Of a stretch of DNA of 64,000 nt, positions 1 to 64,000 are shown in pieces. The notes under the pieces were generated by a model. The model was not told the origin of the DNA and did not search any database. It was given only the letters and a program-made list of their open reading frames with translations. Position 1 is the stretch's first letter. Each line of letters starts with the position of its first letter. This DNA is from Cellulomonas soli (GTDB taxonomy: Bacteria; Actinomycetota; Actinomycetes; Actinomycetales; Cellulomonadaceae): positions 2,480,001 through 2,544,000 of the forward strand of contig NZ_JACBZJ010000001.1 of assembly GCF_013409305.1 (NCBI RefSeq). Direction: 5' to 3'. The position numbers and the translations under genes were made by a program.

Positions 1-2
1 CC

Positions 3-992
3 CCCCTGGTCGGTGTCGCCATGCCCACCACGACGTCCGCCCGGTGGATCGCCGACGGCGAGAACCTGCAGCGGCAGCTCGACGCGCTCGGGTACACGGT
101 CGACCTGGAGTACGCCGAGGACGACGTGCCGACGCAGGTCGCCCAGCTCGAGCAGATGATCACCGACGGGGCCGACGCGCTCGTCGTCGGGGCGATCGAC
201 GGGACCGCTCTCAAGGGTGTGCTCGCGAAGGCCGCCGCAGCGGACATCCCGATCGTGTCGTACGACCGGCTGATCCGGGACTCGCCGGACGTGGACTACT
301 ACGCGTCCTTCGACAACTGGCGCGTGGGCGTCCTGCAGGCGACGTCGCTGCTGCAGGGCCTGGGCGTCGTCGACGAGACCGGCGCGCGCACGTCCGCGCC
401 GGGTCCGTTCAGCGTCGAGCTGTTCGCCGGCTCGCCCGACGACAACAACGCGACCGTGTTCTACAACGGCGCGATGTCGGTGCTGACCCCGCTGATCGAC
501 TCGGGCGTGCTGGTCGTGCCCTCGGGTCAGACGGAGTTCACCGCGATCGCCACGCAGGGCTGGTCCGGGGACGTCGCCGCGGAGCGGATGACGACCCTGC
601 TGCCCCTCTACCAGGGCACGGGCGTGCACCTGGACGGTGTGCTCTCGCCGTACGACGGCATCTCGCGCAGCATCATCGCGACGGTCTCGGGCCTGGGCGG
701 CACGCTGCCGGTCGTGTCCGGCCAGGACGCCGAGCTCGACTCGGTGAAGTCGATCGTGGCCGGCGAGCAGTACTCGACGGTCTACAAGGACACCCGTCAG
801 CTCGCGGAGGTCGCGGTCTCCATGGTCCGCGCGCTGCTCGACGGCACGGAGCCCGAGGTCAACGACACCACCACGTACGACAACGGCCAGAAGGTCGTCC
901 CCTCGTACCTGCTGGCCCCCCAGCTGGTCACGGTCGAGAACTACGAGCCCGTCCTCATCGAGAGCGGCTACTACGAGGCGGGCGACCTGTGA
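3..992 (+). CDS. Sugar ABC transporter substrate-binding protein, ChvE/xylose-binding type (5' truncated by window edge)
   Basis: This is the 3' part of a gene for a periplasmic-binding-protein-like sugar receptor. The reading frame is open to the left edge and enters with [19 protein letters not shown], which in ChvE/XylF-type proteins follows the signal peptide, so the true start and export signal lie outside the window and the ATG at 21 is internal. The family binds aldoses (xylose, glucose, galactose) outside the cell and hands them to an ABC permease or a chemoreceptor. The fold is supported by [21 protein letters not shown] and VSGQDAEL, which match the type 1 periplasmic-binding fold. 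The stop overlaps the start of the chemoreceptor that follows (GTGA), so the two are translationally coupled. No permease or ATPase gene follows. Sugar specificity cannot be read from the sequence. Confidence 0.85.
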
Positions 993-2695
993 GCGCCGCG
1001 CCGGCAGGGTCGAGGACGACGACGTCGAGGACGGACGGGGCGAGGACGATGGCAGGGACGAACGGGCCCGCGGTGGCCTTCGACGGCACCGCGAGGGTGC
1101 GCAGCAGCCGCGCGGCATGGTTCTGGGACCGTCCGGTCGGCGTGAAGATCGCCACCGCGATGCTCGTGCTCGGCACGGTGTTCGCGATGGTGGGTGCGCT
1201 CGGCGCGGTCGCGCTGTGGCGGGCGGGTGAGCACCTGCACGAGATGTCGGTGCTGACCGGTCAGCTGCAGTCGGCGATGTCGGAGCTGCGTGCCGACCAG
1301 GCGCGCAGCCACGTGCTGGTGCGGCGGGCTGCGGCGGCCACGGACGAGTCGACGCGGACCCAGCTGCTGGAGTCCTCGGCGTGGGTCGACGCCGACGTCG
1401 CGCGGCAGATCGCGGTCATCGAGGACTTCCCGCAGTCGGACACCGCGCAGTGGTCGGACTTCGTCGTGCGGTGGGACGCCTGGACGGCCTACCGCGACGG
1501 CACGCTGCTGCCGTTCGTGAAGGCCGGTGACGCCACGGGGTTGTCGGCGGCGATCGACTCGAGCGTGGCGGCGGACCCGGACTGGGCCGGGCGTGCGCTG
1601 GCTCTCGCCGAGGGGCAGGTGGGGGCCTCGGTCGACGAGATCCTCGCGGCCGGGCAGTCCGAGGTGGACCGCACGATCCTGGTCCTTGCGGGGTCGTTCG
1701 TGATCGGTGCCTCGGTGTCGGGGCTGCTGGCCCTGGTCGTCGTGCGCCGGGTCTCGCGTGCGGTGCGCAGCGTGGGTGTGGCCCTCGACGCGCTCGCCGA
1801 GGGTGACCTGACGGTCGCCGCCCCCGTCGAGTCGGGTGACGAGACGGGCCGGATGTCGGCCTCCCTGGGGCGTGCCCAGCAGTCGCTGCGTGCGACTCTC
1901 TCCGGTGTCGTCGAGACGGCGGCGTCCGTGGCGGCTGCCGCGGAGGAGCTGTCGGCGTCGTCCTCGCAGGTCGCGGCCGGTGCCGACGAGACGTCCGCGC
2001 AGGCGGGGGTCGTCGCGTCGGCGGCCGAGGAGGTCTCGCGCAACGTGCAGGCGGTCGCGGCCGGTGCCGAGGAGATGGGTGCCAGCATCCGCGAGATCGC
2101 GCAGAACGCGACGGAGGCTGCGAAGGTCGCCGGTGCTGCCACGACCGTGGCGGCGTCCGCCAACGATCAGGTGGCCCGGCTGGGTGCCTCGTCGCAGGAG
2201 ATCGGCAACGTGGTCAAGGTCATCACGAGCATCGCGGAGCAGACGAACCTGCTGGCCCTCAACGCCACGATCGAGGCTGCGCGTGCCGGTGAGGCGGGCA
2301 AGGGCTTCGCCGTGGTCGCCGGTGAGGTCAAGGACCTGGCCTCGGAGACCGCGAAGGCCACCGAGGACATCGCCCGCCGGGTCGAGGCCATCCAGGCCGA
2401 CACCGCCGGTGCGGTCGCGGCGATCGGGGAGATCTCCACGATCATCGCCTCGATCAACGACTACCAGCTGACGATCGCCTCGGCGGTCGAGGAGCAGACG
2501 GCCACCACGAACGAGATGTCGCGCGGTGTGGCCGAGGCGGCCACGGGTTCGGGGGAGATCGCGGTGAACATCACCGGCGTCGCCACCGCGGCCTCGACCT
2601 CCTCGCACGTGCTCGGCCAGATCGGCGGCTCGGTCTCCGAGCTCGCGCAGATGGCCGCGGACCTGCGGGGCCGGGTGGACGCGTTCACCTTCTGA
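989..2695 (+). CDS. Methyl-accepting chemotaxis protein 1
   Basis: This transmembrane chemoreceptor controls CheA through its cytoplasmic hairpin. I chose the GTG at 989, which overlaps the stop of the binding-protein gene; an ATG at 1049 is an alternative with a shorter N-terminus. Order of parts for the 568-residue version: short cytoplasmic tail, first membrane helix at about 54-76, an extracytoplasmic four-helix-bundle-like sensor of about 145 residues ([19 protein letters not shown]), second membrane helix near 225-245, HAMP ([22 protein letters not shown]), then the signalling hairpin with the invariant tip [21 protein letters not shown]. It ends TFTF and has no NWETF-like CheR tether. 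Coupling to the sugar-binding protein suggests it senses the loaded binding protein; that is inference. Confidence 0.95.
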
Positions 2696-2816
2696 TCCTC
2701 ACGAGCGAGCGCACGCCAGGGCGTGCCGGGGGTGGTCCGCGAGGACCGCTCACGGCGCGCCCTGCGTCGTCGATGGGAAGGGGGATGTCATCCCACCTTT
2801 CTTCGAGGAGCCAGCC

Positions 2817-4424
2817 ATGAGTGCGTCTGCCACCCCCACCGCCGGGCGGCGTGCCTGGGCCGACCGGTCCGTGCTGACCAAGATCGTCACCGTGGTCGCC
2901 GTCATGGCCGCCGCCGCGCTGCTCGTCACGGTCGTGTCGCTGCGCCTCGTGGGTCTGCTGCGCTCGGACGCCGCCGAGATGTACGCCTCGCGCGTCGTGC
3001 CGCTCACGCAGCTCACGGAGATCCAGCGCGCCTACCAGGGCGACCGTGCGCGCGTGATCCAGTACGGCGTGGCCGACGAGGCCACGCGCGCCGACCTGGT
3101 GACCGAGCTGGCCGAGCGGCGGACCGACCTCGACGCGCTCGTCGAGGACTACCGGGCTGTCGCGGTCGACCCCGCCGCCGTCGACACGATGGTGTCCGCC
3201 TTCGACGCGTACTACGCGGCCGCGCAGGACGACCTGTTCCCGCTCGCCGACTCCGGGGACACCGCCGCGTTCGGGGCGTACTTCCAGGAGTCGATCCGCC
3301 CGTTGACGACCGCGGTGATGGACGCGATCCAGGTCGAGACGGCCGCGCAGGAGGAGCAGGCCTCCGCCCTGTCCACGCACACCGAGGAGCTCGCGCACAC
3401 CGCGATGGTGCAGGTCGGCGGTGCGTTCGGGTTCGGCGTGCTGGTGGCCTTCCCCCTGGCGTTCGTCGTCGCACGGTCCATCCGGCGTCGGCTCGACGTG
3501 GCTGCCGGTGCGCTGACGGCGATCGGCGAGGGCGACCTGACGGTCGCGACGTCGGTCGACGGTCAGGACGAGATCGGGCGGCTCGTCATCGCGCTGCAGT
3601 CCACGCAGTCGAGCCTGCGCGAGCTCGTCTCGGGCGTGGTCGACACCTCCCGCTCGGTGGCGGCGGCCGCTGAGGAGCTGTCGTCGGCGAGCTCGCAGGT
3701 CGCGGCCGGTGCCGACGAGACGTCCGCGCAGGCGGGTGTGGTCGCCGCAGCGGCGGAGCAGGTCAGCCGCAACGTGCAGGCCGTCGCTGCCGGTGCGGAG
3801 GAGATGGGCGCCAGCATCCGCGAGATCGCGCAGAACGCGACCGAGGCGGCCCGGGTCGCCGGTGCGGCCACGGGGGTGGCCGAGGCGACGAACGAGCAGG
3901 TGGCCCGCCTGGGTGCCTCGTCGCAGGAGATCGGCAACGTGGTCAAGGTCATCACGTCGATCGCGGAGCAGACGAACCTGCTGGCGCTGAACGCCACGAT
4001 CGAGGCCGCGCGTGCCGGTGAGGCGGGCAAGGGCTTCGCGGTCGTGGCCGGTGAGGTCAAGGAGCTGGCCTCCGAGACGGCGAAGGCGACCGAGGACATC
4101 GCGCGCCGGGTGGAGGCCATCCAGGCTGATACCAGTGGTGCGGTCGCGGCGATCGGGGAGATCTCCGCGATCATCGCGAGCATCAACGACTACCAGCTGA
4201 CGATCGCCTCGGCGGTCGAGGAGCAGACGGCCACGACCAACGAGATGAGCCGCGGGGTGGCCGAGGCGGCCACGGGATCGGGCGAGATCGCGGTGAACAT
4301 CACGGGCGTCGCCTCGGCCGCGCAGTCCTCCACGGTCGCGGTCGGTGCCGTCTCGAACCAGGTCGCCGAGCTCGCCGACCTGTCCCGCAACCTGCGCCAG
4401 CAGGTCGCCTCGTTCCGGCTCTGA
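2817..4424 (+). CDS. Methyl-accepting chemotaxis protein 2
   Basis: This is a 535-residue chemoreceptor. A first membrane helix at about 20-45 is followed by a helical periplasmic sensor ([22 protein letters not shown]) of the 4HB_MCP type, a second membrane helix near 200-220 ([19 protein letters not shown]), HAMP ([22 protein letters not shown]) and a signalling domain nearly identical to those of its neighbours, including [21 protein letters not shown]. The ATG at 2817 follows TTCGAGGAGCCAGCC, giving a good ribosome site. The sensor differs from that of receptor 1 while the last 250 residues barely differ, so the ligand should differ but the output should be shared. The ligand is unknown. 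Confidence 0.95.
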
Positions 4425-4571
4425 CGGCTCCGCGCCGAACCTGCTTCACCCCCGCACCGCCCTCATCGTCGTCGAAGGACGCCCGATGGGGGCGGTGTGC
4501 GCTCCGGCGCCCCGCCGCCGTCTCCGCACGGCGCAGCCCGCACGGCGAACCCCCACACGATCGGACCCACG

Positions 4572-6170
4572 ATGCCCCACGCGCCCGCTGACACCCGTTC
4601 CCGCCGGCTCTCCGACCTGCCCGTCGGCATCCGCATCGGCTCGGCGCTCGCGATCGCCGTCCTCGTCGTGCTCACGGTGACCACCGTCGGGCTGACGCGG
4701 CTGGGTGCGCTCGACCGGTCGGTCGCGAACCTGAGCACGACGGCGATCGAGCCGCAGGCCTACCTGGTCAACACCCAGCGCTGGTTCCAGGCGAGCCGGG
4801 CGCGGGTGCTCGAGTACGGCATGGTCGCCGCGGCCGACCGGCAGGGGATCGAGGACGAGCGCGCGGGCTTCGACGCCGACGCGTTGACGAACATCGAGGG
4901 CTACGGCCCGTCCGTCGTCGACGACGCGTCCTACGCCGCGCTCCAGGACGCGTACGCGCGCTACCAGGCCGCCGCGGACGCGATCATGCCTCTGGCCGAG
5001 GACGGGGCCGTCGTCTACCACGATGCGTACGTCGAGCAGGTCCGGCCGATCACCAGCGAGATCGGCGACGCCCTCCAGGGGCTGACCGACTCGGTGGCCG
5101 CCGGTGCCGCCGCGGACGTCGAGTCCAGCCATGCGGCCGCCCGCGAGGCGACGGTGATCATCGTGTCGGTGGGGGTCGTCGGCGTGCTGCTCGCGGTCGG
5201 CCTGGTCGTCATCGTGGTCCGTCGCATCGTGCGCGACCTGGCGCGGGTGCAGCAGACGGTCGAGCACATGGGCCGCGGGAACCTCACGGTGGCCGTCGAC
5301 CTCGACTCGCAGGACGAGCTCGGTCGCATGGCCGGCTCGCTCAACGACGCGCAGGCCAACCTGCGCGCCCTGATGGCGGGCGTCGTGCAGACGGCGGCGT
5401 CGGTGGCGGCTGCGGCCGACGAGCTGTCCGCGGCTTCCTCGCAGGTCTCGGCCGGTTCGGAGGAGACCTCGGCGCAGGCCGGTGTGGTCGCCGCGGCGGC
5501 CGAGCAGGTGTCGCGCAACGTGCAGGCGGTGGCCGCGGGTGCCGAGGAGATGGGTGCCAGCATCCGGGAGATCGCGCAGAACGCGACGGAGGCCGCGAAG
5601 GTCGCCGGTGCGGCCACGGGTGTGGCCGAGGCGACGAACGAGCAGGTGGCCCGGCTGGGTGCCTCGTCGCAGGAGATCGGCAACGTCGTCAAGGTCATCA
5701 CGTCCATCGCGGAGCAGACGAACCTGCTGGCGCTCAACGCCACGATCGAGGCGGCCAGGGCGGGCGAGGCCGGTAAGGGCTTCGCGGTCGTGGCCGGTGA
5801 GGTCAAGGAGCTGGCCTCGGAGACGGCGAAGGCGACCGAGGACATCGCGCGCCGGGTGGAGGCCATCCAGGCCGACACCGCCGGTGCGGTGGCGGCGATC
5901 GGGGAGATCTCGGCGATCATCGCGAGCATCAACGACTACCAGCTGACGATCGCCAGCGCGGTCGAGGAGCAGACGGCCACGACCAACGAGATGAGCCGGG
6001 GGGTGGCCGAGGCGGCCACGGGATCGGGTGAGATCGCGGTGAACATCACGGGTGTCGCCTCGGCCGCGCAGTCCTCCACGGTCGCGGTCGGTGCCGTCTC
6101 GAACCAGGTCGCCGAGCTCGCCGACCTCTCCCGCAACCTGCGCCAGCAGGTCTCCGCGTTCACCTTCTGA
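4572..6170 (+). CDS. Methyl-accepting chemotaxis protein 3
   Basis: This chemoreceptor has 532 residues counted from the ATG at 4572 ([19 protein letters not shown]). A longer frame to a GTG at 4497 adds only Arg/Pro-rich sequence and is not favoured. It has a first membrane helix ([21 protein letters not shown]), a helical extracytoplasmic sensor with [19 protein letters not shown] that resembles the sensor of receptor 2, a second helix ([21 protein letters not shown]), HAMP ([22 protein letters not shown]) and the shared signalling hairpin. The 3' 250 bases are almost the same DNA as the end of receptor 2, which points to a recent duplication or gene conversion. No ribosome site stands out before 4572. 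The ligand is unknown. Confidence 0.94.
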
Positions 6171-6213
6171 GCGCTCAGGACCAACGTCCTCCTCCCGATG
6201 GGAGGGAGGAAGC

Positions 6214-6239
6214 GTGCGGGGCCGATCCTGGCCCCGCAC
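6214..6239 (+). terminator. Hairpin between receptors 3 and 4
   Basis: A perfect 10-bp inverted repeat (GTGCGGGGCC, loop GATCCT, GGCCCCGCAC) lies 43 bases after receptor 3 and 20 bases before the GTG of receptor 4. There is no T-run. It could end transcripts of receptor 3 or act as a leader hairpin for receptor 4. Confidence 0.55.
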
Positions 6240-6259
6240 CCGCTGGAGAAGAGGGACCC

Positions 6260-7918
6260 GTGCGCATCGAGCCGACCACCGTCCACGACACCGCAGGACC
6301 CGGCCGCCACGTGTGGGCGGACCGGTCGGTGCGGACCAAGATCCGTGCCGTCGCCGCCCTGGGGGCCCTCGTGGCGACGGTCGTCGGCGGGGTCGCCCTC
6401 GCCGGGTACGCGACCCTCGCCGCGCGCACGCACGACCTGGCCGAGCTGCAGCAGCTCTCGACGCGCGTGGGCGAGGTGCGGTTCCTCAACGGCGACATCG
6501 CGAGCTGGCAGCTGTCGTACATCTGGGACGCGTACCGGCTGAGCCCGCAGGAGGCGTTGGCGGACGACAGCGCGAACCTGCAGGGCATGCGGGACTCGCG
6601 CGCGACGCTCGACGACGCGCTCGCCTCGATCGACACGAGCCTCCTGACGGACCAGGAGGCCGAGACCTTCGCTCAGGTGCACGACCTGTGGGGACAGTTC
6701 GACGCGATCGACGCCCGGATGCAGGAGATGTACGCCGAGGGCACGCCGGAGTCGATGGCCGCGGCCGACGCCCTGCTGCTCGGTGACGGGTACACCGTGT
6801 ACTTCGCGATCAGCGACGCGACCAAGGCGCTGGTCGACGACCTCGGCGAGCGCACGGCCGCCGTGGTCTCGGACGCGGAGAAGCAGGCGGCGACTCTGCG
6901 GGTCGTGGTGATCAGCGCGGTCGTCGCCGGTGCCGCGCTCGCCCTGCTGGTCGGTTCGCTCGTCGCGGGTCGGATCCGCCGGGACGTCGGCGAGATCCAG
7001 GGTGCGGTGGAGGCGTTGGCGGACGGTGACCTGACGGTGCCGCTCGTGGTGCGTTCGAGCGACGAGATCGGTGCGGCGGTCGCGGCACTGGTCCGCGCGC
7101 AGACGAACCTGCGCGAGCTCCTGGCGGGCGTGGTGCGGACGGCCGGTGCGGTGGCGGCCTCGGCCGACGAGCTGTCGGCGGCCTCCTCGCAGGTGTCGGC
7201 CGGGTCGGAGGAGACCTCGGCGCAGGCCGGTGTGGTCGCTGCTGCGGCCGAGCAGGTCAGCCGCAACGTGCAGGCCGTCGCTGCGGGTGCTGAGCAGATG
7301 GGTGCCAGCATCCGCGAGATCGCGCAGAACGCGACCGAGGCCGCGAAGGTCGCCGGCGCTGCCACGACCGTGGCCGCCTCGGCCAACGACCAGGTAGCGC
7401 GTCTGGGCGCGTCCAGCCAGGAGATCGGTGCGGTCGTGAAGGCCATCACGTCCATCGCGGAGCAGACGAACCTGCTCGCGCTCAACGCCACGATCGAGGC
7501 GGCCAGGGCGGGTGAGGCGGGCAAGGGCTTCGCGGTCGTGGCCGGTGAGGTCAAGGACCTCGCTTCGGAGACCGCCAAGGCGACCGAGGACATCGCCCGC
7601 CGGGTGGAGGCCATCCAGGCGGACACGAGCGGCGCGGTCGCGGCGATCGGGGAGATCTCGGCGATCATCGCGAGCATCAACGACTACCAGCTGACGATCG
7701 CCTCGGCGGTCGAGGAGCAGACGGCGACGACCAACGAGATGAGCCGCGGGGTCGCCGAGGCGGCCACGGGATCGGGTGAGATCGCGGTGAACATCACGGG
7801 AGTGGCCACGGCGGCACAGTCCTCCACGACTGCCGTCAGTGCCGTCTCCGACCAGGTCGCCGAGCTCGCGGATCTGTCCCGTGACCTGCGCGAACGGGTG
7901 TCCGCCTTCACGTTCTGA
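6260..7918 (+). CDS. Methyl-accepting chemotaxis protein 4
   Basis: This is a 552-residue chemoreceptor starting at a GTG preceded by GAGAAGAGGGA. It has a first membrane helix near 35-55, a distinct helical sensor ([20 protein letters not shown], with YIWDAYRLS next), a second membrane helix ([21 protein letters not shown]), HAMP ([20 protein letters not shown]) and the common signalling domain ending AFTF. The hairpin tip is conserved. One local difference from its siblings is [13 protein letters not shown] where they read [13 protein letters not shown]. The sensor is unlike those of receptors 2 and 3, so a different stimulus is likely. It lies between two potential control elements: the hairpin upstream and a CRP-like palindrome downstream. 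Confidence 0.95.
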
Positions 7919-7985
7919 GGGCTCCGGGCGTCGCGCTGCGCGGGCCCGGCCTGAGCCACGGGCGGCTGCGGCCGCACACCGACGC

Positions 7986-8013
7986 GCCGAGAGTGATCCA
8001 GGTCACACTCGGC
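7986..8013. promoter_or_regulatory. CRP-like operator palindrome upstream of receptor 5
   Basis: Two 11-base arms, GCCGAGAGTGA and TCACACTCGGC, flank TCCAGG and are complementary except at one position. The core GTGA-N6-TCAC is the CRP/GlxR consensus known from actinobacteria. It sits 82 bases before the start of receptor 5, so a cAMP-responsive regulator may control at least that receptor. No regulator gene of this type is in the window. Confidence 0.6.
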
Positions 8014-8094
8014 GCCCGGTCACTGCGGCCCCTGGGCGGTCGATCGGTGGGGCGAGCGGGCAGTGCAGCCGCGCCCATCGTCGAGGAGCCTCCC

Positions 8095-9693
8095 ATGTCG
8101 TCGTCCGGGTCCATGTCCAGGTTGTCCGTCCGTGCCAAGGTGCTCGGCATCGTCGCTGCCGCAGCGGTCGTCGCCCTGACCTTGGGTGTCGTCGCGATGG
8201 CCAGCACGAGCCGGCTGCGCGCCACGACCGCCTCGATGGCGGCCACGCAGACGAGCGTCGCGGGTTCGCTCAGCGACCTCAAGGACGCGTTGTGGACGAC
8301 GCGCAACTCGGTCTCCGTCATCGGCATCTTCGTCGGCGGGGACGTCGAGGAGAAGATCACCGCCTACCAGACGGCGAGCGACGGCCTCGACGCCGCGGTC
8401 GCGGCGTTCACCGACGCCTACGACGCCACGGGTGACACGCTGCCGAGCAGCTTCGACGCGTTCCTCACCGCGCTCGACGGCTACCGCACGGGCGTCGAGC
8501 AGGACCTCGTCGTCCCGGCGCGTGCCGGTGACCGTGCCGGCTTCCAGGCCGCCCGCGACACCCTGGGTTCCGTGGGTGGCGAGATGGTGGCGAGCCTCGA
8601 CGAGGTCGAGGCCCAGGTGTCCACCGACCTCGAGGAGGTCGCCACGGCTGCCGAGGCGTCCGCCTCCCGCACGATCCTGGTGCTGGGCGCGGTCATGGTC
8701 GTCGGTGTCGCCCTGCTGCTCGCCCTTGGCCTGTGGTTCGCCGCCGCGCTGCGCCGGTCGGTGGTGGCGCTGCAGGTGGCCGTCGACGGGCTGGCCCGAG
8801 GTGACCTGACGGTCGAGGCCGAGGTGTTCAGCGGCGACGAGGTCGGTCGTACCGCGGTCGCGCTGCGGGCCGCCCAGTCCCAGCTGCGCGCCACCCTGAC
8901 CGACGTGCTCGAGACGTCCCGTTCGGTGGCCGCCTCGGCCGAGTCGCTGTCCACGTCCTCCGCCCAGGTGGCCACCGGTGCCGACGAGACCTCCGCGCAG
9001 GCGGGTGTGGTCGCCGCGGCTGCGGAGCAGGTGTCGCGCAACGTGCAGGCCGTGGCCGCGGGTGCCGAGGAGATGGGCGCCAGCATCCGCGAGATCGCGC
9101 AGAACGCGACGGAGGCCGCCAAGGTCGCCGGTGCCGCCACGACCGTGGCCGCCTCGGCCAACGACCAGGTGGCCCGGCTGGGCGCCTCGTCGCAGGAGAT
9201 CGGCAACGTGGTCAAGGTCATCACGAGCATCGCGGAGCAGACGAACCTGCTCGCGCTGAACGCCACGATCGAGGCTGCACGTGCCGGTGAGGCCGGCAAG
9301 GGCTTCGCCGTGGTCGCCGGTGAGGTCAAGGACCTGGCCTCGGAGACCGCGAAGGCCACCGAGGACATCGCCCGCCGGGTCGAGGCCATCCAGGCCGACA
9401 CGATGGGAGCCGTCGCCGCGATCGGCGAGATCTCGCACATCATCGCGAGCATCAACGACTACCAGCTGACGATCGCCTCCGCGGTCGAGGAGCAGACGGC
9501 CACGACCAACGAGATGTCGCGCGGTGTGGCCGAGGCGGCCACGGGGTCGGGGGAGATCGCGGTGAACATCACCGGTGTGGCCTCCGCCGCGCACACCTCC
9601 TCCCAGGTGCTCGGCGAGATGGGCGGCTCGGTCTCCGGCCTGGCCGCCCAGGCGGAGCGTCTGCGGGACTCCCTGGCGGCGTTCACGCTCTGA
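8095..9693 (+). CDS. Methyl-accepting chemotaxis protein 5
   Basis: This chemoreceptor has 532 residues from the ATG at 8095, which follows CGAGGAGCCTCCC; frames extending upstream cross the CRP-like palindrome and are not used. It has a first membrane helix ([20 protein letters not shown]), a helical sensor with [20 protein letters not shown], a second membrane helix ([20 protein letters not shown]), HAMP ([20 protein letters not shown]) and the shared signalling hairpin ending AFTL. The end of the protein ([18 protein letters not shown]) resembles that of receptor 1 rather than receptors 2-4, so the array contains two C-terminal subtypes. It has its own upstream operator and a strong terminator after it, so it may be a separate transcription unit. 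Confidence 0.95.
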
Positions 9694-9707
9694 TCTGCAC
9701 CCCGAAC

Positions 9708-9746
9708 CGTCAGGGCCCGCGCGTGACCTGCGCGCGGGCCCTGACG
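9708..9746 (+). terminator. Strong terminator hairpin after the receptor array
   Basis: A perfect 16-bp inverted repeat (arms 9708-9723 and 9731-9746, loop TGACCTG) begins 15 bases after the stop of receptor 5. It has no U-tract, as is usual in high-GC actinobacteria. It separates the receptors from the cheB operon. Confidence 0.8.
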
Positions 9747-9934
9747 CGTTCCCGGGGCCCGTCCTCACGCCGGTCCTCGAGCCTGTGCGCGCGCCCGTCC
9801 TCGCGCCCGTCCTGACCGGGCCGCGCGCCCGACATCACCCGCCCCCGGACCGCACGGACCGCTCATCCGCACCCCGACCACGCCGATGAGGATCTCGACG
9901 CCGCGCACCCGCCCGGCACCCCTTGGAGGAGCAC

Positions 9935-11098
9935 GTGACTCGGATCCGCGTCCTGGTGGTCGACGACTCCGTCGTCGTCCGTCGGCTCGTGACGGACTCG
10001 CTCGCCCGCGACCCGCAGATCGAGGTCGTCGGCGTCGCCGCCAACGGGAAGCTCGCGCAGTCGAAGGTCGAGCAGCTCGCCCCGGACCTCATCACGATGG
10101 ACGTCGAGATGCCGGAGATGAACGGCATCGAAGCCGTGCGGGCCCTGCGCCGCGCCGGCCACACGATGCCGATCATCATGTTCTCCACGCTGACCGAGCG
10201 CGGTGCCGAGGCCACCCTCGACGCCCTCGTCGCCGGCGCGACCGACTACGTCACCAAGCCGGCCAACGTCGGCAGCGTGCAGGAGTCGATGGCCCAGGTC
10301 GCCGACAACCTGCTCCCGAAGATCAAGGCGCTCGTCTCGGCCCCGTCCCAGGGCGGTCGCGTGCGGGGCTCGCTCGGCAGCGGTCCGGGGATCCCCGGGC
10401 AGCAGACCCCCGCCGGACGGCCCGCCGGTGCGCTCGCGCCGCCGCCCGTGCGTGCCGCCCGCGTCGTCACCACGCGCCAGGAGCCGCCCGTCCACCCGCT
10501 GCGGCTCGCCGTCCTCGGCTCGTCCACCGGCGGGCCCGAGGCCTTGTCCAAGTTCTTCACGGCGCTCAACCAGCCGCTTCCCGTGCCGCTGCTCGTCACG
10601 CAGCACATGCCGCCCGTGTTCACGCGTCAGCTCGCCGCCCGGCTCGACCGCCTGGGGCCCGCCCGGGTGCACGAGGCCGGAGACGGCGTGCCGCTGCAGA
10701 ACGGCCACGTCTACATCGCCCCCGGCGACCGGCACCTCGAGGTGCGTCGCGCCGGCGCGGCGCTGCAGACGCAGCTGACCGACGGCCCGCCCGTCAACTA
10801 CTGCCGACCGTCCGTCGACGTGCTGTTCCGCTCAGCGGTCCGCGCGTGCGGCGGTGACCTGCTCGCGGTCGTGCTCACCGGCATGGGGGCGGACGGTCGC
10901 ACCGGCTGCGAGGACGTCGTCACCGCAGGCGGTCTCGTGCTCGTCCAGGACGAGCCGACCAGCGTCGTGTGGGGGATGCCGGGCGCGGTCGCCACCGCCG
11001 GCCTGGCCCACCGCATCCTGCCGCTCCCAGATGTCGCACCCACAGTCGAACGTGTGCTGCACGGCGCCGCCGTCAGCGCAGGAGGGGGACCGTCATGA
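9935..11098 (+). CDS. cheB: CheB: receptor glutamate methylesterase/deamidase
   Basis: CheB removes methyl groups from receptor glutamates during adaptation and is activated by CheA phosphorylation. The N-terminal receiver domain (VLVVDDSVVVRRLV; phospho-acceptor Asp in MDVEMPEMNG near residue 56; Lys in YVTKPAN) is followed by a Pro/Gly-rich linker and the catalytic domain. The catalytic triad is visible as Ser in LGSSTGGPEAL, His in LVTQHMPPVFT and Asp in LTGMGADGRTG. The GTG at 9935 lies four bases after GGAGGA; an upstream TTG at 9923 is inside that ribosome site and is rejected. The protein has 387 residues, a normal size. Its stop overlaps the start of cheR (ATGA), the first of a chain of overlaps running to 12449. 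Confidence 0.96.
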   Translation: MTRIRVLVVDDSVVVRRLVTDSLARDPQIEVVGVAANGKLAQSKVEQLAPDLITMDVEMPEMNGIEAVRALRRAGHTMPIIMFSTLTERGAEATLDALVAGATDYVTKPANVGSVQESMAQVADNLLPKIKALVSAPSQGGRVRGSLGSGPGIPGQQTPAGRPAGALAPPPVRAARVVTTRQEPPVHPLRLAVLGSSTGGPEALSKFFTALNQPLPVPLLVTQHMPPVFTRQLAARLDRLGPARVHEAGDGVPLQNGHVYIAPGDRHLEVRRAGAALQTQLTDGPPVNYCRPSVDVLFRSAVRACGGDLLAVVLTGMGADGRTGCEDVVTAGGLVLVQDEPTSVVWGMPGAVATAGLAHRILPLPDVAPTVERVLHGAAVSAGGGPS

Positions 11099-12069
11099 CC
11101 CTGACCCGTGACACGTTCACGTACGTCGCCGACCTGGTCCGTCGTCGCAGCGCGATCCAGCTGACACCGGGCAAGGAGTACCTCGTGGAGAGCCGGCTGA
11201 TGCCGCTCGCCCGCGAGGCCGGTGCAGCCGACGTCGACGCCTACGTGACGTCGGTCCGCGCCAAGCCGACCGAGGTCTCGCTCGTGCGGATCGTCGAGGC
11301 GCTCACCACGAACGAGACGTCGTGGTTCCGCGACTCGGCCCCGTTCGTCGCGCTGCGCCAGCACATCCTGCCGCCGCTCGTCGCGGCCCGGGGTCAGTCG
11401 GCGCGGCTGCGCATCTGGTCCGGCGCGTGCTCGACCGGCCAGGAGCCGTACTCGATCGCGATGACCCTGACCGACGCGCTGCCGCCGTCGATGTCCTTCG
11501 AGATCCTCGCCACCGACCTGTCGACCGAGGTGCTCGAGCGGGCCCGCAGCGGGACGTACTCGCAGCTCGAGGTCAACCGCGGCCTGCCGGCCCCGATGCT
11601 CGTGCGCCACATGGTGCGGCAGGGCACCGACTGGCAGATCAGCGACGAGCTGCGCCGCGCGATCACGTTCAAGCAGCACAACCTGCTGGACCCGGCCCCG
11701 ATCGGTGGCCCGTTCGACGTGATCTTCCTGCGCAACGTGCTCATCTACTTCGACCTGCCGACCAAGCGCTCGATCCTCGGGCGCCTGCGACAGGTGCTCA
11801 AGCCCGACGGCATCCTCGTCCTCGGCGCCGCCGAGACCACGATCGGCGTCGACGACGACTGGTCCCGGGTCCCGGTCGGCACCGGCTCGGTGTACCGACC
11901 GGCGGGCGCCAGCCCCGCAGCCACGACACCCGTGCCGAACCAGCGGCCGACCGTCGGGGCCCCCGCACCTGGTGCCTCCGTCGGGATCACCCCCGCAGGA
12001 GCGCCCGGCACGTTCGCCAGCCGCACCACCCCGTCCACGCCCGTCACATCCGTAGGAGCACAGCGATGA
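11095..12069 (+). CDS. cheR: CheR: receptor glutamate methyltransferase
   Basis: CheR methylates receptor glutamates using S-adenosylmethionine and opposes CheB. The 324-residue product has the all-helical N-domain with NETSWFRD, the SAM-binding loop WSGACSTGQEPYSIAM and the C-terminal signature IFLRNVLIYFD. The last 45 residues or so are a Pro/Thr/Ala-rich tail with no recognisable domain; it replaces nothing essential. The start at 11095 overlaps the cheB stop by four bases, and the gene end overlaps cheY at 12066 in the same way. The receptors here lack the C-terminal pentapeptide that tethers CheR in enteric bacteria, so it must bind them directly. Confidence 0.96.
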   Translation: MTLTRDTFTYVADLVRRRSAIQLTPGKEYLVESRLMPLAREAGAADVDAYVTSVRAKPTEVSLVRIVEALTTNETSWFRDSAPFVALRQHILPPLVAARGQSARLRIWSGACSTGQEPYSIAMTLTDALPPSMSFEILATDLSTEVLERARSGTYSQLEVNRGLPAPMLVRHMVRQGTDWQISDELRRAITFKQHNLLDPAPIGGPFDVIFLRNVLIYFDLPTKRSILGRLRQVLKPDGILVLGAAETTIGVDDDWSRVPVGTGSVYRPAGASPAATTPVPNQRPTVGAPAPGASVGITPAGAPGTFASRTTPSTPVTSVGAQR

Positions 12070-12449
12070 GAGCCCTCGTGATCGACGACTCGCGCACGAT
12101 GCGCCGTATCGTCGCCGGAACCCTGGAACAGCTGGGCTTCGAGACCGCCCAGGCCGAGCACGGTCGGGAGGCCCTGGACCTGCTCGACGCGGGTCTCGAG
12201 GTCGACCTCGCCTGCGTCGACTGGAACATGCCCGTGATGGACGGGCTGCAGTTCGTCACCGAGGTCCGCAACGACCCCAGCCGTCGGGGCATCACGCTCA
12301 TGATGGTGACGACGGAGGCCGAGACCTCCCAGATCGTGAAGGCGCTCGCCGCCGGAGCGCACGAGTACCTCATCAAGCCGTTCACGCCGGACGCCATCCG
12401 CGACAAGCTCGACCTGCTCGGGCTCGTCCCCGTCGAGGAGACAGTATGA
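12066..12449 (+). CDS. cheY: CheY-type single-domain response regulator 1
   Basis: This is a 127-residue free-standing receiver domain: acidic pocket VIDDSRTMRRIV, phospho-acceptor Asp in CVDWNMPVMDG, Thr in MMVTTEAE and Lys in LIKPFTP. CheA-phosphorylated CheY binds the flagellar switch. The start overlaps the cheR stop (ATGA) and the stop overlaps the next gene by four bases, so cheB-cheR-cheY-cheX are one translationally coupled unit. A second receiver lies at 12951; which of the two is the motor signal and which a phosphate sink cannot be told from sequence. Confidence 0.95.
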   Translation: MRALVIDDSRTMRRIVAGTLEQLGFETAQAEHGREALDLLDAGLEVDLACVDWNMPVMDGLQFVTEVRNDPSRRGITLMMVTTEAETSQIVKALAAGAHEYLIKPFTPDAIRDKLDLLGLVPVEETV

Positions 12450-12898
12450 GCACCATCGTCGAGCAGGACCAGGTCTTCGCGATCGCCCAGGAGGTGTTCG
12501 CGGCCATGATCGACGGCGACGTCGGTCTGCTCGTCCCGTACGAGGGCGACGCGCCCGCGTTCCGCGACCCGGTCGTGGCGTGGGTCGACCTGCACGGGGA
12601 CTGGGCGGGTCGCGCGGTCCTGACCACCGAGATGCCCGTCGCGCACGACCTCGCCCGGGCGCTGCTCGGCATGGGCGCCGACGAGGAGATCTCCCGGGTC
12701 GACCTCGAGGACGCCTTCGGCGAGGTCGCCAACGTCGTCGGTGGCAACATCAAGTCGTTGCTCCCGACGCAGGGGACGCTCGGTCTTCCTCAGGTTGCCG
12801 ACGCAGTGCCCGATGTCTCAGGTGCGGTCCTCGTGCACGAGCTGCGCCTCGCTTGGCGCGGACAGCCCATGTTCGTGTCCACATGGGTCTTCGCCTGA
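12446..12898 (+). CDS. CheX/CheC-like CheY-phosphatase candidate 1
   Basis: This 150-residue protein resembles the CheX/CheC/FliY phosphatase family. The evidence is the helix with the E-x-x-N signature (DAFGEVANVVGGNIKSLLP, Glu and Asn three apart), the strand pattern ending WRGQPMFVSTWVF, and its place straight after cheY. In CheX and CheC the Glu and Asn of this helix hydrolyse CheY-phosphate. The ATG overlaps the cheY stop. CheX is the closer fit because only one E-x-x-N helix is seen and the protein is short. The assignment rests on motif and context; a profile search against PF13690 would settle it. Confidence 0.75.
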   Translation: MSTIVEQDQVFAIAQEVFAAMIDGDVGLLVPYEGDAPAFRDPVVAWVDLHGDWAGRAVLTTEMPVAHDLARALLGMGADEEISRVDLEDAFGEVANVVGGNIKSLLPTQGTLGLPQVADAVPDVSGAVLVHELRLAWRGQPMFVSTWVFA

Positions 12899-12950
12899 CG
12901 ACGGCGCGGCCCGCGCACCTGACCGGACAGCTCATCTGAAAGGAAGACTC

Positions 12951-13313
12951 ATGATCCGTGTGCTCGTCGCGGATGACAGCCGCGTCATGCGGCAGATCGT
13001 GATCCGTACCCTGCGCCAGGCGGGGTACGACTGGGACGTGCGGGAGGCCGAGAACGGCGCCGCGGGTCTGGCAGCGGTGCGGGCCGACGAGCCCGACGTC
13101 GTCCTGTCGGACTGGAACATGCCGGAGATGACCGGTATCGAGTTCCTCCGTGCGCTGCGTCGTGAGGGATTCGCCACGCCCTTCGGCTTCGTCACCTCGG
13201 AGGGGTCGCCCGAGATGCGGGCGACCGCCGAGGCGGCCGGTGCCCTGTTCCTCATCGCGAAGCCCTTCACCCCGGAGGCGTTCCGGGACGTCATCGAGCC
13301 GGTGCTCGCATGA
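12951..13313 (+). CDS. CheY-type single-domain response regulator 2
   Basis: This is a 120-residue receiver domain: VLVADDSRVMRQIV at the N-terminus, phospho-acceptor Asp in LSDWNMPEMTG, Ser/Thr in GFVTSEG and Lys in LIAKPFTPEAF. The ATG at 12951 follows GAAAGGAAG. It is separated by 52 bases from the preceding CheX-like gene and overlaps the following one by four bases. The pair 12951-13798 thus repeats the layout of 12066-12898 (receiver plus E-x-x-N protein). The alpha-4/beta-5 face differs from that of the first CheY, so different partners are plausible. Confidence 0.93.
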   Translation: MIRVLVADDSRVMRQIVIRTLRQAGYDWDVREAENGAAGLAAVRADEPDVVLSDWNMPEMTGIEFLRALRREGFATPFGFVTSEGSPEMRATAEAAGALFLIAKPFTPEAFRDVIEPVLA

Positions 13314-13798
13314 GCCAGGACACGCCTCTCCCGAACGCGAAGGACGTCCGCGAGCTCATCATGGGTCTCGTCGGCCGCGACGTGGAGGTGCTCACCGGCG
13401 GCGGGATGGTCGACCCGACCAGCCCGTCCGGTGCGCTCGTCGGCGTCTACACGGACAACCGCCTGGCGCTCACGGCGCTGGTCATCATGGACGTGCCGCT
13501 CGCCGCGTACGTCGGTGCCGCGCTCGGGCTCGTCCCTGCTGCTGCCGCGAAGGACGCCGCCTACGAGGAGACCCTGACGGACAACCTCGCGGAGAACGCC
13601 GGCGAGATCCTCAACGTGATGGCCTCGCTGTTCAACGCGGAGGGTGCCCCGCACGTCCGGCTCGACGCGACGTACCAGCCGCGCGACCCGCTGCCCGCCG
13701 ACATCGCGCAGTGGGTGCTCGCCTACGTGCGCCGCACGGACCTGGACATGAAGGTCGAGGGCTACGGCAGCGGCAAGTTCTCGCTCCTGGTCATCTGA
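13310..13798 (+). CDS. CheX/CheC-like protein 2
   Basis: This 162-residue protein is coupled to the second receiver gene by an ATGA overlap. It carries the helix ENAGEILNVMASLFN, which holds E-x-x-N as in CheX/CheC phosphatases, and a strand-rich remainder (VGVYTDNRLALTALVIMDVP; GYGSGKFSLLVI at the end). It differs strongly from the 12446 protein, so it is a diverged paralogue or a separate branch. The likely role is dephosphorylating or binding the receiver encoded next to it. The function is inferred from context and one motif. It is the last gene of the chemotaxis block, and its stop lies five bases from that of the converging phosphatase gene. Confidence 0.65.
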   Translation: MSQDTPLPNAKDVRELIMGLVGRDVEVLTGGGMVDPTSPSGALVGVYTDNRLALTALVIMDVPLAAYVGAALGLVPAAAAKDAAYEETLTDNLAENAGEILNVMASLFNAEGAPHVRLDATYQPRDPLPADIAQWVLAYVRRTDLDMKVEGYGSGKFSLLVI

Positions 13799-13803
13799 CG
13801 CCG

Positions 13804-14442
13804 TCACCGGCGTGCGGCGCCGGCGATCTCCAGGACCGCGGGCGCCAGCTGGGCGAACGCGGTGCGGTACTGCGCGTCGGTGCCCAGGTAGGGGTCGATC
13901 ACGTCGTCGTCCTCCGGTCGCGGGGGAACCGCCCGGCGCCGCGCCGCGGCGAGCGGCACGACGGCGCGCAGCCGGTCGGCCGTCGTCGCGCCGGCCCCCG
14001 GCAGGTCGGCCGGGTCCAGGTCGAGCAGCAGCCGGGCCAGCTCGCGCACGGTGAACGTGCGGACCGCGGCCCCGGGTTCGAGCCGGATGACGGCGGACCG
14101 GTGCTGCGCCGTGAGCGCGAGCACGAGGTCGGTCCCGCGCAGCATGCCGGGCGTCACCTGGCGTGCGACGAACCCCGTCGGGTCGCACCCGTGCTCGAGC
14201 AGAAGCGAGGCCATCCGGTCGGTCATCGGCGCACCCGAGACCGCACCCGTGCCGGCCGAGGCGACCTCGACGGCGGGCAGCAGCCCGCGCCGGGCCCCGC
14301 CCGGACCCGCCGGCCGCCGGTAGGGGGCGCCGAGCCGGGCGGCGAGCAGCCGTTCGACGGCCGGGGAACGGCAGACGTTGCCCGTGCACACCGCGAGCAC
14401 GCGGAACGGTGCAGGGACGTCGGAGGGGGTCACTCTCGCCAT
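13804..14442 (-). CDS. Low-molecular-weight protein tyrosine phosphatase
   Basis: This 212-residue cytoplasmic phosphatase has the P-loop VCTGNVCRSPAVERLL near residues 18-33 (C-x5-R-S) and the general-acid Asp in DVIDPYLGT near the C-terminus, both typical of LMW-PTP/Wzb/arsenate-reductase-fold enzymes. It is longer than the usual 150-160 residues because of inserts after the P-loop and before the DPY motif. In actinobacteria such enzymes act on tyrosine-phosphorylated capsule or signalling proteins; the substrate here is unknown. I chose the ATG at 14442. It converges on the chemotaxis operon and diverges from the purine permease gene. Confidence 0.88.
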   Translation of the reverse strand: MARVTPSDVPAPFRVLAVCTGNVCRSPAVERLLAARLGAPYRRPAGPGGARRGLLPAVEVASAGTGAVSGAPMTDRMASLLLEHGCDPTGFVARQVTPGMLRGTDLVLALTAQHRSAVIRLEPGAAVRTFTVRELARLLLDLDPADLPGAGATTADRLRAVVPLAAARRRAVPPRPEDDDVIDPYLGTDAQYRTAFAQLAPAVLEIAGAARR

Positions 14443-14619
14443 GATGCCCGGCCCGTGCGACACCCGAGGTGCTCGTCGGGTCCGCGGTGACCCGATCGGC
14501 CTAGCAGGACCACCCGACTGCCCGCCGGGGAACGCTCGCGGGGGCCCGTACGTTACGGCTGTGTCAACTCCTTCGGGACACGCACACAGGTCCTGCACCG
14601 GCTCTGCCACACTGCGCCC

Positions 14620-16101
14620 ATGGCATCGTCCCCCTCCGGAGCCGCGCCCACCGAGGCTCCCCCCGCAGCCCCCCTCCACCCCCTGGACCGCTTCTTCAAG
14701 ATCACCGAGCGTCGCTCGACGATCGGCACGGAGATCCGCGGCGGTCTGACCACGTTCTTCACGATGAGCTACATCATCGTGCTCAACCCGCTCATCATCG
14801 GCACGGTGCCCGACAGCACCGGGCACTACCTGGGCGGCGGCACGGAGCCGAACCTCGCCCTGGTCGCCGCAGCCACCGCGCTCGTGGCCGGCGTGCTCTC
14901 CATCCTGATGGGTGCCGTCGCGAACTTCCCGATCGCGCTCGCCGCGGGTCTGGGTCTCAACGCCGTCGTGGCCTACTCGATCGCGTCGCTGCCGGGCATG
15001 ACCTGGGCGGACGCGATGGGCATCGTGGTGCTCGAGGGCCTCGTGATCCTCGTGCTGGTGCTCACCGGGTTCCGGACCGCGGTGTTCAAGGCCGTCCCGC
15101 GCGAGATCAAGGTCGCGATCTCGGTCGGCATCGGCCTGTTCATCTCGCTCATCGGCTTCGTCGACGCCGGGTTCGTCCGCCCGGGCAACCCGGTGCTGCA
15201 GCTGGGCATCGACAACTCCCTGGCCGGTTGGCCGCTGCTCGTCTTCTCGATCGGCCTGCTCACCGCGATCATCCTCATGGTCAAGAAGGTCCGCGGCGGC
15301 CTGCTCATCGCGATCGTCGGCACGACGGTGCTCGCGGTCGTCGTCGAGCTCGTCGCGAACGTCGGTCTGTTCGGCGCCGAGAACGCCACCGGCTGGAAGC
15401 TGAACACGCCGGCGTTGCCCAGCTCGCTGGTCGAGGTGCCGGACTTCTCGCTGCTGGGCCAGTTCTCGCTGTTCGGCGCCTTCGGCAAGATCGGCTTCGT
15501 CGCCGTCGTGCTGCTGGTCTTCTCGCTGCTGCTGGCCGACTTCTTCGACACCATGGGCACGATGGTCGCCGTCGGTGCCGAGGCCGAGCTGCTCGACGAC
15601 GAGGGCAACCCGCCGAACATGGAGCGGATCCTGGTCGTGGACTCCCTGGCCGCCGTGGCCGGTGGTGTCGGCTCGGTCTCGTCGAACACCGCCTACATCG
15701 AGTCCGCCTCGGGTGTCGGTGACGGTGCGCGCACCGGTCTGGCCTCGGTCGTCACGGGTCTGGCGTTCCTCGTCGCGACCTTCCTGTCCCCGCTGGTCGA
15801 CATGGTCCCCTCCGAGGCGGCCGCCCCGGCCCTCGTGGTCGTCGGCTTCCTCATGGTCATGCAGGTCTCGGGCATCGACTGGAAGAACTACGAGATCGCG
15901 ATCCCGGCGTTCCTCACGATGATCCTCATGCCGTTCACCTACTCGATCACCGCGGGTATCGGCGCCGGCTTCATCGTCTACGTCGTCATCAAGGTCGCCG
16001 TCGGCAAGGCCAAGGCCGTGCACCCGCTCATGTGGGTGGCCGCCACGCTCTTCGTGCTCTACTTCGCGCTCGGCCCGATCAAGGACGCCATCGGGATCTG
16101 A
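14620..16101 (+). CDS. NCS2-family adenine/guanine/hypoxanthine permease
   Basis: This is a 493-residue integral membrane protein with about 12-14 hydrophobic segments. The AzgA/PbuG branch of the NCS2 purine transporters is indicated by LDRFFKITERRSTIGTEIRG, FFTMSYIIVLNPLII, LAAGLGLNAVVAYSI, the signature DFFDTMGTMVAVG, and SSNTAYIESASGVGDGARTG. The family imports adenine, guanine or hypoxanthine with protons. It is monocistronic: its 5' region (14443-14619) is shared with the divergent phosphatase gene. I see no purine riboswitch there. Confidence 0.93.
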   Translation: MASSPSGAAPTEAPPAAPLHPLDRFFKITERRSTIGTEIRGGLTTFFTMSYIIVLNPLIIGTVPDSTGHYLGGGTEPNLALVAAATALVAGVLSILMGAVANFPIALAAGLGLNAVVAYSIASLPGMTWADAMGIVVLEGLVILVLVLTGFRTAVFKAVPREIKVAISVGIGLFISLIGFVDAGFVRPGNPVLQLGIDNSLAGWPLLVFSIGLLTAIILMVKKVRGGLLIAIVGTTVLAVVVELVANVGLFGAENATGWKLNTPALPSSLVEVPDFSLLGQFSLFGAFGKIGFVAVVLLVFSLLLADFFDTMGTMVAVGAEAELLDDEGNPPNMERILVVDSLAAVAGGVGSVSSNTAYIESASGVGDGARTGLASVVTGLAFLVATFLSPLVDMVPSEAAAPALVVVGFLMVMQVSGIDWKNYEIAIPAFLTMILMPFTYSITAGIGAGFIVYVVIKVAVGKAKAVHPLMWVAATLFVLYFALGPIKDAIGI

Positions 16102-16164
16102 CGCGTCGTTCTCTGCGCGCTGCGCGCCTGCCCCGAGGGGCACCAGCACGGGGTCGGTCCTGCC

Positions 16165-16189
16165 GCACGGCGGGGCCGGCCCCGCGTGC
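16165..16189. terminator. Hairpin downstream of purine permease
   Basis: A perfect 16-base palindrome (GCGGGGCC/GGCCCCGC, 16170-16185) is flanked by GCAC and GTGC that also pair across a one-base bulge. It lies 63 bases after the permease stop and about 105 bases before ugd. It could end the permease transcript. Confidence 0.5.
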
Positions 16190-16293
16190 GTGCTGGACGC
16201 GCGTGGCTAGCATGGCGTGCGTGCCACGCCGCCCCGCGGCGCCGTGCGCGATGCCGGGCTCCACCGGCACCCCGTCGAGGAGAGGGCACGCCG

Positions 16294-17460
16294 GTGAAGA
16301 TCGCGATCGTGGGCACGGGGTACGTCGGGCTGTCGAACGCGGTGATCCTGGCGCAGCACCATGAGGTCGTCGCGGTCGACATCGACCCGGCGAAGGTGGA
16401 CGCCATCAACCGGCGCGAGTCCCCGATCGTCGACCCCGAGCTCGAGGACTACCTGCGTCGTGTCCCGCTCTCGCTCGTGGCGACCACGGACGCGCCGGCC
16501 GCCTACCGCGGTGCCGCGTTCGTGGTGGTCGCCACGCCGACGGACTACGACCCGGTGAGCAACTACTTCGACACCTCGTCCGTCGAGCAGGTGATCGCTG
16601 CCGTGCTGGCCGTCGAGCCCGGGGCCGCGGTCGTGGTCAAGTCGACCGTCCCGGTCGGCTTCACCGCACGGCTGCGCGAGGAGCACCCCGGTGCGCGCAT
16701 CGTCTTCTCGCCGGAGTTCCTGCGCGAGGGTCGTGCGCTGCACGACAACCTCTACCCGTCGCGGATCGTGGTGGGCGACCGCTCGTCGGTCGGCAAGGAG
16801 TTCGCCGGGCTACTGGTCGAGGGGGCGCTCGCGACCGACATCCCGGTGCTGCTGACCGACCCGACGGAGGCCGAGGCGATCAAGCTGTTCGCCAACACCT
16901 ACCTGGCCCTGCGGGTGGCGTACTTCAACGAGCTGGACACCTACGCCGCCACGCGTGGGCTCGACTCGGCGCAGGTCATCGAGGGGGTCGGGCTCGACCC
17001 GCGGATCGGCTCGCACTACAACAACCCGTCGTTCGGCTACGGCGGCTACTGCCTGCCCAAGGACACCAAGCAGCTGCTGGCCAACTACCAGGACGTGCCG
17101 CAGAACCTCATCGCCGCGGTGGTGGAGGCGAACACGACGCGCAAGGACTTCATCGCCGTCGACATCCTGCGCCGGCAGCCGCGGGTCGTCGGTGTGTACC
17201 GGCTGATCATGAAGTCCGGTTCGGACAACTTCAGGGCGTCCTCGATCCAGGGGATCATGAAGCGCCTGAAGGCCAAGGGCGTCGAGGTGATCGTCTACGA
17301 GCCGACGTTCGTCGAGGACGAGTTCTTCCGCTCCGAGGTGGTGCGTGACCTCGAGGAGTTCAAGCGCCGGGCCGACGTGATCGTGGCGAACCGTCGCACC
17401 GAGGTCCTCGACGACGTGGCCGAGAAGGTCTACACGCGGGACATCTACGGGCGCGACTGA
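16294..17460 (+). CDS. ugd: UDP-glucose 6-dehydrogenase, Escherichia Ugd type
   Basis: Ugd oxidises UDP-glucose to UDP-glucuronate with two NAD+, supplying precursors for exopolysaccharide or wall polymers. The GTG at 16294 follows GAGGAGAGGG. Motifs: Rossmann [11 protein letters not shown] at the N-terminus, [36 protein letters not shown], the catalytic Cys in [16 protein letters not shown], and the C-terminal [18 protein letters not shown]. The 388-residue length is that of E. coli Ugd, and the alignment recalled from memory is close along the whole protein. Most actinobacteria use a longer enzyme of about 440-460 residues, so transfer is possible. No other sugar-nucleotide gene is adjacent. 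Confidence 0.93.
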
Positions 17461-17506
17461 GCGTCGGCCCCACCGCACGCCCGGATCGCCCGACTGCTGG
17501 CGTTTT

Positions 17507-17536
17507 CCTTACCTAAGGTAATGAGTTAAGGTAAGG
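17507..17536. promoter_or_regulatory. AT-rich operator/promoter of the marR-MFS operon
   Basis: An AT-rich island in GC-rich DNA, just before the MarR start, holds the perfect palindrome TTACCTAAGGTAA (17509-17521) and arms CCTTACCT (17507-17514) and AGGTAAGG (17529-17536) that are exact complements. AGGTAA occurs twice as a direct repeat. This is the expected form of a MarR autoregulatory operator. The second half overlaps the ribosome-site region of the regulator gene. Confidence 0.75.
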
Positions 17537-17540
17537 ACCT

Positions 17541-17966
17541 GTGAGAATCACCGTGCCCACGCTGGCCGCCGAGCTGCGCGTCTCGCTCAGCAGGGCGAGC
17601 CGCAGGCTCAAGGCCGAGCGCGGCGACGCGGACCTGCCGGACCCGCAGTTCAACGTGCTCGCGTTCCTGCACCGCGACGGCCCGATGACCCCCGGCCAGC
17701 TCGCCGAGGCGGAGCACGTCCAGCCGCCGTCCATGACGCGCACCGTCAACTGCCTCGTCGAGCTCGGGTTCGTCCGCAAGGACGAGCACCCCACCGACGG
17801 GCGGCTGGTCGTGGTGAGCCTCACCGACGCCGGCCGTGCCGAGGTGCTCGAGACGCGGCGTCGCCGCGACGCCTGGCTCACCTCACGCCTGACCGCCATG
17901 ACCCCCGACGAGCGCGACCGCCTCGCCGACGCCATCGAGCTCCTCCGGAGGATCGCCACCTCATGA
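17541..17966 (+). CDS. MarR-family transcriptional regulator
   Basis: This is a 141-residue winged-helix repressor: helix-turn-helix with LAEAEHVQPPSMTRTVNCLVELGF, wing with RKDEHPTDGRLVVVSLTDAG, and flanking dimerisation helices. It probably binds the palindrome four bases upstream of its GTG and responds to a small aromatic or amphipathic ligand. Its stop overlaps the start of the MFS exporter gene by four bases, so regulator and pump are one operon, a common arrangement for drug-inducible efflux. Confidence 0.92.
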   Translation: MRITVPTLAAELRVSLSRASRRLKAERGDADLPDPQFNVLAFLHRDGPMTPGQLAEAEHVQPPSMTRTVNCLVELGFVRKDEHPTDGRLVVVSLTDAGRAEVLETRRRRDAWLTSRLTAMTPDERDRLADAIELLRRIATS

Positions 17967-19414
17967 GTCCGACGTTCACGTCGTTGCAGTACCGGAACTA
18001 CCGCCTGTGGTTCGCCGGTGCCCTCGTCGCGAACGTCGGCACCTGGATGCAGCGCGTCGCGCAGGACTGGCTCGTGCTCACCCAGCTCTCCCACGAGTCC
18101 GGGGTCGCGGTCGGGTTCACCACCGCGCTGCAGTTCGCGCCCGTGCTGTTCCTGTCCGCCTGGGCCGGGCTGCTCGCCGACCGCGTCGACCGCCGCAAGC
18201 TGCTGGTCGCGACGCAGATCGGCCAGGGCGTGCTCGCCGCGGGCCTGGGCGCCCTCGTGCTCAGCGGGCACGCGCAGCTGTGGCACGTGTACCTGTTCGC
18301 CGGCGCGCTCGGCTGCGTCTCGGCGATCGACGCCCCCGTGCGCCAGACGTTCGTCGCCGAGCTCGTACCGGCCAACCGGCTGTCCAACGCGGTCGGCCTC
18401 AACAGCGCCTCGTTCAACGCCGCCCGCCTCATCGGTCCCGGCCTGGCCGGGCTGCTCATCGCCGCTGTCGGCACCGGCTGGGTCTTCCTCATCAACGCCG
18501 TCACGTTCGGCGCGACGATCCTGTCGCTCACGCTCATGCGCACGGGCGAGATGCACCGGATGCCGACGGCGTCGCGCGCCAAGGGGCAGATCCGCGAGGG
18601 CGTGCGCTACGTCCGCAACCGCACCGACATCCTCGTGATCATGGTGGTGGTCGGCGTCGTGTCGACGTTCGGCCTCAACTTCCAGCTGACCTCCGCGATG
18701 ATGGCCCGCACCGAGTTCGGCCGGGGCGCGGGGGAGTACGGCATCCTCGGCTCGGTCCTCGCCATCGGCTCGCTCACCGGCGCGCTGCTGGCCGCCCGGC
18801 GCGAGCGGCCACGGGTGCGGCTCGTGATCGGTGCGGCCTTCGCCTTCGGCATCGCCAGCGGTGTCATGGCGCTCATGCCCACGTACCCGTCGTTCGCTGT
18901 CGCGTGCATCCCGGTCGGGCTCGCGTCGCTGACGATGATGACCGCGGCCAACTCGACCATCCAGCTGTCCACCGACCCGGCGATGCGTGGACGCGTCATG
19001 GCGCTCTACATGATCGTGTTCCTCGGCGCGACGCCGGTCGGCTCACCCGTCGTCGGCTGGGTCGGCGAGACGTTCGGCCCCCGGTGGGCCATCGGCATCG
19101 GCTCGATCTCCGCGCTGCTCGTCTCGACCGCCGCGGCGGTCTGGGCCGCCCGTGCCTGGCACGTGCAGGTGCGCTACCACGTGCTCAGCCGCCCGCACGT
19201 CGAGGTCGTCCACCTGGACGCCGTCCTTGCGGGCGGTGGCCCGGGCCCTGGGGGCTCGGACGGCACCGACGGCAGCGACGGCACGGACGGAACCGACGGC
19301 CCTGGCGGGCCCGGAGGTCCCGGAGTTCCCGTCCAGAGGGGCGGCGGGGCCCGGCTCGTCGCCGCGAGCAGGCTCGGCGCGCAGGACGCGGCCGACCGGC
19401 AGTCCGCCGCCTGA
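17963..19414 (+). CDS. MFS exporter (DHA3/EntS-like) with collagen-like C-terminal tail
   Basis: This is a 483-residue major facilitator with 12 predicted membrane segments. FTSLQYRNYRLWFAGALVAN, GTWMQRVAQDWLVL, LLADRVDRRKLLV and APVRQTFVAELVP are typical of the DHA3/enterobactin-exporter branch. The role is probably efflux of a drug or metabolite sensed by the MarR protein encoded just upstream. After the last helix the protein continues with a cytoplasmic tail; residues about 423-455 are a Gly-X-Y run (repeats of GSDGTDG, then GGPGGPG), followed by a basic end. The tail is not part of the MFS fold and its role is unknown. Confidence 0.9.
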   Translation: MSPTFTSLQYRNYRLWFAGALVANVGTWMQRVAQDWLVLTQLSHESGVAVGFTTALQFAPVLFLSAWAGLLADRVDRRKLLVATQIGQGVLAAGLGALVLSGHAQLWHVYLFAGALGCVSAIDAPVRQTFVAELVPANRLSNAVGLNSASFNAARLIGPGLAGLLIAAVGTGWVFLINAVTFGATILSLTLMRTGEMHRMPTASRAKGQIREGVRYVRNRTDILVIMVVVGVVSTFGLNFQLTSAMMARTEFGRGAGEYGILGSVLAIGSLTGALLAARRERPRVRLVIGAAFAFGIASGVMALMPTYPSFAVACIPVGLASLTMMTAANSTIQLSTDPAMRGRVMALYMIVFLGATPVGSPVVGWVGETFGPRWAIGIGSISALLVSTAAAVWAARAWHVQVRYHVLSRPHVEVVHLDAVLAGGGPGPGGSDGTDGSDGTDGTDGPGGPGGPGVPVQRGGGARLVAASRLGAQDAADRQSAA

Positions 19415-19542
19415 CGCCTCGGGCGCGGTGCGTCGGCACGCCTCGAGGGCCGACCGCCGGCCGCCGGTCCTCGCCCGCGGCGTCCGGGTGAAACACCGCG
19501 CGGAGCTGCCGCAGGACAAGTCGGACATGTGACGATCGACCC

Positions 19543-21390
19543 ATGGACGTCCCGGTCGAGCACGACGACGCCGCCGAGCAGGCGCCACCGCCCCGCTCGC
19601 CCGCGACCGCCGGTTCGCCGGAGCCCACGCAGCCCGCCCCGCCCGCCCGGCGGCGCCACCGGCTGCGCACGGCACTGCTCACCGTGACCGTGGTGCTCGG
19701 TGTCGTCGTCGTCGCCCTCGGCTGGGTCGGCTACCGCGCATGGCAGACGGCGCACGCGCTCAAGGACGCCCAGGCGCTCGTCGACACGGTCCAGGACGAG
19801 GTCCGCGCCGGCGACGTGCAGTCGCTCGCCGACGCGGTGCCGCAGATCCAGGCGCTGACCAGGACCGCCCGCGAGTCCTCGGGCGACCCGGTCTGGCGCG
19901 CCGCGGAGGTCCTGCCCGTCCTCGGCACCCAGCTGCGCGCGGTGCGCACGGTGTCCTCCTCGCTCGACGACGTGGCCGTCGGGGTCCTCCCGGCGGTCGC
20001 CTCGCTCGGCACCGCGCTCGACGGCCGCGAGGCGGACGAGGAGCGCGGGCGCCTCGTGCTGGCCCAGCTCGTCGAGGTCGCCCCCGGGCTCGTCGACGCC
20101 TCGGTGACCGCGCGCAGCGCCGCCGACGACGTCGCGGCCATCGACACCGACGGCCTGCTCGGTCCGCTCGTCGACCCGGTGACCAGGGCGCGCGACGCGC
20201 TCGAGGAGGCTGCCACCGCGCTCGAGGGAGGAGCCGGTGTCGCGTCCCTGCTGCCGGCGATGCTCGGCTCCGACGAGCCGCGCACGTACCTGCTGCTCTC
20301 GCTCAACTCCGCCGAGCTGCGCTCCGGCGGCGGGATCGTCGGTGCGGTCGTCGTCCTGCAGGCCCAGGGCGGGCGGCTCGAGCTCAGGGGCCAGCTGAGC
20401 ACGGCCGACCTCCCCGGGCTGGACGAGCCCGTGCTGCCGCTGTCCGACGCCGAGCTCACGGTCGACACCGCGCGGCTCGGCCGCTGGGTGCAGGACGCCA
20501 CGATGACCCCGGACTTCCCGCGCACCGCCGAGCTCGTCGCGGCCCGGTGGGAGCAGCAGACGGGTGGCACGGTCGACGGCGTGATCGCCGCGGACCCGGT
20601 CGCGGTGTCCTACCTGCTGGGTGCCACGGGGCCGATCGGTGCGCCCGACGGCAGCACGCTCGACGCGGGCGGTGTCGTGGCCGCCCTGCTGCACGACAGC
20701 TACCTCACCTACCCGGACGCGGGCGATGCCGACCGGTACTACGCAGGCGTGGCGAGCGCGATCTTCGGTGCGGTCACCGCGGGCAAGGGTGACGTGGGTG
20801 CGCTGGGCCAGGCCCTCGTGCGCGCCGGCGAGGAGGGACGGCTGCGCATGTGGTCGGCGCACCCCGACGAGCAGGACCGGATCCTGGGCACGGACTTCGC
20901 CGGCGCGTTCCTGTCCGAGCAGAGCGCCGACGAGGTCGGCGTGTTCCTCAACGACGGCACGCCGGGCAAGCTCGACTACTTCCTTCAGGTCCAGGTGAGC
21001 GTCGAGGACCTGCAGTGCGACGGGCCCGACCCGACCGCCCAGGTCCGCGTCTCGCTCAGCTACGACCCGCCCGCCGACATCGCGACCTACCCGGACTACG
21101 TCATCGGCGCGCACCGCGAGGGTCGGCCCGACGGGTGGGTCGACACGAACCTCAACGTCTACGCCCCGGTCGGCGCACCCCTGGGCGCCCTCGAGAAGGA
21201 CGGCGGCTGGGTGTCGGGCACGTCGGCGACCCTCGACGGCCGAGCCGTGCAGGTCGTGCGGTCGTCCCTCGACCCTGGGCAGAGCGAGTCCTACACGTTC
21301 GCCGTGCCGGTGCGCGACGGCCAGGTCGTGGTCCGCACGACCCCGACGGTGGGGTCGCCGGGCTCGGTCGTCGCGTCCTGCGCCCCCTGA
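19543..21390 (+). CDS. DUF4012 domain membrane-anchored protein
   Basis: This 615-residue protein has a Pro-rich cytoplasmic N-terminus, one membrane helix at about 46-66 (ALLTVTVVLGVVVVALGWVG), and a long extracytoplasmic part. A helical stretch with Ala/Asp/Val repeats (residues 70-230) leads into the DUF4012 core with TYLLLSLNSAELRSGGGIVG and VIAADPVAVSYLLG. DUF4012 proteins are related to the LytR-CpsA-Psr fold and are often found with polysaccharide or wall-polymer genes, but no activity is established. The ugd gene 2 kb away is compatible with that setting, and nothing in the immediate flanks is more specific. Confidence 0.88.
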   Translation: MDVPVEHDDAAEQAPPPRSPATAGSPEPTQPAPPARRRHRLRTALLTVTVVLGVVVVALGWVGYRAWQTAHALKDAQALVDTVQDEVRAGDVQSLADAVPQIQALTRTARESSGDPVWRAAEVLPVLGTQLRAVRTVSSSLDDVAVGVLPAVASLGTALDGREADEERGRLVLAQLVEVAPGLVDASVTARSAADDVAAIDTDGLLGPLVDPVTRARDALEEAATALEGGAGVASLLPAMLGSDEPRTYLLLSLNSAELRSGGGIVGAVVVLQAQGGRLELRGQLSTADLPGLDEPVLPLSDAELTVDTARLGRWVQDATMTPDFPRTAELVAARWEQQTGGTVDGVIAADPVAVSYLLGATGPIGAPDGSTLDAGGVVAALLHDSYLTYPDAGDADRYYAGVASAIFGAVTAGKGDVGALGQALVRAGEEGRLRMWSAHPDEQDRILGTDFAGAFLSEQSADEVGVFLNDGTPGKLDYFLQVQVSVEDLQCDGPDPTAQVRVSLSYDPPADIATYPDYVIGAHREGRPDGWVDTNLNVYAPVGAPLGALEKDGGWVSGTSATLDGRAVQVVRSSLDPGQSESYTFAVPVRDGQVVVRTTPTVGSPGSVVASCAP

Positions 21391-21591
21391 CACGCCGGCC
21401 GACACCTGCGGGGACCCGCCGGCGCCCGCTGGCAGACCTGCGAGGCGATCTCGCCTCGGCGTCGCGATCCGACACGGAGGTGCCCTAGGGACCTTGCCCT
21501 GTCCGAAATCACCCGATAGAGACCGGTTCGGGACCCCCTCGAGGCGCCATGATGGGGTGACATGTCGGAGATGAGAAGTTTGGAGGGTGTC

Positions 21592-22296
21592 ATGAGAGCG
21601 ATCGTGCGTGCGTGCATCGCTGTGCTCGTCGCGGTAGGCGCCGCGACCGCGGCGGCGGCACCCGCCGGCGCGGAGGTCACGCCGTCGCCTGCGCCCTCCT
21701 ACGGGTGCCTGGACCAGAAGGACGGCTACGGGGCTCCGCTGCCCTGCGAGCTCGTCGTCTCCGAACTCACCCCTGTGTGCGTCGCCGACGTGCCGCTGCT
21801 CAACTACGCGGTGCAGGCCATCGGCACGCCCAACACGACGGTGACGCTCACGTTCGTGAACCCCGACGGGCAGAGCGTGGTCTACCCCGACCTGCCGCTC
21901 AGCGGTCAGGTCCGTTGGCCCGGCGCCGTGGTCGGCGCGGACGGCAAGGGCATCGACTGGCCGGGCTGGAAGCAGCTCGCCGACGGGACCTGGATCGAGG
22001 CTGACGACGGCTACGCGTGGGTGCGACCGAACGTCACCGTGAAGCTCCAGGTCAACCCGGAGGCGTCGGTCACCGTGGCCTACCCGCCGTCGACCCCGAC
22101 CTGCCTCACCGGTCCGCCGACCACGGTCGTGCTCGCCGAGAGCCCGGCGGCCAAGTCGTCCGTGGTGACGGCCGTGCTCGCTGCGACGGGCGCTGACGTG
22201 CTGCCGTTCGCGATCGTCGCCGTGGCCCTGCTGGTCGCCGGCGGGACCGCCGTGATCCTGGTGGCCCGGACGCGGTCCCGGAGCGCGCACCGCTGA
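21592..22296 (+). CDS. Secreted surface protein with LAxTG (sortase E type) anchor
   Basis: This 234-residue exported protein has an N-terminal signal peptide (IVRACIAVLVAVGAATAAA, cleavage near PAGAE), a 150-residue Cys-containing external domain (YGCLDQKDGYG, PCELVVSELTPVCV, TPTCLTGPP: four Cys), and a cell-wall sorting signal: LAATGAD, then a hydrophobic helix (VLPFAIVAVALLVAGGTAVIL) and the basic tail RTRSRSAHR. LAxTG is the motif used by class E sortases of high-GC actinobacteria. The start is the ATG at 21592, five bases after TGGAGGG; ATGs at 21562 and 21571 lack a ribosome site. No sortase gene is nearby. The function of the external domain is not recognised. Confidence 0.8.
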   Translation: MRAIVRACIAVLVAVGAATAAAAPAGAEVTPSPAPSYGCLDQKDGYGAPLPCELVVSELTPVCVADVPLLNYAVQAIGTPNTTVTLTFVNPDGQSVVYPDLPLSGQVRWPGAVVGADGKGIDWPGWKQLADGTWIEADDGYAWVRPNVTVKLQVNPEASVTVAYPPSTPTCLTGPPTTVVLAESPAAKSSVVTAVLAATGADVLPFAIVAVALLVAGGTAVILVARTRSRSAHR

Positions 22297-22329
22297 CGCG
22301 CGGCTCCACCCGACGCACGCCGAGCGTCG

Positions 22330-22376
22330 GACGAGGGAAGGCCCCGGGGACCACGTCCTCGGGGCCTTCCCTCGTC
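22330..22376. terminator. Bidirectional terminator
   Basis: A perfect 17-bp inverted repeat (22330-22346 and 22360-22376, 13-base loop) lies between the converging surface-protein and serC genes. It serves both strands. Confidence 0.85.
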
Positions 22377-22423
22377 GTCGCGCCCGGATCGGGCTGGAGC
22401 CGGTCTGGAACGGTCCGGAGCGG

Positions 22424-24375
<1,952 letters not shown>

Positions 24376-24451
24376 CGGACTCCTCACGGCGTGTCGTCGG
24401 CGACGCGCAGGGAATCGTCCCGTGGTGTGCCGACTTGTCCGTGACCGGAGC

Positions 24452-24481
24452 GTGACAATCGCGCAGGGGGTCCTGTACGTT
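24452..24481 (+). promoter_or_regulatory. Candidate promoter of the riboswitch-NlpC/P60 transcript
   Basis: GTGACA (24452-24457) and TACGTT (24476-24481, fits TAnnnT) are separated by 18 bases, about 35 bases ahead of the riboswitch. This is the only pair of good quality in the leader region. Confidence 0.4.
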
Positions 24482-24514
24482 CGTCCTGCTTCCAGGAACC
24501 CTCCTCCGAGAAGC

Positions 24515-24703
24515 CCTCGAGCGGAACGCCGAACCCTGCCGCCGTCCGAGGTCCGCACGAACCGCCGGCAGGGGCGGGGGACCCAATCGCGGGCACCGGG
24601 AAGTTCACGGTGTCCTTGGGGTGAAGTCGCACGACGGCCTCGGCCGGACGGACGACCGGGTGTTCTCCCACCCGAACCCGACAGCTCACCTCGTAGGCGA
24701 TCA
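24515..24703 (+). promoter_or_regulatory. Cyclic di-AMP riboswitch (ydaO-yuaA type)
   Basis: The leader of the NlpC/P60 gene holds the conserved blocks of the ydaO-yuaA class in order: GCCGAACCCTGCC (24528-24540), GGGGGACCCA about 40 bases later, TCCTTGGGGTGAAG near 24612, and the signature CCCGAACCCGACAGCTCACC (24671-24690) followed by TCGTAGGCG. This class binds cyclic di-AMP and in actinobacteria usually turns off wall-hydrolase and Rpf-type genes. The boundaries are approximate. The ribosome site (AGGAGAGG) starts just after the signature, so translation or early termination could be the control point. Confidence 0.88.
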
Positions 24704-24716
24704 GGAGAGGCAACGC

Positions 24717-25475
24717 GTGACCGTGAGTACCATTCGCGCCCGTCATCGTGCGGCGCGGCGTCCTTCGACGCCACTGACCGAGATCGCCAACGCCGCATCG
24801 GAGCAGATGGGCACGGTGGGTCGCCGGACGGCGGTCGTCGCCGCCGCCTCGGGTCTGGCCGTGACGATGCTCGGCGCCCCCGCCTCCGCGGCGAACCAGG
24901 GTGAGGCGGCCGGATCGCTTCCCGCCGTCGACACCACCTCGCTGACCGCCTCCGCGCGTGCCGTCCTCGAGACCGCGCCCGTCGTGACGGCGCCCGCCGA
25001 GGTCTCGTGGAGCTTCGACACCCCGACCGTCACCGCGGTGAAGCCTGTCGTCAAGGCGGCGACCACCCGCACGACGACCACGGCGGCCTCGCGCAGCGAG
25101 ACCCGGACGGCCGTCGCCAACAGCCCGATCCCGCAGTCGGTCGCAGGCAACGCGGTCCTCGAGATCGCCGCCCGCTACGTGGGCACCCCGTACGTCTCGG
25201 GCGGGACGACCCCCGACGGCTTCGACTGCTCGGGCTTCGTCTCCTACGTGTACGGCCAGCTGGGCATCTCGCTGCCGCACTCCTCGAGCGCGTACCTGTC
25301 GGTCGGCACGATCGTCTCGGCGGCCGACGCGCTGCCCGGCGACATCATCTGGAGCCCGGGCCACGTCGCGATCTACGCCGGTGGCAACCAGCAGATCGAC
25401 GCGCCCCGGCCGGGCAAGACGGTCCAGTTCCGCGCGATCTGGCAGAGCAGCCCGGTGTTCATCCGCATCGGCTGA
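24717..25475 (+). CDS. Secreted NlpC/P60 peptidoglycan hydrolase
   Basis: This 252-residue product starts at the GTG at 24717, seven bases after AGGAGAGG. The N-terminus has a basic stretch then an export signal (TAVVAAASGLAVTMLGAPASA). A Thr/Ala/Val-rich linker (about 65-135) leads to the C-terminal NlpC/P60 domain with the catalytic Cys in GFDCSGFVSYVYG, His in SPGHVAIYAGG and a likely third polar residue in QQIDAPRPG. The enzyme probably cuts D-Glu/meso-Dap-type bonds of peptidoglycan and acts outside the cell in growth or separation. Control by the cyclic di-AMP riboswitch upstream fits the family. It is monocistronic. Confidence 0.9.
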   Translation: MTVSTIRARHRAARRPSTPLTEIANAASEQMGTVGRRTAVVAAASGLAVTMLGAPASAANQGEAAGSLPAVDTTSLTASARAVLETAPVVTAPAEVSWSFDTPTVTAVKPVVKAATTRTTTTAASRSETRTAVANSPIPQSVAGNAVLEIAARYVGTPYVSGGTTPDGFDCSGFVSYVYGQLGISLPHSSSAYLSVGTIVSAADALPGDIIWSPGHVAIYAGGNQQIDAPRPGKTVQFRAIWQSSPVFIRIG

Positions 25476-25487
25476 CACCCCGCACCT

Positions 25488-25530
25488 GACGAGGGCCTCG
25501 ACGACCATCCGGTCGCCGGGGCCCTCGGTC
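25488..25530 (+). terminator. Terminator after NlpC/P60 gene
   Basis: Outer arms CGAGGGCC and GGCCCTCG (25490-25497 and 25520-25527) enclose an inner CGACC/GGTCG stem. The structure starts 12 bases after the stop. Confidence 0.7.
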
Positions 25531-25651
25531 GTTGGTGGACCCGTCCAGCCTGCGCAGGCCCGTCGCGTACGCTGGTCGCGCATCACTCAGGTCACGTCGC
25601 TTCGCGGGCCGGCAGCCAGCCGGTCCGACCGCACGAGGTCAGGAGTACGCC

Positions 25652-26170
25652 GTGCTGTCGACCGCTGCCGTCGGGGACGCCCCGACCAGGACGCTGCTGC
25701 TCAACGCCAGCCACGAGCCGCTGTGCATCGTGAGCGTGCACCGCGCGGTGCTGCTCGTCATGACGGGCAAGGCGGTGGTCCTGGAGGCCGACGGGAGCCT
25801 GCACTCCGAGCGGCTCGCGATGCCGCTGCCCGTCGTGCTGTGCCTCAACCGCTACGTCCACGTCCCGGTGCGCCGGCCGGTGCCGCCTACGAGGCGCACG
25901 GTGCTGCAGCGCGACGGCCACCGCTGCGCGTACTGCGGCGGGGGCGCCGACACGGTCGACCACGTGCACCCGCGCTCGCGTGGGGGTCGGCACGAGTGGA
26001 CGAACGTCGTGGCGGCCTGCGTCCGGTGCAACCACCGCAAGGCGGACCGGTTCCTGCACGAGCTCGGCTGGGAGCTGGAGTTCACCCCGCGTGCGCCCCG
26101 CTGGTCGGTGGCGTTCGGTGCGGCGGCCACGCGCGCCGAGCCGTCGTGGTCGCGGTACCTGGTGGCCTGA
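25652..26170 (+). CDS. HNH endonuclease-family protein
   Basis: This 172-residue protein starts at a GTG six bases after GTCAGGAG. The N-terminal half (TLLLNASHEPLCIVSVHRAV) and the C-terminal HNH zinc module (CAYCGGGADTVDHVHPRSRG, then NVVAACVRCNHRKADR, with two CxxC pairs and the DH core) are typical of the stand-alone actinobacterial HNH family. These proteins are widespread single-copy chromosomal genes whose DNA target is not known; they are not necessarily mobile. It lies between two monocistronic genes with no sign of an intron or phage. Confidence 0.88.
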   Translation: MLSTAAVGDAPTRTLLLNASHEPLCIVSVHRAVLLVMTGKAVVLEADGSLHSERLAMPLPVVLCLNRYVHVPVRRPVPPTRRTVLQRDGHRCAYCGGGADTVDHVHPRSRGGRHEWTNVVAACVRCNHRKADRFLHELGWELEFTPRAPRWSVAFGAAATRAEPSWSRYLVA

Positions 26171-26300
26171 GCGCTCGCACCCGCGGCTCCCGGATCCCCA
26201 AGTTCGTGCCAAGGTGGGGGCTGCCGATGGCACAGATCCTCTGCGGAGCAGGCATGATCGGATCAGACGGACGTCGGACGGTCATCATCTGGAGGTACTC

Positions 26301-27233
26301 ATGCCGCGCCCTGTGATCCTCGTGGGGATCGACGGATCGACCGCCGGTCTGCATGCGCTGGACTGGGCTGCTGCCGAGGCCGCGGCTCGCGGGTGGGCCC
26401 TGCGGCTCGTGTGCTGCTACTCGCTGCCGTCGTTCACGGCGGCGTCGCTGGACGGCGGGTACGCCGCCCTGGACGACACGGCGATCCTGGAGGGCGCGAA
26501 GGCCGTGCTGGCCGATGCCGCCGCGCGGGTCGCCGGTCGGGGCCTCGAGGTCACCGCGAACGTCGTCACGGGCGATGCGGCCGGGGTCCTCGTCGACCTC
26601 TCCCGCGAGGCGGGTCTGGCCGTCGTCGGCACGCGCGGTCGGGGCGGGTTCGCCGACCGGCTGCTCGGCACGGTGTCCTCCGCGCTGCCCGCGCACGCGT
26701 ACTGCCCGACCGTCGTGGTCCCGCTGCGCGGGCACGGTCGCGCGTTGCCGGACGAGGAGCAGGTCCCCGACGTGCAGCCGGTGCGCCGGATCGTCGTGGG
26801 GATCGACGGGTCGCCGCAGGCCGAGGCCGCTCTGCGGGTCGCGATCCAGGAGGCGGCGACGTGGGGTGCCGAGCTCACCGCGGTCGCCGGGGTCCCGATC
26901 GGCGCGGGCACGGGAATCCTGGCGTGGCTGCCCGCGTCCGTGGACCACGAGCAGATCCTCGCCGACATCGCCGAGGGCCTGAACGTCGTCGTGGACCGCG
27001 AGCTGGCGGGGCGCACGGACGTCGTGGTCAAGCGTCACGCGCTGGACGGCACGGGTGCCCAGCTGCTCACCGAGTTCTCGCAGGCGACCGACCTGATCGT
27101 GGTCGGCTCGCGCGGGCGTGGAGGGTTCACGGGTCTGCTGCTCGGTTCGACGAGCCAGGCCGTGCTGCACCACGCGGAGTGCGCCGTGATGGTCGTGACG
27201 CACCGGGCGCAGGCCCTGGCCGAGGCTCGCTGA
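26301..27233 (+). CDS. Tandem universal stress protein (two UspA domains)
   Basis: This is a 310-residue cytoplasmic protein made of two UspA domains. Each begins with a strand and DGS (ILVGIDGSTAGLHALDWA; IVVGIDGSPQAEAALRVA) and ends with the ATP-binding signature (GTRGRGGFADRLLGTVSSA; GSRGRGGFTGLLLGSTSQA). Such proteins bind ATP and help survival under hypoxia or starvation; the exact role is not known. The ATG at 26301 follows CTGGAGGTACTC. The 130-base upstream gap probably holds its own promoter. A hairpin ends the transcript. Confidence 0.94.
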   Translation: MPRPVILVGIDGSTAGLHALDWAAAEAAARGWALRLVCCYSLPSFTAASLDGGYAALDDTAILEGAKAVLADAAARVAGRGLEVTANVVTGDAAGVLVDLSREAGLAVVGTRGRGGFADRLLGTVSSALPAHAYCPTVVVPLRGHGRALPDEEQVPDVQPVRRIVVGIDGSPQAEAALRVAIQEAATWGAELTAVAGVPIGAGTGILAWLPASVDHEQILADIAEGLNVVVDRELAGRTDVVVKRHALDGTGAQLLTEFSQATDLIVVGSRGRGGFTGLLLGSTSQAVLHHAECAVMVVTHRAQALAEAR

Positions 27234-27253
27234 CCCCGGGTCGAGTGACGGCG

Positions 27254-27288
27254 GCCCGACCTGCCGCCGAGCGGCGGTGCGGTCGGGC
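27254..27288. terminator. Terminator between converging usp and lrp genes
   Basis: Arms GCCCGACC (27254-27261) and GGTCGGGC (27281-27288) enclose a second stem CCGCC/GGCGG. It lies between two converging genes. Confidence 0.7.
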
Positions 27289-27313
27289 GCCGAGGCGTGC
27301 AGCCGGTCGCAGG

Positions 27314-27817
27314 TCAGCCGGGTGACGAGGCCGGTGCGGGCGGGACGTCGGGTCGGCGGACCAGCGCGGACAGCACGACGGTCGAGCGGGTACGGGCCAC
27401 GAAGGGTTCGGCGGCGAGCCGCTCGACGACGCGCTCGAGGTGCCGCATGTCGGAGGTGCGCACCTGCACGACCAGGTCGACGTCGCCCGTGACGGTGCTC
27501 GCGGTCACGACCTCGGGGTACCGGGCGATCGCCGCCCGCATGGTCGCCGGGCTCGTCGAGCCGTGGCAGAACAGCTCGACGAACGCCTCGGTCTGCCAGC
27601 CGAGGGCTGCCGGGTCCAGCCGGACGGTGAACCCGCGGATCACCCCGCGGTCGAGGAGCCTGTCGACACGTCGCTTGACGGCCGGGGCGGAGAGGGCCAC
27701 GACCTTGCCGATCTCGGCGTAGGTGGCGCGGGCGTCGAGGGCGAGCTCGCGCACGATCGCCGCGTCGAGGGGGTCGAGCGGGTCGGGTGCTGCTGCCAGG
27801 TCGGCGTCGGCGGACAC
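27314..27817 (-). CDS. Lrp/AsnC-family transcriptional regulator
   Basis: This 167-residue regulator has an N-terminal helix-turn-helix (LDAAIVRELALDARATYAEI; VVALSAPAVKRRVDRLLDRG) and a C-terminal RAM/AsnC ligand domain (ASTVTGDVDLVVQVRTSDMR). It starts at a GTG at 27817. In other actinobacteria Lrp-type regulators often adjoin rocD and ddaH; here those genes follow after the CAP gene, so control of arginine/ornithine breakdown is a reasonable inference. It diverges from the CAP-domain gene across a 280-base gap. Confidence 0.92.
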   Translation of the reverse strand: MSADADLAAAPDPLDPLDAAIVRELALDARATYAEIGKVVALSAPAVKRRVDRLLDRGVIRGFTVRLDPAALGWQTEAFVELFCHGSTSPATMRAAIARYPEVVTASTVTGDVDLVVQVRTSDMRHLERVVERLAAEPFVARTRSTVVLSALVRRPDVPPAPASSPG

Positions 27818-27900
27818 GGACTCATCCTTGCGTACCCCTCACGGGCCCTGTGCACCTCTCGGGGAGCCCTGCGGACCCCTGCGCCGAACGGGTGAATCGC

Positions 27901-27912
27901 GCACGTTCGTGC
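27901..27912. promoter_or_regulatory. Small palindrome in lrp/CAP divergent region
   Basis: GCACGTTCGTGC (5-bp arms around TT) lies in the 280-base gap between the divergent lrp and CAP-protein genes, 84 bases from the lrp start. It is a possible autoregulatory site. Nothing else is recognised in the gap. Confidence 0.3.
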
Positions 27913-28097
27913 AACTGCCCTGGTCAGGCGTTCACCGAAGCAGACATATGCGCCCTAAAGAACCCACACAGGGTGCCGATGTGGTGGGTGAGGACGTCCC
28001 CGCGGCACCCTCGGAACGCACTGCCCCGGGCGTCGACGGCGGATCGGGGAGCACCGCGAGGTGTCTCCCAGGGGCAGCCCACCGACGAGGAGCCGAC

Positions 28098-29345
28098 ATG
28101 ACGGACATGCTCGACACGGATCGCCTGCCGCAGCCGCACACGCGGACGGACGCGACGCCGACGGCGACGGGCTCGCCGACCATCCCCACCCAGCGTGTCG
28201 AGCTGCCCACCCCGGCAGCCCCCGCGGAGCCCGTCGCGCAGCCGCTGCCCGTCGAGCTGCCGACCCAGCGTCAGGGTGCACCGGCTGCCGCGACCGAGGT
28301 CCAGGAGGCCCCGCGGCCGACCCGCTCGGACCTGCGCGCTCCCGAGGCGCCGAGCCGCCGGCCGGTGCTGCGCACGGTGCTCGTCAGTGCCTCGATCGTC
28401 GTGCTGCTCGGCGCGCTGGTCGGCGGGCTGGTCCTCAAGGCGCAGGCCGATGCCCGCGCCGCCGAGCTGGCCCGGGCCCAGGCGCGCGTGGCCGCGGTCG
28501 TCGCGGCGCACGCGCAGGACGTGGCCTTCCAGTCCGCCACCGACCAGCGGCTGCAGGTGGCCGCGGGCACGGCCGTGCACGACACGGCGTACGCCCAGGC
28601 CGTGGCCGCGACCGAGCACGCGACGGCGACCCTCGCCGCGACCCCGCAGGCCGGCGACGCACCACGGGCCGCCGTCCAGCAGTCGATGGACGCGATCGCG
28701 GCGGCCGTCGCCGCCGGTGAGCTGAACCCGGCAGGCGTCCGGACGCTCGTGGCAGGCCTGGCCGCACCCGAGAAGGCCGCGACCGACGCGCAGGTGGCGT
28801 GGCAGGCGGCCGAGGACGCGCGGATCGCAGCCGAGAAGGCGGCAGCTGAGAAGGCCGCGGCCGAGCAGGCAGCCGCTGCGGCGGCACGTCGCTCGACGGG
28901 GACCAGGTCGACCTCCACGAGGGCGACGACGTCGTCCGGCACGTCGAGCGCCGGTGCCGCAGCGGCGCCGGCCGTGTCCGGTGTCCCCGCCGGGGGGCTC
29001 GTGTGCCAGGGCGCCGGCGGTTCGGGCGCAGGCGAGTCCAGCGTCGGGGCGATCGGCGAGGCGATCAACGCCTACCGTGCCTCGGCAGGGCTGCCGACGC
29101 TGTCGGTCGTGCGGTCCGGCTCGCTCGTGCAGCACGCGGTCACGATGGCGAACACCGGTGGCATCTGGCACTCGGGCGGCGACAACATCGTCGGCTGCTC
29201 GAACGGCGGCCTGGGCTCGCTGATGTCCGGGTGGAAGAACTCGGCCCCGCACAACGCCCAGATGCTCCGGACGGACGTCTCGACGATGTACGTGGGCGGG
29301 GCCTCGCTCAACGGCTTCCTGTTCGGCGCGGTGCTCTTCAAGTAG
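28098..29345 (+). CDS. Membrane-anchored CAP/SCP-domain protein
   Basis: This is a 415-residue protein. A Pro/Thr-rich cytoplasmic N-terminus of about 95 residues is followed by one membrane helix (VLVSASIVVLLGALVGGLVL) and a long Ala-rich helical or coiled-coil stalk with repeats of AAEKAAAEKAAAEQ. After a Ser/Thr linker comes a C-terminal CAP domain (AINAYRASAGLPTLSVVRSG; GGIWHSGGDNIVGCSNGG; MLRTDVSTMYVGGASLNG). Bacterial CAP proteins are extracellular and mostly uncharacterised; protease, lipid-binding and wall-binding roles have been proposed. The ATG at 28098 follows GAGGAG by five bases. The stalk suggests that the domain is held out into the wall. Confidence 0.85.
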   Translation: MTDMLDTDRLPQPHTRTDATPTATGSPTIPTQRVELPTPAAPAEPVAQPLPVELPTQRQGAPAAATEVQEAPRPTRSDLRAPEAPSRRPVLRTVLVSASIVVLLGALVGGLVLKAQADARAAELARAQARVAAVVAAHAQDVAFQSATDQRLQVAAGTAVHDTAYAQAVAATEHATATLAATPQAGDAPRAAVQQSMDAIAAAVAAGELNPAGVRTLVAGLAAPEKAATDAQVAWQAAEDARIAAEKAAAEKAAAEQAAAAAARRSTGTRSTSTRATTSSGTSSAGAAAAPAVSGVPAGGLVCQGAGGSGAGESSVGAIGEAINAYRASAGLPTLSVVRSGSLVQHAVTMANTGGIWHSGGDNIVGCSNGGLGSLMSGWKNSAPHNAQMLRTDVSTMYVGGASLNGFLFGAVLFK

Positions 29346-29358
29346 CACCTGCCCGAGC

Positions 29359-29403
29359 ACGACGAGGCCCGCGGACACATCACCTGTCCGGGGGCCTCGT
29401 CGT
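29359..29403. terminator. Bidirectional terminator between CAP gene and rocD
   Basis: A perfect 12-bp stem (ACGACGAGGCCC and GGGCCTCGTCGT) encloses a second stem CGGACA/TGTCCG. It lies 13 bases after the CAP stop and 48 bases from the rocD stop on the other strand. Confidence 0.8.
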
Positions 29404-29451
29404 TCCGGGAAGGGAAGTCCGGGAGGGGAAGGGCCGTCCGAGCCGGACGGC

Positions 29452-30675
29452 TCAGCGCAGCGCGTCCGCCAGCCGGTCGAGCGCGAGGTCGAGGTCGTCG
29501 AGCGCGATGGTCAGCGGCGGGGCGAACCGCACGGTCGCGCCGTGCGTGTCCTTGGCCAGCACCCCGCGCGCGAGCAGCCGCTCGCACAGGTCCCGGCCGT
29601 CGACCGGACCGCCCGCGTGCGTCGGACCCAGGTCGACGCCGGCCCACAGGCCGACCGTGCGGACCTCGGCGAGCAGCCCCTCCTCGGCGAGGGCGTGCAG
29701 CCGGGTCGCCAGGTGCTCTCCGAGCTCGGCGGCCCGGGCCTGCAGGGTGCCGGGCGTCAGCAGGTCGACGACCGCGATGGCCACCGCGCACGCCAACGGG
29801 TTGCCGCCGAACGTCGAGCCGTGCGTCCCCGCGGTGAGCACGCCGAGCACGTCCGCCCGGCCGACGACCGCCGAGACCGGCACGATGCCGCCGCCGAGGG
29901 CCTTGCCGAGCGTCACCAGGTCGGGCCGCACGCCGACGAGCTCGCATGCCAGCGTCGTGCCCGTGCGGCCGAGCCCGGACTGCACCTCGTCGGCGACGAG
30001 CAGCACGTCGGCCTCGGTGCAGATCGCCCGGACGGCCGGCAGGTAGCCCGCAGGAGGGATCACCACGCCCTGCTCGCCCTGGACGGGTTCGAGCAGCACG
30101 GCCACCGTCGTCTCGTCGATCGCGGCACGCACGGCCTCGGCGTCGCCGTACGGCACGACGCGGAAGCCGGGGGTGAACGGGCCGAAGCCGCGGCGGGCGT
30201 CCTCGTCGTCGGAGAACGACACGATCGTCGTGGTGCGCCCGTGGAAGTTCCCGCCCGCGACGACGATCGTCGCCCGGTCGGCGGCGACCCCCTTGACCTC
30301 GTACCCCCACTTGCGGGCGGCCTTGACCGCGGTCTCGACGGCCTCCGCGCCGGTGTTCATCGGCAGGACCATCGGCGGCCCGGCGACGTACGGGCCGATC
30401 AGCCCGGTGACCGCCCGGGCGAACGGGTCGAGCAGGTCGTGGTCGAACGCCCGGGAGGTCAGGGTGAGCCGGTCGAGCTGGTGGTGCGCGGCGGCGACGA
30501 GCGCCGGGTGCCGGTGACCGAAGTTCAGGGCCGAGTAGGCCGAGAGCAGGTCGAGGTACCGGCGGCCGTCGACGTCGGTGACCCACGAGCCCTCACCCGT
30601 CGCGACGGTGACGGGCAGCGGGTGGTAGTTGGGCGCGAGGAGACCCGCACCGGTCACGAGCGGGCTCGCGGTCAT
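29452..30675 (-). CDS. rocD: Ornithine delta-aminotransferase
   Basis: RocD converts ornithine plus 2-oxoglutarate to glutamate semialdehyde plus glutamate. The 407-residue class III aminotransferase starts at the ATG at 30675 after AAGGAG. Signatures: NYHPLPVTVATGEGSWVTDV, LDLLSAYSALNFGHRHP, NTGAEAVETAVKAARKWGY, LVADEVQSGLGRTG and the PLP-lysine in LVTLGKALGGGIVPVSA. It follows ddaH by 37 bases on the same strand, so the two form an operon. DdaH yields citrulline from methylarginines rather than ornithine, so the link between the two reactions is through general arginine/ornithine catabolism. Confidence 0.95.
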   Translation of the reverse strand: MTASPLVTGAGLLAPNYHPLPVTVATGEGSWVTDVDGRRYLDLLSAYSALNFGHRHPALVAAAHHQLDRLTLTSRAFDHDLLDPFARAVTGLIGPYVAGPPMVLPMNTGAEAVETAVKAARKWGYEVKGVAADRATIVVAGGNFHGRTTTIVSFSDDEDARRGFGPFTPGFRVVPYGDAEAVRAAIDETTVAVLLEPVQGEQGVVIPPAGYLPAVRAICTEADVLLVADEVQSGLGRTGTTLACELVGVRPDLVTLGKALGGGIVPVSAVVGRADVLGVLTAGTHGSTFGGNPLACAVAIAVVDLLTPGTLQARAAELGEHLATRLHALAEEGLLAEVRTVGLWAGVDLGPTHAGGPVDGRDLCERLLARGVLAKDTHGATVRFAPPLTIALDDLDLALDRLADALR

Positions 30676-30712
30676 GCTCGGCTCCTTGGTGGTCGGTGCG
30701 GGTCGTCCGTGC

Positions 30713-31549
30713 TCAGACGAGCGTGGGACGGATCTCCAGCGTGCAGCACTTGGCGCCGCCGCCACCCTTGAGCAGCTCGGTGGTCTCGACGGGGATCGGC
30801 GTGTACCCGCGCTCGCGCAGCGCGCCGGCCAGGTGCGTGGCCGCGGGGGCCACCACGACGTTCTCCCCGTCGGAGACCGCGTTGAGCCCGAGGGCGACAG
30901 CGTCGGCCTCGACCGCGTGCACGGCGTCCGGGTAGCGCTCGGCGAGCACCTCCTGCGACGCGGGGGAGAACGCCGGCGGGTAGTAGGCGACCTGCGGGTC
31001 GTCGACGTCGGACGAGAGCACGGCCAGCGCGGTGTCCAGGTGGTAGAACCGCGGGTCGATGAGCTCGAGGGAGACGACCTCGATGCCGAAGAGGGCGGCC
31101 GCCTCGCGGTGCGCGGCCCGGTCGGTGCGGAAGCCGGTGCCGGCCAGGAGGGTGCGGCCGACGAACAGCATGTCGCCCTCGCCCTCGTTGATCTGCTCGG
31201 CCGTGTGCGTCAGGTACCCGCGGTCGGCGAACCACTTCTGGTAGGCCGGTCCCTCGGGCTGGCGCTCGGGGTAGCGGAACTTGGCGGAGTAGACGATGCC
31301 GTCGATGACGGTGGCGCCGTTGGCCGCGTAGACCATGTCGGGCAGGCCTTCGAGCGGGTCGATCGTCTCGATGGTGTTGCCCAGGTCGAGGTACGTGTCG
31401 CGCAGGCGGCGCCACTGCTGCACGGCCAGGTCGACGTCCGTGTACCGCGTCTTGTCCATCCACGGGTTGATCTCGTACGAGACCGTGTAGTGGGTCGGCT
31501 CGCACATGAGGTAGTGGCGGGCGGTACGTCCGGGCGCGCTGGCAGACAT
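30713..31549 (-). CDS. ddaH: Dimethylarginine dimethylaminohydrolase family protein
   Basis: This 278-residue guanidino-modifying hydrolase is of the DDAH/arginine-deiminase superfamily. Motifs: LMCEPTHYTVSYEINPWMD, VYAANGATVIDG, NEGEGDMLFVG, FYHLDTALAVL with the catalytic His, and ELLKGGGGAKCCTLEI with the catalytic Cys. The family hydrolyses N-omega-methylarginine to citrulline and methylamines, though some members act on arginine. The start at 31549 follows GAGGAGA. It is the first gene of the ddaH-rocD operon. The direct repeats in front of it (31625-31685) may bind a regulator. Confidence 0.9.
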   Translation of the reverse strand: MSASAPGRTARHYLMCEPTHYTVSYEINPWMDKTRYTDVDLAVQQWRRLRDTYLDLGNTIETIDPLEGLPDMVYAANGATVIDGIVYSAKFRYPERQPEGPAYQKWFADRGYLTHTAEQINEGEGDMLFVGRTLLAGTGFRTDRAAHREAAALFGIEVVSLELIDPRFYHLDTALAVLSSDVDDPQVAYYPPAFSPASQEVLAERYPDAVHAVEADAVALGLNAVSDGENVVVAPAATHLAGALRERGYTPIPVETTELLKGGGGAKCCTLEIRPTLV

Positions 31550-31624
31550 CGATCTCCTCGAGGGGACGCGGCTGTGGGTTCGTTCGAGGGTACGCGGCGG
31601 GTGCTCGTGCGCAGGTGACGCGGT

Positions 31625-31685
31625 GTTGCGCGCCGACCGGCGATCCGTTGTGCGATGTCCGGTCTGTCCGGCGATCCGTTGCGCG
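31625..31685. repeat. Helically phased direct repeats upstream of ddaH
   Basis: CCGGCGATCCGTTG(T/C)GCG occurs at 31637-31654 and 31668-31685, exactly 31 bases apart. The half-site GTTG(T/C)GCG occurs a third time at 31625-31632, 22 bases before its next copy. The spacings are about three and two turns of the helix, as for a cooperatively bound regulator. The repeats lie 76-136 bases upstream of the ddaH start. Confidence 0.6.
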
Positions 31686-31700
31686 GGCTGACAGCCCGGG

Positions 31701-31744
31701 CCCAGCGCCGGCCCAGCCCCGGCCCAGCCCCGGCCCTGTCCCGG
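31701..31744. repeat. 11-bp tandem repeat (CCCAGCCCCGG x4)
   Basis: Four head-to-tail 11-base units are present; the middle two are identical and the outer two have one or two changes. They lie in the intergenic region between ddaH and the aldo/keto reductase gene. No function is apparent; slippage is likely. Confidence 0.8.
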
Positions 31745-31786
31745 CACGGAGCGGTGGACGCGGTGGGCCACCGGTAGCGTCGGGGT

Positions 31787-32776
31787 ATGCAGACACGGAT
31801 CCTGGGCAGGACCGGCCGCGCCGTCGGCGTCGTCGGTCTCGGCTGCTGGCAGCTCGGCGCGGACTGGGGCGAGGTCGGCGAGGACGCCGCGCTCGCCGTC
31901 CTGCGGGCCGCCACCGACGCCGGCGTGACCTTCCTCGACACCGCGGACGTCTACGGCGACGGACGCAGCGAGCGACTGGTCGGCGAGTTCCTCGCCTCGC
32001 ACGACGCCGCGGCCGGCCTCACCGTGGCCACCAAGATGGGGCGCCGCGCCGACCCGCACGTGGCCGGCGCCTACACGCTCGACGCCTACCGGGCCTGGAC
32101 CGACCGGTCACGCACGAACCTCGGCGTGGACACGCTCGACCTCGTCCAGCTGCACTGCCCGCCCACCGAGGTGCTGACGCGGGAGAGCACCTACGACGAG
32201 CTCGACGTGCTCGTCGAGGAGGGCCGGGTCGCGGCGTACGGCGTCTCCGTGGAGACGGTCGACGAGGCGCTCGCCGCGATCGCCCGCCCGCACGTCGCCT
32301 CGGTGCAGATCATCCTCAACGTGTTCCGGCGCAAGCCGCTCGAGCGCGTGCTGCCCGCCGCGGCCGAGGCCGGCGTGGGCATCATCGCCCGGGTGCCGCT
32401 GGCCAGCGGGCTGCTGACCGGGCGGTACGACGAGTCGACCACGTTCGCCGCGGACGACCACCGCAGCTACAACCGGCACGGCGAGGCGTTCGACGTCGGC
32501 GAGACGTTCTCCGGCGTGCCGTACGAGGTCGGTGTGGCCGCCGCGCGCGAGGTGGGCGAGCACACGCCCGAGGGTGCGACGACCGCGCAGCTGGCGCTGC
32601 GGTGGATCATCGACCAGCCCGGGGTCACGACCGTGATCCCCGGCGCGCGCAACGCGCAGCAGGCCCGCGGCAACGCGGCGGCGGCCGACCTGGCGCCGCT
32701 GGGCGCCGCGACGCTCGACGCGCTGCGCGACGTGTACGACACCCGCATCCGGGAGCACGTGCACGACCGGTGGTGA
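31787..32776 (+). CDS. Aldo/keto reductase
   Basis: This is a 329-residue NADPH-dependent oxidoreductase with the (beta/alpha)8 barrel. The catalytic tetrad is visible: Asp and Tyr in FLDTADVYGDGRSE, Lys in VATKMGRR, His in LVQLHCPP. RWIIDQPGVTTVIPGARNAQ is the usual C-terminal cofactor-binding block. The short N-terminal MQTRILGRTGRAVGVVGLG is typical of the AKR11-13 group. The substrate cannot be deduced. It is monocistronic and divergent from ddaH. Confidence 0.93.
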   Translation: MQTRILGRTGRAVGVVGLGCWQLGADWGEVGEDAALAVLRAATDAGVTFLDTADVYGDGRSERLVGEFLASHDAAAGLTVATKMGRRADPHVAGAYTLDAYRAWTDRSRTNLGVDTLDLVQLHCPPTEVLTRESTYDELDVLVEEGRVAAYGVSVETVDEALAAIARPHVASVQIILNVFRRKPLERVLPAAAEAGVGIIARVPLASGLLTGRYDESTTFAADDHRSYNRHGEAFDVGETFSGVPYEVGVAAAREVGEHTPEGATTAQLALRWIIDQPGVTTVIPGARNAQQARGNAAAADLAPLGAATLDALRDVYDTRIREHVHDRW

Positions 32777-32788
32777 GCCGCGGCGCCG

Positions 32789-33544
32789 CTAGCGTCGGTG
32801 CGGCCCCTCGGTGATCTCGCGGATCGCGGTCGTGCCGGCGCTCTCGGGCCCGGGCGCACGCTCCAGCCGCGCGACGCCACCGGGGCCGACGACCTCGAGC
32901 TCCGCCGGGAAGGACGCCGGGGCCGGGCCGAACGCCGCCCGTGCCCCGGCGACCACCGTGCGGCCCAGTGCCCGACCGCCGGTGAGGCCGATGACCGCGC
33001 CGATGCCGAACGGGGCCAGGCGGCCCAGTGCCAGCCCGCCGTGCCGGGTGGCCTGCGTGCGCACCAGGCGCCGCGTGAGCGTCGTGTTGACCGCGCGGAT
33101 CGTGCCGGTCGGCATCCGGGTGAGCATCGCCCGCCCGACGTGCACGGCCGAGATCTGCGCGGAGTCACCGACCATCCGCACGCCGGACTCGCCCAGGATC
33201 GTCGCGAGCAGCAGCGTCGTGCGTCGCGGCACGTCGTCCACCTGGATGCCGTGCACGCTGGCGACCGCGAGCGAGAAGGACGCCGACGCGGCGAAGAACG
33301 TGGCCACGTCGCTGATGGTCAGCGCGGTGGCCACACCCGTGCCGACCGCGGGTGCCGCGGCGGCCGCACCGACCGCGCCGCCCGTCCCGGCCACGACGCG
33401 CAGGTACTCGCGCTCCAGCAGCGCCACGACCTGGGCGGGGTTCGCCTCCGGGTTGCGCCTGCGGACGGAGGCGACATGTGCGTGGATCACGCCGGACGGG
33501 ACGGTCACGGCCCGCCTGAGCGCGGCCTGCACGATCCGCGGCAC
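32789..33544 (-). CDS. Conserved actinobacterial protein of unknown function, Gly/Ala-rich
   Basis: I do not recognise this 251-residue product. It has a basic N-terminus, a hydrophobic Gly/Ala stretch (GTGGAVGAAAAAPAVGTGVA), SFSLAVASVHGIQ, and a second glycine-rich hydrophobic segment (LAPFGIGAVIGLTGGRALG), so it may associate with the membrane peripherally or by short helices. The overall pattern vaguely recalls the EcsC family, but I would not assign it. The GTG start is three bases after the OsmC stop, so it is translated with that gene as the third member of a vanZ-osmC-orf operon. Confidence 0.7.
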   Translation of the reverse strand: MPRIVQAALRRAVTVPSGVIHAHVASVRRRNPEANPAQVVALLEREYLRVVAGTGGAVGAAAAAPAVGTGVATALTISDVATFFAASASFSLAVASVHGIQVDDVPRRTTLLLATILGESGVRMVGDSAQISAVHVGRAMLTRMPTGTIRAVNTTLTRRLVRTQATRHGGLALGRLAPFGIGAVIGLTGGRALGRTVVAGARAAFGPAPASFPAELEVVGPGGVARLERAPGPESAGTTAIREITEGPHRR

Positions 33545-33547
33545 GGG

Positions 33548-33982
33548 TCAGCGCTCCCCGGTGACCGTCAGCTCGACGGTGGCCCCGGCCTTGAACGTGC
33601 GCCCGACCGTGCAGCTCGCGTCGATCGCGCGCTGCACCACCGCGACCAGGCGGGCCCGCGCCTCGGCGTCCAGGCTGCTGAGGTCGACGACCAGGTTCTC
33701 GACCAGCTCGGGGTAGAGGTTCTCCTCCGGGTCGGACAGGCCGCCGACCTCGATCGTCACCGCGACATCGTCCCCGAGGCGTCGCGAGAGGGCCGCGTCC
33801 GCGCTCAGGCCGCTGCAGCCGGCCAGGGCGATCTTCGCCAGCTCGCCGGGCGTGAACGCCTCCTCGTACCTGATGTCACCGATCTCGACGCGGGCGCCAC
33901 GGGAGTTGTGGCCGACGTACCTGCGCTCCCCGGTGCGCTCGACCCACAGCCGGGCGCCCTGCGCGTTCTGCAGCTCAGTCAT
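33548..33982 (-). CDS. OsmC-family peroxidase/redox protein
   Basis: This 144-residue OsmC/Ohr-fold protein has the two redox cysteines in LAGCSGLSADAAL and DASCTVGRTFKAGA. RYEEAFTPGELAKIALAG is the family block before the first Cys. Members reduce organic hydroperoxides using lipoyl or thiol donors. I chose the ATG at 33982, which overlaps the end of the VanZ gene by eight bases; a GTG at 34006 is possible but its ribosome site would touch the start. It is the middle gene of a three-gene minus-strand operon. Confidence 0.88.
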   Translation of the reverse strand: MTELQNAQGARLWVERTGERRYVGHNSRGARVEIGDIRYEEAFTPGELAKIALAGCSGLSADAALSRRLGDDVAVTIEVGGLSDPEENLYPELVENLVVDLSSLDAEARARLVAVVQRAIDASCTVGRTFKAGATVELTVTGER

Positions 33983-34430
33983 CCGGCGATACTGCCACGG
34001 CGTCACCTCCGCGTCCGGGCATCACGGCGGTGCGCCGCGACCACCAGAGCAGCCCCAGCAGCCCGAGTCCTGCCCCGAGGGTGTTGAGCACGACGTCCTG
34101 GACGGTCGGCACGCGCGTGGGCAGGAAGAGGCGCTGGCTCAGCTCGATGGCGGTCGACAGGCCGGCGGCGATCGCCACGACGGGCCAGCGCCGGGTGAGC
34201 AGCAGGCCGGCGAGCACGCCGAACGGCACGAACATCAGGACGTTCGCGACGGCCTCGACCCCGGCGTAGGTGACCGGCACGCCGTGCTCGACGAACCAGC
34301 CGATCACCGCACGGACGACGTCGAACGTGTCGTCCGGTGCCGGCGCGGGCCACAGCGTCAGGCGCACGACGGCCACCGCCCACAGCGCGAGCAGTCCCCG
34401 CAGCACCCTTCGCCCCCGCCACCAGCCCAT
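33975..34430 (-). CDS. VanZ-like membrane protein
   Basis: This is a 151-residue membrane protein with four predicted helices. The VanZ signature is clear: VLMFVPFGVLAGLLL, then STAIELSQRLFLPTR and VPTVQDVVLNTLGAGLG. VanZ-like proteins are common in actinobacteria; the founding member gives low-level teicoplanin resistance by an unknown route, but most relatives have no tested role. I prefer the start at 34430 (MGWWRGRRV), because the sequence upstream is Pro/Gly-rich and not membrane-like. It is the first gene of the operon with osmC and the 251-residue protein. Confidence 0.85.
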   Translation of the reverse strand: MGWWRGRRVLRGLLALWAVAVVRLTLWPAPAPDDTFDVVRAVIGWFVEHGVPVTYAGVEAVANVLMFVPFGVLAGLLLTRRWPVVAIAAGLSTAIELSQRLFLPTRVPTVQDVVLNTLGAGLGLLGLLWWSRRTAVMPGRGGDAVAVSPDD

Positions 34431-34649
34431 GCCCGGCACGCTACGTGAGCGGCCGGCCGGGGCAGGGCCGTGCAGGTGGGGGGTCGGTGGAGGACCGGTG
34501 CCGGAGCCGCGCACGCCCTGCCCGCGGCGGCACGGGCCGGGTGATGACTGCCGCCGCCGGGATGTCGTGCCACCGGTTGCCGGGGGGTCGCTGGTGGGAT
34601 GGACTCGCTGTCAGCAGGCCCCGCACCGAGCCACCACAGGGAGCAGACC

Positions 34650-35153
34650 ATGGACGTCGTACCGCTCGCGCTGTACGTCGACGCCGTCGAGAGGGCGTCG
34701 TCGACCGGATACTGCCTGCCGGACGCGGCACTCGCCCAGGTGCGGACGGCGCTGCGCGGTGCGGCCCCGGTGTTCGCCGCGCTGACCGCCGAGCTCGACG
34801 GCGGCTCGCCGGCCCGGGCCAACGGTCACCTGGTCGTCTACACCGAGGACCTGGTCGCCTACGTCAACTTCACCAGGATGCCGGCGCGGGGTCCGTTGCC
34901 CGAGGACGACGACGAGGCGCTCGGGGTGTTCACGATCGAGGTCGCGGCGCGCGCGGCGCTGTCCGCGCTGTCCCTGCTGTACGCGACGGCGCCGGCCCGC
35001 GCCTACCCGCAGGACGGCGCGGGGCTGTCCGGCAACGCCCGGCTGGTGCTCACCTACGTGGGCTTCGGGAACGAGGTCGTCATCCCCACGGGCGGCGCTG
35101 TCCGGCACGACGTCGACGCGCTGTACGCGCGGCTGCTGGACGACCTGCGGTAG
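34650..35153 (+). CDS. Hypothetical protein, 167 residues
   Basis: I do not recognise this protein. The ATG at 34650 is preceded by AGGGAG at a six-base spacing, and codon use is that of a real gene. The product is soluble, acidic and helical at the N-terminus (LALYVDAVERASSTG, LAQVRTALRG), with a short hydrophobic Ala/Leu stretch in the middle (ARAALSALSLLYAT). It has no signal peptide or known motif. It stands alone between the divergent VanZ operon and the membrane-protein gene at 35420. Confidence 0.7.
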   Translation: MDVVPLALYVDAVERASSTGYCLPDAALAQVRTALRGAAPVFAALTAELDGGSPARANGHLVVYTEDLVAYVNFTRMPARGPLPEDDDEALGVFTIEVAARAALSALSLLYATAPARAYPQDGAGLSGNARLVLTYVGFGNEVVIPTGGAVRHDVDALYARLLDDLR

Positions 35154-35419
35154 GGGCACACCCCGCTGCGCTGCTTCTCCGTGGTCGGCTCGGGCACCGA
35201 CGAGGCCGTCGACACCAGCCCAGCCGTGACGGCCATCGAGCTCGCCCCGCAGATCGCCGCCCGTCGGCCGGGCGACCCGGTCCGGATCGTCGGCGCGTTG
35301 GCCGCACGCCGCGACGGCCGAGCGACCAGGGGCTACCGTCGGGAGGGCGGCCCGAGTCCACGACGGTCGGACGACGCCGCCCAGGGCAGGGGCAGGGCGT
35401 CGCCGAAGGCGGTCAGCAG

Positions 35420-36163
35420 ATGGCGGAGAGCACCAGCGGCACCGCCACGGACCGCACGGATCCGTGGATCCCGGACGCCTCCTGGGCGCCCCTCTACCGC
35501 GTCGGAGGCGTGTCCGGGGCGGTGGTCGTTCTGCTCGTCGTGGTACCCGTGGTGCTGGTCTTCGCTGCGCCCGTCGTGCCGACCGACGGCGAGGCGCTGC
35601 TCACCTATGTCACCGCTCACAAGGCTGTCTACCTGACCGAGCTGATCTGCTTCGTCGGTCTGGCCGTCCCCGCGCTCGTCGTGTTCGCCGCTCTCGCCGT
35701 GGCGCTGAAGGACCTGGACAGGACCACGGCGGCTCTCGGCGGGCTCTTCGGCATCGTCTCGGAAACCGTCGCGCTCGCGCTCGGCAGCAGCCCGCAGTCC
35801 CTGCACGGCGGGGTCGTCGTGCTCGCGAACGCCTACCAGGCCGCCGGCACGGACGCCGAGAGAGCGAGCCTGGTGAGCGCCGCGGACGCGCTCATCGCCG
35901 CCACCAATGCGGTCTCCTGGGCGGGGATCCTGACCGCCTCCGGGATCCTCGTCCTCTCTCTCGCGATGCGGGGAGGATCCTTCGGGCGGGTGCTCGTGGT
36001 GCTCGTGGTGCTCGGGGTGGTCACCGGAGCGTTCGGCATCCCCGCCGAGGCCCTGCGCCCGATCATCGGGTCGGCCTACGCCGTGTACGGGCTGCTGCTG
36101 CCGGTCTGGTTCGCCCTGGTCGCGGTACAGCTCCTGCGGATCGGGCGCCGGCGCTCTCGGTGA
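35420..36163 (+). CDS. Multi-pass membrane protein, DUF4386-like
   Basis: This 247-residue protein has about six hydrophobic helices (VSGAVVVLLVVVPVVLVFAA; YLTELICFVGLAVPALVVFA; VLVVLVVLGVVTGAFGIPA; PIIGSAYAVYGLLLPVWFAL). The layout, including PWIPDASWAPLYRVGGVSG at the start and the GIPAEALRPIIG region, resembles the DUF4386 family of unknown function. The ATG at 35420 has only a weak ribosome site. The 266 bases before it show no clear feature. It converges on the mmpL gene. Confidence 0.65.
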   Translation: MAESTSGTATDRTDPWIPDASWAPLYRVGGVSGAVVVLLVVVPVVLVFAAPVVPTDGEALLTYVTAHKAVYLTELICFVGLAVPALVVFAALAVALKDLDRTTAALGGLFGIVSETVALALGSSPQSLHGGVVVLANAYQAAGTDAERASLVSAADALIAATNAVSWAGILTASGILVLSLAMRGGSFGRVLVVLVVLGVVTGAFGIPAEALRPIIGSAYAVYGLLLPVWFALVAVQLLRIGRRRSR

Positions 36164-36284
36164 CCCGGTCCGCGCGGTGGGCCGACCTCGCGAGGCGCCG
36201 CGCACGAGGCACCTGCTCACGGCTCACGGCTCACGGCTGCGGGGCCGGCGCCGTGGTGGCGTCGGCCCCGCAGGGGTCGTGGGT

Positions 36285-38480
36285 TCAGGCGTTGACGAGC
36301 TCGGGCTCGCGCTCCGGGGTGCTCTCCTGCAGCGCGTGCCCCTCGGTGTCGATGCGGGGCAGGACCTTGTCGAGCCACCGCGGGATCCACCAGGCCGACC
36401 TGCCGAGCAGGGACATCGCGGCCGGCATGAGGATCAGCCGGACGATGAAGGCGTCGGCCATGACCCCGATGAACAGCCCGAACGCGATCCCGGCGGCGAT
36501 GGCGAACGTCGAGGAGGCGAACCCGGCGAACACGACGGTCATGATCGTGGCGGCGGCGGCGAGCACCGGGGCGGCGCGGGAGAAGCCCTCGACGATGGCG
36601 TCCTTGGGTGCCATGCCGCGGTCGTGCATCTCCTTGATCCGTGAGACGAGGAAGACCTGGTAGTCCATGGCCAGGCCGAACAGGACCCCGACGAGCAGGA
36701 TCGGCAGCAGGCTCATCATCGGGTCGCCCTGCGCGGCGCGGACCAGCGGGAAGTTCCAGCCCCACTGGAAGACGGCCGTGCTGGCACCGAACGAGGCCAG
36801 GACGGAGAGCAGGTAGCCGGCCGTCGCGATCACGGGGATGAGGATCGAGCGGAACATCAGGACGAGCAGGGCCATCGAGATGAGCACGATGACGATGACG
36901 TACTTGATCAGGGCCGTGTTCAGGGCCGCGGTCTGGTCGATGCCGATGGCCGTCTCGCCGGTGACCTCCAGGCTCACGCCGGGCACCATCGTGTCCTCGT
37001 TCGCGCGGATCGTGTGGACGAGGTCCGTGGTGGACTCCTCGATCGGACCGCCGGTGGGGATGATCGTGACGCGGGCGATGTCGCCGCTGGCGCCGATCTC
37101 GGCCGGGGTGACCATGGCGACCCCGGGCAGGGCCGCGAGGGCCTCCTCGAGCTGGTCTGTGCTGCCGGTGACGTCGGCGCCCTCGGCCAGGACGATGAGC
37201 GGGCTCTGCACGCCGCCGAACTTGTCGACGATGAGGTTGTAGGCGGTGCGCTCGGTGGACTCCGGGTCGGCGCCGCCGGGGATGGTGAACGCGGTCTTCA
37301 TGGACAGGACCGGCAGGGCGACCGTGATGAGGATCGCTGCGCCGGCCAGCAGGGACAGCAGGGGGCGCTTGACGACCAGCGTGCCCCACGAGCGCAGGAA
37401 GCCGCGCTTGCCCGCGACGTCCTCGGTCCACAGGCGCCCGGCGGCCAGGTCCCGGCGGTGCTTCGTGGACAGCGCCTTGAGGCCCATGGTCTGCAGGAAC
37501 ACCGGCAGCAGCGTGAGGGACAGCAGCACGGCGACGAGGACGCCGAACGCCGCAGCGACACCCATCTCGGTGATGAAGCCGATGTTGGCGACCATGAGGG
37601 CCACGAGGGCGACGATGACCGTGGCACCGGCGAACACGACCGCCGTGCCGGCGGTCCCGGTGGCCCGGGCGATGGCGTCGGTGATCGTCTTGCCGCTGCG
37701 CACCTCCTGCTGGAAGCGGGAGACGATGAACAGGCCGTAGTCGATCCCGACGGCCAGGCCGAGCATCGAGGCCAGGATGATCGAGTTCTCACCGATCGGG
37801 GTGATCGACCCGTAGGCGAAGACGCCGAGGATGCCCACGCCGACACCGAACGCGGCGACCAGGAGGTTGGCCCCGGCGGCGCGCAGCGAGCCGAAGGTGA
37901 GGATCAGCACGAGGAACGCGGCCAGGACGCCGATCATCTCGCCGGCGCCCTGCTCAGGGGCACCGATCGCGACAAGGTTCCCTCCGAGCTGGACGCCGAG
38001 GTCGGTCGGGGCCTGCTCCTGCAGTGCGAGGGCTGCGTCGTAGGAGGCCTGCTGCCCGTCCTCGTCGAGGCCGACGAACGTCAGGGTCGACACCGCGACG
38101 CTCTGATCGGCGGAGATGTACGGGCTCGCAGGATCGAGCGGGTTGCTCACGGACTCCAGCCCGGGCAGCGCCGCGGCCTGGGCCAGCACGGCCTGGATCT
38201 GCTCGGCGACGGCCGGGTCGCTGACCGTGCCACCGTCCGGGGCGAACACCAGCTGCAGGGTCTGGGCGTCCGTGGCCGTCTGGGCGCTGGGGAACTCCTG
38301 GGCCATGAGCTCCAGGGCCTGCGTGGACCGAGAGCCGGGGATGGTGTCCGGGGCGGACTCGCCCATCCCGTTGACGCCGATGACGCCCGCCAGGCCGGCG
38401 AAGACGGCGAGCCACGCGATCACCACCACCGCACGGTGACGGGCGCTGAACCGCCCGAGCTTTGCGAGGAACGTTGACAT
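36285..38480 (-). CDS. MMPL/RND-family transporter
   Basis: This is a 731-residue RND-type exporter with about 12 membrane helices in two repeats, each with a large external loop after the first helix. The N-terminus (LGRFSARHRAVVVIAWLAVF) and the paired motifs VGIDYGLFIVSRFQQE and LAMDYQVFLVSRIKEM in the middle of each half are MmpL signatures; the Asp-Tyr pairs carry the proton path. Substrates in this family are lipids, siderophores or drugs; which applies here is open. The start at 38480 is divergent from the cysteine-leader/ABC operon. A palindrome about 95 bases upstream may be its operator. Confidence 0.92.
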   Translation of the reverse strand: MSTFLAKLGRFSARHRAVVVIAWLAVFAGLAGVIGVNGMGESAPDTIPGSRSTQALELMAQEFPSAQTATDAQTLQLVFAPDGGTVSDPAVAEQIQAVLAQAAALPGLESVSNPLDPASPYISADQSVAVSTLTFVGLDEDGQQASYDAALALQEQAPTDLGVQLGGNLVAIGAPEQGAGEMIGVLAAFLVLILTFGSLRAAGANLLVAAFGVGVGILGVFAYGSITPIGENSIILASMLGLAVGIDYGLFIVSRFQQEVRSGKTITDAIARATGTAGTAVVFAGATVIVALVALMVANIGFITEMGVAAAFGVLVAVLLSLTLLPVFLQTMGLKALSTKHRRDLAAGRLWTEDVAGKRGFLRSWGTLVVKRPLLSLLAGAAILITVALPVLSMKTAFTIPGGADPESTERTAYNLIVDKFGGVQSPLIVLAEGADVTGSTDQLEEALAALPGVAMVTPAEIGASGDIARVTIIPTGGPIEESTTDLVHTIRANEDTMVPGVSLEVTGETAIGIDQTAALNTALIKYVIVIVLISMALLVLMFRSILIPVIATAGYLLSVLASFGASTAVFQWGWNFPLVRAAQGDPMMSLLPILLVGVLFGLAMDYQVFLVSRIKEMHDRGMAPKDAIVEGFSRAAPVLAAAATIMTVVFAGFASSTFAIAAGIAFGLFIGVMADAFIVRLILMPAAMSLLGRSAWWIPRWLDKVLPRIDTEGHALQESTPEREPELVNA

Positions 38481-38573
38481 GGGTGAGTACTCCCGTTTGC
38501 AGAGGCGCCGTGAACACCACCGATCCTCGCGACGCCGCGCCGCCGGCGAATCAGGCAGACGGACCTCCTCGAC

Positions 38574-38589
38574 TACCGCATCGGCGGTA
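38574..38589. promoter_or_regulatory. Palindrome upstream of mmpL
   Basis: TACCGC-ATCG-GCGGTA is a perfect 6-4-6 inverted repeat in the divergent region between mmpL and the ABC operon, 94 bases from the mmpL start. It could be a TetR-type operator. No adjacent regulator gene is present. Confidence 0.4.
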
Positions 38590-38654
38590 CGCACCCACCC
38601 GCCGGCTACGCCGGGCGCAGCGTCGAACCGTCACCCGGTCCCGATGCCCGCTGC

Positions 38655-38660
38655 TAACCT
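38655..38660 (+). promoter_or_regulatory. -10 box placing the transcript start on the leader GTG
   Basis: TAACCT fits the actinobacterial TAnnnT -10 element. The GTG of the cysteine leader begins seven bases after it, which is where transcription should start, so the leader would be translated from a leaderless mRNA. The -35 region is weak (TCACCC at 38631-38636). Confidence 0.6.
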
Positions 38661-38667
38661 GACCCGC

Positions 38668-38742
38668 GTGACAGCAGCGACGACCCCGGACCGACGGCTC
38701 TCCGTCGCGCCCGCGGCCTGCTGTTGTCGGCCCCGACGCTGA
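38668..38742 (+). CDS. Poly-cysteine leader peptide (24 residues), candidate Cys attenuator
   Basis: This small reading frame of 24 codons plus TGA starts at a GTG placed at the predicted transcript start. The peptide begins VTAATTPDRRL and ends APAACCCRPRR, with three consecutive Cys codons (TGC TGT TGT) near the stop. Leaderless short ORFs with terminal Cys runs are known in mycobacteria as cysteine-responsive attenuators of sulfur-metabolism and transport operons: ribosome stalling at the Cys codons when Cys-tRNA is short changes the downstream mRNA fold. The genes that follow encode a cystine-type ABC importer, and a hairpin lies 10 bases after the leader stop. Promoter spacing, Cys run and downstream genes all agree. 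Confidence 0.75.
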   Translation: MTAATTPDRRLSVAPAACCCRPRR

Positions 38743-38752
38743 CCGCGTCGCC

Positions 38753-38769
38753 CGGCGCCTGAGGCGCCG
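38753..38769 (+). terminator. Hairpin after the Cys leader (possible attenuator element)
   Basis: CGGCGCC-TGA-GGCGCCG is a perfect 7-bp stem with a three-base loop, beginning 10 bases after the leader stop and 133 bases before the next gene. It could be the terminator or sequestering stem of an attenuator. Confidence 0.5.
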
Positions 38770-38901
38770 CCCCGGAGTCGCCTGGCCACCGTGCCCGGCA
38801 GGACTCCCTCCGCACCCGCCGCCGCACCACCCTGCGTGCCGCTGCGACCCGTCACCCCTTGCACGGCAGCACAGCCCGCCTCGTCGTCCGGAGGACCACC
38901 C

Positions 38902-39759
38902 ATGTCTGCTCGCACCCTCGTCCAGGGCCGCACCGCCCGCACCCGTGCCCTCGCCGCTGCTGCAGCAGCGGCCGCCGCCCTCGTCCTGACCGCCTGCGGC
39001 GCGGCATCGGGATCGGCCTCGGACGACGGGGCCGGCGCCGCGAGCACGGAGGCCGGCTCGGCTCTCGCGGCCGTGCAGGAGGCGGGCGTGCTGCGGGTCG
39101 GCACGGAGGGCACGTACGCGCCGTTCAGCTTCCACGACCCGTCCACCGACGAGCTGACCGGCTACGACATCGACGTGATCACCGCCGTGGCCGAGAAGCT
39201 CGGCGTGGAGCCCGAGTTCTCCGAGACCACCTGGGACTCGATCTTCGCGGGCCTGGAGTCGAAGCGGTACGACGTGATCGCGAACCAGGTGAGCATCACC
39301 GACGAGCGCCTCGCGAAGTACGACTTCAGCCAGCCGTACACGGTCTCCACCGGCGTGGTGGTCGTGCCGTCGGGGAACACCGACATCACCTCGCTGGCCG
39401 ACGTGGCGGGGAAGACCACCGCGCAGTCCGCGACCTCCAACTGGTCGCAGATCGCGACCGACGCGGGCGCGAACGTGGAGTCGGTCGAGGGCTTCACGCA
39501 GGCGATCGCGCTGCTCAAGCAGGGGCGGATCGACCTGACGTTCAACGACAACCTCGCCGTGCTGGACTACCTGAAGACCTCCGGCGACACCGACGTGAAG
39601 GTCGCGTTCGAGACCGACGACGTGGTCGAGCAGGGCTTCCCCGTGCTCAAGGGCTCGGACCTCGCCGCGGCCATCGACGACGCGCTCGCGGAGCTGCGCA
39701 CCGACGGCACGCTCGCCGAGATCTCCACGACGTGGTTCGGCGAGGACGTCTCCGAGTGA
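38902..39759 (+). CDS. Amino acid (cystine-type) ABC transporter binding lipoprotein
   Basis: This 285-residue binding protein is of family 3 (SBP_bac_3). Its signal peptide ends in the lipobox LVLTAC, so it is lipid-anchored outside the membrane. The core has GVLRVGTEGTYAPFSFHD, LTGYDIDVITAVAEKLG, WDSIFAGLESKRYDVIANQV and FSQPYTVSTGVVVVP, which match cystine binders of the TcyA/FliY group more closely than glutamate or arginine binders. The ATG at 38902 follows GGAGGACCACCC. Cystine specificity is inferred from family resemblance and from the poly-Cys leader upstream. It is the first gene of a three-gene importer operon. Confidence 0.85.
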   Translation: MSARTLVQGRTARTRALAAAAAAAAALVLTACGAASGSASDDGAGAASTEAGSALAAVQEAGVLRVGTEGTYAPFSFHDPSTDELTGYDIDVITAVAEKLGVEPEFSETTWDSIFAGLESKRYDVIANQVSITDERLAKYDFSQPYTVSTGVVVVPSGNTDITSLADVAGKTTAQSATSNWSQIATDAGANVESVEGFTQAIALLKQGRIDLTFNDNLAVLDYLKTSGDTDVKVAFETDDVVEQGFPVLKGSDLAAAIDDALAELRTDGTLAEISTTWFGEDVSE

Positions 39760-39787
39760 CGGCGCCGACCGGCCGCGGGCGGCGCCC

Positions 39788-40456
39788 GTGAACGACTCGA
39801 CCTGGGAGCTGGTGCGCACGTCGATCGGCCCGCTGCTCGAAGGGGCGATCCGGGGGACCATCCCGCTGACGATCATCTCGTTCGCCCTGGGCCTGGTCAT
39901 CGCCCTGCTCGTGGCGCTCGCCCGGCTGTCGCCGATCCGTGCGCTCTCGTGGCTGGCGCGTGCGTACGTCTCGGTGATCCGCGGGACGCCGCTGCTGGTC
40001 CAGCTCTTCCTGATCTTCTACGCGCTGCCGTCCGTCGGGATCGTGCTCGACCCGTTCCCGTCGGCGATCATCGCGTTCTCGCTGAACGTCGGCGGGTACG
40101 CGGCCGAGACCATCCGGGCGGCGATCCTGTCGGTCCCGCGGGCGCAGTGGGAGGCGGCGTCGACGATCGGGTTCGGACCGACGCTGACGTTGCAGCGGGT
40201 GATCCTGCCGCAGGCCCTGCGGGTGTCCGTGCCGCCCCTGTCGAACACCTTCATCTCGCTGGTGAAGGACACCTCGCTCGCCTCGACGATCATGGTGACC
40301 GAGCTGCTGCGCAAGGCCCAGGAGATCGCGGCGCCGACGTACGAGTTCATGACCCTGTACTCGTTGGCCGCGGTGATCTACTGGCTGATCTGCCTGGTAC
40401 TCTCGTCCGTCCAGGGACGGCTCGAGCGGCGCCTCGACCGGTACGTGGCGACGTGA
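39788..40456 (+). CDS. Amino acid ABC transporter permease (TcyB/YecS type)
   Basis: This is a 222-residue permease of the HisM/GlnP class with about five membrane helices. Motifs: GTIPLTIISFALGLVIALLV, the family block YVSVIRGTPLLVQLF, LNVGGYAAETIRAAILSV and the EAA loop QWEAASTIGFGPTLTLQRVI, which docks to the ATPase. A single permease gene suggests it works as a homodimer, as in cystine importers. The start is a GTG, 28 bases after the binding-protein stop, and its stop overlaps the ATPase start. Confidence 0.92.
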   Translation: MNDSTWELVRTSIGPLLEGAIRGTIPLTIISFALGLVIALLVALARLSPIRALSWLARAYVSVIRGTPLLVQLFLIFYALPSVGIVLDPFPSAIIAFSLNVGGYAAETIRAAILSVPRAQWEAASTIGFGPTLTLQRVILPQALRVSVPPLSNTFISLVKDTSLASTIMVTELLRKAQEIAAPTYEFMTLYSLAAVIYWLICLVLSSVQGRLERRLDRYVAT

Positions 40457-41256
40457 CGGAGACCGACGTGACCGACGTGACCGACCCTCGCGCCGCGGGG
40501 CGCACCGCACCGCTGGTCCGGGTGCGTGCGCTGGCGAAGTCCTTCGGGGACAACCACGTGCTGCGCGGCATCGACCTCGACGTCGCCCCCGGCAGCGTCA
40601 CGGTGATCATCGGGCCGTCCGGCTCCGGCAAGACGACGCTGCTGCGCTGCCTCAACGCGCTGGATGTCCCGGACGCCGGCACGGTCGAGGTGGCGGGCGT
40701 GGCCCTGGACTTCGCCGGTCGCCGCACGCAGCCCGAGCTGCGTCGTCTGCGGGCGCAGTCGGGCATGGTCTTCCAGTCCCACCAGCTGTTCCCGCACCGC
40801 ACGGCGCTGGAGAACCTCATCGAGGGGCCGGTGCACGCGCAGCGTCGACCGGTCGCCGAGGCGACCGCCGCGGCCCGTGCCCTGCTGGAGAAGGTGGGCC
40901 TGGCGGCGAAGGCCGACGCGTACCCCCACGAGCTCTCGGGCGGGCAGCAGCAGCGGGTCGGCATCGCCAGGGCGCTGGCCCTGCGTCCCCAGCTGATCCT
41001 GTTCGACGAGCCGACCTCGGCGCTCGACCCCGAGACCGTCGGAGAGGTCCTCGCCGTCATGCGGGACCTCGCGGCCGAGGGCTGGACCATGATCGTCGTC
41101 ACCCACGAGATCCGGTTCGCCCAGCAGGTGGCCGACCACGTGGTGTTCATCGACGGCGGGGTCGTCGTCGAGGAGGGTGCGCCGGCCGACGTGCTCGGAC
41201 GGCCGGCCCACCAGCGGACCCGGCAGTTCCTGCGCCGCATCCTCGACCCGCTGTAG
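40453..41256 (+). CDS. Amino acid ABC transporter ATP-binding protein (TcyC type)
   Basis: This 267-residue ATPase has the Walker A motif IGPSGSGKTTLLRCLNALD, Q-loop VFQSHQLFPHRT, signature LSGGQQQRVGIARALA, Walker B LILFDEPTSALDPE and H-loop IVVTHEIRFA. It powers import with the two genes upstream. The GTG overlaps the permease stop. The first codons hold a short direct repeat (GACGTGACC twice). It ends the operon; 47 bases later starts a remnant region. Confidence 0.94.
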   Translation: MTETDVTDVTDPRAAGRTAPLVRVRALAKSFGDNHVLRGIDLDVAPGSVTVIIGPSGSGKTTLLRCLNALDVPDAGTVEVAGVALDFAGRRTQPELRRLRAQSGMVFQSHQLFPHRTALENLIEGPVHAQRRPVAEATAAARALLEKVGLAAKADAYPHELSGGQQQRVGIARALALRPQLILFDEPTSALDPETVGEVLAVMRDLAAEGWTMIVVTHEIRFAQQVADHVVFIDGGVVVEEGAPADVLGRPAHQRTRQFLRRILDPL

Positions 41257-41303
41257 GGCGCTTCCCGCGGCTCGCGGGGTGCGGGTCGCGCGGGCGCTCG
41301 GTG

Positions 41304-41653
41304 TCAGCCTTCCGGGTCGGTCGAGCCGGTCGGCCCGGTGGCGGGGCCGTACGGTTCCAGGGGCGTCGTGAGGAACCCGGAGATGAGGCGATGGATGTCG
41401 GCGGCCATGCCCACGTCGAGGCCGTTGAGCCACAGCAGCTCCAGGCCCTCGGTCGCGGCGACGTTGTCGATGGCGGCGCGTCCGGGGTCGCCGCCGTCGG
41501 CGAGCCCGCCCTCGGCCTGGATGTGGGCGTAGGCGGCGGTCACGGCCTCGGCGATGCGGGTGAAGCGTTCGGCGAAGTAGCCGCGTGCGGGGTGGTCGGG
41601 GTCGGTGCCCTCGGCGGCGAGGGCCTTGTAGAGCCGCACCATGCCGCGCTGCG
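41304..41653 (-). pseudogene. 3' fragment of a TetR-family regulator gene
   Basis: The C-terminal ligand domain of a TetR regulator is readable (GMVRLYKALAAEGTDPDHPA; ERFTRIAEAVTAAYAHIQAE; LELLWLNGLDVGMAADIHRL). It aligns residue by residue with the C-terminal half of the intact TetR at 43646-44395. The homology stops abruptly at about 41653, and the DNA-binding domain and start are missing. The adjoining bases (41654-41789) contain an open frame on the other strand ending RVAQRVVGFS, which looks like the tail of another lost gene that I cannot name. This is a recombination scar. Confidence 0.8.
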
Positions 41654-41815
41654 CGAGCAGGACCCGTGGCTGGACCGCAAGGTGCGCCGGGGCGGGGCCG
41701 TGCAGCTGAGCAACCTGCCGGGACGGGTCGGGCGCGGGGTGTCCGTGGCGACGTACCGGGTGGCGCAGCGGGTCGTCGGCTTCAGCTGATCGGTGCCCGC
41801 TCCGCGGCGCCGCCA

Positions 41816-41886
41816 TCGGGAGCCGCATCGACCGCGGCCTGGATGGACGCGGCGTCGGTGCCGTCGAGCGAGAGGGGATGACGCGC
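41816..41886 (-). pseudogene. Fragment of a short-chain dehydrogenase gene
   Basis: This 71-base stretch matches 53357-53427, inside the intact SDR gene of this window, with only a handful of mismatches and in the same orientation. It covers the segment just before the NNAG motif. Nothing of the gene remains on either side. Confidence 0.7.
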
Positions 41887-41919
41887 GCCCGCGTGCGCCG
41901 TGAGCAGACCGGCACAGTG

Positions 41920-41963
41920 GACCCGAACGGCCCTCCTCTAGCGAAGGGAGAGCCGTTCGGGTC
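41920..41963 (-). terminator. Terminator of the secreted-protein operon
   Basis: GACCCGAACGGC (41920-41931) and GCCGTTCGGGTC (41952-41963) are exact complements around a 20-base loop with a further short stem. The structure lies just downstream of the minus-strand gene ending at 41969. Confidence 0.75.
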
Positions 41964-41968
41964 GTGTG

Positions 41969-42157
41969 TCACCGCTGGTGCTTGCTAGCCGACCTGGGCA
42001 GGAGGACTGCGAGAAGCGACAGCAGCGCCGCCCCGGCAACCAGGTTCATCCACTTGGCGTCAAGCGCGCTCGTGAAGGTGAGGATGCTCACCACGATCCA
42101 CGCCGCACAGAGAGTGATCGCGGTGATCTGGAGTGCGTGTCTCACCTTGCCCAGCAT
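41969..42157 (-). CDS. Small two-helix membrane protein, partner of the secreted protein
   Basis: This 62-residue protein has two hydrophobic helices (ALQITAITLCAAWIVVSILT; NLVAGAALLSLLAVLL) and a basic end (PRSASKHQR). It has no recognised family. Its ATG lies inside the end of the upstream secreted-protein gene (16-base overlap), so the two are translated together. Small membrane proteins coupled to secreted antimicrobial or toxic peptides are often immunity proteins; that role is suggested only by the arrangement. Base composition here is clearly less GC-rich than the flanks, pointing to acquisition. Confidence 0.7.
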   Translation of the reverse strand: MLGKVRHALQITAITLCAAWIVVSILTFTSALDAKWMNLVAGAALLSLLAVLLPRSASKHQR

Positions 42158-42807
42158 ACGGATCCCACGCCGTTCACGTACTTGTAGTTAATGCCTCGAT
42201 CGTTCCAGTCGCAGAGGGAGAAGACTGCGCCGCCAGCCCACAGTACGCCGGCGATCACGGCAGCTAGCCCACCGCCCACGCCAGTCCAAGCCATGATCGC
42301 TGCGGTCAGGCCGGAGGCGGCCGCGGCCGTGTTGAAGACTGCCGTCAGCCTGCCGGTTGCCCAGTGGTCCAGCCAGATTGACCAGCCCCACCAGTAGGAG
42401 GTGGCCGAGCCGTGTGAGCCTGCGCTCGCGATCTTGGAGCCGGACGAGCCACCCAGGAGCGGCTTCGAGATCGACGGGCTGCCGAACCCGTCGGCGGTCA
42501 GTGTGGAGTTCGTCTTCGCGACTATGCGGGCGGCCTGCGCGTATCCGTCAGAGTCCGCAAGCACTACGGACTCCGGTGCGTTGATCACGTACTGCCCGCC
42601 CGAGAGCCTGACGTACGGGTCCCACTTCGCGATGAGTGGGTCAGTCGCGTTCGGATCCGCGACCGTGATTGCACCTTCATCGCTCGGGGCGCTGGGAAGG
42701 GTAATCGGTCCCCCCGCCGAGGGAGTAGCGCTGGCCGGTGTCACGAACAGTGTCGCCGCTGTTGCGAGAGCAACGGCGGCAGCGATGGTTGTACCGAGTC
42801 GTCGCAC
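42142..42807 (-). CDS. Secreted glycine-rich hydrophobic protein, bacteriocin-like candidate
   Basis: I do not recognise a named family. The 221-residue product starts at a GTG after AGGAGA and has a clear signal peptide (AAAVALATAATLFVTPASA). Residues 30-130 are a polar pro-region-like part. The last 90 residues are Trp/Gly/Ala-rich: SYWWGWSIWLDHWATGRL, a long glycine-rich hydrophobic helix pair (GLTAAIMAWTGVGGGLAAVI; AGVLWAGGAVFSLC), and a tail with two Cys (SLCDWNDRG and SVCWAR) that could form a disulfide. The shape is that of a pore-forming bacteriocin precursor or a contact toxin. It is coupled to a two-helix membrane protein. Lower GC suggests horizontal transfer. Confidence 0.65.
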   Translation of the reverse strand: MRRLGTTIAAAVALATAATLFVTPASATPSAGGPITLPSAPSDEGAITVADPNATDPLIAKWDPYVRLSGGQYVINAPESVVLADSDGYAQAARIVAKTNSTLTADGFGSPSISKPLLGGSSGSKIASAGSHGSATSYWWGWSIWLDHWATGRLTAVFNTAAAASGLTAAIMAWTGVGGGLAAVIAGVLWAGGAVFSLCDWNDRGINYKYVNGVGSVCWAR

Positions 42808-42970
42808 CTACATCTCCTATCCTGTCACAGTGGATCTGACCTGGGCAATGCCGACCATAACGGCCGAGCGGGTGCTTGGGGGTGGACTTGGAGAGGCGGA
42901 GTTTGTCGTCGGCGACCCATCCCGGCGTGACGAGGGCCCCGGCGCCCGCCGCCTGAGCCTGGACACGCCG

Positions 42971-43564
42971 ATGGTCAAGTCCCCGGGCGTGGTGTGTAAC
43001 GGCTCTCCCGTGTTCTTCGGGTCTTAGGCGCTGAGCGCCGGGAGCTGGGGCGGGTTCACCTCCTGTCGCTCGTCGGGGAGGGCGGTCGGGCGTGAGCGGC
43101 CCAGGACGTCCAGGGCGAGGTGGCGGCGGCCTTCGGCCCCGTCGTGCTGTTCGGCGAGCACCGCACCGGCCAGGCGGATGATCGCGGTGCGGTCGGGGAC
43201 GACCCCCACGACGTCGGTGCGGCGGCGGATCTCCCGGAGGTCGCGACCATGGAGGTCAGGGCCGCCTCGGCGCGGCGGCGTCGCTCCAGAAGCCAATCCG
43301 GGAAGTAGGTCCCGGCGCGCAGCTTGGGGATCGCCACGTCCATCGTGCCGACCCGGGTGTCGAAGTCCCGGCGCCGGTACCCGTTGCGGGTGTTGGTCCG
43401 CTCTGCAGACCGCACGACGTACTGGCGCCGCAGATCGCGTCCGCCTCGGCGCTCATCAGCGTGTCGATGAGCGTGGGCAGCGGGTCACGCGGCAGGTCCG
43501 GGGACGCGTTCTGAAGCTACTCGTGCAGGTAGCGGGCAGGCTCGATACTGGGTCCAGCGGTCAT
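42971..43564 (-). pseudogene. Remnant of an IS256-family insertion sequence (dead transposase)
   Basis: Transposase pieces read on the minus strand: the N-terminus from the ATG at 43564 (TAGPSIEPARYLHE, in-frame TAG at 43517-43519, then DTLMSAEADAICGA), a frameshift near 43420, RSAERTNTRNGYRRRDFDTR and VAIPKLRAGTYFPDWLLERR, and then, after loss of the whole DDE core near 43240, the C-terminal AIIRLAGAVLAEQHDGAEG. About 180 codons remain of the usual 400 or more. Bases 42971-43001 (ATGGTCAAGTCCCCGGG, then TGGTGTGTAACGG) resemble the typical IS256-type right end. The left end is not clear; the remnant may reach about 43610. The element cannot move. Confidence 0.85.
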
Positions 43565-43645
43565 CGCATGCTCTTCTCTCGAGTCGACTTGGTAGGTCTC
43601 TCGAGGAATCACGCGGTCGCCGCCTAAGCGCCTACGACGACGCCC

Positions 43646-44395
43646 TCACGGGCCGGCTCGCGCACCACTCTGCGGGACGCCACTGTCACTGTTGCCGTCG
43701 ACCCGACCCGACACGTGGTCCGGTGGCTGTCGACTTCTGGTGACGGGTGCCTGGTCTGCGACCTGTGACGGGTCCGTGGCCGGTCCGGACGTCGCGGCGT
43801 GCTGCCCCAGCGGTGCGGTGAGGAAGCCGGAGATGAGGCGTTCGATGTCGGCGGCCATGTCGACGTCGAGGCCGTTGAGCCATAGGACCTCGAGGCCTTC
43901 GGTGGCGGCGAGGGTGTCGATGGCGGCGCGGCCGGGGTCGACGCCGTCGACGAGCCCGCCGTCGGCCGCGATGGCTTGGTACGCGGCGGTGACGGCCTGC
44001 GTGATCCGCGAGAAGCGTTCGACGAAGTAGTCGTGCGCGGGGTGGTCGGGGTCGGTGCCCTCGGCGGCGAGGACCTTGTAGAGCTGCACCATGCCGCGCT
44101 GCTCGCCCTGGCGGCGGGAGATCTCGACGAGCCCGGCGAGGAAGTCGCGCCCGGTGCGTCCGGCCAGGACGTCCTCGGCGCCGTGGTCGCGGCTCTCGAG
44201 GACGGCGCGCAGCAGGGCGACCTTGCCGCCGGCGAAGTGGTGCAGCACGCCGGTCTGGGTCATGCCGACCTGGCGGGCGATCTCGTTGACCGAGCTGCCG
44301 GTGTACCCGGAGCGGGCGAAGACGACGTGGGCCGCCTCGAGGATCTGTGCCCGTCGTTCTGCGCTCTTGCGGTACTCACCCCGGGGCCCGGCCAT
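43646..44395 (-). CDS. TetR-family repressor of the adjacent glycoside operon
   Basis: This 249-residue regulator has an N-terminal helix-turn-helix (RRAQILEAAHVVFARSGYTG; SVNEIARQVGMTQTGVLHHF) and a C-terminal ligand domain (GMVQLYKVLAAEGTDPDHPA; EVLWLNGLDVDMAADIERL). The last 50 residues are a Ser/Pro/Arg-rich extension, perhaps produced by sequence changes next to the IS remnant. It diverges from the transporter operon, and the perfect inverted repeat at 44417-44446, 21 bases from its start, is the obvious operator. The inducer is probably a glycoside or its sugar. Confidence 0.92.
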   Translation of the reverse strand: MAGPRGEYRKSAERRAQILEAAHVVFARSGYTGSSVNEIARQVGMTQTGVLHHFAGGKVALLRAVLESRDHGAEDVLAGRTGRDFLAGLVEISRRQGEQRGMVQLYKVLAAEGTDPDHPAHDYFVERFSRITQAVTAAYQAIAADGGLVDGVDPGRAAIDTLAATEGLEVLWLNGLDVDMAADIERLISGFLTAPLGQHAATSGPATDPSQVADQAPVTRSRQPPDHVSGRVDGNSDSGVPQSGARAGP

Positions 44396-44416
44396 GGCTG
44401 CAGGCTAGTGGCGTCA

Positions 44417-44446
44417 GCGAAAATATTGACGTTGGCATATTTTCGC
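44417..44446. promoter_or_regulatory. TetR operator of the glycoside operon
   Basis: GCGAAAATAT and ATATTTTCGC are perfect 10-base complements around TGACGTTGGC. The site is very AT-rich for this genome and lies between the divergent tetR (start 44395) and transporter (start 44532) genes, so it can control both. Confidence 0.85.
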
Positions 44447-44531
44447 GGTTACGGTTCCCCCATCCCCGGAGACGGGGCGTCAACGTCGACACCGGCCGCA
44501 GCGTCGCGGCCCCTTCCTCCAGGGAAGTCTG

Positions 44532-45830
44532 ATGACCATCCACGCTGAATCGACTCAATCGCTGGACCCCGCCGACGGCGGACTGCACGACCCGGCCGGG
44601 TTCGCGCCCACCACGTCCGGGTCGACCGCCAGGACCATCGCCCTCGTCCTCATCGCCGCCGTCGGCATGTACGTCATGGCGATGAGCCTGTCGACCGCAC
44701 TCTCGCTGCGGATCGCCTCTGTCGCACCGGACACCAAGGACGTCCTCTACAGCCGCATCGTCTCGATCGGCGCGCTGGCGATGCTCGTGGTCGTCCCGCT
44801 CGCCGGGGCGCTCTCCGACCGGACCACCAGCCGGTTCGGCCGCCGCCGGCCGTGGATCGTCGCCGGGCTGCTCGTCACCCTGCTCGGCGCCCTCGTGGTC
44901 GGCGCGTCGTCGAACCCGCTGGTGATCGGCGCGGCCTACATCGTGGCGGTGGCGGCCATGCAGGCCGGCTTCAACGCCTACGCCGTGATCCCGGTCGAGG
45001 CCGTGCCCGACGCGATGCGTGCCCGGGTCATGGGCGTCATGGGCCTGTTCGGCGCCCTGGCGTTCTCCGGCGGCTCCTACCTCACCGGGGCGCTCGTCGA
45101 TCAGCCCCTGCTGCTCATGACCGTGCCCGTCCTGCTCGCCCTGGTCGCCTCCCTGCCGCTGCTCGCGCTGTACCGCGACCCGGTCAAGGTCCGCGCCGAG
45201 GTCCCCGCGCTCGACGTGCGCTCGATGGTCGGCGGGATGATCGTCAACCCGCGCAAGCACCCGAACTTCGGCTGGACGTGGCTGGCGCGGTTCCTGGCCG
45301 GCATGGCCATGGCCGCGCTGTTCACCTACTTCATCTACTTCATGATCGACGTGCTCGCGGTGCCGCTGCCCGAGGTCGGCGCCAAGGCCGGTCTGCTCAC
45401 GCTCATCTCGGCGCCCGTGTCGATCATCTGCTTCACCGGCTCGGGGTGGCTCTCGGACAAGATCGGGCGCCGCAAGCCGATCGTCGCGGCCGCCGCGCTC
45501 TTCATGGCCGCGGGGCTCGTCCTGGGTGCCACCGCGTCGAGCTTCAACGGGTTCGCCGTCGCCTGGGTCGTGTTCGCCGTCGGCCAGGCCGCCTACCTCA
45601 CGGTGGACCTCGCGCTGTGCGCCTCGGTCCTGCCCGACTCCCGCGACGCCGGCAAGGACATGGCCGTCTTCGGCCTCGCGCTGAACATCCCGAACATCCT
45701 GGTCCCGGCCCTCGGTCCGACGATCCTGGCCCTGGGCGGCGGGCAGAACTACACCGTGCTGTGGATCGGCGCGGCCGTGCTGTGCATCACCGGGGCAGCG
45801 CTCATGCCGCTCATCAAGGGGGTGCGCTGA
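44532..45830 (+). CDS. MFS/GPH-type sugar transporter
   Basis: This is a 432-residue transporter with 12 predicted membrane helices. The loop SDRTTSRFGRRRPWI after helix 2-3 is the form found in glycoside/disaccharide symporters, and SGWLSDKIGRRKPIV repeats the motif in the second half. A long hydrophilic N-terminus precedes helix 1. It is the first gene of a four-gene plus-strand operon with GH1, a nucleoside-hydrolase-like protein and a GH78 rhamnosidase, so the substrate is probably a rhamnosylated or glucosylated plant compound. It is controlled by the divergent TetR. Confidence 0.9.
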   Translation: MTIHAESTQSLDPADGGLHDPAGFAPTTSGSTARTIALVLIAAVGMYVMAMSLSTALSLRIASVAPDTKDVLYSRIVSIGALAMLVVVPLAGALSDRTTSRFGRRRPWIVAGLLVTLLGALVVGASSNPLVIGAAYIVAVAAMQAGFNAYAVIPVEAVPDAMRARVMGVMGLFGALAFSGGSYLTGALVDQPLLLMTVPVLLALVASLPLLALYRDPVKVRAEVPALDVRSMVGGMIVNPRKHPNFGWTWLARFLAGMAMAALFTYFIYFMIDVLAVPLPEVGAKAGLLTLISAPVSIICFTGSGWLSDKIGRRKPIVAAAALFMAAGLVLGATASSFNGFAVAWVVFAVGQAAYLTVDLALCASVLPDSRDAGKDMAVFGLALNIPNILVPALGPTILALGGGQNYTVLWIGAAVLCITGAALMPLIKGVR

Positions 45831-45934
45831 GCACCTGCTCCACGGATGAACCCACGGCGGCCCGGGCAACCCGCGCCCGGGCCGCCGGCGCACGCACGCG
45901 GGCCGCAGAACGCACGAACGACGAGGTGTACGAC

Positions 45935-47179
45935 ATGACCAGCACGTTCCCCGACGGCTTCCTCTGGGGTGTGGCCACCGCAGGCCACCAGGGCGAGGGC
46001 GGCAACGACCGCAGCGACATGTGGACGTTGGAGCACACCACGCCGTCGCTGTTCGTCGAGCCGAGCGGACCCGCCTGCCGGCACTACGACCTGTGGGAGG
46101 ACGACCTCGACCTCGTCGCCGACCTCGGCCTGAACGCCTTCCGGTTCTCGGTGGAGTGGGCGCGCATCGAGCCCGAGCGCGGGGTCGTCGACGCCGCAGC
46201 CCTCGACCACTACGAGCAGGTCGTGGACGGGTGCCTGGCCCGGGGGCTGGCCCCGGTCGTCACGTTCAACCACTTCGCGTCCCCGCACTGGTTCGCCGCC
46301 TCGGGGTCGTGGCTCGCCCCCGACGCACCCGCGCTGTTCGCGGACCAGTGCGACCGGGTCATGGCCCGGTTCGGGGACCGCATCGCGACGGCCGTGACCC
46401 TCAACGAGCCGAACCTCGAGCAGGTGCTGCAGGCAGGCGGCAAGCTGCCGCCGATCGCCGAGCAGATCAAGAAGGAGATGCTCGCCGCCGCCGCCCGCAA
46501 CGCAGGTGTCGAGCGGTACTTCGCCTCCAACGTCATCCCGGCCGAGCAGCAGGAGGCCTTCCAGGGCGCCTTCACCCAGGCCCACCGTGCCGCGGTCGCG
46601 GCGATCAAGGCCCGCAGGGCCGACCTGCCGACAGGGGTGTCGATCGCGATCCTCGACGAGGTGGCCCTGCCCGGCGGTGAGGAGCGTCGCGACGCCAAGC
46701 GCGCCGCGGTCTACGACCACTGGCTCACCGTGGCGCGCGAGGACGACTTCGTCGGCGTGCAGAACTACGAGTCGGCCTTCCACGGACCCGACGGCGAGGT
46801 CGTCCCCGACGGCCCCCGCAACGGCATGGGCACCCTGGTTGAGCCGGCGTCGCTGGCCCGGTCGGTGCGGTACGCGCACGAGGTCTCCGGCGTCCCGGTG
46901 CTGGTCACCGAGCACGGCATGCAGACCGAGGACGACGCGCAGCGTGCCGCGTTCGTGCCGCAGGCGCTCGATCTCCTGGCCGCCGAGGCCGCCGCGGGCA
47001 CCCCCGTGCTCGGGTACCTGCACTGGACGCTGCTGGACAACTTCGAGTGGATCTTCGGCTACGGGCCCAAGCTCGGGCTGGTCGAGGTCGACCGAACGAC
47101 CTTCGCCCGCACCCCCAAGCCTTCCGCGTACGCGTACGCGCGGGCTGTGGCGGGGTACCGGCCCGCCGTGGTCGGCTGA
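45935..47179 (+). CDS. GH1 family beta-glucosidase-like enzyme
   Basis: This is a 414-residue glycoside hydrolase of family 1, slightly shorter than the usual 440-470. The start is FPDGFLWGVATAGHQGEGG. The acid/base motif is TLNEPN and the nucleophile motif is VTEHGMQ; most GH1 enzymes read TENG there, so Asn is replaced by His next to the catalytic Glu. The C-terminal substrate loop is LLDNFEWIFGYGPKLGLVEV. No signal peptide is seen, so it acts on imported glycosides. It has 104 bases before its ATG and 16 after its stop to the next gene. The expected product is glucose plus an aglycone or the rhamnosyl part. Confidence 0.92.
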   Translation: MTSTFPDGFLWGVATAGHQGEGGNDRSDMWTLEHTTPSLFVEPSGPACRHYDLWEDDLDLVADLGLNAFRFSVEWARIEPERGVVDAAALDHYEQVVDGCLARGLAPVVTFNHFASPHWFAASGSWLAPDAPALFADQCDRVMARFGDRIATAVTLNEPNLEQVLQAGGKLPPIAEQIKKEMLAAAARNAGVERYFASNVIPAEQQEAFQGAFTQAHRAAVAAIKARRADLPTGVSIAILDEVALPGGEERRDAKRAAVYDHWLTVAREDDFVGVQNYESAFHGPDGEVVPDGPRNGMGTLVEPASLARSVRYAHEVSGVPVLVTEHGMQTEDDAQRAAFVPQALDLLAAEAAAGTPVLGYLHWTLLDNFEWIFGYGPKLGLVEVDRTTFARTPKPSAYAYARAVAGYRPAVVG

Positions 47180-47195
47180 GCGGGGGCGGGCCGTC

Positions 47196-48041
47196 ATGGC
47201 GCTGAGGGTCGCGACGCGCTGCCGGGTCGTCGTCGACAACGACTTCGCCGGTGACCCCGACGGGCTCGTGGCGCTCGCGCACCACCTGCTCTCGCCGGGG
47301 CACCGCGTGGACGCCGTGACCAGCTCGCGGCTGTCGCCGGTGTTCGGTCCGCCCGCCGGCGGCGCCGCGGCCGGGGCGGCGTACGCGGCCGAGCTGGTCG
47401 ACCTCGTCGGTGGGGCGGCCCGCCCGGTCGTCGCCGCCGGCGGGGACGTGCCGTTCGAGGAGACCCAGGGGCTGTCCGCCGCTGCCGCTCTCATCGTCGA
47501 GCAGGGCCGCCGGGACGACCCGCTCCCGCTGGTCCTGGTCTGCGGGGGACCGCTGACGACCGTCGCCGAGGCCCTGCGGGCGGCACCGGACCTCGTGGAC
47601 CGGATCACCCTGGCCTGGGTCGGCGGAGCGCGGTCCGCCGTCGAGGAGTACAACCGCGACACCGATCCGGCGGCCGCCGCGTTCGTGCTCGGCCTGCCCG
47701 GCCTGGCCGTGCGGCAGTTCCCGCTCGAGACGTACCGGCGCTGCGCGTGGAGCCTTGCGCAGGTCGAGGACCTGCTCAGCGGCGCCGGACCCCTGGGGGC
47801 CTGGTTGTGGCGGCGGTTCGTCGAGCTGCCGCTGCCGCCCGGGTTCGCCGTCGACGCGGTGTGGCCCCTCGGTGACAGCGCCCCGCTCATCGGCACGGCG
47901 CTGTCGCAGGAGTCGAGCACGTTCGAGCGGGCGTCGGACGGACCCGCCGACCGCCTCTTCTGCACGGACCTGGACACCTCGTTGCTGTTCGGCGACATGG
48001 TCGCCCTGTTCCGACGGCACGCCGCGGCCCACCCGGCCTGA
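47196..48041 (+). CDS. Inosine/uridine-type nucleoside hydrolase family protein
   Basis: This 281-residue protein has the nucleoside-hydrolase fold: the Ca-binding N-terminal motif in VVVDNDFAGDPDGLVALAHH, which replaces the usual DxDxxxDD, GGDVPFEETQGL, and the strand LVLVCGGPLTTVAEAL. C-terminal acid residues (CTDLDTSLL) could complete the metal site. Such enzymes cleave N-glycosidic bonds of ribonucleosides. In a glycoside operon it may act on an N- or O-riboside, or on a modified nucleoside imported by the same transporter; that is a guess. The ATG follows GGGGGCGGG. Confidence 0.82.
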   Translation: MALRVATRCRVVVDNDFAGDPDGLVALAHHLLSPGHRVDAVTSSRLSPVFGPPAGGAAAGAAYAAELVDLVGGAARPVVAAGGDVPFEETQGLSAAAALIVEQGRRDDPLPLVLVCGGPLTTVAEALRAAPDLVDRITLAWVGGARSAVEEYNRDTDPAAAAFVLGLPGLAVRQFPLETYRRCAWSLAQVEDLLSGAGPLGAWLWRRFVELPLPPGFAVDAVWPLGDSAPLIGTALSQESSTFERASDGPADRLFCTDLDTSLLFGDMVALFRRHAAAHPA

Positions 48042-48083
48042 CGTCGCCGCCCCGCCCCACCCCTGCGCCCCCGGAGAGCACCC

Positions 48084-50726
48084 ATGACCGCCGACCTGCA
48101 CCTCGACCCCGTCGTGGTCGAGCACCACCGCACGCCCCTCGGCATCGGGGAGCGCCGCCCGCGCCTGTCGTGGGCCGCCCGCACCGCGACGCCCGGGTGG
48201 CACCAGAGCGGCTACGAGCTCGAGGTCACCGACCCCGACGGCACGGTTGCCGCGGTGCGCACCGGTCACGTGACCTCCGACGAGCAGGTGCTCGTGGCGT
48301 GGCCGGCCGCACCTCTGGGCCCGTGCGAGCGGCGCGCGGTCCGGGTGCGCGTGTGGGGTCCGGGCGACGACGCGCCGTCGGCCTGGAGCGAGCCGACGGT
48401 GCTCGAGACGGGTCTGCTCGAGCCGGCCGGGTGGCAGGCCGTCATGGTCGGCCCGCGCCTGCCGGCCACCGGCGCCGAGGGGGAGCCGGCGGCGCTGCTG
48501 CGCGGGGCGGCGCACGTGCCGGGCGACGTCGTGCGGGCCCGCCTGCGGGTCACCGCGCACGGCGTCGTCACGGTGCACCTCAACGGCCAGGTGGTCGGCC
48601 AGGACGTGCTCACCCCCGGCTGGACCACGTACGAGCACCGCCTGCGCTACGCCACGCACGACGTCACCGATCTGCTGCGCGAGGGGTCGAACGTGCTCGG
48701 CGCCCACCTGGCCGACGGCTGGTACCGCGGGTTCCTCGGCTTCGCCGGGATGCGCGACGTCTACGGCGACCGCACGGGCGTGCTGCTGCAGCTCGAGGTG
48801 GACCACGCCGACGGCACCCGCACCGTGCTCGGCACGGACTCCTCGTGGCGCTGGACCCTCGGCCCGGTCACCCGCGCCGACCTGTACCTGGGCGAGACGC
48901 ACGACACGCGTCGCGAGCTGCCCGGCTGGGACGAGCCCGGGTTCGACGACACGGGCTGGCAGGCCGCCGACGTGCTGCCCTGCGACCTGTCACGCCTGGT
49001 GGAGCCCACCGGCCCCGGGGTGCGCCGCACCCAGGTGGTCGCCCCCGTCGAGATCCTCACCACCCCCGCCGGGGCCACGGTCGTGGACCTCGGTCAGAAC
49101 CTCGTCGGCCGCATGCGCCTGCACCTGCCCGACGCACCCGCCGGGACGGTCGTGCGGCTGCGCCACGCCGAGGTGCTCGAGCACGGCGAGCTCGGCACCC
49201 GCCCGCTGCGTGCCGCACGCCAGACCGACGAGATCGTGCTCGACGGCCGCGGGCCGCGCACCTGGGAGCCGTCGTTCACGACGCACGGCTTCCGCTACGT
49301 CGAGGTCACCGGCTGGCCGGGCGCGCTCAGCACGGCCGACCTCGAGGCCGTGGTGCTGCACACCGACCTGCGTCGCACCGGCACGTTCGCCTGCTCCGAC
49401 CCGCTGCTGGACCGCCTGCACGAGAACGTCGTGTGGGGCATGCGCGGCAACTTCCTCGACGTGCCCACCGACTGCCCGCAGCGCGACGAACGCCTCGGCT
49501 GGACCGGTGACCTGCAGGTCTTCGCCCCCACGGCCGCGTTCCTGTTCGACACCACCGGCATGCTCACCGGCTGGCTCGCCGACCTGGCCGCCGACCAGCA
49601 CGCCGACGGCGTCGTGCCGCCCTACGTGCCGATGGCCGCCATGGACCCGCACATGCCGCCGCTCGGCGCCGAGGCCGGCTGGGGCGACGCCGCGACCCTC
49701 GTGCCCTGGACGCTCTACGAGCGCACCGGCGACGCCGGGGTGCTGCGCACGCAGTGGTCGTCGATGGTCGCCTGGGTGGACGCGTTCGCGGCCCGCGCCG
49801 GCGACGACCTGGACTTCTCGTCCGGCGGGTTCTCGTTCGGGGACTGGCTCGACGCCTCGGCCCCCGACGACCAGCCGTGGAAGGCCCGCGTGCCGTGGCA
49901 GCTCGTCGCCACCGCGTACCTGGCCCGCTCGGCCCGCGTGCTCTCCCAGGCCGCCGAGGTCGTGGGGGAGTCGGACGCGGCCGTGCGCTACGGCGCGCTC
50001 GCGGACAGCGCCGCGGCCCGATTCCGTGCCGAGTACCTGACCCCCAGCGGCCGCGCCGCCTACCCCGCGCAGACCGCGTACGCGCTGGCCGTCGCCTTCG
50101 ACCTGCTGCTGCCCGAGCAGCGCGCGCACGCCGGGCAGCTGCTCGCCGAGCAGGTCGCCGCGGACGAGTTCCGCATCGGCACCGGGTTCCTGGGCACGCC
50201 CCTGGTGTGCGACGCGCTCGCGGACACCGGGCACGGCGCGACCGCCTGGCAGCTGCTGCTGCAGCGCGAGTGCCCGTCGTGGCTGTACGCCGTGACGATG
50301 GGTGCCACGACCGTCTGGGAGCGCTGGAACTCGATGCTGCCCGACGGGTCGATCAACCCCGGCGGCATGACCTCGTTCAACCACTACGCGTTCGGCGCCG
50401 TGGCGGACTTCCTGCACCGGCGCGTGGCCGGCCTGGCCCCTGCGGCACCGGGATACCGCCGGCTGCGCATCGCACCGCTGCCCACCCGCTCGCTCGACTG
50501 GGCCGCCGCGACGCACGAGACCCCTTACGGGACCGCCGCCGTGCGGTGGGAACGCACCGGGGACGACGTCGTGCTCACCGTGCTGGTCCCACCGTCGACG
50601 ACGGCGCAGGTGGTGCTTCCCGACGGCTCCGAGCCCGTCGAGCTCGCGCCAGGGGAGCACCTGCTCGCGTTCACCCTGCCGCCCGAGCGTGCGGCTGAGC
50701 GTGCGGCGGAGTTCTCCGCCGGGTGA
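48084..50726 (+). CDS. GH78 alpha-L-rhamnosidase
   Basis: This is an 880-residue inverting glycosidase that removes terminal alpha-L-rhamnose. Order: N-terminal beta domain (about 1-110), Bac_rhamnosid_N domain with HEHRLRYATHDVTDLL-like strands and VLGAHLADGWYRGFLGF, the concanavalin-like domain, the (alpha/alpha)6 catalytic barrel from about residue 430 (DVPTDCPQRDERLGWTGD with the acidic pair; AGWGDAATLVPW), TTVWERWNSMLPDG and SFNHYAFGAVADF, then the C-terminal beta domain. No signal peptide is seen, so it is intracellular. It is the last gene of the operon and suggests that rhamnosides such as flavonoid rutinosides are the substrates. Confidence 0.94.
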   Translation: MTADLHLDPVVVEHHRTPLGIGERRPRLSWAARTATPGWHQSGYELEVTDPDGTVAAVRTGHVTSDEQVLVAWPAAPLGPCERRAVRVRVWGPGDDAPSAWSEPTVLETGLLEPAGWQAVMVGPRLPATGAEGEPAALLRGAAHVPGDVVRARLRVTAHGVVTVHLNGQVVGQDVLTPGWTTYEHRLRYATHDVTDLLREGSNVLGAHLADGWYRGFLGFAGMRDVYGDRTGVLLQLEVDHADGTRTVLGTDSSWRWTLGPVTRADLYLGETHDTRRELPGWDEPGFDDTGWQAADVLPCDLSRLVEPTGPGVRRTQVVAPVEILTTPAGATVVDLGQNLVGRMRLHLPDAPAGTVVRLRHAEVLEHGELGTRPLRAARQTDEIVLDGRGPRTWEPSFTTHGFRYVEVTGWPGALSTADLEAVVLHTDLRRTGTFACSDPLLDRLHENVVWGMRGNFLDVPTDCPQRDERLGWTGDLQVFAPTAAFLFDTTGMLTGWLADLAADQHADGVVPPYVPMAAMDPHMPPLGAEAGWGDAATLVPWTLYERTGDAGVLRTQWSSMVAWVDAFAARAGDDLDFSSGGFSFGDWLDASAPDDQPWKARVPWQLVATAYLARSARVLSQAAEVVGESDAAVRYGALADSAAARFRAEYLTPSGRAAYPAQTAYALAVAFDLLLPEQRAHAGQLLAEQVAADEFRIGTGFLGTPLVCDALADTGHGATAWQLLLQRECPSWLYAVTMGATTVWERWNSMLPDGSINPGGMTSFNHYAFGAVADFLHRRVAGLAPAAPGYRRLRIAPLPTRSLDWAAATHETPYGTAAVRWERTGDDVVLTVLVPPSTTAQVVLPDGSEPVELAPGEHLLAFTLPPERAAERAAEFSAG

Positions 50727-50790
50727 GGACGGGCGGCGCGGCTGCGGCGGCATCCGATCGATGAGCCGCCGCGGTTGTCGTCGATGCATC

Positions 50791-50819
50791 TAGTGAGGGC
50801 ACTCATAAATGAGTATACT
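50791..50819 (+). promoter_or_regulatory. Promoter with operator CTCA-TAAA-TGAG
   Basis: TAGTGA (50791-50796) and the strong -10 TATACT (50814-50819) are 17 bases apart. The palindrome CTCATAAATGAG (50802-50813) fills the spacer, so a bound repressor would block RNA polymerase. A near-identical site precedes the TetR gene at 54919. Confidence 0.75.
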
Positions 50820-50875
50820 CGGTTCGTCCGATGAGGGCGACCCCGTACTCACCCACCTCACGAAGGAGCCCCACC

Positions 50876-51871
50876 GTGCGCGCGTTCGGCATCACCGGGT
50901 ACAAGCAGCCCCTGACCGCCCTCGACGTCCCCGAGCCGACCGTCGGTGCCCACGACGTCCTGGTGAACGTCGAGGCCGCCGGGCTCAACCACCTGGACGA
51001 GAAGCTCCGCACCGGGGAGTTCAAGGCGATCCTGCCGTACAAGACCCCGCTCGTCCTGGGGCACGACGTGGCCGGCACCGTGATCCGCGTGGGTGCTCAG
51101 GTGCGCGAGTTCGAGCCCGGCGACCGCGTCTACGCGCGCCCGGGCACGCACCAGATCGGCACGTTCGCCGAGCGGGTCGCGGTCGCGGAGGCCGACGTGG
51201 CACCCATGCCCGCCTCGCTGAGCACGGAGCAGGCGGCCGGTCTGCCCCTGGTGGCGCTGACCGCCTGGCAGGCGATGGTCGAGCGCGGCCATCTGCGTGC
51301 AGGTCAGAAGGTCCTGATCCACGCCGGTGCCGGTGCGGTCGGCTCGATCGCGATCCAGCTCGCCAAGCACCTGGGCGCGCACGTGGCAACCACGGCGAGT
51401 GGCCCGGGCCTGGACCTGGTGCGCGAGCTCGGCGCCGATGTCGCCATCGACTACCGCACCGAGGACTTCGCGGCCGAGCTGACCGGCTACGACCTGGTCC
51501 TGGACAGCCTCGGCGGGGACAACCTCATCCGCTCGCTGCGCATCCTCGCCCCGGGCGGCAAGGCCATCGGCATCGCCGGACCGCCCGAGCCGACCTACGC
51601 CCGTGAGGCCGGTCTGAACCCGCTCGTGCGCCTGGCCGTCCGTGCGCTGAGCAGCAAGGTCCGCCGCGAGGCCAAGAAGCAGGGCGTGTCCTACGAGTTC
51701 CTGTTCATGCACGCCGACGGCGCCCAGCTGCGTCAGATCAGCGCCCTGATCGAGGACGGCACGATCCGCCCCCTGTCGGTCGAGACCTTCGCGTTCGACC
51801 AGACCCCCGACGCCCTCGCCGCGCTCGCCGCCGGACGCATCCGCGGCAAGGCTGTCATCACCCGCTCCTGA
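50876..51871 (+). CDS. NADPH:quinone reductase-like zinc-independent MDR
   Basis: This is a 331-residue medium-chain reductase. The N-terminal GroES-like domain (GITGYKQPLTALDVPEPTVG; LNHLDEKLRTGEF; VLGHDVAGTVIRVG) and the Rossmann motif GAGAVGSIAIQLAKHLGA are those of quinone oxidoreductases, and the zinc-binding cysteines of alcohol dehydrogenases are absent. It reduces quinones or enones with NADPH. The GTG at 50876 follows GAAGGAGCC. It is the first gene of a two-gene operon with an alpha/beta hydrolase and is probably repressed by the TetR encoded at 54919. Confidence 0.92.
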   Translation: MRAFGITGYKQPLTALDVPEPTVGAHDVLVNVEAAGLNHLDEKLRTGEFKAILPYKTPLVLGHDVAGTVIRVGAQVREFEPGDRVYARPGTHQIGTFAERVAVAEADVAPMPASLSTEQAAGLPLVALTAWQAMVERGHLRAGQKVLIHAGAGAVGSIAIQLAKHLGAHVATTASGPGLDLVRELGADVAIDYRTEDFAAELTGYDLVLDSLGGDNLIRSLRILAPGGKAIGIAGPPEPTYAREAGLNPLVRLAVRALSSKVRREAKKQGVSYEFLFMHADGAQLRQISALIEDGTIRPLSVETFAFDQTPDALAALAAGRIRGKAVITRS

Positions 51872-51918
51872 GCCCGCCCCGACCCCACCGGCTTCCGACC
51901 AGCACGAGGAGCACCATC

Positions 51919-52779
51919 GTGAGCACGACCGCCAACGACCCCGTCATCACCTCGTACGCGAAGGCGCCGACCAGGACCATCACCGCGGGTGGGGACACGT
52001 TCGCCTACCGCGAGCTCGGCCCGAGGGGTGGCATCCCGGTCGTCTTCTTCGTGCACCTGGCCGCGACCCTCGACAACTGGGACCCCCGCATCGTCGACGC
52101 GATCGCGGCCACGCGGCACGTCGTCGCCTTCGACCAGCTCGGTGTCGGCGCGTCCAGCGGAAAGGTCCGCGACACCCTCGAGGAGGCCGCCGACGACGCC
52201 TACCGGTTCGTCGCCGCACTCGGTCACGACACGATCGACGTCTTCGGCTTCTCCATGGGCGCGATGATCGCCCAGGACCTCGTGGTCAAGCACCCCGACC
52301 TGGTTCGCAGGCTCGTCCTGACCGGCACGGGCCCGCGCGGCGGCACGGACATCGACAAGGTCGTGGGCACCACCTACGGGGACGTCCTGCGCGCGACCCT
52401 GACCCGTTCGGACCCCAAGGAGTTCTTGTTCTTCAACCGCGACGCCGCGGGCAAGAAGGCTGCCAAGGCGTTCGTGGCCCGCCTGAAGGAGCGCACCGTG
52501 GACCGTGACAAGGACGTCACGCTGCCCGCGTTCCGCACCCAGCTCAAGGCGATCCAGCGCTACGGGCGGTCCGCCCCGTCCGACCTGTCGGTCATCACCG
52601 GTCCGACCCTGATCGCCAACGGCGACAACGACCGCATGGTTCCGTCGGTGCTCTCCGAGGACCTGCATCGGCGCATCGTCGGGTCCGAGCTGATCATCTA
52701 CCCGAGCTCCGGGCACGGCGGGATCTTCCAGTACTGGGAGGAGTTCGCCCCCGTCGCCGCGACGTTCCTCTCCGAGTAG
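51919..52779 (+). CDS. Alpha/beta-fold hydrolase
   Basis: This is a 286-residue hydrolase. The nucleophile elbow GFSMGAM (Ser), the acid in NGDNDRMVP (Asp) and the histidine in SSGHGGIFQY form the expected triad; the oxyanion region is FFVHLAATLDNWD. LGVGASSGKVRDTLEEAADD is typical of the haloperoxidase/esterase-like group. The substrate is unknown; the partners suggest a role in clearing reactive carbonyl or quinone compounds. The GTG start lies 47 bases after the reductase stop, and a long terminator follows. Confidence 0.92.
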   Translation: MSTTANDPVITSYAKAPTRTITAGGDTFAYRELGPRGGIPVVFFVHLAATLDNWDPRIVDAIAATRHVVAFDQLGVGASSGKVRDTLEEAADDAYRFVAALGHDTIDVFGFSMGAMIAQDLVVKHPDLVRRLVLTGTGPRGGTDIDKVVGTTYGDVLRATLTRSDPKEFLFFNRDAAGKKAAKAFVARLKERTVDRDKDVTLPAFRTQLKAIQRYGRSAPSDLSVITGPTLIANGDNDRMVPSVLSEDLHRRIVGSELIIYPSSGHGGIFQYWEEFAPVAATFLSE

Positions 52780-52802
52780 TCAGGAGTCGCCTCACCGACA
52801 TG

Positions 52803-52845
52803 CGCAGGTGGCCCCGCCGGGTGCGAACCGGCGGGGCCACCTGCG
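52803..52845. terminator. Bidirectional terminator
   Basis: A perfect 18-bp inverted repeat (52803-52820 and 52828-52845, loop GTGCGAA) lies between the converging hydrolase and SDR genes. Confidence 0.85.
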
Positions 52846-52854
52846 TGAGGTCGC

Positions 52855-53568
52855 TCAGGCGCGCGCGGCCTTCAGCTGGGGGTAGACGGCCTCGATCGGT
52901 GCGCTGAGACCGGCCTTGGCCTGGACCGACCCCTCGTCGGCGAGCACCTCGTACTGCCCGGCCTGCACGGCGTCGAACACGTCGCGCACGAGCACGGCGG
53001 GGTCGACCTTGGGCTCGGGGGCGTAGGCGGCCATCGGGGTGTCGACGTACCCGACGTGCACACCCACGACGTGCACCCCGGCCGGAGCGAGCTCCAGGCG
53101 CAGCGAGTTGGTCGCCGACCACAGGGCGGCCTTCGTCGCCGAGTAGATCCCGGCCACGGCGTACCAGCTCAGCAGCGAGTGCATGTCGATGAGGACCGAC
53201 TCGTCCTTGGCCGACAGCACCGGCGCGAACGCTCGGGCCAGGAACAGCGGGCCGAGGAAGTTGGTCTCCACGTTGCGGCGGATCTCCTCCTCGGTGTGGG
53301 TCAGGATCCCGGTGCTGGACACCGACGCCCCGGCGTTGTTGATCAGGACGGTCACGTCGGGAGCCGCCTCGACCGCGGCCTGGATGGACGCGGCGTCGGT
53401 GACGTCGAGCGTCAGGGGGACGACGCGCTCGTCGTCCCAGGTGCGCGGGGTGCGCGCGCTGGCGTAGACCTTGGCCGCGCCGCGGGCCAGGGCCTCGTGC
53501 ACGAACTGCGTGCCGATGCCGCCGTTCGCGCCGGTGACCAGGACAACTGCTCCGTCAAGAGTGGGCAT
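52855..53568 (-). CDS. Short-chain dehydrogenase/reductase
   Basis: This is a 237-residue classical SDR: cofactor motif VLVTGANGGIGTQFV, LINNAGASVSSTG, and the catalytic Tyr-Lys in GIYSATKAALWS with a Ser in MHSLLSWYAV. I chose the ATG at 53568 because AAGGAG is eight bases before it; a second ATG at 53574 would leave a two-base gap. The substrate is unknown. It follows the old-yellow-enzyme gene on the same strand after a hairpin, so it may be read through at lower level or have its own promoter. Part of its sequence recurs as a fragment at 41816-41886. Confidence 0.92.
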   Translation of the reverse strand: MPTLDGAVVLVTGANGGIGTQFVHEALARGAAKVYASARTPRTWDDERVVPLTLDVTDAASIQAAVEAAPDVTVLINNAGASVSSTGILTHTEEEIRRNVETNFLGPLFLARAFAPVLSAKDESVLIDMHSLLSWYAVAGIYSATKAALWSATNSLRLELAPAGVHVVGVHVGYVDTPMAAYAPEPKVDPAVLVRDVFDAVQAGQYEVLADEGSVQAKAGLSAPIEAVYPQLKAARA

Positions 53569-53631
53569 GCTCATGGCTCCTTCGTCGAGGTGGTGGAGTG
53601 TCGCGCCGGCCAGGGGGACGGGTCGGCGTGG

Positions 53632-53669
53632 GCCCGCTCGCCCGGGGCAGGGGTCCCGGACGAGCGGGC
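53632..53669 (-). terminator. Hairpin downstream of the old yellow enzyme gene
   Basis: GCCCGCTCG (53632-53640) and CGAGCGGGC (53661-53669) pair perfectly, with a further CCGGG/CCCGG stem inside. It begins 13 bases after the stop of the gene ending at 53682. Confidence 0.7.
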
Positions 53670-53681
53670 GGCTGGGGATGC

Positions 53682-54761
53682 TCAGAGGCGAGCAAGGGTG
53701 GGGTAGTCGGTGTAGCCCGCGGCACCGCCGGTGTAGAGGGTCGCGGGGTCGAGGTCGTTGAGCGGGGCGCCCGTGCGCAGCCGCTCCACGACGTCGGGGT
53801 TGGCCAGCGCGAACCGCCCCAGCGGCGCGATGTCGGCCAGGCCGGCGTCGATGTCGTCGGCGATCTGCTCGCGCTCGCGGCCGTACCGGACCACGAGCAC
53901 GGCGGTCGGCCACGCCTCGCGCAACGAGCGCAGCAGCTCGTCGTCGCCGAGGTGGTGCACGTGCAGGTAGGCCAGCCCCAGCGGCGCGAGCTCACCGACC
54001 AGGTGCCGGTACTGCGCGCGGACGGCCTCGGTGTCGCCCTCGTCGAGCCCGCCGAGCGGGAAGGCGGGGGAGAGGCGGATGCCGGTGCGGTCGGCGCCGA
54101 TCTCGTCCGCGACGGCCGCGGCCACCTCGACCACGAACCGCGCGCGGTTCTCGACCGAGCCGCCGTAGGAGTCGGTGCGCTGGTTGGCGTTCGGCGCCAG
54201 GAACTGGTGCAGCAGGTACCCGTTCGCGCCGTGGATCTCCACGCCGTCGGCGCCGGCGGCGATCGCCGAGGCGGCGGCGTGCCGGAACTCCCCGATGACG
54301 GTCTGGATGTCCTGCACGCTGAGCTCGCGCGGCACCGGGGTCTTCTGCATCCCCTGCGCCGTGACCATGTCCTGCTCGGCGGAGATCGCCGAGGGCGCCA
54401 CCGGCCGTCGGTGGTGCGGGGTGTTGTCCGGGTGCGAGATCCGGCCCACGTGCATGAGCTGGATGAACAGGTGTCCGCCCTGGGCGTGCACGGCGTCGGC
54501 GACCTCACGCCAGCCCGCGACGTGCTCGGGCGTGTAGATGCCGGGCGTGCCCAGGTACCCCTGCCCGTCCTCGGAGGGTTGGGTGCCCTCCGTGATGATC
54601 AGCCCGAGCGAGGCCCGCTGCGCGTAGTGCGTCGCGATCAGCTCACCGGGGGTGCCGTCCGGGTTGGCCCGGCTGCGGGTCATGGGCGCCAGGGCCAGGC
54701 GATGGTTCAGCTCGAGCCGTCCGAGGGTGAACGGCTGCCACAGTGAAGGAGAGAGGGACAT
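53682..54761 (-). CDS. Old yellow enzyme-type flavin ene-reductase
   Basis: This is a 359-residue FMN-dependent reductase (OYE/NemA/XenB family) that reduces activated C=C bonds of enones, maleimides and nitroesters with NAD(P)H. Motifs: LWQPFTLGRLELNHRLALAP, MTRSRAN, LGLIITEGTQPS, LFIQLMHVGR, the substrate-binding His/Asn in VEIHGANGYLLHQF, and RTDSYGGSVENRARF. It diverges from the TetR gene across 157 bases containing the shared operator, so induction by electrophiles through TetR is likely, as in the nemRA system. Confidence 0.95.
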   Translation of the reverse strand: MSLSPSLWQPFTLGRLELNHRLALAPMTRSRANPDGTPGELIATHYAQRASLGLIITEGTQPSEDGQGYLGTPGIYTPEHVAGWREVADAVHAQGGHLFIQLMHVGRISHPDNTPHHRRPVAPSAISAEQDMVTAQGMQKTPVPRELSVQDIQTVIGEFRHAAASAIAAGADGVEIHGANGYLLHQFLAPNANQRTDSYGGSVENRARFVVEVAAAVADEIGADRTGIRLSPAFPLGGLDEGDTEAVRAQYRHLVGELAPLGLAYLHVHHLGDDELLRSLREAWPTAVLVVRYGREREQIADDIDAGLADIAPLGRFALANPDVVERLRTGAPLNDLDPATLYTGGAAGYTDYPTLARL

Positions 54762-54874
54762 GCGTGCGATTCCTCACGTCGGACCAACAGGGGTCACGGT
54801 CCGGACCGAGGCGTGCCCCGGTGCCCGTGGGAGGATGCGCCGAGGCACATCCCGAGCCCACGCGACAGTGACTA

Positions 54875-54888
54875 CACTCAAAAGTGAG
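54875..54888. promoter_or_regulatory. Operator CTCA-AAAG-TGAG in the OYE/tetR divergent region
   Basis: CACTCA-AAAG-TGAG matches CACTCA-TAAA-TGAG at 50800-50813: the same half-sites CTCA and TGAG at the same spacing. It lies 31 bases before the tetR start and 114 from the OYE start. Confidence 0.7.
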
Positions 54889-54918
54889 CGCAGTCAGAGT
54901 CTATTCCCGGAGGATCCG

Positions 54919-55521
54919 ATGTCCCTCGACTCCCCGCCGGTCGGGCGGCGCGAGCGCAACAAGCAGGCCAAGCTCGAGCGGATCATCGCCGCCGCCAGCG
55001 AGCTGTTCGCCGCCCACGGCGTCGACGACGTCACGACCCAGCAGATCGCCGAACGTGCCGACATCGGCACCGGCACCCTGTTCCTGTACGCCAAGACCAA
55101 GGGCGAGCTGCTCCTGCTCGTCCAGAACGCCGCCTACGCCGACGCCCTCGCCCGCGGCACCGCCGCCGCCGACGCCACCCCCGACGTCCTCGACGCCGTC
55201 ATGGCGATCGTCCGCCCCGTCGTGGAGTGCAACCGCACCCAGATCGACAACGGCCGCACCTACCTGCGCGAGATGGTCTTCGGCGACCCCGAGGAGCCCC
55301 GCCACCGCGAAGCCCTCGAGATCGTCGCCCAGACCGAGGAGGCCGTCGCCGCCGTGCTGCGCCGGGACACCCGCATCGGCGGCGACGACGCCGTGACGCT
55401 GGCTCGGGTCGTCTCCGCGGTGCAGTTCCTGACCATGGCGGCCAGCCTCAACGTCGGGGCCACGATCGAGGAGATCCTCCGGGACGTCCGGGGCCAGATC
55501 GCCGCGATCCTGCCGCACTGA
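54919..55521 (+). CDS. TetR-family repressor of the electrophile-response cluster
   Basis: This is a 200-residue TetR regulator. The helix-turn-helix is RIIAAASELFAAHGVDDVTT, then QQIAERADIGTGTLFLYAK. The ligand domain has one conserved Cys (VVECNRTQ), which could sense electrophiles as in NemR, though this is only a guess. The ATG follows GGAGGATCC. It probably binds the CTCA-N4-TGAG sites at 50802 and 54877, so it would control itself, the OYE gene and the quinone-reductase operon. Confidence 0.93.
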   Translation: MSLDSPPVGRRERNKQAKLERIIAAASELFAAHGVDDVTTQQIAERADIGTGTLFLYAKTKGELLLLVQNAAYADALARGTAAADATPDVLDAVMAIVRPVVECNRTQIDNGRTYLREMVFGDPEEPRHREALEIVAQTEEAVAAVLRRDTRIGGDDAVTLARVVSAVQFLTMAASLNVGATIEEILRDVRGQIAAILPH

Positions 55522-55713
55522 CCTCGCGTCGCGCGTGGGGCGCGTGGACGCGCGGGGCGTCCGACGTCCACCCATGCTGCGGCCCGGTACCCTGGACGCG
55601 CGCCGACGACCGCCACAAGGCTGTCGCCGACGCCGCACGGATCCGCACGAGCCCATGACCAGCCCGCCGCCGTTCGGCAGCGGGCTGCCGACTGGGACTC
55701 CAGCCGGACCCGC

Positions 55714-55786
55714 GCGCCTGTAGCTCAGGGGATAGAGCACCGCTCTCCTAAAGCGGGTGTCGGCAGTTCGAATCTGCCCAGGCGCA
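55714..55786 (+). tRNA. tRNA-Arg (anticodon CCU)
   Basis: This is a complete 73-base cloverleaf: acceptor GCGCCTG/CAGGCGC, D arm GCTC-AGGGGATA-GAGC, anticodon stem CCGCT/AGCGG with loop CTCCTAA (anticodon CCT), T arm GGCAG-TTCGAAT-CTGCC and discriminator A. CCA is not encoded. It reads AGG. Its 3' end is the attachment site of the island that follows. Confidence 0.97.
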
Positions 55787-55789
55787 CAG
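55755..55789 (+). repeat. attL: 3' end of tRNA-Arg(CCU)
   Basis: This 35-base segment recurs at 62115-62149 with one mismatch (position 55772, A against G). It covers the end of the anticodon arm, the variable and T arms and the acceptor 3' strand. Confidence 0.88.
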
Positions 55790-55999
55790 GGTGTTGTTGC
55801 AGGTCAGGGGCGGTATGGGCGCCCCTGCCGCGGTGCGGCGGTGTCCGATCTGCCAGGCATTGGTCAGTGTGTGGTCAGTGACTTGTCTCAGGACGTGGAC
55901 GGCCTGTCAAGGACGTGGACGGACGCCGGCGGACAAGGGTGAGTCGAGCACGTGCGCAGGCGCCGCCGCCCTCGCCGTCTCCTCCGTCACTGCGCAGAG

Positions 56000-56974
56000 T
56001 CAAGGGTCGGTTGGACGACTTCGCATGCCCTCGCAGTAAGTCATGCATGCATGGTGGCGCACCTTCTCATCGGGGCTAGGGGTGCGGCCAAGCGCTTGGA
56101 CCAACTCCTCAACGGGGATTTCACGGGCCGTGATCCTCGCCAGTGGGTCTCGTGGACGTGAAACGAAGCTCACTTCTCGCAAGGTTCCCTCACTGACGTA
56201 GGCGGACGCCTCAAAGCGATACGTCCGGCCGTGCTCGTGGTCGCAGCCGTCTCCGCAGACCGAGCACTTGCCGTCATTTCCCCGAAGGACTTCGATCCAA
56301 TAGCTCTCGCCGTTCAGGTGCTCACACTCGGAAGCGTCTTCGTGGCAGATGCTGCATCGCGCAACTGCCGTGAAGCCCGCGGAGTTGCCGAGCGGGACAT
56401 GAGCCAGCGATGTCTCGCATTTTTCGAACCAAATGCCGTCCTCGTGTTCGAGCCAGCATCCAAACAGGCCCCCTGTAAGGGCGCCTATCTCGTGCAAGAG
56501 GCTGTGAGCATCGTCACGGAGTTCTCGGACCTGACGAGCGGCGTGCTCTGATGTCGCGTACTCGTCGATGTCAATCACCAGGTCCGAGAACCAATGTAGA
56601 GCGCCCGACGCCGACTTAAGAGCGCTGCGGAGCTCTGCCTCGGCCTCGGTGAGTGCACGATCAAGAGGCTGTGCCGCCCATTGCGCACGCGCGGCGTGTA
56701 GCGCTGCCGAGATTTCAAGCCATTGAATGATCCTCCTGCGATCTGCACCCGCCAATAGCCAGGCCGGAAGCGGTCTCTCTAGGCCGATGAGAGTTGGAGC
56801 CCCTGCGAGGAGCTCCGGTGCGGCGGCAGCCAGTATCCGCAGCCCTCGGCTTCGAGAGACCCTCGCTCGCCTGAGCGACGCCTCGCCCTCGGTGAGGCAG
56901 TGGTGCGCTCGTGCGGGGCCGGACGGAGGTGGTAGCGCGACGCCGGTACGGATAATGAGCGCTTGGATCCGCAA
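56000..56974 (-). CDS. Island protein with two Cys-rich, zinc-finger-like knuckles
   Basis: I do not recognise this 324-residue protein. It starts at a TTG (56974), eight bases after AGGAAGG and four bases after the stop of the preceding gene, so it is translationally coupled. The N-terminal two thirds are helical and soluble (IIQWLEISAALHAARAQWAA; LTEAEAELRSALKSASGALH). Two similar knuckles follow: CSICHEDASECEHLNGES and CSVCGDGCDHEHGRTYRFEA, each CxxC-(3 to 6)-C-x-H then Gly-x-x-Tyr, likely Zn sites. It has no signal peptide or membrane helix. It is the third gene of the minus-strand cargo. Codon use is less GC-biased than the host's. Confidence 0.7.
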   Translation of the reverse strand: MRIQALIIRTGVALPPPSGPARAHHCLTEGEASLRRARVSRSRGLRILAAAAPELLAGAPTLIGLERPLPAWLLAGADRRRIIQWLEISAALHAARAQWAAQPLDRALTEAEAELRSALKSASGALHWFSDLVIDIDEYATSEHAARQVRELRDDAHSLLHEIGALTGGLFGCWLEHEDGIWFEKCETSLAHVPLGNSAGFTAVARCSICHEDASECEHLNGESYWIEVLRGNDGKCSVCGDGCDHEHGRTYRFEASAYVSEGTLREVSFVSRPRDPLARITAREIPVEELVQALGRTPSPDEKVRHHACMTYCEGMRSRPTDP

Positions 56975-56978
56975 CGGT

Positions 56979-57521
56979 TCAGCCTTCCTCGCCGCGCTCG
57001 ATTTCTTGCCTCAGTTCAGCCGCCGTTGTCGCCGGGTCTAGGGAGGGCGCGAGTACGGCGATGATTTGCTCGACGACTCGATCGCCGCGTGCCTCGACGT
57101 GAAGCCCTTCGATCTCAAGCGCGCCGTCATGGCGCCGAAGTCGGCGGATGTCGATGGTGAGACTTGCTGCCGCGGGCTCCTGTACGAGTCCGCGCTGCAC
57201 AGCCCTACGCAGCATCAACAGTGCATACTTCGCCACCGCAATAGCGCCCTCCGCGCCGAGTTCAGCGAGCGTCGAGACCGCAAGAGCGAGCAGGAAGCCG
57301 GAACTGTGCTCCCCGAGCAGCCTCCGCTGCCCCGGCGGATCAAGGTAATCGGCTTCGATACCGGCTGCCCGAAGCAGCTTCTTCGCCTCGATGTCGAGGT
57401 CTGAGTAGAACGCTCCCTCTTCCCGCGTCAATGACGGGAGGATTACTAGCGTCGGAAGAGGTCCAGCCTCTGCGAGGCGCCTCAGTTTGTCATCAGAGCG
57501 AGCGAACGTGGGCGGCGGCAT
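56979..57521 (-). CDS. Island protein of unknown function, 180 residues
   Basis: I do not recognise this protein. The ATG at 57521 follows GGGAGG by about seven bases. It begins with a basic/Pro segment and has a strand-helix region (LPTLVILPSLTREEGAFYSD), a hydrophobic helix (SSGFLLALAVSTLAELGAEG), and a C-terminal alpha/beta part (LTIDIRRLRRHDGALEIEGL, then EARGDRVVEQIIAVLA). The size and architecture could suit an effector-associated or antitoxin-like partner, but no motif supports a call. It lies 115 bases after the PIN-like gene and four bases before the Cys-rich gene on the same strand. Confidence 0.65.
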   Translation of the reverse strand: MPPPTFARSDDKLRRLAEAGPLPTLVILPSLTREEGAFYSDLDIEAKKLLRAAGIEADYLDPPGQRRLLGEHSSGFLLALAVSTLAELGAEGAIAVAKYALLMLRRAVQRGLVQEPAAASLTIDIRRLRRHDGALEIEGLHVEARGDRVVEQIIAVLAPSLDPATTAAELRQEIERGEEG

Positions 57522-57636
57522 CGCTGTCCTCCCTCGAGCGGGCATTGTGGTCGGGACCAGAGTAGTGCTGCTTTCGGCGGAGCGTGCGGATCGGAAGCGG
57601 AGATGGCGGTGGTTCGTGCAGGGATCCGCGAGGGAT

Positions 57637-58824
57637 TCACGCGAGAAGGTGTTGAAGGTCGGCCAAAGCGTCCTCGGCGCGGTAGTGCAGTTTCGCCCCG
57701 CTCGGGACTAGCGGGTCAACGCGCCGCAAGTAGTTGATTGTCTTCCGCTCGCCAAGGACAAGATCGAGATAGGCCCCGGAGTAGCTAAGATAAAACCAGT
57801 CGTTGAGATCATTCGCCTCCCACTTCTCGGTCGCGTTGGCAATGCGCAAGTGAAGCGTCTCTCGCAACCGACTTAAGCCAGGGGTGGCCGCGATGTCGCG
57901 TTCCGCACTCTCGGTGAGCCATCTGCTGAAATCGCCGGGGGTTAGCCCAGCTTCCTTCGCGGCCGCGGGGAGGTCGTGACCGAGGTCTGAGATGAACCTA
58001 ACGCGCGTCAGGTCACGTATGCGCGCTCTCGCCTTCGCGTTACCGGGGATGGCGGTCGCAAGGGGAAGGAAGGATTGAGACCACTGATGCGCCAGGTCCT
58101 GACCGCCGTTCGGGGTCGGAACCGGGTCGAGTAGCAGTTCTACAAGGACTGCCGCCCATACCTGGCGCTCGATCAGCCCAGACATCTCAGAGCCGAGTTC
58201 CGGAGCGAATGGCGCGGGTCGCTCCATATCGAGGGCGGCCTGTGGCGCAAGCGTGACCACGTCGCTGACGACGAGCGGTTCTCCGCCAAACAGTGCGCGC
58301 AGCTCAGCCCTTCGCAGTGCGAGCACGGAGCGCACCTGCCAGCCACGTGAGTATCGGAGCATGGTTGCTGCGAGGTCGAGTCTTGAGGCCCCCCCTCGTT
58401 TCGACGTTTCTACGAGGTGTGCTGCAGAGATCGGAACTATGACCTGTTCGCTTTCGACTGCCGTCGCCAACGTTCCAAAGAACTGACGTTGGGCAGGGGT
58501 CACGCGGTTGGGCTCCTTCTCCCACCGAGCGAAATGGATCCAGTCCCGTTGGTCGAGGTACACCGTGGGCGCATCGCACTTAGTGGACAAAGTCCCGAGG
58601 TTCATCGTCAAGGTGCGGCCGGACGCCTTGAACACGATCCGAGATTGTTTCGGAAAGAACGTGGAGCTCGTTACGGCGGCTCCCCGGTTTGTAGGTAGCG
58701 CGACGGTGGCCGTGGCAACCATCAAGTCGTCGCGCACGAACGTCGCGGTGCCGGTCTGGTAGTCGATCGCTATGGAGAGGAGTCGGCTGAGAGGATGTGC
58801 CCTGGTCAACTCGAAATCGCTCAT
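57637..58824 (-). CDS. PIN-like nuclease-fold candidate on island
   Basis: This 395-residue product starts at the ATG at 58824; a GTG at 58854 is an alternative. The N-terminal 85 residues are strand-rich and unassigned. From about residue 93 the pattern fits a PIN-like RNase: VYLDQRDWIHFARWEKEP (first acid), VIVPISAAHLVETSKRG (second acid), and, near the end, NDLNDWFYLSYSGAYLDLVLG then ERKTINYLRR (third and fourth acids). The long helical insert between them is unusual for free-standing PIN toxins of about 130 residues. PIN proteins cut RNA and are common toxins or defence effectors. The assignment is from motif spacing only. Confidence 0.6.
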   Translation of the reverse strand: MSDFELTRAHPLSRLLSIAIDYQTGTATFVRDDLMVATATVALPTNRGAAVTSSTFFPKQSRIVFKASGRTLTMNLGTLSTKCDAPTVYLDQRDWIHFARWEKEPNRVTPAQRQFFGTLATAVESEQVIVPISAAHLVETSKRGGASRLDLAATMLRYSRGWQVRSVLALRRAELRALFGGEPLVVSDVVTLAPQAALDMERPAPFAPELGSEMSGLIERQVWAAVLVELLLDPVPTPNGGQDLAHQWSQSFLPLATAIPGNAKARARIRDLTRVRFISDLGHDLPAAAKEAGLTPGDFSRWLTESAERDIAATPGLSRLRETLHLRIANATEKWEANDLNDWFYLSYSGAYLDLVLGERKTINYLRRVDPLVPSGAKLHYRAEDALADLQHLLA

Positions 58825-59124
58825 ACGGTCCCGTCCGGTCAAGGTGGCAGGCACTGGGAGGGTCGCACAACTTGAGCCGCCGTGAGCGGGCGTGTGCCTT
58901 CCGCGAACATCGGGCTGAAGACGCTCGGTGCAACTCCTCGCGTCTGCTGATCAGGACGTGGCTCGCGTCTGATCGGCGGCGGGCCATCCGGCGAACGTGC
59001 TCGGGCACCGCCAGACGACGTGTGTGCTCGCCACCGAAGGCACTTTGGCCCACGTACAGACCAAGTGGACGCGGTTGCAGTAGCGTCCGAAGGACATTTG
59101 GCATGGCCGAGCGGGTCGGGCGTC
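58825..59124. other. 300-base gap between cargo and integrase
   Basis: I see no convincing gene here. The gap contains two related 14-15-base strings, CGAAGGCACTTTGGC (59035-59049) and CGAAGGACATTTGGC (59088-59102), 53 bases apart, which might be recombinase arm sites or a diverged repeat. Promoters for the minus-strand cargo should lie at its left end. Confidence 0.4.
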
Positions 59125-60257
59125 TCATCCGAGCGGCTCATGCGGCAGAGCCCCGATCGACCGCGGTGCCTGCATCAGCGGGATCACCGGCAGCCGCTCC
59201 ATCGCCTGCCACGTCGCCTCGCTGAACAGGTGCCCGTACAGGTCCATCGTCATGGTCGCGGTGGAGTGCCCAAGGATGACCTGCACGGCCTTCACGTCCG
59301 CCCCGGCCGCGATCAGCAGCGACGCCGCGGTGTGCCGCAGGTCGTGGATCGTCGTCCCCTCCACGCCCGCCCGCCGCGTGGCCTCCATCCATCCCGACCG
59401 CGCCCGGAAGTTGGTGTTCGTCCACACGCCCCTGTCGGGCTCGGGAACAGGTACGCACCCGGGTCGGCGCCAGCGACCCGCGTGCGCACGTACTCGTCCA
59501 GGGCCGCTGGCACGGGCACGGTCCGCGTCTGGTGGGTCTTCGTCGGCCCGAACACCGCCCCGCTCGTCTTCTTGGACTGTGTCGCCGCCCGGTGTACGCG
59601 CACGCCGAGCCCGTGCGGGGTCTGCACGAGTCGTCAACCCGCAGCGCGGCCATCTCCGAGAATCGGCACCCGGTCGTGCCTAGGAACAGCACGACCGGCT
59701 GGCACAGCGGCGGCACCGCCATCACGAGCCGGCCAAGCTGCTCGGGCCGCAGCCAGTGCGGCTCTCGCTTGGTTCCCCCGCGGGGCAGCGCCACCATCCG
59801 CGCGACGTTCACCGAGAGCCGCCGGTCGCGGATCGCGTAGTCGAACACCAGCCGGATCATCGACAGCGCCCGGTGTCGCGTCGCCGTCGCCAACCCCCGC
59901 GCCGTCAGCGCGGACATCACCCGCTCGACCTCGGCCGCCGAGATCCCGGAGATCGGGTGCGCCCCGGTCTCGGGATCACGTACTTGTCCAGCAGGAACCG
60001 CGTGGTCTCCTGGCTGCGCACCGCCAGGTGACCACGCGAGGCCTGCCCCTCCTCAGCCAGCGCCGCGAACGTCATCCGTCCGCGCGCCGGGTCGATCCAC
60101 GAGTCCGCGTCCAGCTTCGCGAGTTGGTCGGCCTCCCAGCGCTTGGCGTCGACCCCCGGCGCCCGAACGACCGCAGCGCGATGACCCGGCCCTCGAAGAA
60201 CACCCCCGCGCGCCAGGTCACGTTGCCCGTCGGGTGCGCCCGCCTGGTGACGGACAT
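59125..60257 (-). pseudogene. Tyrosine-recombinase integrase, broken by several frameshifts
   Basis: Reading from the ATG at 60257, the integrase is recovered by changing frame: N-terminal arm-binding part (SVTRRAHPTGNVTWRAGVFF), shift in a C-run near 60155, AEEGQASRGHLAVRSQETTR, shift near 59970, core and catalytic part (RVMSALTARGLATATRHRAL; LGTTGCRFSEMAALRVDD with the first Arg), shift near 59630, VHRAATQSKKTSGAVFGPTK, shift near 59445, and the C-terminal TIHDLRHTAASLLI, LGHSTATMTMDLYGHLF with Arg, His and the Tyr nucleophile. All catalytic residues survive, so the decay is recent or some shifts are sequencing errors. It integrated the island into tRNA-Arg. Confidence 0.85.
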
Positions 60258-60385
60258 CAGCGCCGCTTGACCGGCATCGTCGGCTCGCGCTCGACCCACG
60301 CCGCCGGGAGGAGGATCACCGTGCCGAGGCGCCGGTACGGGATCTGCTCGTGCTCGACCAGGTGGTAGAGCGTGAGTCTGGCGCT
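60257..60385 (-). pseudogene. 3' remnant of an excisionase (Xis-like HTH) gene
   Basis: The frame ending at 60257, whose stop overlaps the integrase ATG, reads LTLYHLVEHEQIPYRRLG then TVILLPAAWVEREPTMP, the second half of an HTH_17/excisionase domain. The upstream half is replaced by unrelated sequence near 60385, next to the toxin-antitoxin promoter. Insertion of that pair probably truncated it. Confidence 0.6.
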
Positions 60386-60435
60386 AAGTGGGCGGACGCC
60401 GGTCACAAGGATGCCGACATCGGTTCCGGAGCCGG

Positions 60436-60441
60436 TACCCT
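60436..60441 (+). promoter_or_regulatory. -10 box of a leaderless promoter for the HTH/NTase pair
   Basis: TACCCT (TAnnnT) is followed seven bases later by the ATG at 60449, with CCGACA at 60414-60419 as a possible -35 (16-base spacer). No ribosome site precedes the ATG, so a leaderless mRNA is expected. Confidence 0.5.
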
Positions 60442-60448
60442 TGTGGCT

Positions 60449-61078
60449 ATGGAGATCGGCGTCGCGCAGGCAGCCGAGGTGCTTGGCGTCTCGGCCCGTC
60501 ACGTCCGTGATCTGATCGCCGACCACCGGGTGGCCGCGCGTCAGGTCGCAGGTCGCTGGCTCGTGGACGAGGCGTCGCTGCCCAGTGCGCCGCGACGCAG
60601 CCGTCCGATGTCGGCGGCCAACGCATGGCGCCTCGTGGACGAGAGCCGTGTCTCCTCGGCCAAGCAGGCCTACCTACGGCGGCAGGCCCTGGACCGTCTG
60701 GCTCACGACCGTGAACCCGAGCGGCTGCTGGCGTCCTGGGTTGCCTCGCGTGCTCGGCGGATGACCTACTCCTCGCGCAAGCCTGAGCCGCTCCTCGAAG
60801 ACCCGGCTTTCGTCCCGTCGGGCCTGTCCGACCCGCGCGCCAAGATTGCGTCCGGAGCACTCATCGAGGGTTACGTGAAGGAGGCAGAACTGTCCCGGGT
60901 GCGCCGCGCCCATCTGCTCGTTCCCCACGTGTCTGGCGGCAACGTCGTGCTGCACGTCGCCGACGATCTGCCGCCGAGCCCCGTGCCGCTGCTGCTGCTC
61001 GCGGCCGACCTGGTCGAGCACGACGAGCCGCGTGAGATCGCCCGCGCCCGCGAACTGATCCGCGACGAGCTCCGGTGA
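60449..61078 (+). CDS. HTH protein, candidate antitoxin of nucleotidyltransferase pair
   Basis: This is a 209-residue protein. The N-terminal 55 residues are an excisionase-type helix-turn-helix (IGVAQAAEVLGVSARHVRDL, then VAARQVAGRWLVDEASL). The rest is helical and basic in the middle (SSAKQAYLRRQALDRLAHDR), then LSRVRRAHLLVPHVSGGNVV. The stop overlaps the following nucleotidyltransferase gene by four bases (ATGA). The layout matches AbiEi/AbiEii- and MenA/MenT-like toxin-antitoxin operons, in which the first gene is a DNA-binding antitoxin. Homology to a named antitoxin family is not shown. Confidence 0.7.
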   Translation: MEIGVAQAAEVLGVSARHVRDLIADHRVAARQVAGRWLVDEASLPSAPRRSRPMSAANAWRLVDESRVSSAKQAYLRRQALDRLAHDREPERLLASWVASRARRMTYSSRKPEPLLEDPAFVPSGLSDPRAKIASGALIEGYVKEAELSRVRRAHLLVPHVSGGNVVLHVADDLPPSPVPLLLLAADLVEHDEPREIARARELIRDELR

Positions 61079-61809
61079 GCGCCGTCGTCGTCCTTCCCGC
61101 GATGAGCCGAGGCCAGCGTGACGGCTGGTGCGCGCTGCTCGACCTGCACGACGTCATGTCGACGGGCTGGACCCTCGTCGGGGGCCAGATGGTGCATCTG
61201 TGGTGCGCCGAGCGTGGAGTGGCGCCCGCCCGCCCCACCGACGACCTCGACGCCGTGCTTGACGTGCGGGCGAATCCTGCGGCGCTGATGGAGTTCACGA
61301 CCGCCCTGACGGGTATGGGCTTCGCGCCGGACGGTGAGACCTGGAACGGGCACCAGCATCGCTGGGTCCGCGATGAGGCGCAGATCGATGTCCTGATCCC
61401 GCGCTGGCTCGGGGCGCGTGCCGCCAACGGCAAGGGCGCCGGTGGACGCACCACTCTGGAGACGCCAGGAGCCCAGCAGGCACTCGACCGCACCGAGGAG
61501 ATCGCCGTCGATGTCGGGGGGCGGCTCGGGATCGTTCGTCGCCCCAGTCTGCTCGGAGCCCTGGTCGCCAAGGACGCCGCGCACACCGTCGTGCTCGACA
61601 AGGCCCGGCGTCGGCATCTGACCGACTTCCTCGTGCTCACCACGATGATCGAGCCACAGGACCGATTGGAGGATGCGAGCGCCCGCGACCGGACCTACCT
61701 GGAGTCGATGCTCGGTGCGCTCGTGCGCGACGGGCGTGCGGTGGCCTCCGTTGAGGGCGCTGCAACGGGTGTTTCTACGCTTCGTCTCGCCCTTGGCCTG
61801 GAGGACTGA
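61075..61809 (+). CDS. Nucleotidyltransferase-fold protein, candidate toxin
   Basis: This is a 244-residue protein with the AbiEii-type nucleotidyltransferase pattern: helix, then WTLVGGQMVHLWCAERG, the acidic pair in RPTDDLDAVLDVRA (DxD-like), a third acid in EAQIDVLIPRWLG, and a C-terminal helical part with VAKDAAHTVVLDKARRRHL where AbiEii-like enzymes carry a conserved Lys. Relatives modify tRNA or proteins with nucleotides and act as toxins or abortive-infection effectors. It is coupled to the HTH gene by ATGA. Toxicity is inferred. The pair lies between the excisionase remnant and attR. Confidence 0.75.
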   Translation: MSAVVVLPAMSRGQRDGWCALLDLHDVMSTGWTLVGGQMVHLWCAERGVAPARPTDDLDAVLDVRANPAALMEFTTALTGMGFAPDGETWNGHQHRWVRDEAQIDVLIPRWLGARAANGKGAGGRTTLETPGAQQALDRTEEIAVDVGGRLGIVRRPSLLGALVAKDAAHTVVLDKARRRHLTDFLVLTTMIEPQDRLEDASARDRTYLESMLGALVRDGRAVASVEGAATGVSTLRLALGLED

Positions 61810-62114
61810 AGGGACCTCTCCACCTGTCCGCGAAGCGAGTGCCTCGGGCGTGTGGCGCTCCTCCCGGCACCAGCAGGCCGAGCCGCGGGCGACTGCTGGG
61901 CCTGCGGGTCGTCGGCGGTGAGCGCCCGACCCGGCCATCACGCCTGTCGCGGCCGTGGACGTGGGCGCCGCCCGCGTAGGATGTGCTCGCACCGAGCGCA
62001 CCAGTGGCGTCACCGGGATCAGCCGGCGCTCGGGTGCGAGGGGTTCTGGTGCAGCGCCTGATCGGCTGGCGCGGTGCGGGGTCGTGACAACCTTGTCCGT
62101 GCCACGCCCTCAGT

Positions 62115-62149
62115 GGGTGTCGGCAGTTCGAGTCTGCCCAGGCGCACAG
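62115..62149 (+). repeat. attR: second copy of the tRNA-Arg 3' end
   Basis: It is a direct repeat of 55755-55789 with one change. The 5' half of the tRNA is absent, so this is not a gene. The 525 bases between 61810 and 62334 hold this site and no gene I can support. Confidence 0.88.
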
Positions 62150-62334
62150 CGTGTGTCAGCAGGTCAGCGCGTTGTCAGCGCGACCACCGCCGCTGACGTG
62201 GGTCGTAGGCGGCTCGCCCGGTCGGCCTGTGGTCGGCGGCGTGCCCGTCGGGGCGGCCCGTGAGGGCGCGTGGCCGCTGGCGTGGACGCGGAGGCTTCGT
62301 GGGCGCATGTGTCGCCTGCGGCGAAGGAGGAGAT

Positions 62335-64000
62335 GTGGCACGACCAGGCCAGAGCAGGTCCGGTCGCGCGCGCAGCGAGTCCGGCACCCCGCGTCGCCGG
62401 ACCACGCGCCGCCCCGACGAGGAGGGCATCATCCCGGTGCTCGCCGGGGTGGCCCGCGAGGTCGACAACGCCGTGCAGCGGCCCCCGACGCGTCCGGCGG
62501 TGCGCACGAAGTTCCAGGTCGTGGCGTTGCTGGTGCGCGAGGAGCGGGCCCGTGTGATCGCCGACCGCACGCTGACCGAGTCGAAGCGCACCCAGGAGCT
62601 GAAGCGGCTCGACGGTGTGGCGACGCAGCTGGCCAAGACCGCGGCGCGCGACACCTCGCTGCTGGCCCTGCTTGCGGAGGACGCCCGTGTCTCGGATGCG
62701 GCGCGCGCCTACAAGGCCACCGTGATGCGTGCCGGCGGCCTGGAGCCTCCCGAGGAGCCCGAGCCCGTCGCACCGACCGCGCCGGCGCCGGTGGCCGAGA
62801 ACCGGGTGGTGCCCCGCTCGGTGATCTCGCGGCAGCTGGCGAACCCGTTTCTGGCCCCCGACTTCGAGGCGGTTGCCGAGCGGCTCGCCGCGCGGCCACG
62901 ACGGCTGGCAGGCTGGGAGCTGCTCGAACCGCTGTTCCGCTCGTTCGAGGTCGCCGGCCCGGGTGCGCCCGCCTGCATGACGCTGCCCGAGGCCCGCTCC
63001 AAGGTCGTCCTGCCCGGGCGTGAGCTGATGCCGCACCAGGCGCAGGTGGTCGCGGCCACGGCGCGTGGTCACCGCACGTTCCTGCTCGCGGACGAGCCCG
63101 GGCTCGGCAAGACCGCCCAGGCGCTGCTGGCCGCACAGGCCGCCGACGCGTACCCGCTGCTGGTCGTCGTCCCCAACGTCGTCAAGACGAACTGGGCGCA
63201 CGAGGTCGGGCTGTGGACGCCGCTGCGTGCGGCCACGGTGGTGCACGGTGACGGCGAACAGGTCGATGCGTTCGCGGACGTCGTCATCGTCAACTACGAG
63301 CTGCTGGACCGGCACGTCGGCTGGCTCGGGAACCTCGGGTTCCGCGGCATGGTCGTCGACGAGGCGCACTTCATCAAGAACAAGGGCTCCCAGCGGTCCC
63401 AGCACGTGCTGGCGCTGTCCGAGCGGATCCGTGAGCGCACGTCCCGGCCGCTGCTCATGGCGCTCACCGGCACGCCGCTGATCAACGACATCGAGGACTT
63501 CCGGGCGATCTGGCAGTTCCTCGGCTGGATCGACGACACGATGCCGCTCGGCCCGCTGATGACGGCACTGGAGGAGACCGGGCTGACCCCGGCCGACCGG
63601 GAGTTCTCCGCTGCGGCCAGGGCGGCTGTGATCGACCGGGGCATCGTGCGCCGCCGCAAGGTGGACGTGGTCGCCGACATCCCTGCCCGTCGGGTGGCGG
63701 ACCTGCCGGTCGAGCTCGACGGTGCGGTCGGTCGGTCGATCCGTGCCGCCGAGGCCGCGCTGGCCAGCCGACTGGTCAGCCGCTACCGGGCCGGCCTGGA
63801 GGTGCGCACCGGAGGCGTCGTCGTCGACGGCATCGACCACGAGCTCGCCCGCCGGGTGGCCGCCGCCGAGCTCAAGGACTCCAACGAGCGGTCCACCGGC
63901 GACAACGTGTTCACGATGGTCCGCCGCATCGGCCAGGCCAAGGCCGGGCTGGCCGCCGACTACGCCGCCCAGCTGGCCCGCAACGTCGGCAAGGTCGTGT
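62335..64000 (+). CDS. SNF2/DEAD-like helicase (3' truncated by window edge)
   Basis: The frame starts at a GTG four bases after AAGGAGG (62324-62330) and is still open at the window end, so the first 555 residues are seen. The N-terminal 220 residues are basic, then helical, and unassigned (VARPGQSRSGRARSESG; LTESKRTQELKRLDGVATQ). The SNF2 ATPase begins with GRELMPHQAQVVAATARGHR: Walker A LLADEPGLGKTAQALLA, VVVPNVVKTNWAHEV, DEAH in MVVDEAHFIKNKGSQ, and motif III LTGTPLINDIEDFRAIWQFL. SNF2 proteins move along double-stranded DNA; in accessory DNA they are often parts of defence or restriction systems. It lies just right of attR, so it may belong to a second element. Confidence 0.88.
   Translation, partial: MARPGQSRSGRARSESGTPRRRTTRRPDEEGIIPVLAGVAREVDNAVQRPPTRPAVRTKFQVVALLVREERARVIADRTLTESKRTQELKRLDGVATQLAKTAARDTSLLALLAEDARVSDAARAYKATVMRAGGLEPPEEPEPVAPTAPAPVAENRVVPRSVISRQLANPFLAPDFEAVAERLAARPRRLAGWELLEPLFRSFEVAGPGAPACMTLPEARSKVVLPGRELMPHQAQVVAATARGHRTFLLADEPGLGKTAQALLAAQAADAYPLLVVVPNVVKTNWAHEVGLWTPLRAATVVHGDGEQVDAFADVVIVNYELLDRHVGWLGNLGFRGMVVDEAHFIKNKGSQRSQHVLALSERIRERTSRPLLMALTGTPLINDIEDFRAIWQFLGWIDDTMPLGPLMTALEETGLTPADREFSAAARAAVIDRGIVRRRKVDVVADIPARRVADLPVELDGAVGRSIRAAEAALASRLVSRYRAGLEVRTGGVVVDGIDHELARRVAAAELKDSNERSTGDNVFTMVRRIGQAKAGLAADYAAQLARNVGKVV

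Follow-up and report, generated by a model that had tools for sequence, protein, structure and literature searches.

Upstream of a putative cystine importer operon of Cellulomonas soli lies a short open reading frame (sORF) that ends in a cluster of cysteine codons, and the locus raises the question of whether ribosomes translating this frame sense the supply of cysteine on behalf of the importer and, if so, how the signal is read out. The locus was analysed within a 64 kb window, positions 2480001-2544000 of the single-contig 4.26 Mb genome, and coordinates refer to this window unless stated otherwise. Judged from sequence, it is highly probable that the leader is a cysteine-responsive attenuator acting via a leaderless-type sORF, the readout being Rho or some other transcriptional or translational step.

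The region upstream of the importer carries an extended -10-like element, TGC-TAACCT (38652..38660, plus strand), with the hexamer TAACCT at 38655-38660 and the TG of the extended form at 38652-38653. After a spacing of 7 nt a GTG start codon (38668-38670) opens the sensor ORF, 24 codons and a TGA (38668..38742, plus strand, VTAATTPDRRLSVAPAACCCRPRR), identified from the sequence and by comparison within the genus. Three cysteine codons, TGC TGT TGT, occupy 38719..38727, and the frame ends CCCRPRR-stop with the TGA at 38740-38742. Direct reading of the sequence confirms this arrangement, a TAACCT 5' of a GTG that opens a 24-codon frame with a Cys cluster, as it had been described in an earlier note on this DNA. 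We infer a transcript start at or adjacent to the GTG (predicted position 38668). Neither this sensor ORF nor any of its counterparts at the genus loci described below (0/21) is preceded by a Shine-Dalgarno-like (SD) motif. The importer gene itself has such a motif upstream in 21/21 loci, here the GGAGGA at 38890..38895 ahead of the ATG at 38902. A promoter scan returned no sigma-70 consensus pair, nor was a conserved sigma-70 -35 element found. When leaderless Cys ORFs were defined by an ATG or GTG start, 6-40 codons, at least two Cys per nine residues and a -10-like hexamer 5-8 nt upstream, the sensor ORF before the importer was the single match on both strands of the window. A longer ATG frame starting at 38479 enters the same reading frame. 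The resemblance to the nearest relative (L007) is of a promoter-DNA type 5' of the GTG, and from the Cys run through the stop every change between the two genomes is synonymous; among the relatives compared, the C-terminal Cys/Arg portion likewise keeps its amino acids while the nucleotides vary. A search of 38300-39100 against Rfam was empty at E values up to 1. Elsewhere in the window, both on the plus strand, are a c-di-AMP riboswitch at 24517-24714 (RF00379, 62.6 bits) and a tRNA gene at 55714-55786 (RF00005).

The operon downstream encodes, on the plus strand, a substrate-binding lipoprotein of cystine type (SBP_bac_3, PF00497; 38902..39759), an ABC permease of cystine type (39788..40456) and a TcyN-like ABC ATPase (40471..41256, the start uncertain by some codons). 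NCBIfam cystine-transport models rank first for all three subunits and none reaches its curated cut-off, the scores being 188.7 bits for the binding protein with NF008426 (cut-off 312), 263.9 for the permease with NF011680 (cut-off 300; NCBIfam comparison only) and 329.9 for the ATPase with NF008428 (cut-off 406). The solved structure closest to the binding protein is 2YLN (E 6e-64), described in the accessible text as the protein that binds L-cystine in N. gonorrhoeae (PMC7170509). The best matches of the three subunits thus support an importer of cystine type with a predicted ligand. The earlier naming of a TcyABC-like importer stands in that cystine models are best for every subunit, but all of them score below the NCBI curated cut-offs.

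An orthologue of the binding protein (E<=1e-60) is present in 24 of 81 Cellulomonas genomes, at 25 places, of which one at a contig edge (L010) lacks upstream DNA and was left out. In 21 of the remaining 24 upstreams, a 19-28-codon ORF with a Cys cluster begins 6-7 nt past a -10-like element, the definition for this count using 8-35 codons and a -10 of the form TAnnnT or TGnTnnnAT; the second form was added after the genus data had been inspected, and TAnnnT alone gives 12/24. The 21 loci are related and fall by eye into about seven sequence groups. Two hundred dinucleotide-shuffled sets gave a mean of 0.03/24 matches (maximum 1), the antisense strand of the importer upstreams 0/24 and the upstreams of paralogous binding proteins 0/13. 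A TGn stands ahead of the hexamer in 19 of the 21 sensor-carrying loci. By these counts the Cys ORF before the importer is more than chance, and one refuting outcome named beforehand, that relatives would lack these Cys codons, was not seen, the cluster being kept in 21/24 genus upstreams. Clusters of Ala, Arg and Thr occur in leaderless-type ORFs of 21, 21 and 19 of the same 24 upstreams; since these are nearly as frequent, the comparison between amino acids is by itself not specific to Cys. A clear Cys ORF is missing from three in-genus importers (L015 and L122 without one, L125 ambiguous). N-termini, lengths and Cys numbers of the sensors drift, and what is kept is the position of the Cys codons close to the stop: there are 2-5 of them, the final one 0-4 residues ahead of the TGA (for instance VTSTPAPARRSPVAPGSCCCRPRR, MTTTSRDALVVACRACRCCR, MTSAPVHHATTVACRRCCRR and MRDELTTTTATAVARACRRHCCRR). 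In most importer sensors Arg codons, often CGC or CGT, stand between and after the Cys codons (e.g. L008, L016, L021), and TGTCGC-TGA is a common sensor end.

Beyond Cellulomonas, named genomes searched with a profile yielded 573 importer loci, and the definition was matched at five of the best 80 (shuffle mean 0.86, maximum 4). The ORFs of Flavimobilis marinus (L067) and an uncultured Cellulomonadaceae member (L072) both end SCCPACCLRCC; the others belong to a genome recorded as Arcanobacterium haemolyticum ET43 (L060), an actinomycetote MAG (L046) and a member of the Bacillota (L085). From their sequences the first four look convincing as sensor carriers, and the Bacillota match is probably due to chance. 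With five matches among the best 80 of 573 loci, no wide spread of the importer device was found, and among the loci listed it is mostly a feature of the Cellulomonas branch.

The same design recurs at other sulfur genes of the C. soli genome. Twelve stretches (80.5 kb), taken for their PALP, PAPS-reductase or Cys_Met_Meta_PP genes or for one of three binding-protein paralogues, were scanned and gave two matches only, each with TAACCT 7 nt ahead of the start. One, VSMCRPCAVPADTRACCLRSI (L147:7716; genome position 3562715, minus strand), precedes a nitrite/sulfite-reductase-type gene with PF01077 and PF03460 domains, which lines up with cysH and cysD genes as in an operon. The other, MSCRRMCR (L151:2758; genome position 2316257, minus strand), precedes metY, which matches NF005872 above its cut-off. 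Within the genus the sulfite-reductase-type gene occurs in 55/81 genomes, and a Cys-rich ORF precedes it at 29 of the 30 loci taken (L159-L188; e.g. VIAPGFRLSCRCMCTVAADLCVCCCPRSN). These short ORFs often contain two Cys clusters, and in many the hexamer is a weaker, CAnnCT-like one 6 nt 5' of a GTG, the strict leaderless-Cys-ORF definition being passed by 1/30. The metY match is present in 78/81 genomes, and at 29 of 30 loci (L189-L218) an ORF of 7-8 codons ending RMCR follows a TAnnnT placed 5-8 nt before its ATG. The two loci without an ORF, L174 (sulfite-reductase-type) and L211 (metY), are short stretches. Stretches of 451 bases containing the C. soli metY and sulfite-reductase leaders likewise had no Rfam hit at E values up to 1.

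The metY ORF sits in a nearly invariant block, CGAATGTGTCGCTGA-CCAGCGCAC, as seen in an alignment of 23 of the 29 leaders from which a covariance model was also built. This model has matches in 24/149 genomes of the order, at 25 places (L219-L240 among the loci); an RMC(C)R peptide is found at 21 places, 18 of them outside Cellulomonas in at least six families, and at 16 of the 21 a metY start is readable. The match L238 is without Cys, and L241-L243 look false. According to the accessible part of one report, the leaderless metL of S. lividans, located before metNIQ, encodes a peptide containing CMCRRMC that was read as a methionine sensor (PMC8079986). The resemblance of this peptide to the metY RRMC peptide suggests a sensor for Cys, or for Met and Cys together. 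Shared boxes, GAGACG or GACGnnnGTTCC-like, lie 30-45 nt before the ORF start at metY loci and at five importer loci (L016-L018, L021, L022), and are possibly the operator of a common transcription factor; visual inspection of the leader in the window showed none.

The choice of cysteine codons in the sensors differs from that in the genes. At these loci the sulfite-reductase-type and metY genes use TGC for all 182 of their Cys codons and TGT for none (seven of eight own-genome reference genes counted), while TGT makes up 56 of the 72 Cys codons of the importer sensors, 28 of 36 in the metY sensors (28 loci) and 72 of 195 in the sulfite-reductase-type sensors. As the background of TGT is 19% in non-coding leader DNA (18/95) and 23% in the window over all frames, the importer and metY sensors have more TGT than even neutrality would predict, with binomial p of 5e-27 and 4e-14, respectively (relatedness ignored). 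For metY the bias is weaker evidence, because the nucleotides of the metY block are nearly invariant. Across the class, sulfite reductase was matched in 72/98 genomes and 29 loci besides that of C. soli were taken, one of which (L267, 133 nt upstream) was dropped from the counts; an ORF with at least three Cys in nine residues was found in 5 of the 28 upstreams examined, with TGT at 11/23 in these five ORFs versus 10/146 in the genes. A single tRNA-Cys presumably reads both codons. The bias suggests selection for a slow synonym, which would make the response of such a sensor to starvation sharper. It also offers a handle for spotting sensors of this kind that gene callers overlook.

Is the ORF then a sensor at all? 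A functionless frame arising by chance in a high-GC leader could be imagined from how commonly short ORFs with a pair of Cys codons turn up once the promoter constraint is removed (loci up to L096), but a match in 21/24 genus upstreams against 0.03/24 in shuffled sequence, together with the sole match in the 64 kb window, deprives this reading of practically all probability. The frame might instead encode a Cys/Arg-rich micropeptide acting in trans, by redox or metal binding, its position before the importer being an operonic one. The retention of the C-terminal Cys/Arg part as amino acids despite nucleotide changes agrees with such a role, whereas the free variation of length, N-terminus and Cys number (2-5 Cys in 19-28 codons), the occurrence of the same design with unrelated peptides before other sulfur genes and the use of a rare synonym for the sensor Cys codons argue against it, and we consider a micropeptide very improbable. 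The readout of the sensor offers more room. Classical attenuation, in which a stall at the Cys codons toggles an antiterminator against an intrinsic terminator, would assign the latter role to structures including the perfect 7-bp hairpin CGGCGCC-TGA-GGCGCCG (38753..38769, plus strand; p=0.05 for this leader). Indeed, strong local hairpins follow shortly past the stop in many leaders, the best one within 45 nt having p<0.1 in 14/21, and terminators lacking a U-run remain conceivable in high-GC bacteria. However, these hairpins are unlike in sequence and place, no U-run terminator was found within 38400-39000, where the 38753-38769 hairpin has no U-run either, and only 5/21 leaders have a stop-spanning hairpin with p<=0.1. 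The hairpin as a conserved terminator, and the stop-spanning hairpin as a general feature, were both rejected, and classical attenuation appears improbable. In the earlier note the leader had been proposed as a cysteine-responsive attenuator, with a perfect hairpin after the ORF: the hairpin is there, but its sequence and position vary among relatives and it is not the conserved part, while the sensor half of the proposal has gained from the retention of the Cys ORF in 21/24 upstreams and from two further sulfur leaders.

The same sensor could also act on translation, if the leader folds over the importer ribosome-binding site (RBS) and a stall at the Cys codons breaks the fold, which is the mechanism reported for M. 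smegmatis. When base pairing of the sORF was forbidden as far as the leading edge of a ribosome placed at the last Cys, the accessibility of the importer SD region was essentially unaltered in 19 of 21 leaders (means 0.53 and 0.57), bearing in mind that long-range or kinetic folds may escape a thermodynamic calculation on a single strand. Only in L021 and L022 did masking by the ribosome lift the accessibility, from 0.32-0.39 to about 0.63, as this reading predicts, and a group of ten leader sequences gave no consensus fold. RBS masking is therefore not supported by folding in 19/21 leaders, and we regard it as rather unlikely.

Attention turns to the 159-nt trailer between the sensor ORF and the importer gene (38743..38901, plus strand), a candidate Rho-utilisation (rut) region. 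According to the accessible text of one study, ruts are rich in YC, have a high C:G ratio and lack extensive structure (PMC12121999). The trailer has a C content of 0.50 and a G content of 0.29, is rich in YC, and lies at the 99.8th percentile of the window for C minus G and at the 99.5th for YC. When the plus strand was tiled in 150-base pieces at intervals of 10, C minus G peaked at 38801-38950, in the importer leader. Other top tiles on this strand, 14551-14730, 47991-48160 and 51801-51950 (0.23-0.26), are comparable with the importer leader and are possible further rut-like stretches. C minus G averages 0.22 over the importer trailers, while 150-nt windows taken from both strands average 0.00 (s.d. 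0.073). The 21 sORF leaders were also compared with 39 orthologous upstreams lacking the sORF, drawn from 79 named loci after setting aside 25 without a start by rule, the Bacillota, the four sORF carriers and loci with less than 150 nt or less than 60% G+C. C minus G is 0.226 in the leaders versus 0.045 in these upstreams, reaching at least 0.20 in 12/21 versus 0/39, with YC dinucleotides at 0.31 versus 0.19 and a C:G ratio of 1.80 versus 1.16. The two measurable in-genus exceptions give -0.013 (L122) and 0.02 (L125), the four sORF carriers outside the genus 0.10-0.27 and paralogue trailers a mean of 0.01 (n=11). Since the C excess accompanies the sORF and not the upstreams without it, sensor and rut-like trailer tend to co-occur. 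Two leaders show little C excess (L019 at the 86th percentile, L126 at the 94th), and in the sulfite-reductase-type and metY leaders C minus G averages only 0.10.

Because masked folding does not free the importer RBS and the leaders share a rut-like trailer, the readout is probably unlike the mycobacterial one, and Rho-dependent attenuation is favoured over RBS masking of the mycobacterial type. Transcription beginning at or beside the GTG at 38668 would let a ribosome load straight onto the 5' end and translate the 24-codon ORF. With ample Cys-tRNA it would clear the three Cys codons, terminate at the UGA a few codons on and depart, the bare trailer (38743-38901) would become accessible to Rho, and transcription would be ended before the importer gene or early within it. 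With scarce Cys-tRNA the ribosome would wait at the Cys codons and hinder the loading or catch-up of Rho, so that the importer would be made. Translation of the ORF, stalling, the response to cysteine, the Rho readout and the opposition of the stalled ribosome to Rho are all steps that we infer. A point against the Rho readout is that the footprint of a stalled ribosome would leave most of the trailer uncovered, and, given a cysteine-responsive attenuator, we put a Rho-type readout at only slightly better than an even chance.

If attenuation of this kind operates, ribosomes read the cysteine supply directly outside mycobacteria too, and for the import of cystine besides the synthesis of cysteine. 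The comparative set of 21 importer, 29 sulfite-reductase-type and 29 metY leaders is also one in which RBS masking and Rho predict opposite outcomes. The most far-reaching model is that of a distinct attenuator, in which a leaderless sORF with UGU sensor codons avoided by the genes and a Rho-utilisation trailer together gate the transcription of cystine import, this being one of the outputs of a sulfur regulon that ribosomes would read throughout the genus. Such a regulon would also include the sulfite-reductase-type operon and metY, the latter with a uORF ending RMCR in several families of the order. This full model is put forward tentatively, its probability falling somewhat short of even.

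Attenuation by leaderless polycysteine sORFs was reportedly shown in M. smegmatis by Canestrari in 2020, together with masking of the RBS. The mycobacterial principle is restated in the accessible parts of later papers (PMC13236596, PMC9031893; also PMC9094748). The Cellulomonas leader shares with this type the clustered Cys codons, the leaderless-type short ORF, the cysteine and sulfur genes downstream, the -10 spacing of 6-7 nt (21/24 loci), the lack of an SD motif, the position of Cys near the ORF end and, presumably, stalling on scarce Cys-tRNA. It differs in serving a cystine-type importer and in belonging to another order of actinobacteria, and RBS masking is unsupported by folding in 19/21 Cellulomonas leaders, for which last reason the leader is viewed as a variant set apart from the mycobacterial type. 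The rut-like trailer and the dominance of UGU among the Cys codons may also set the Cellulomonas leader apart. Compared with the TcyABC and FliY-YecSC cystine importers, which provide the best family match for each subunit as well as the L-cystine type of the closest binding-protein structure, the importer of the window scores under the curated cut-offs and its cystine ligand is a prediction.

Further uORF leaders with a Rho site are tnaC and mgtL. In topAI/toiL of E. coli a uORF is likewise combined with a YC-rich segment of C over G; there, as far as the accessible text goes, the signal is another one and the uORF masks the SD with Rho following, whereas the Rho readout in Cellulomonas is a prediction (PMC12121999). 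The uORFC-8-2 of Rhodobacterales, a Cys uORF before cysS, shares with the Cellulomonas leader the tandem Cys codons in the uORF of a cysteine-related gene, but is described in the accessible text with conserved stems, a U-run terminator and UGC as the dominant codon, while the Cellulomonas leader has no U-run and is dominated by UGU (PMC8632094). Closest in kind are the predictions of Seliverstov et al. 2005 (PMC1262725), whose accessible text places Cys leader peptides upstream of cys operons in Mycobacterium and Propionibacterium acnes, and of cbs in Bifidobacterium longum, and suggests Rho from polyY motifs. As in Cellulomonas, the short ORFs of these leaders carry their Cys runs close to the stop and, in that text, no terminator is present; the Cellulomonas case is distinguished by its importer target, the larger comparative set and a C excess quantified against controls. 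An extension beyond mycobacteria, as the earlier note had it, was hence already available as a prediction, and what is new in it is the cystine-type importer as target. The literature searched, in which subscription papers lay mostly outside the coverage, contained no such importer case and no leaderless cysteine leader of Cellulomonas. As far as that literature goes, the cystine-type importer target, the comparative support from across the genus, the bias towards UGU and the rut-like trailer that accompanies the sensor are new.
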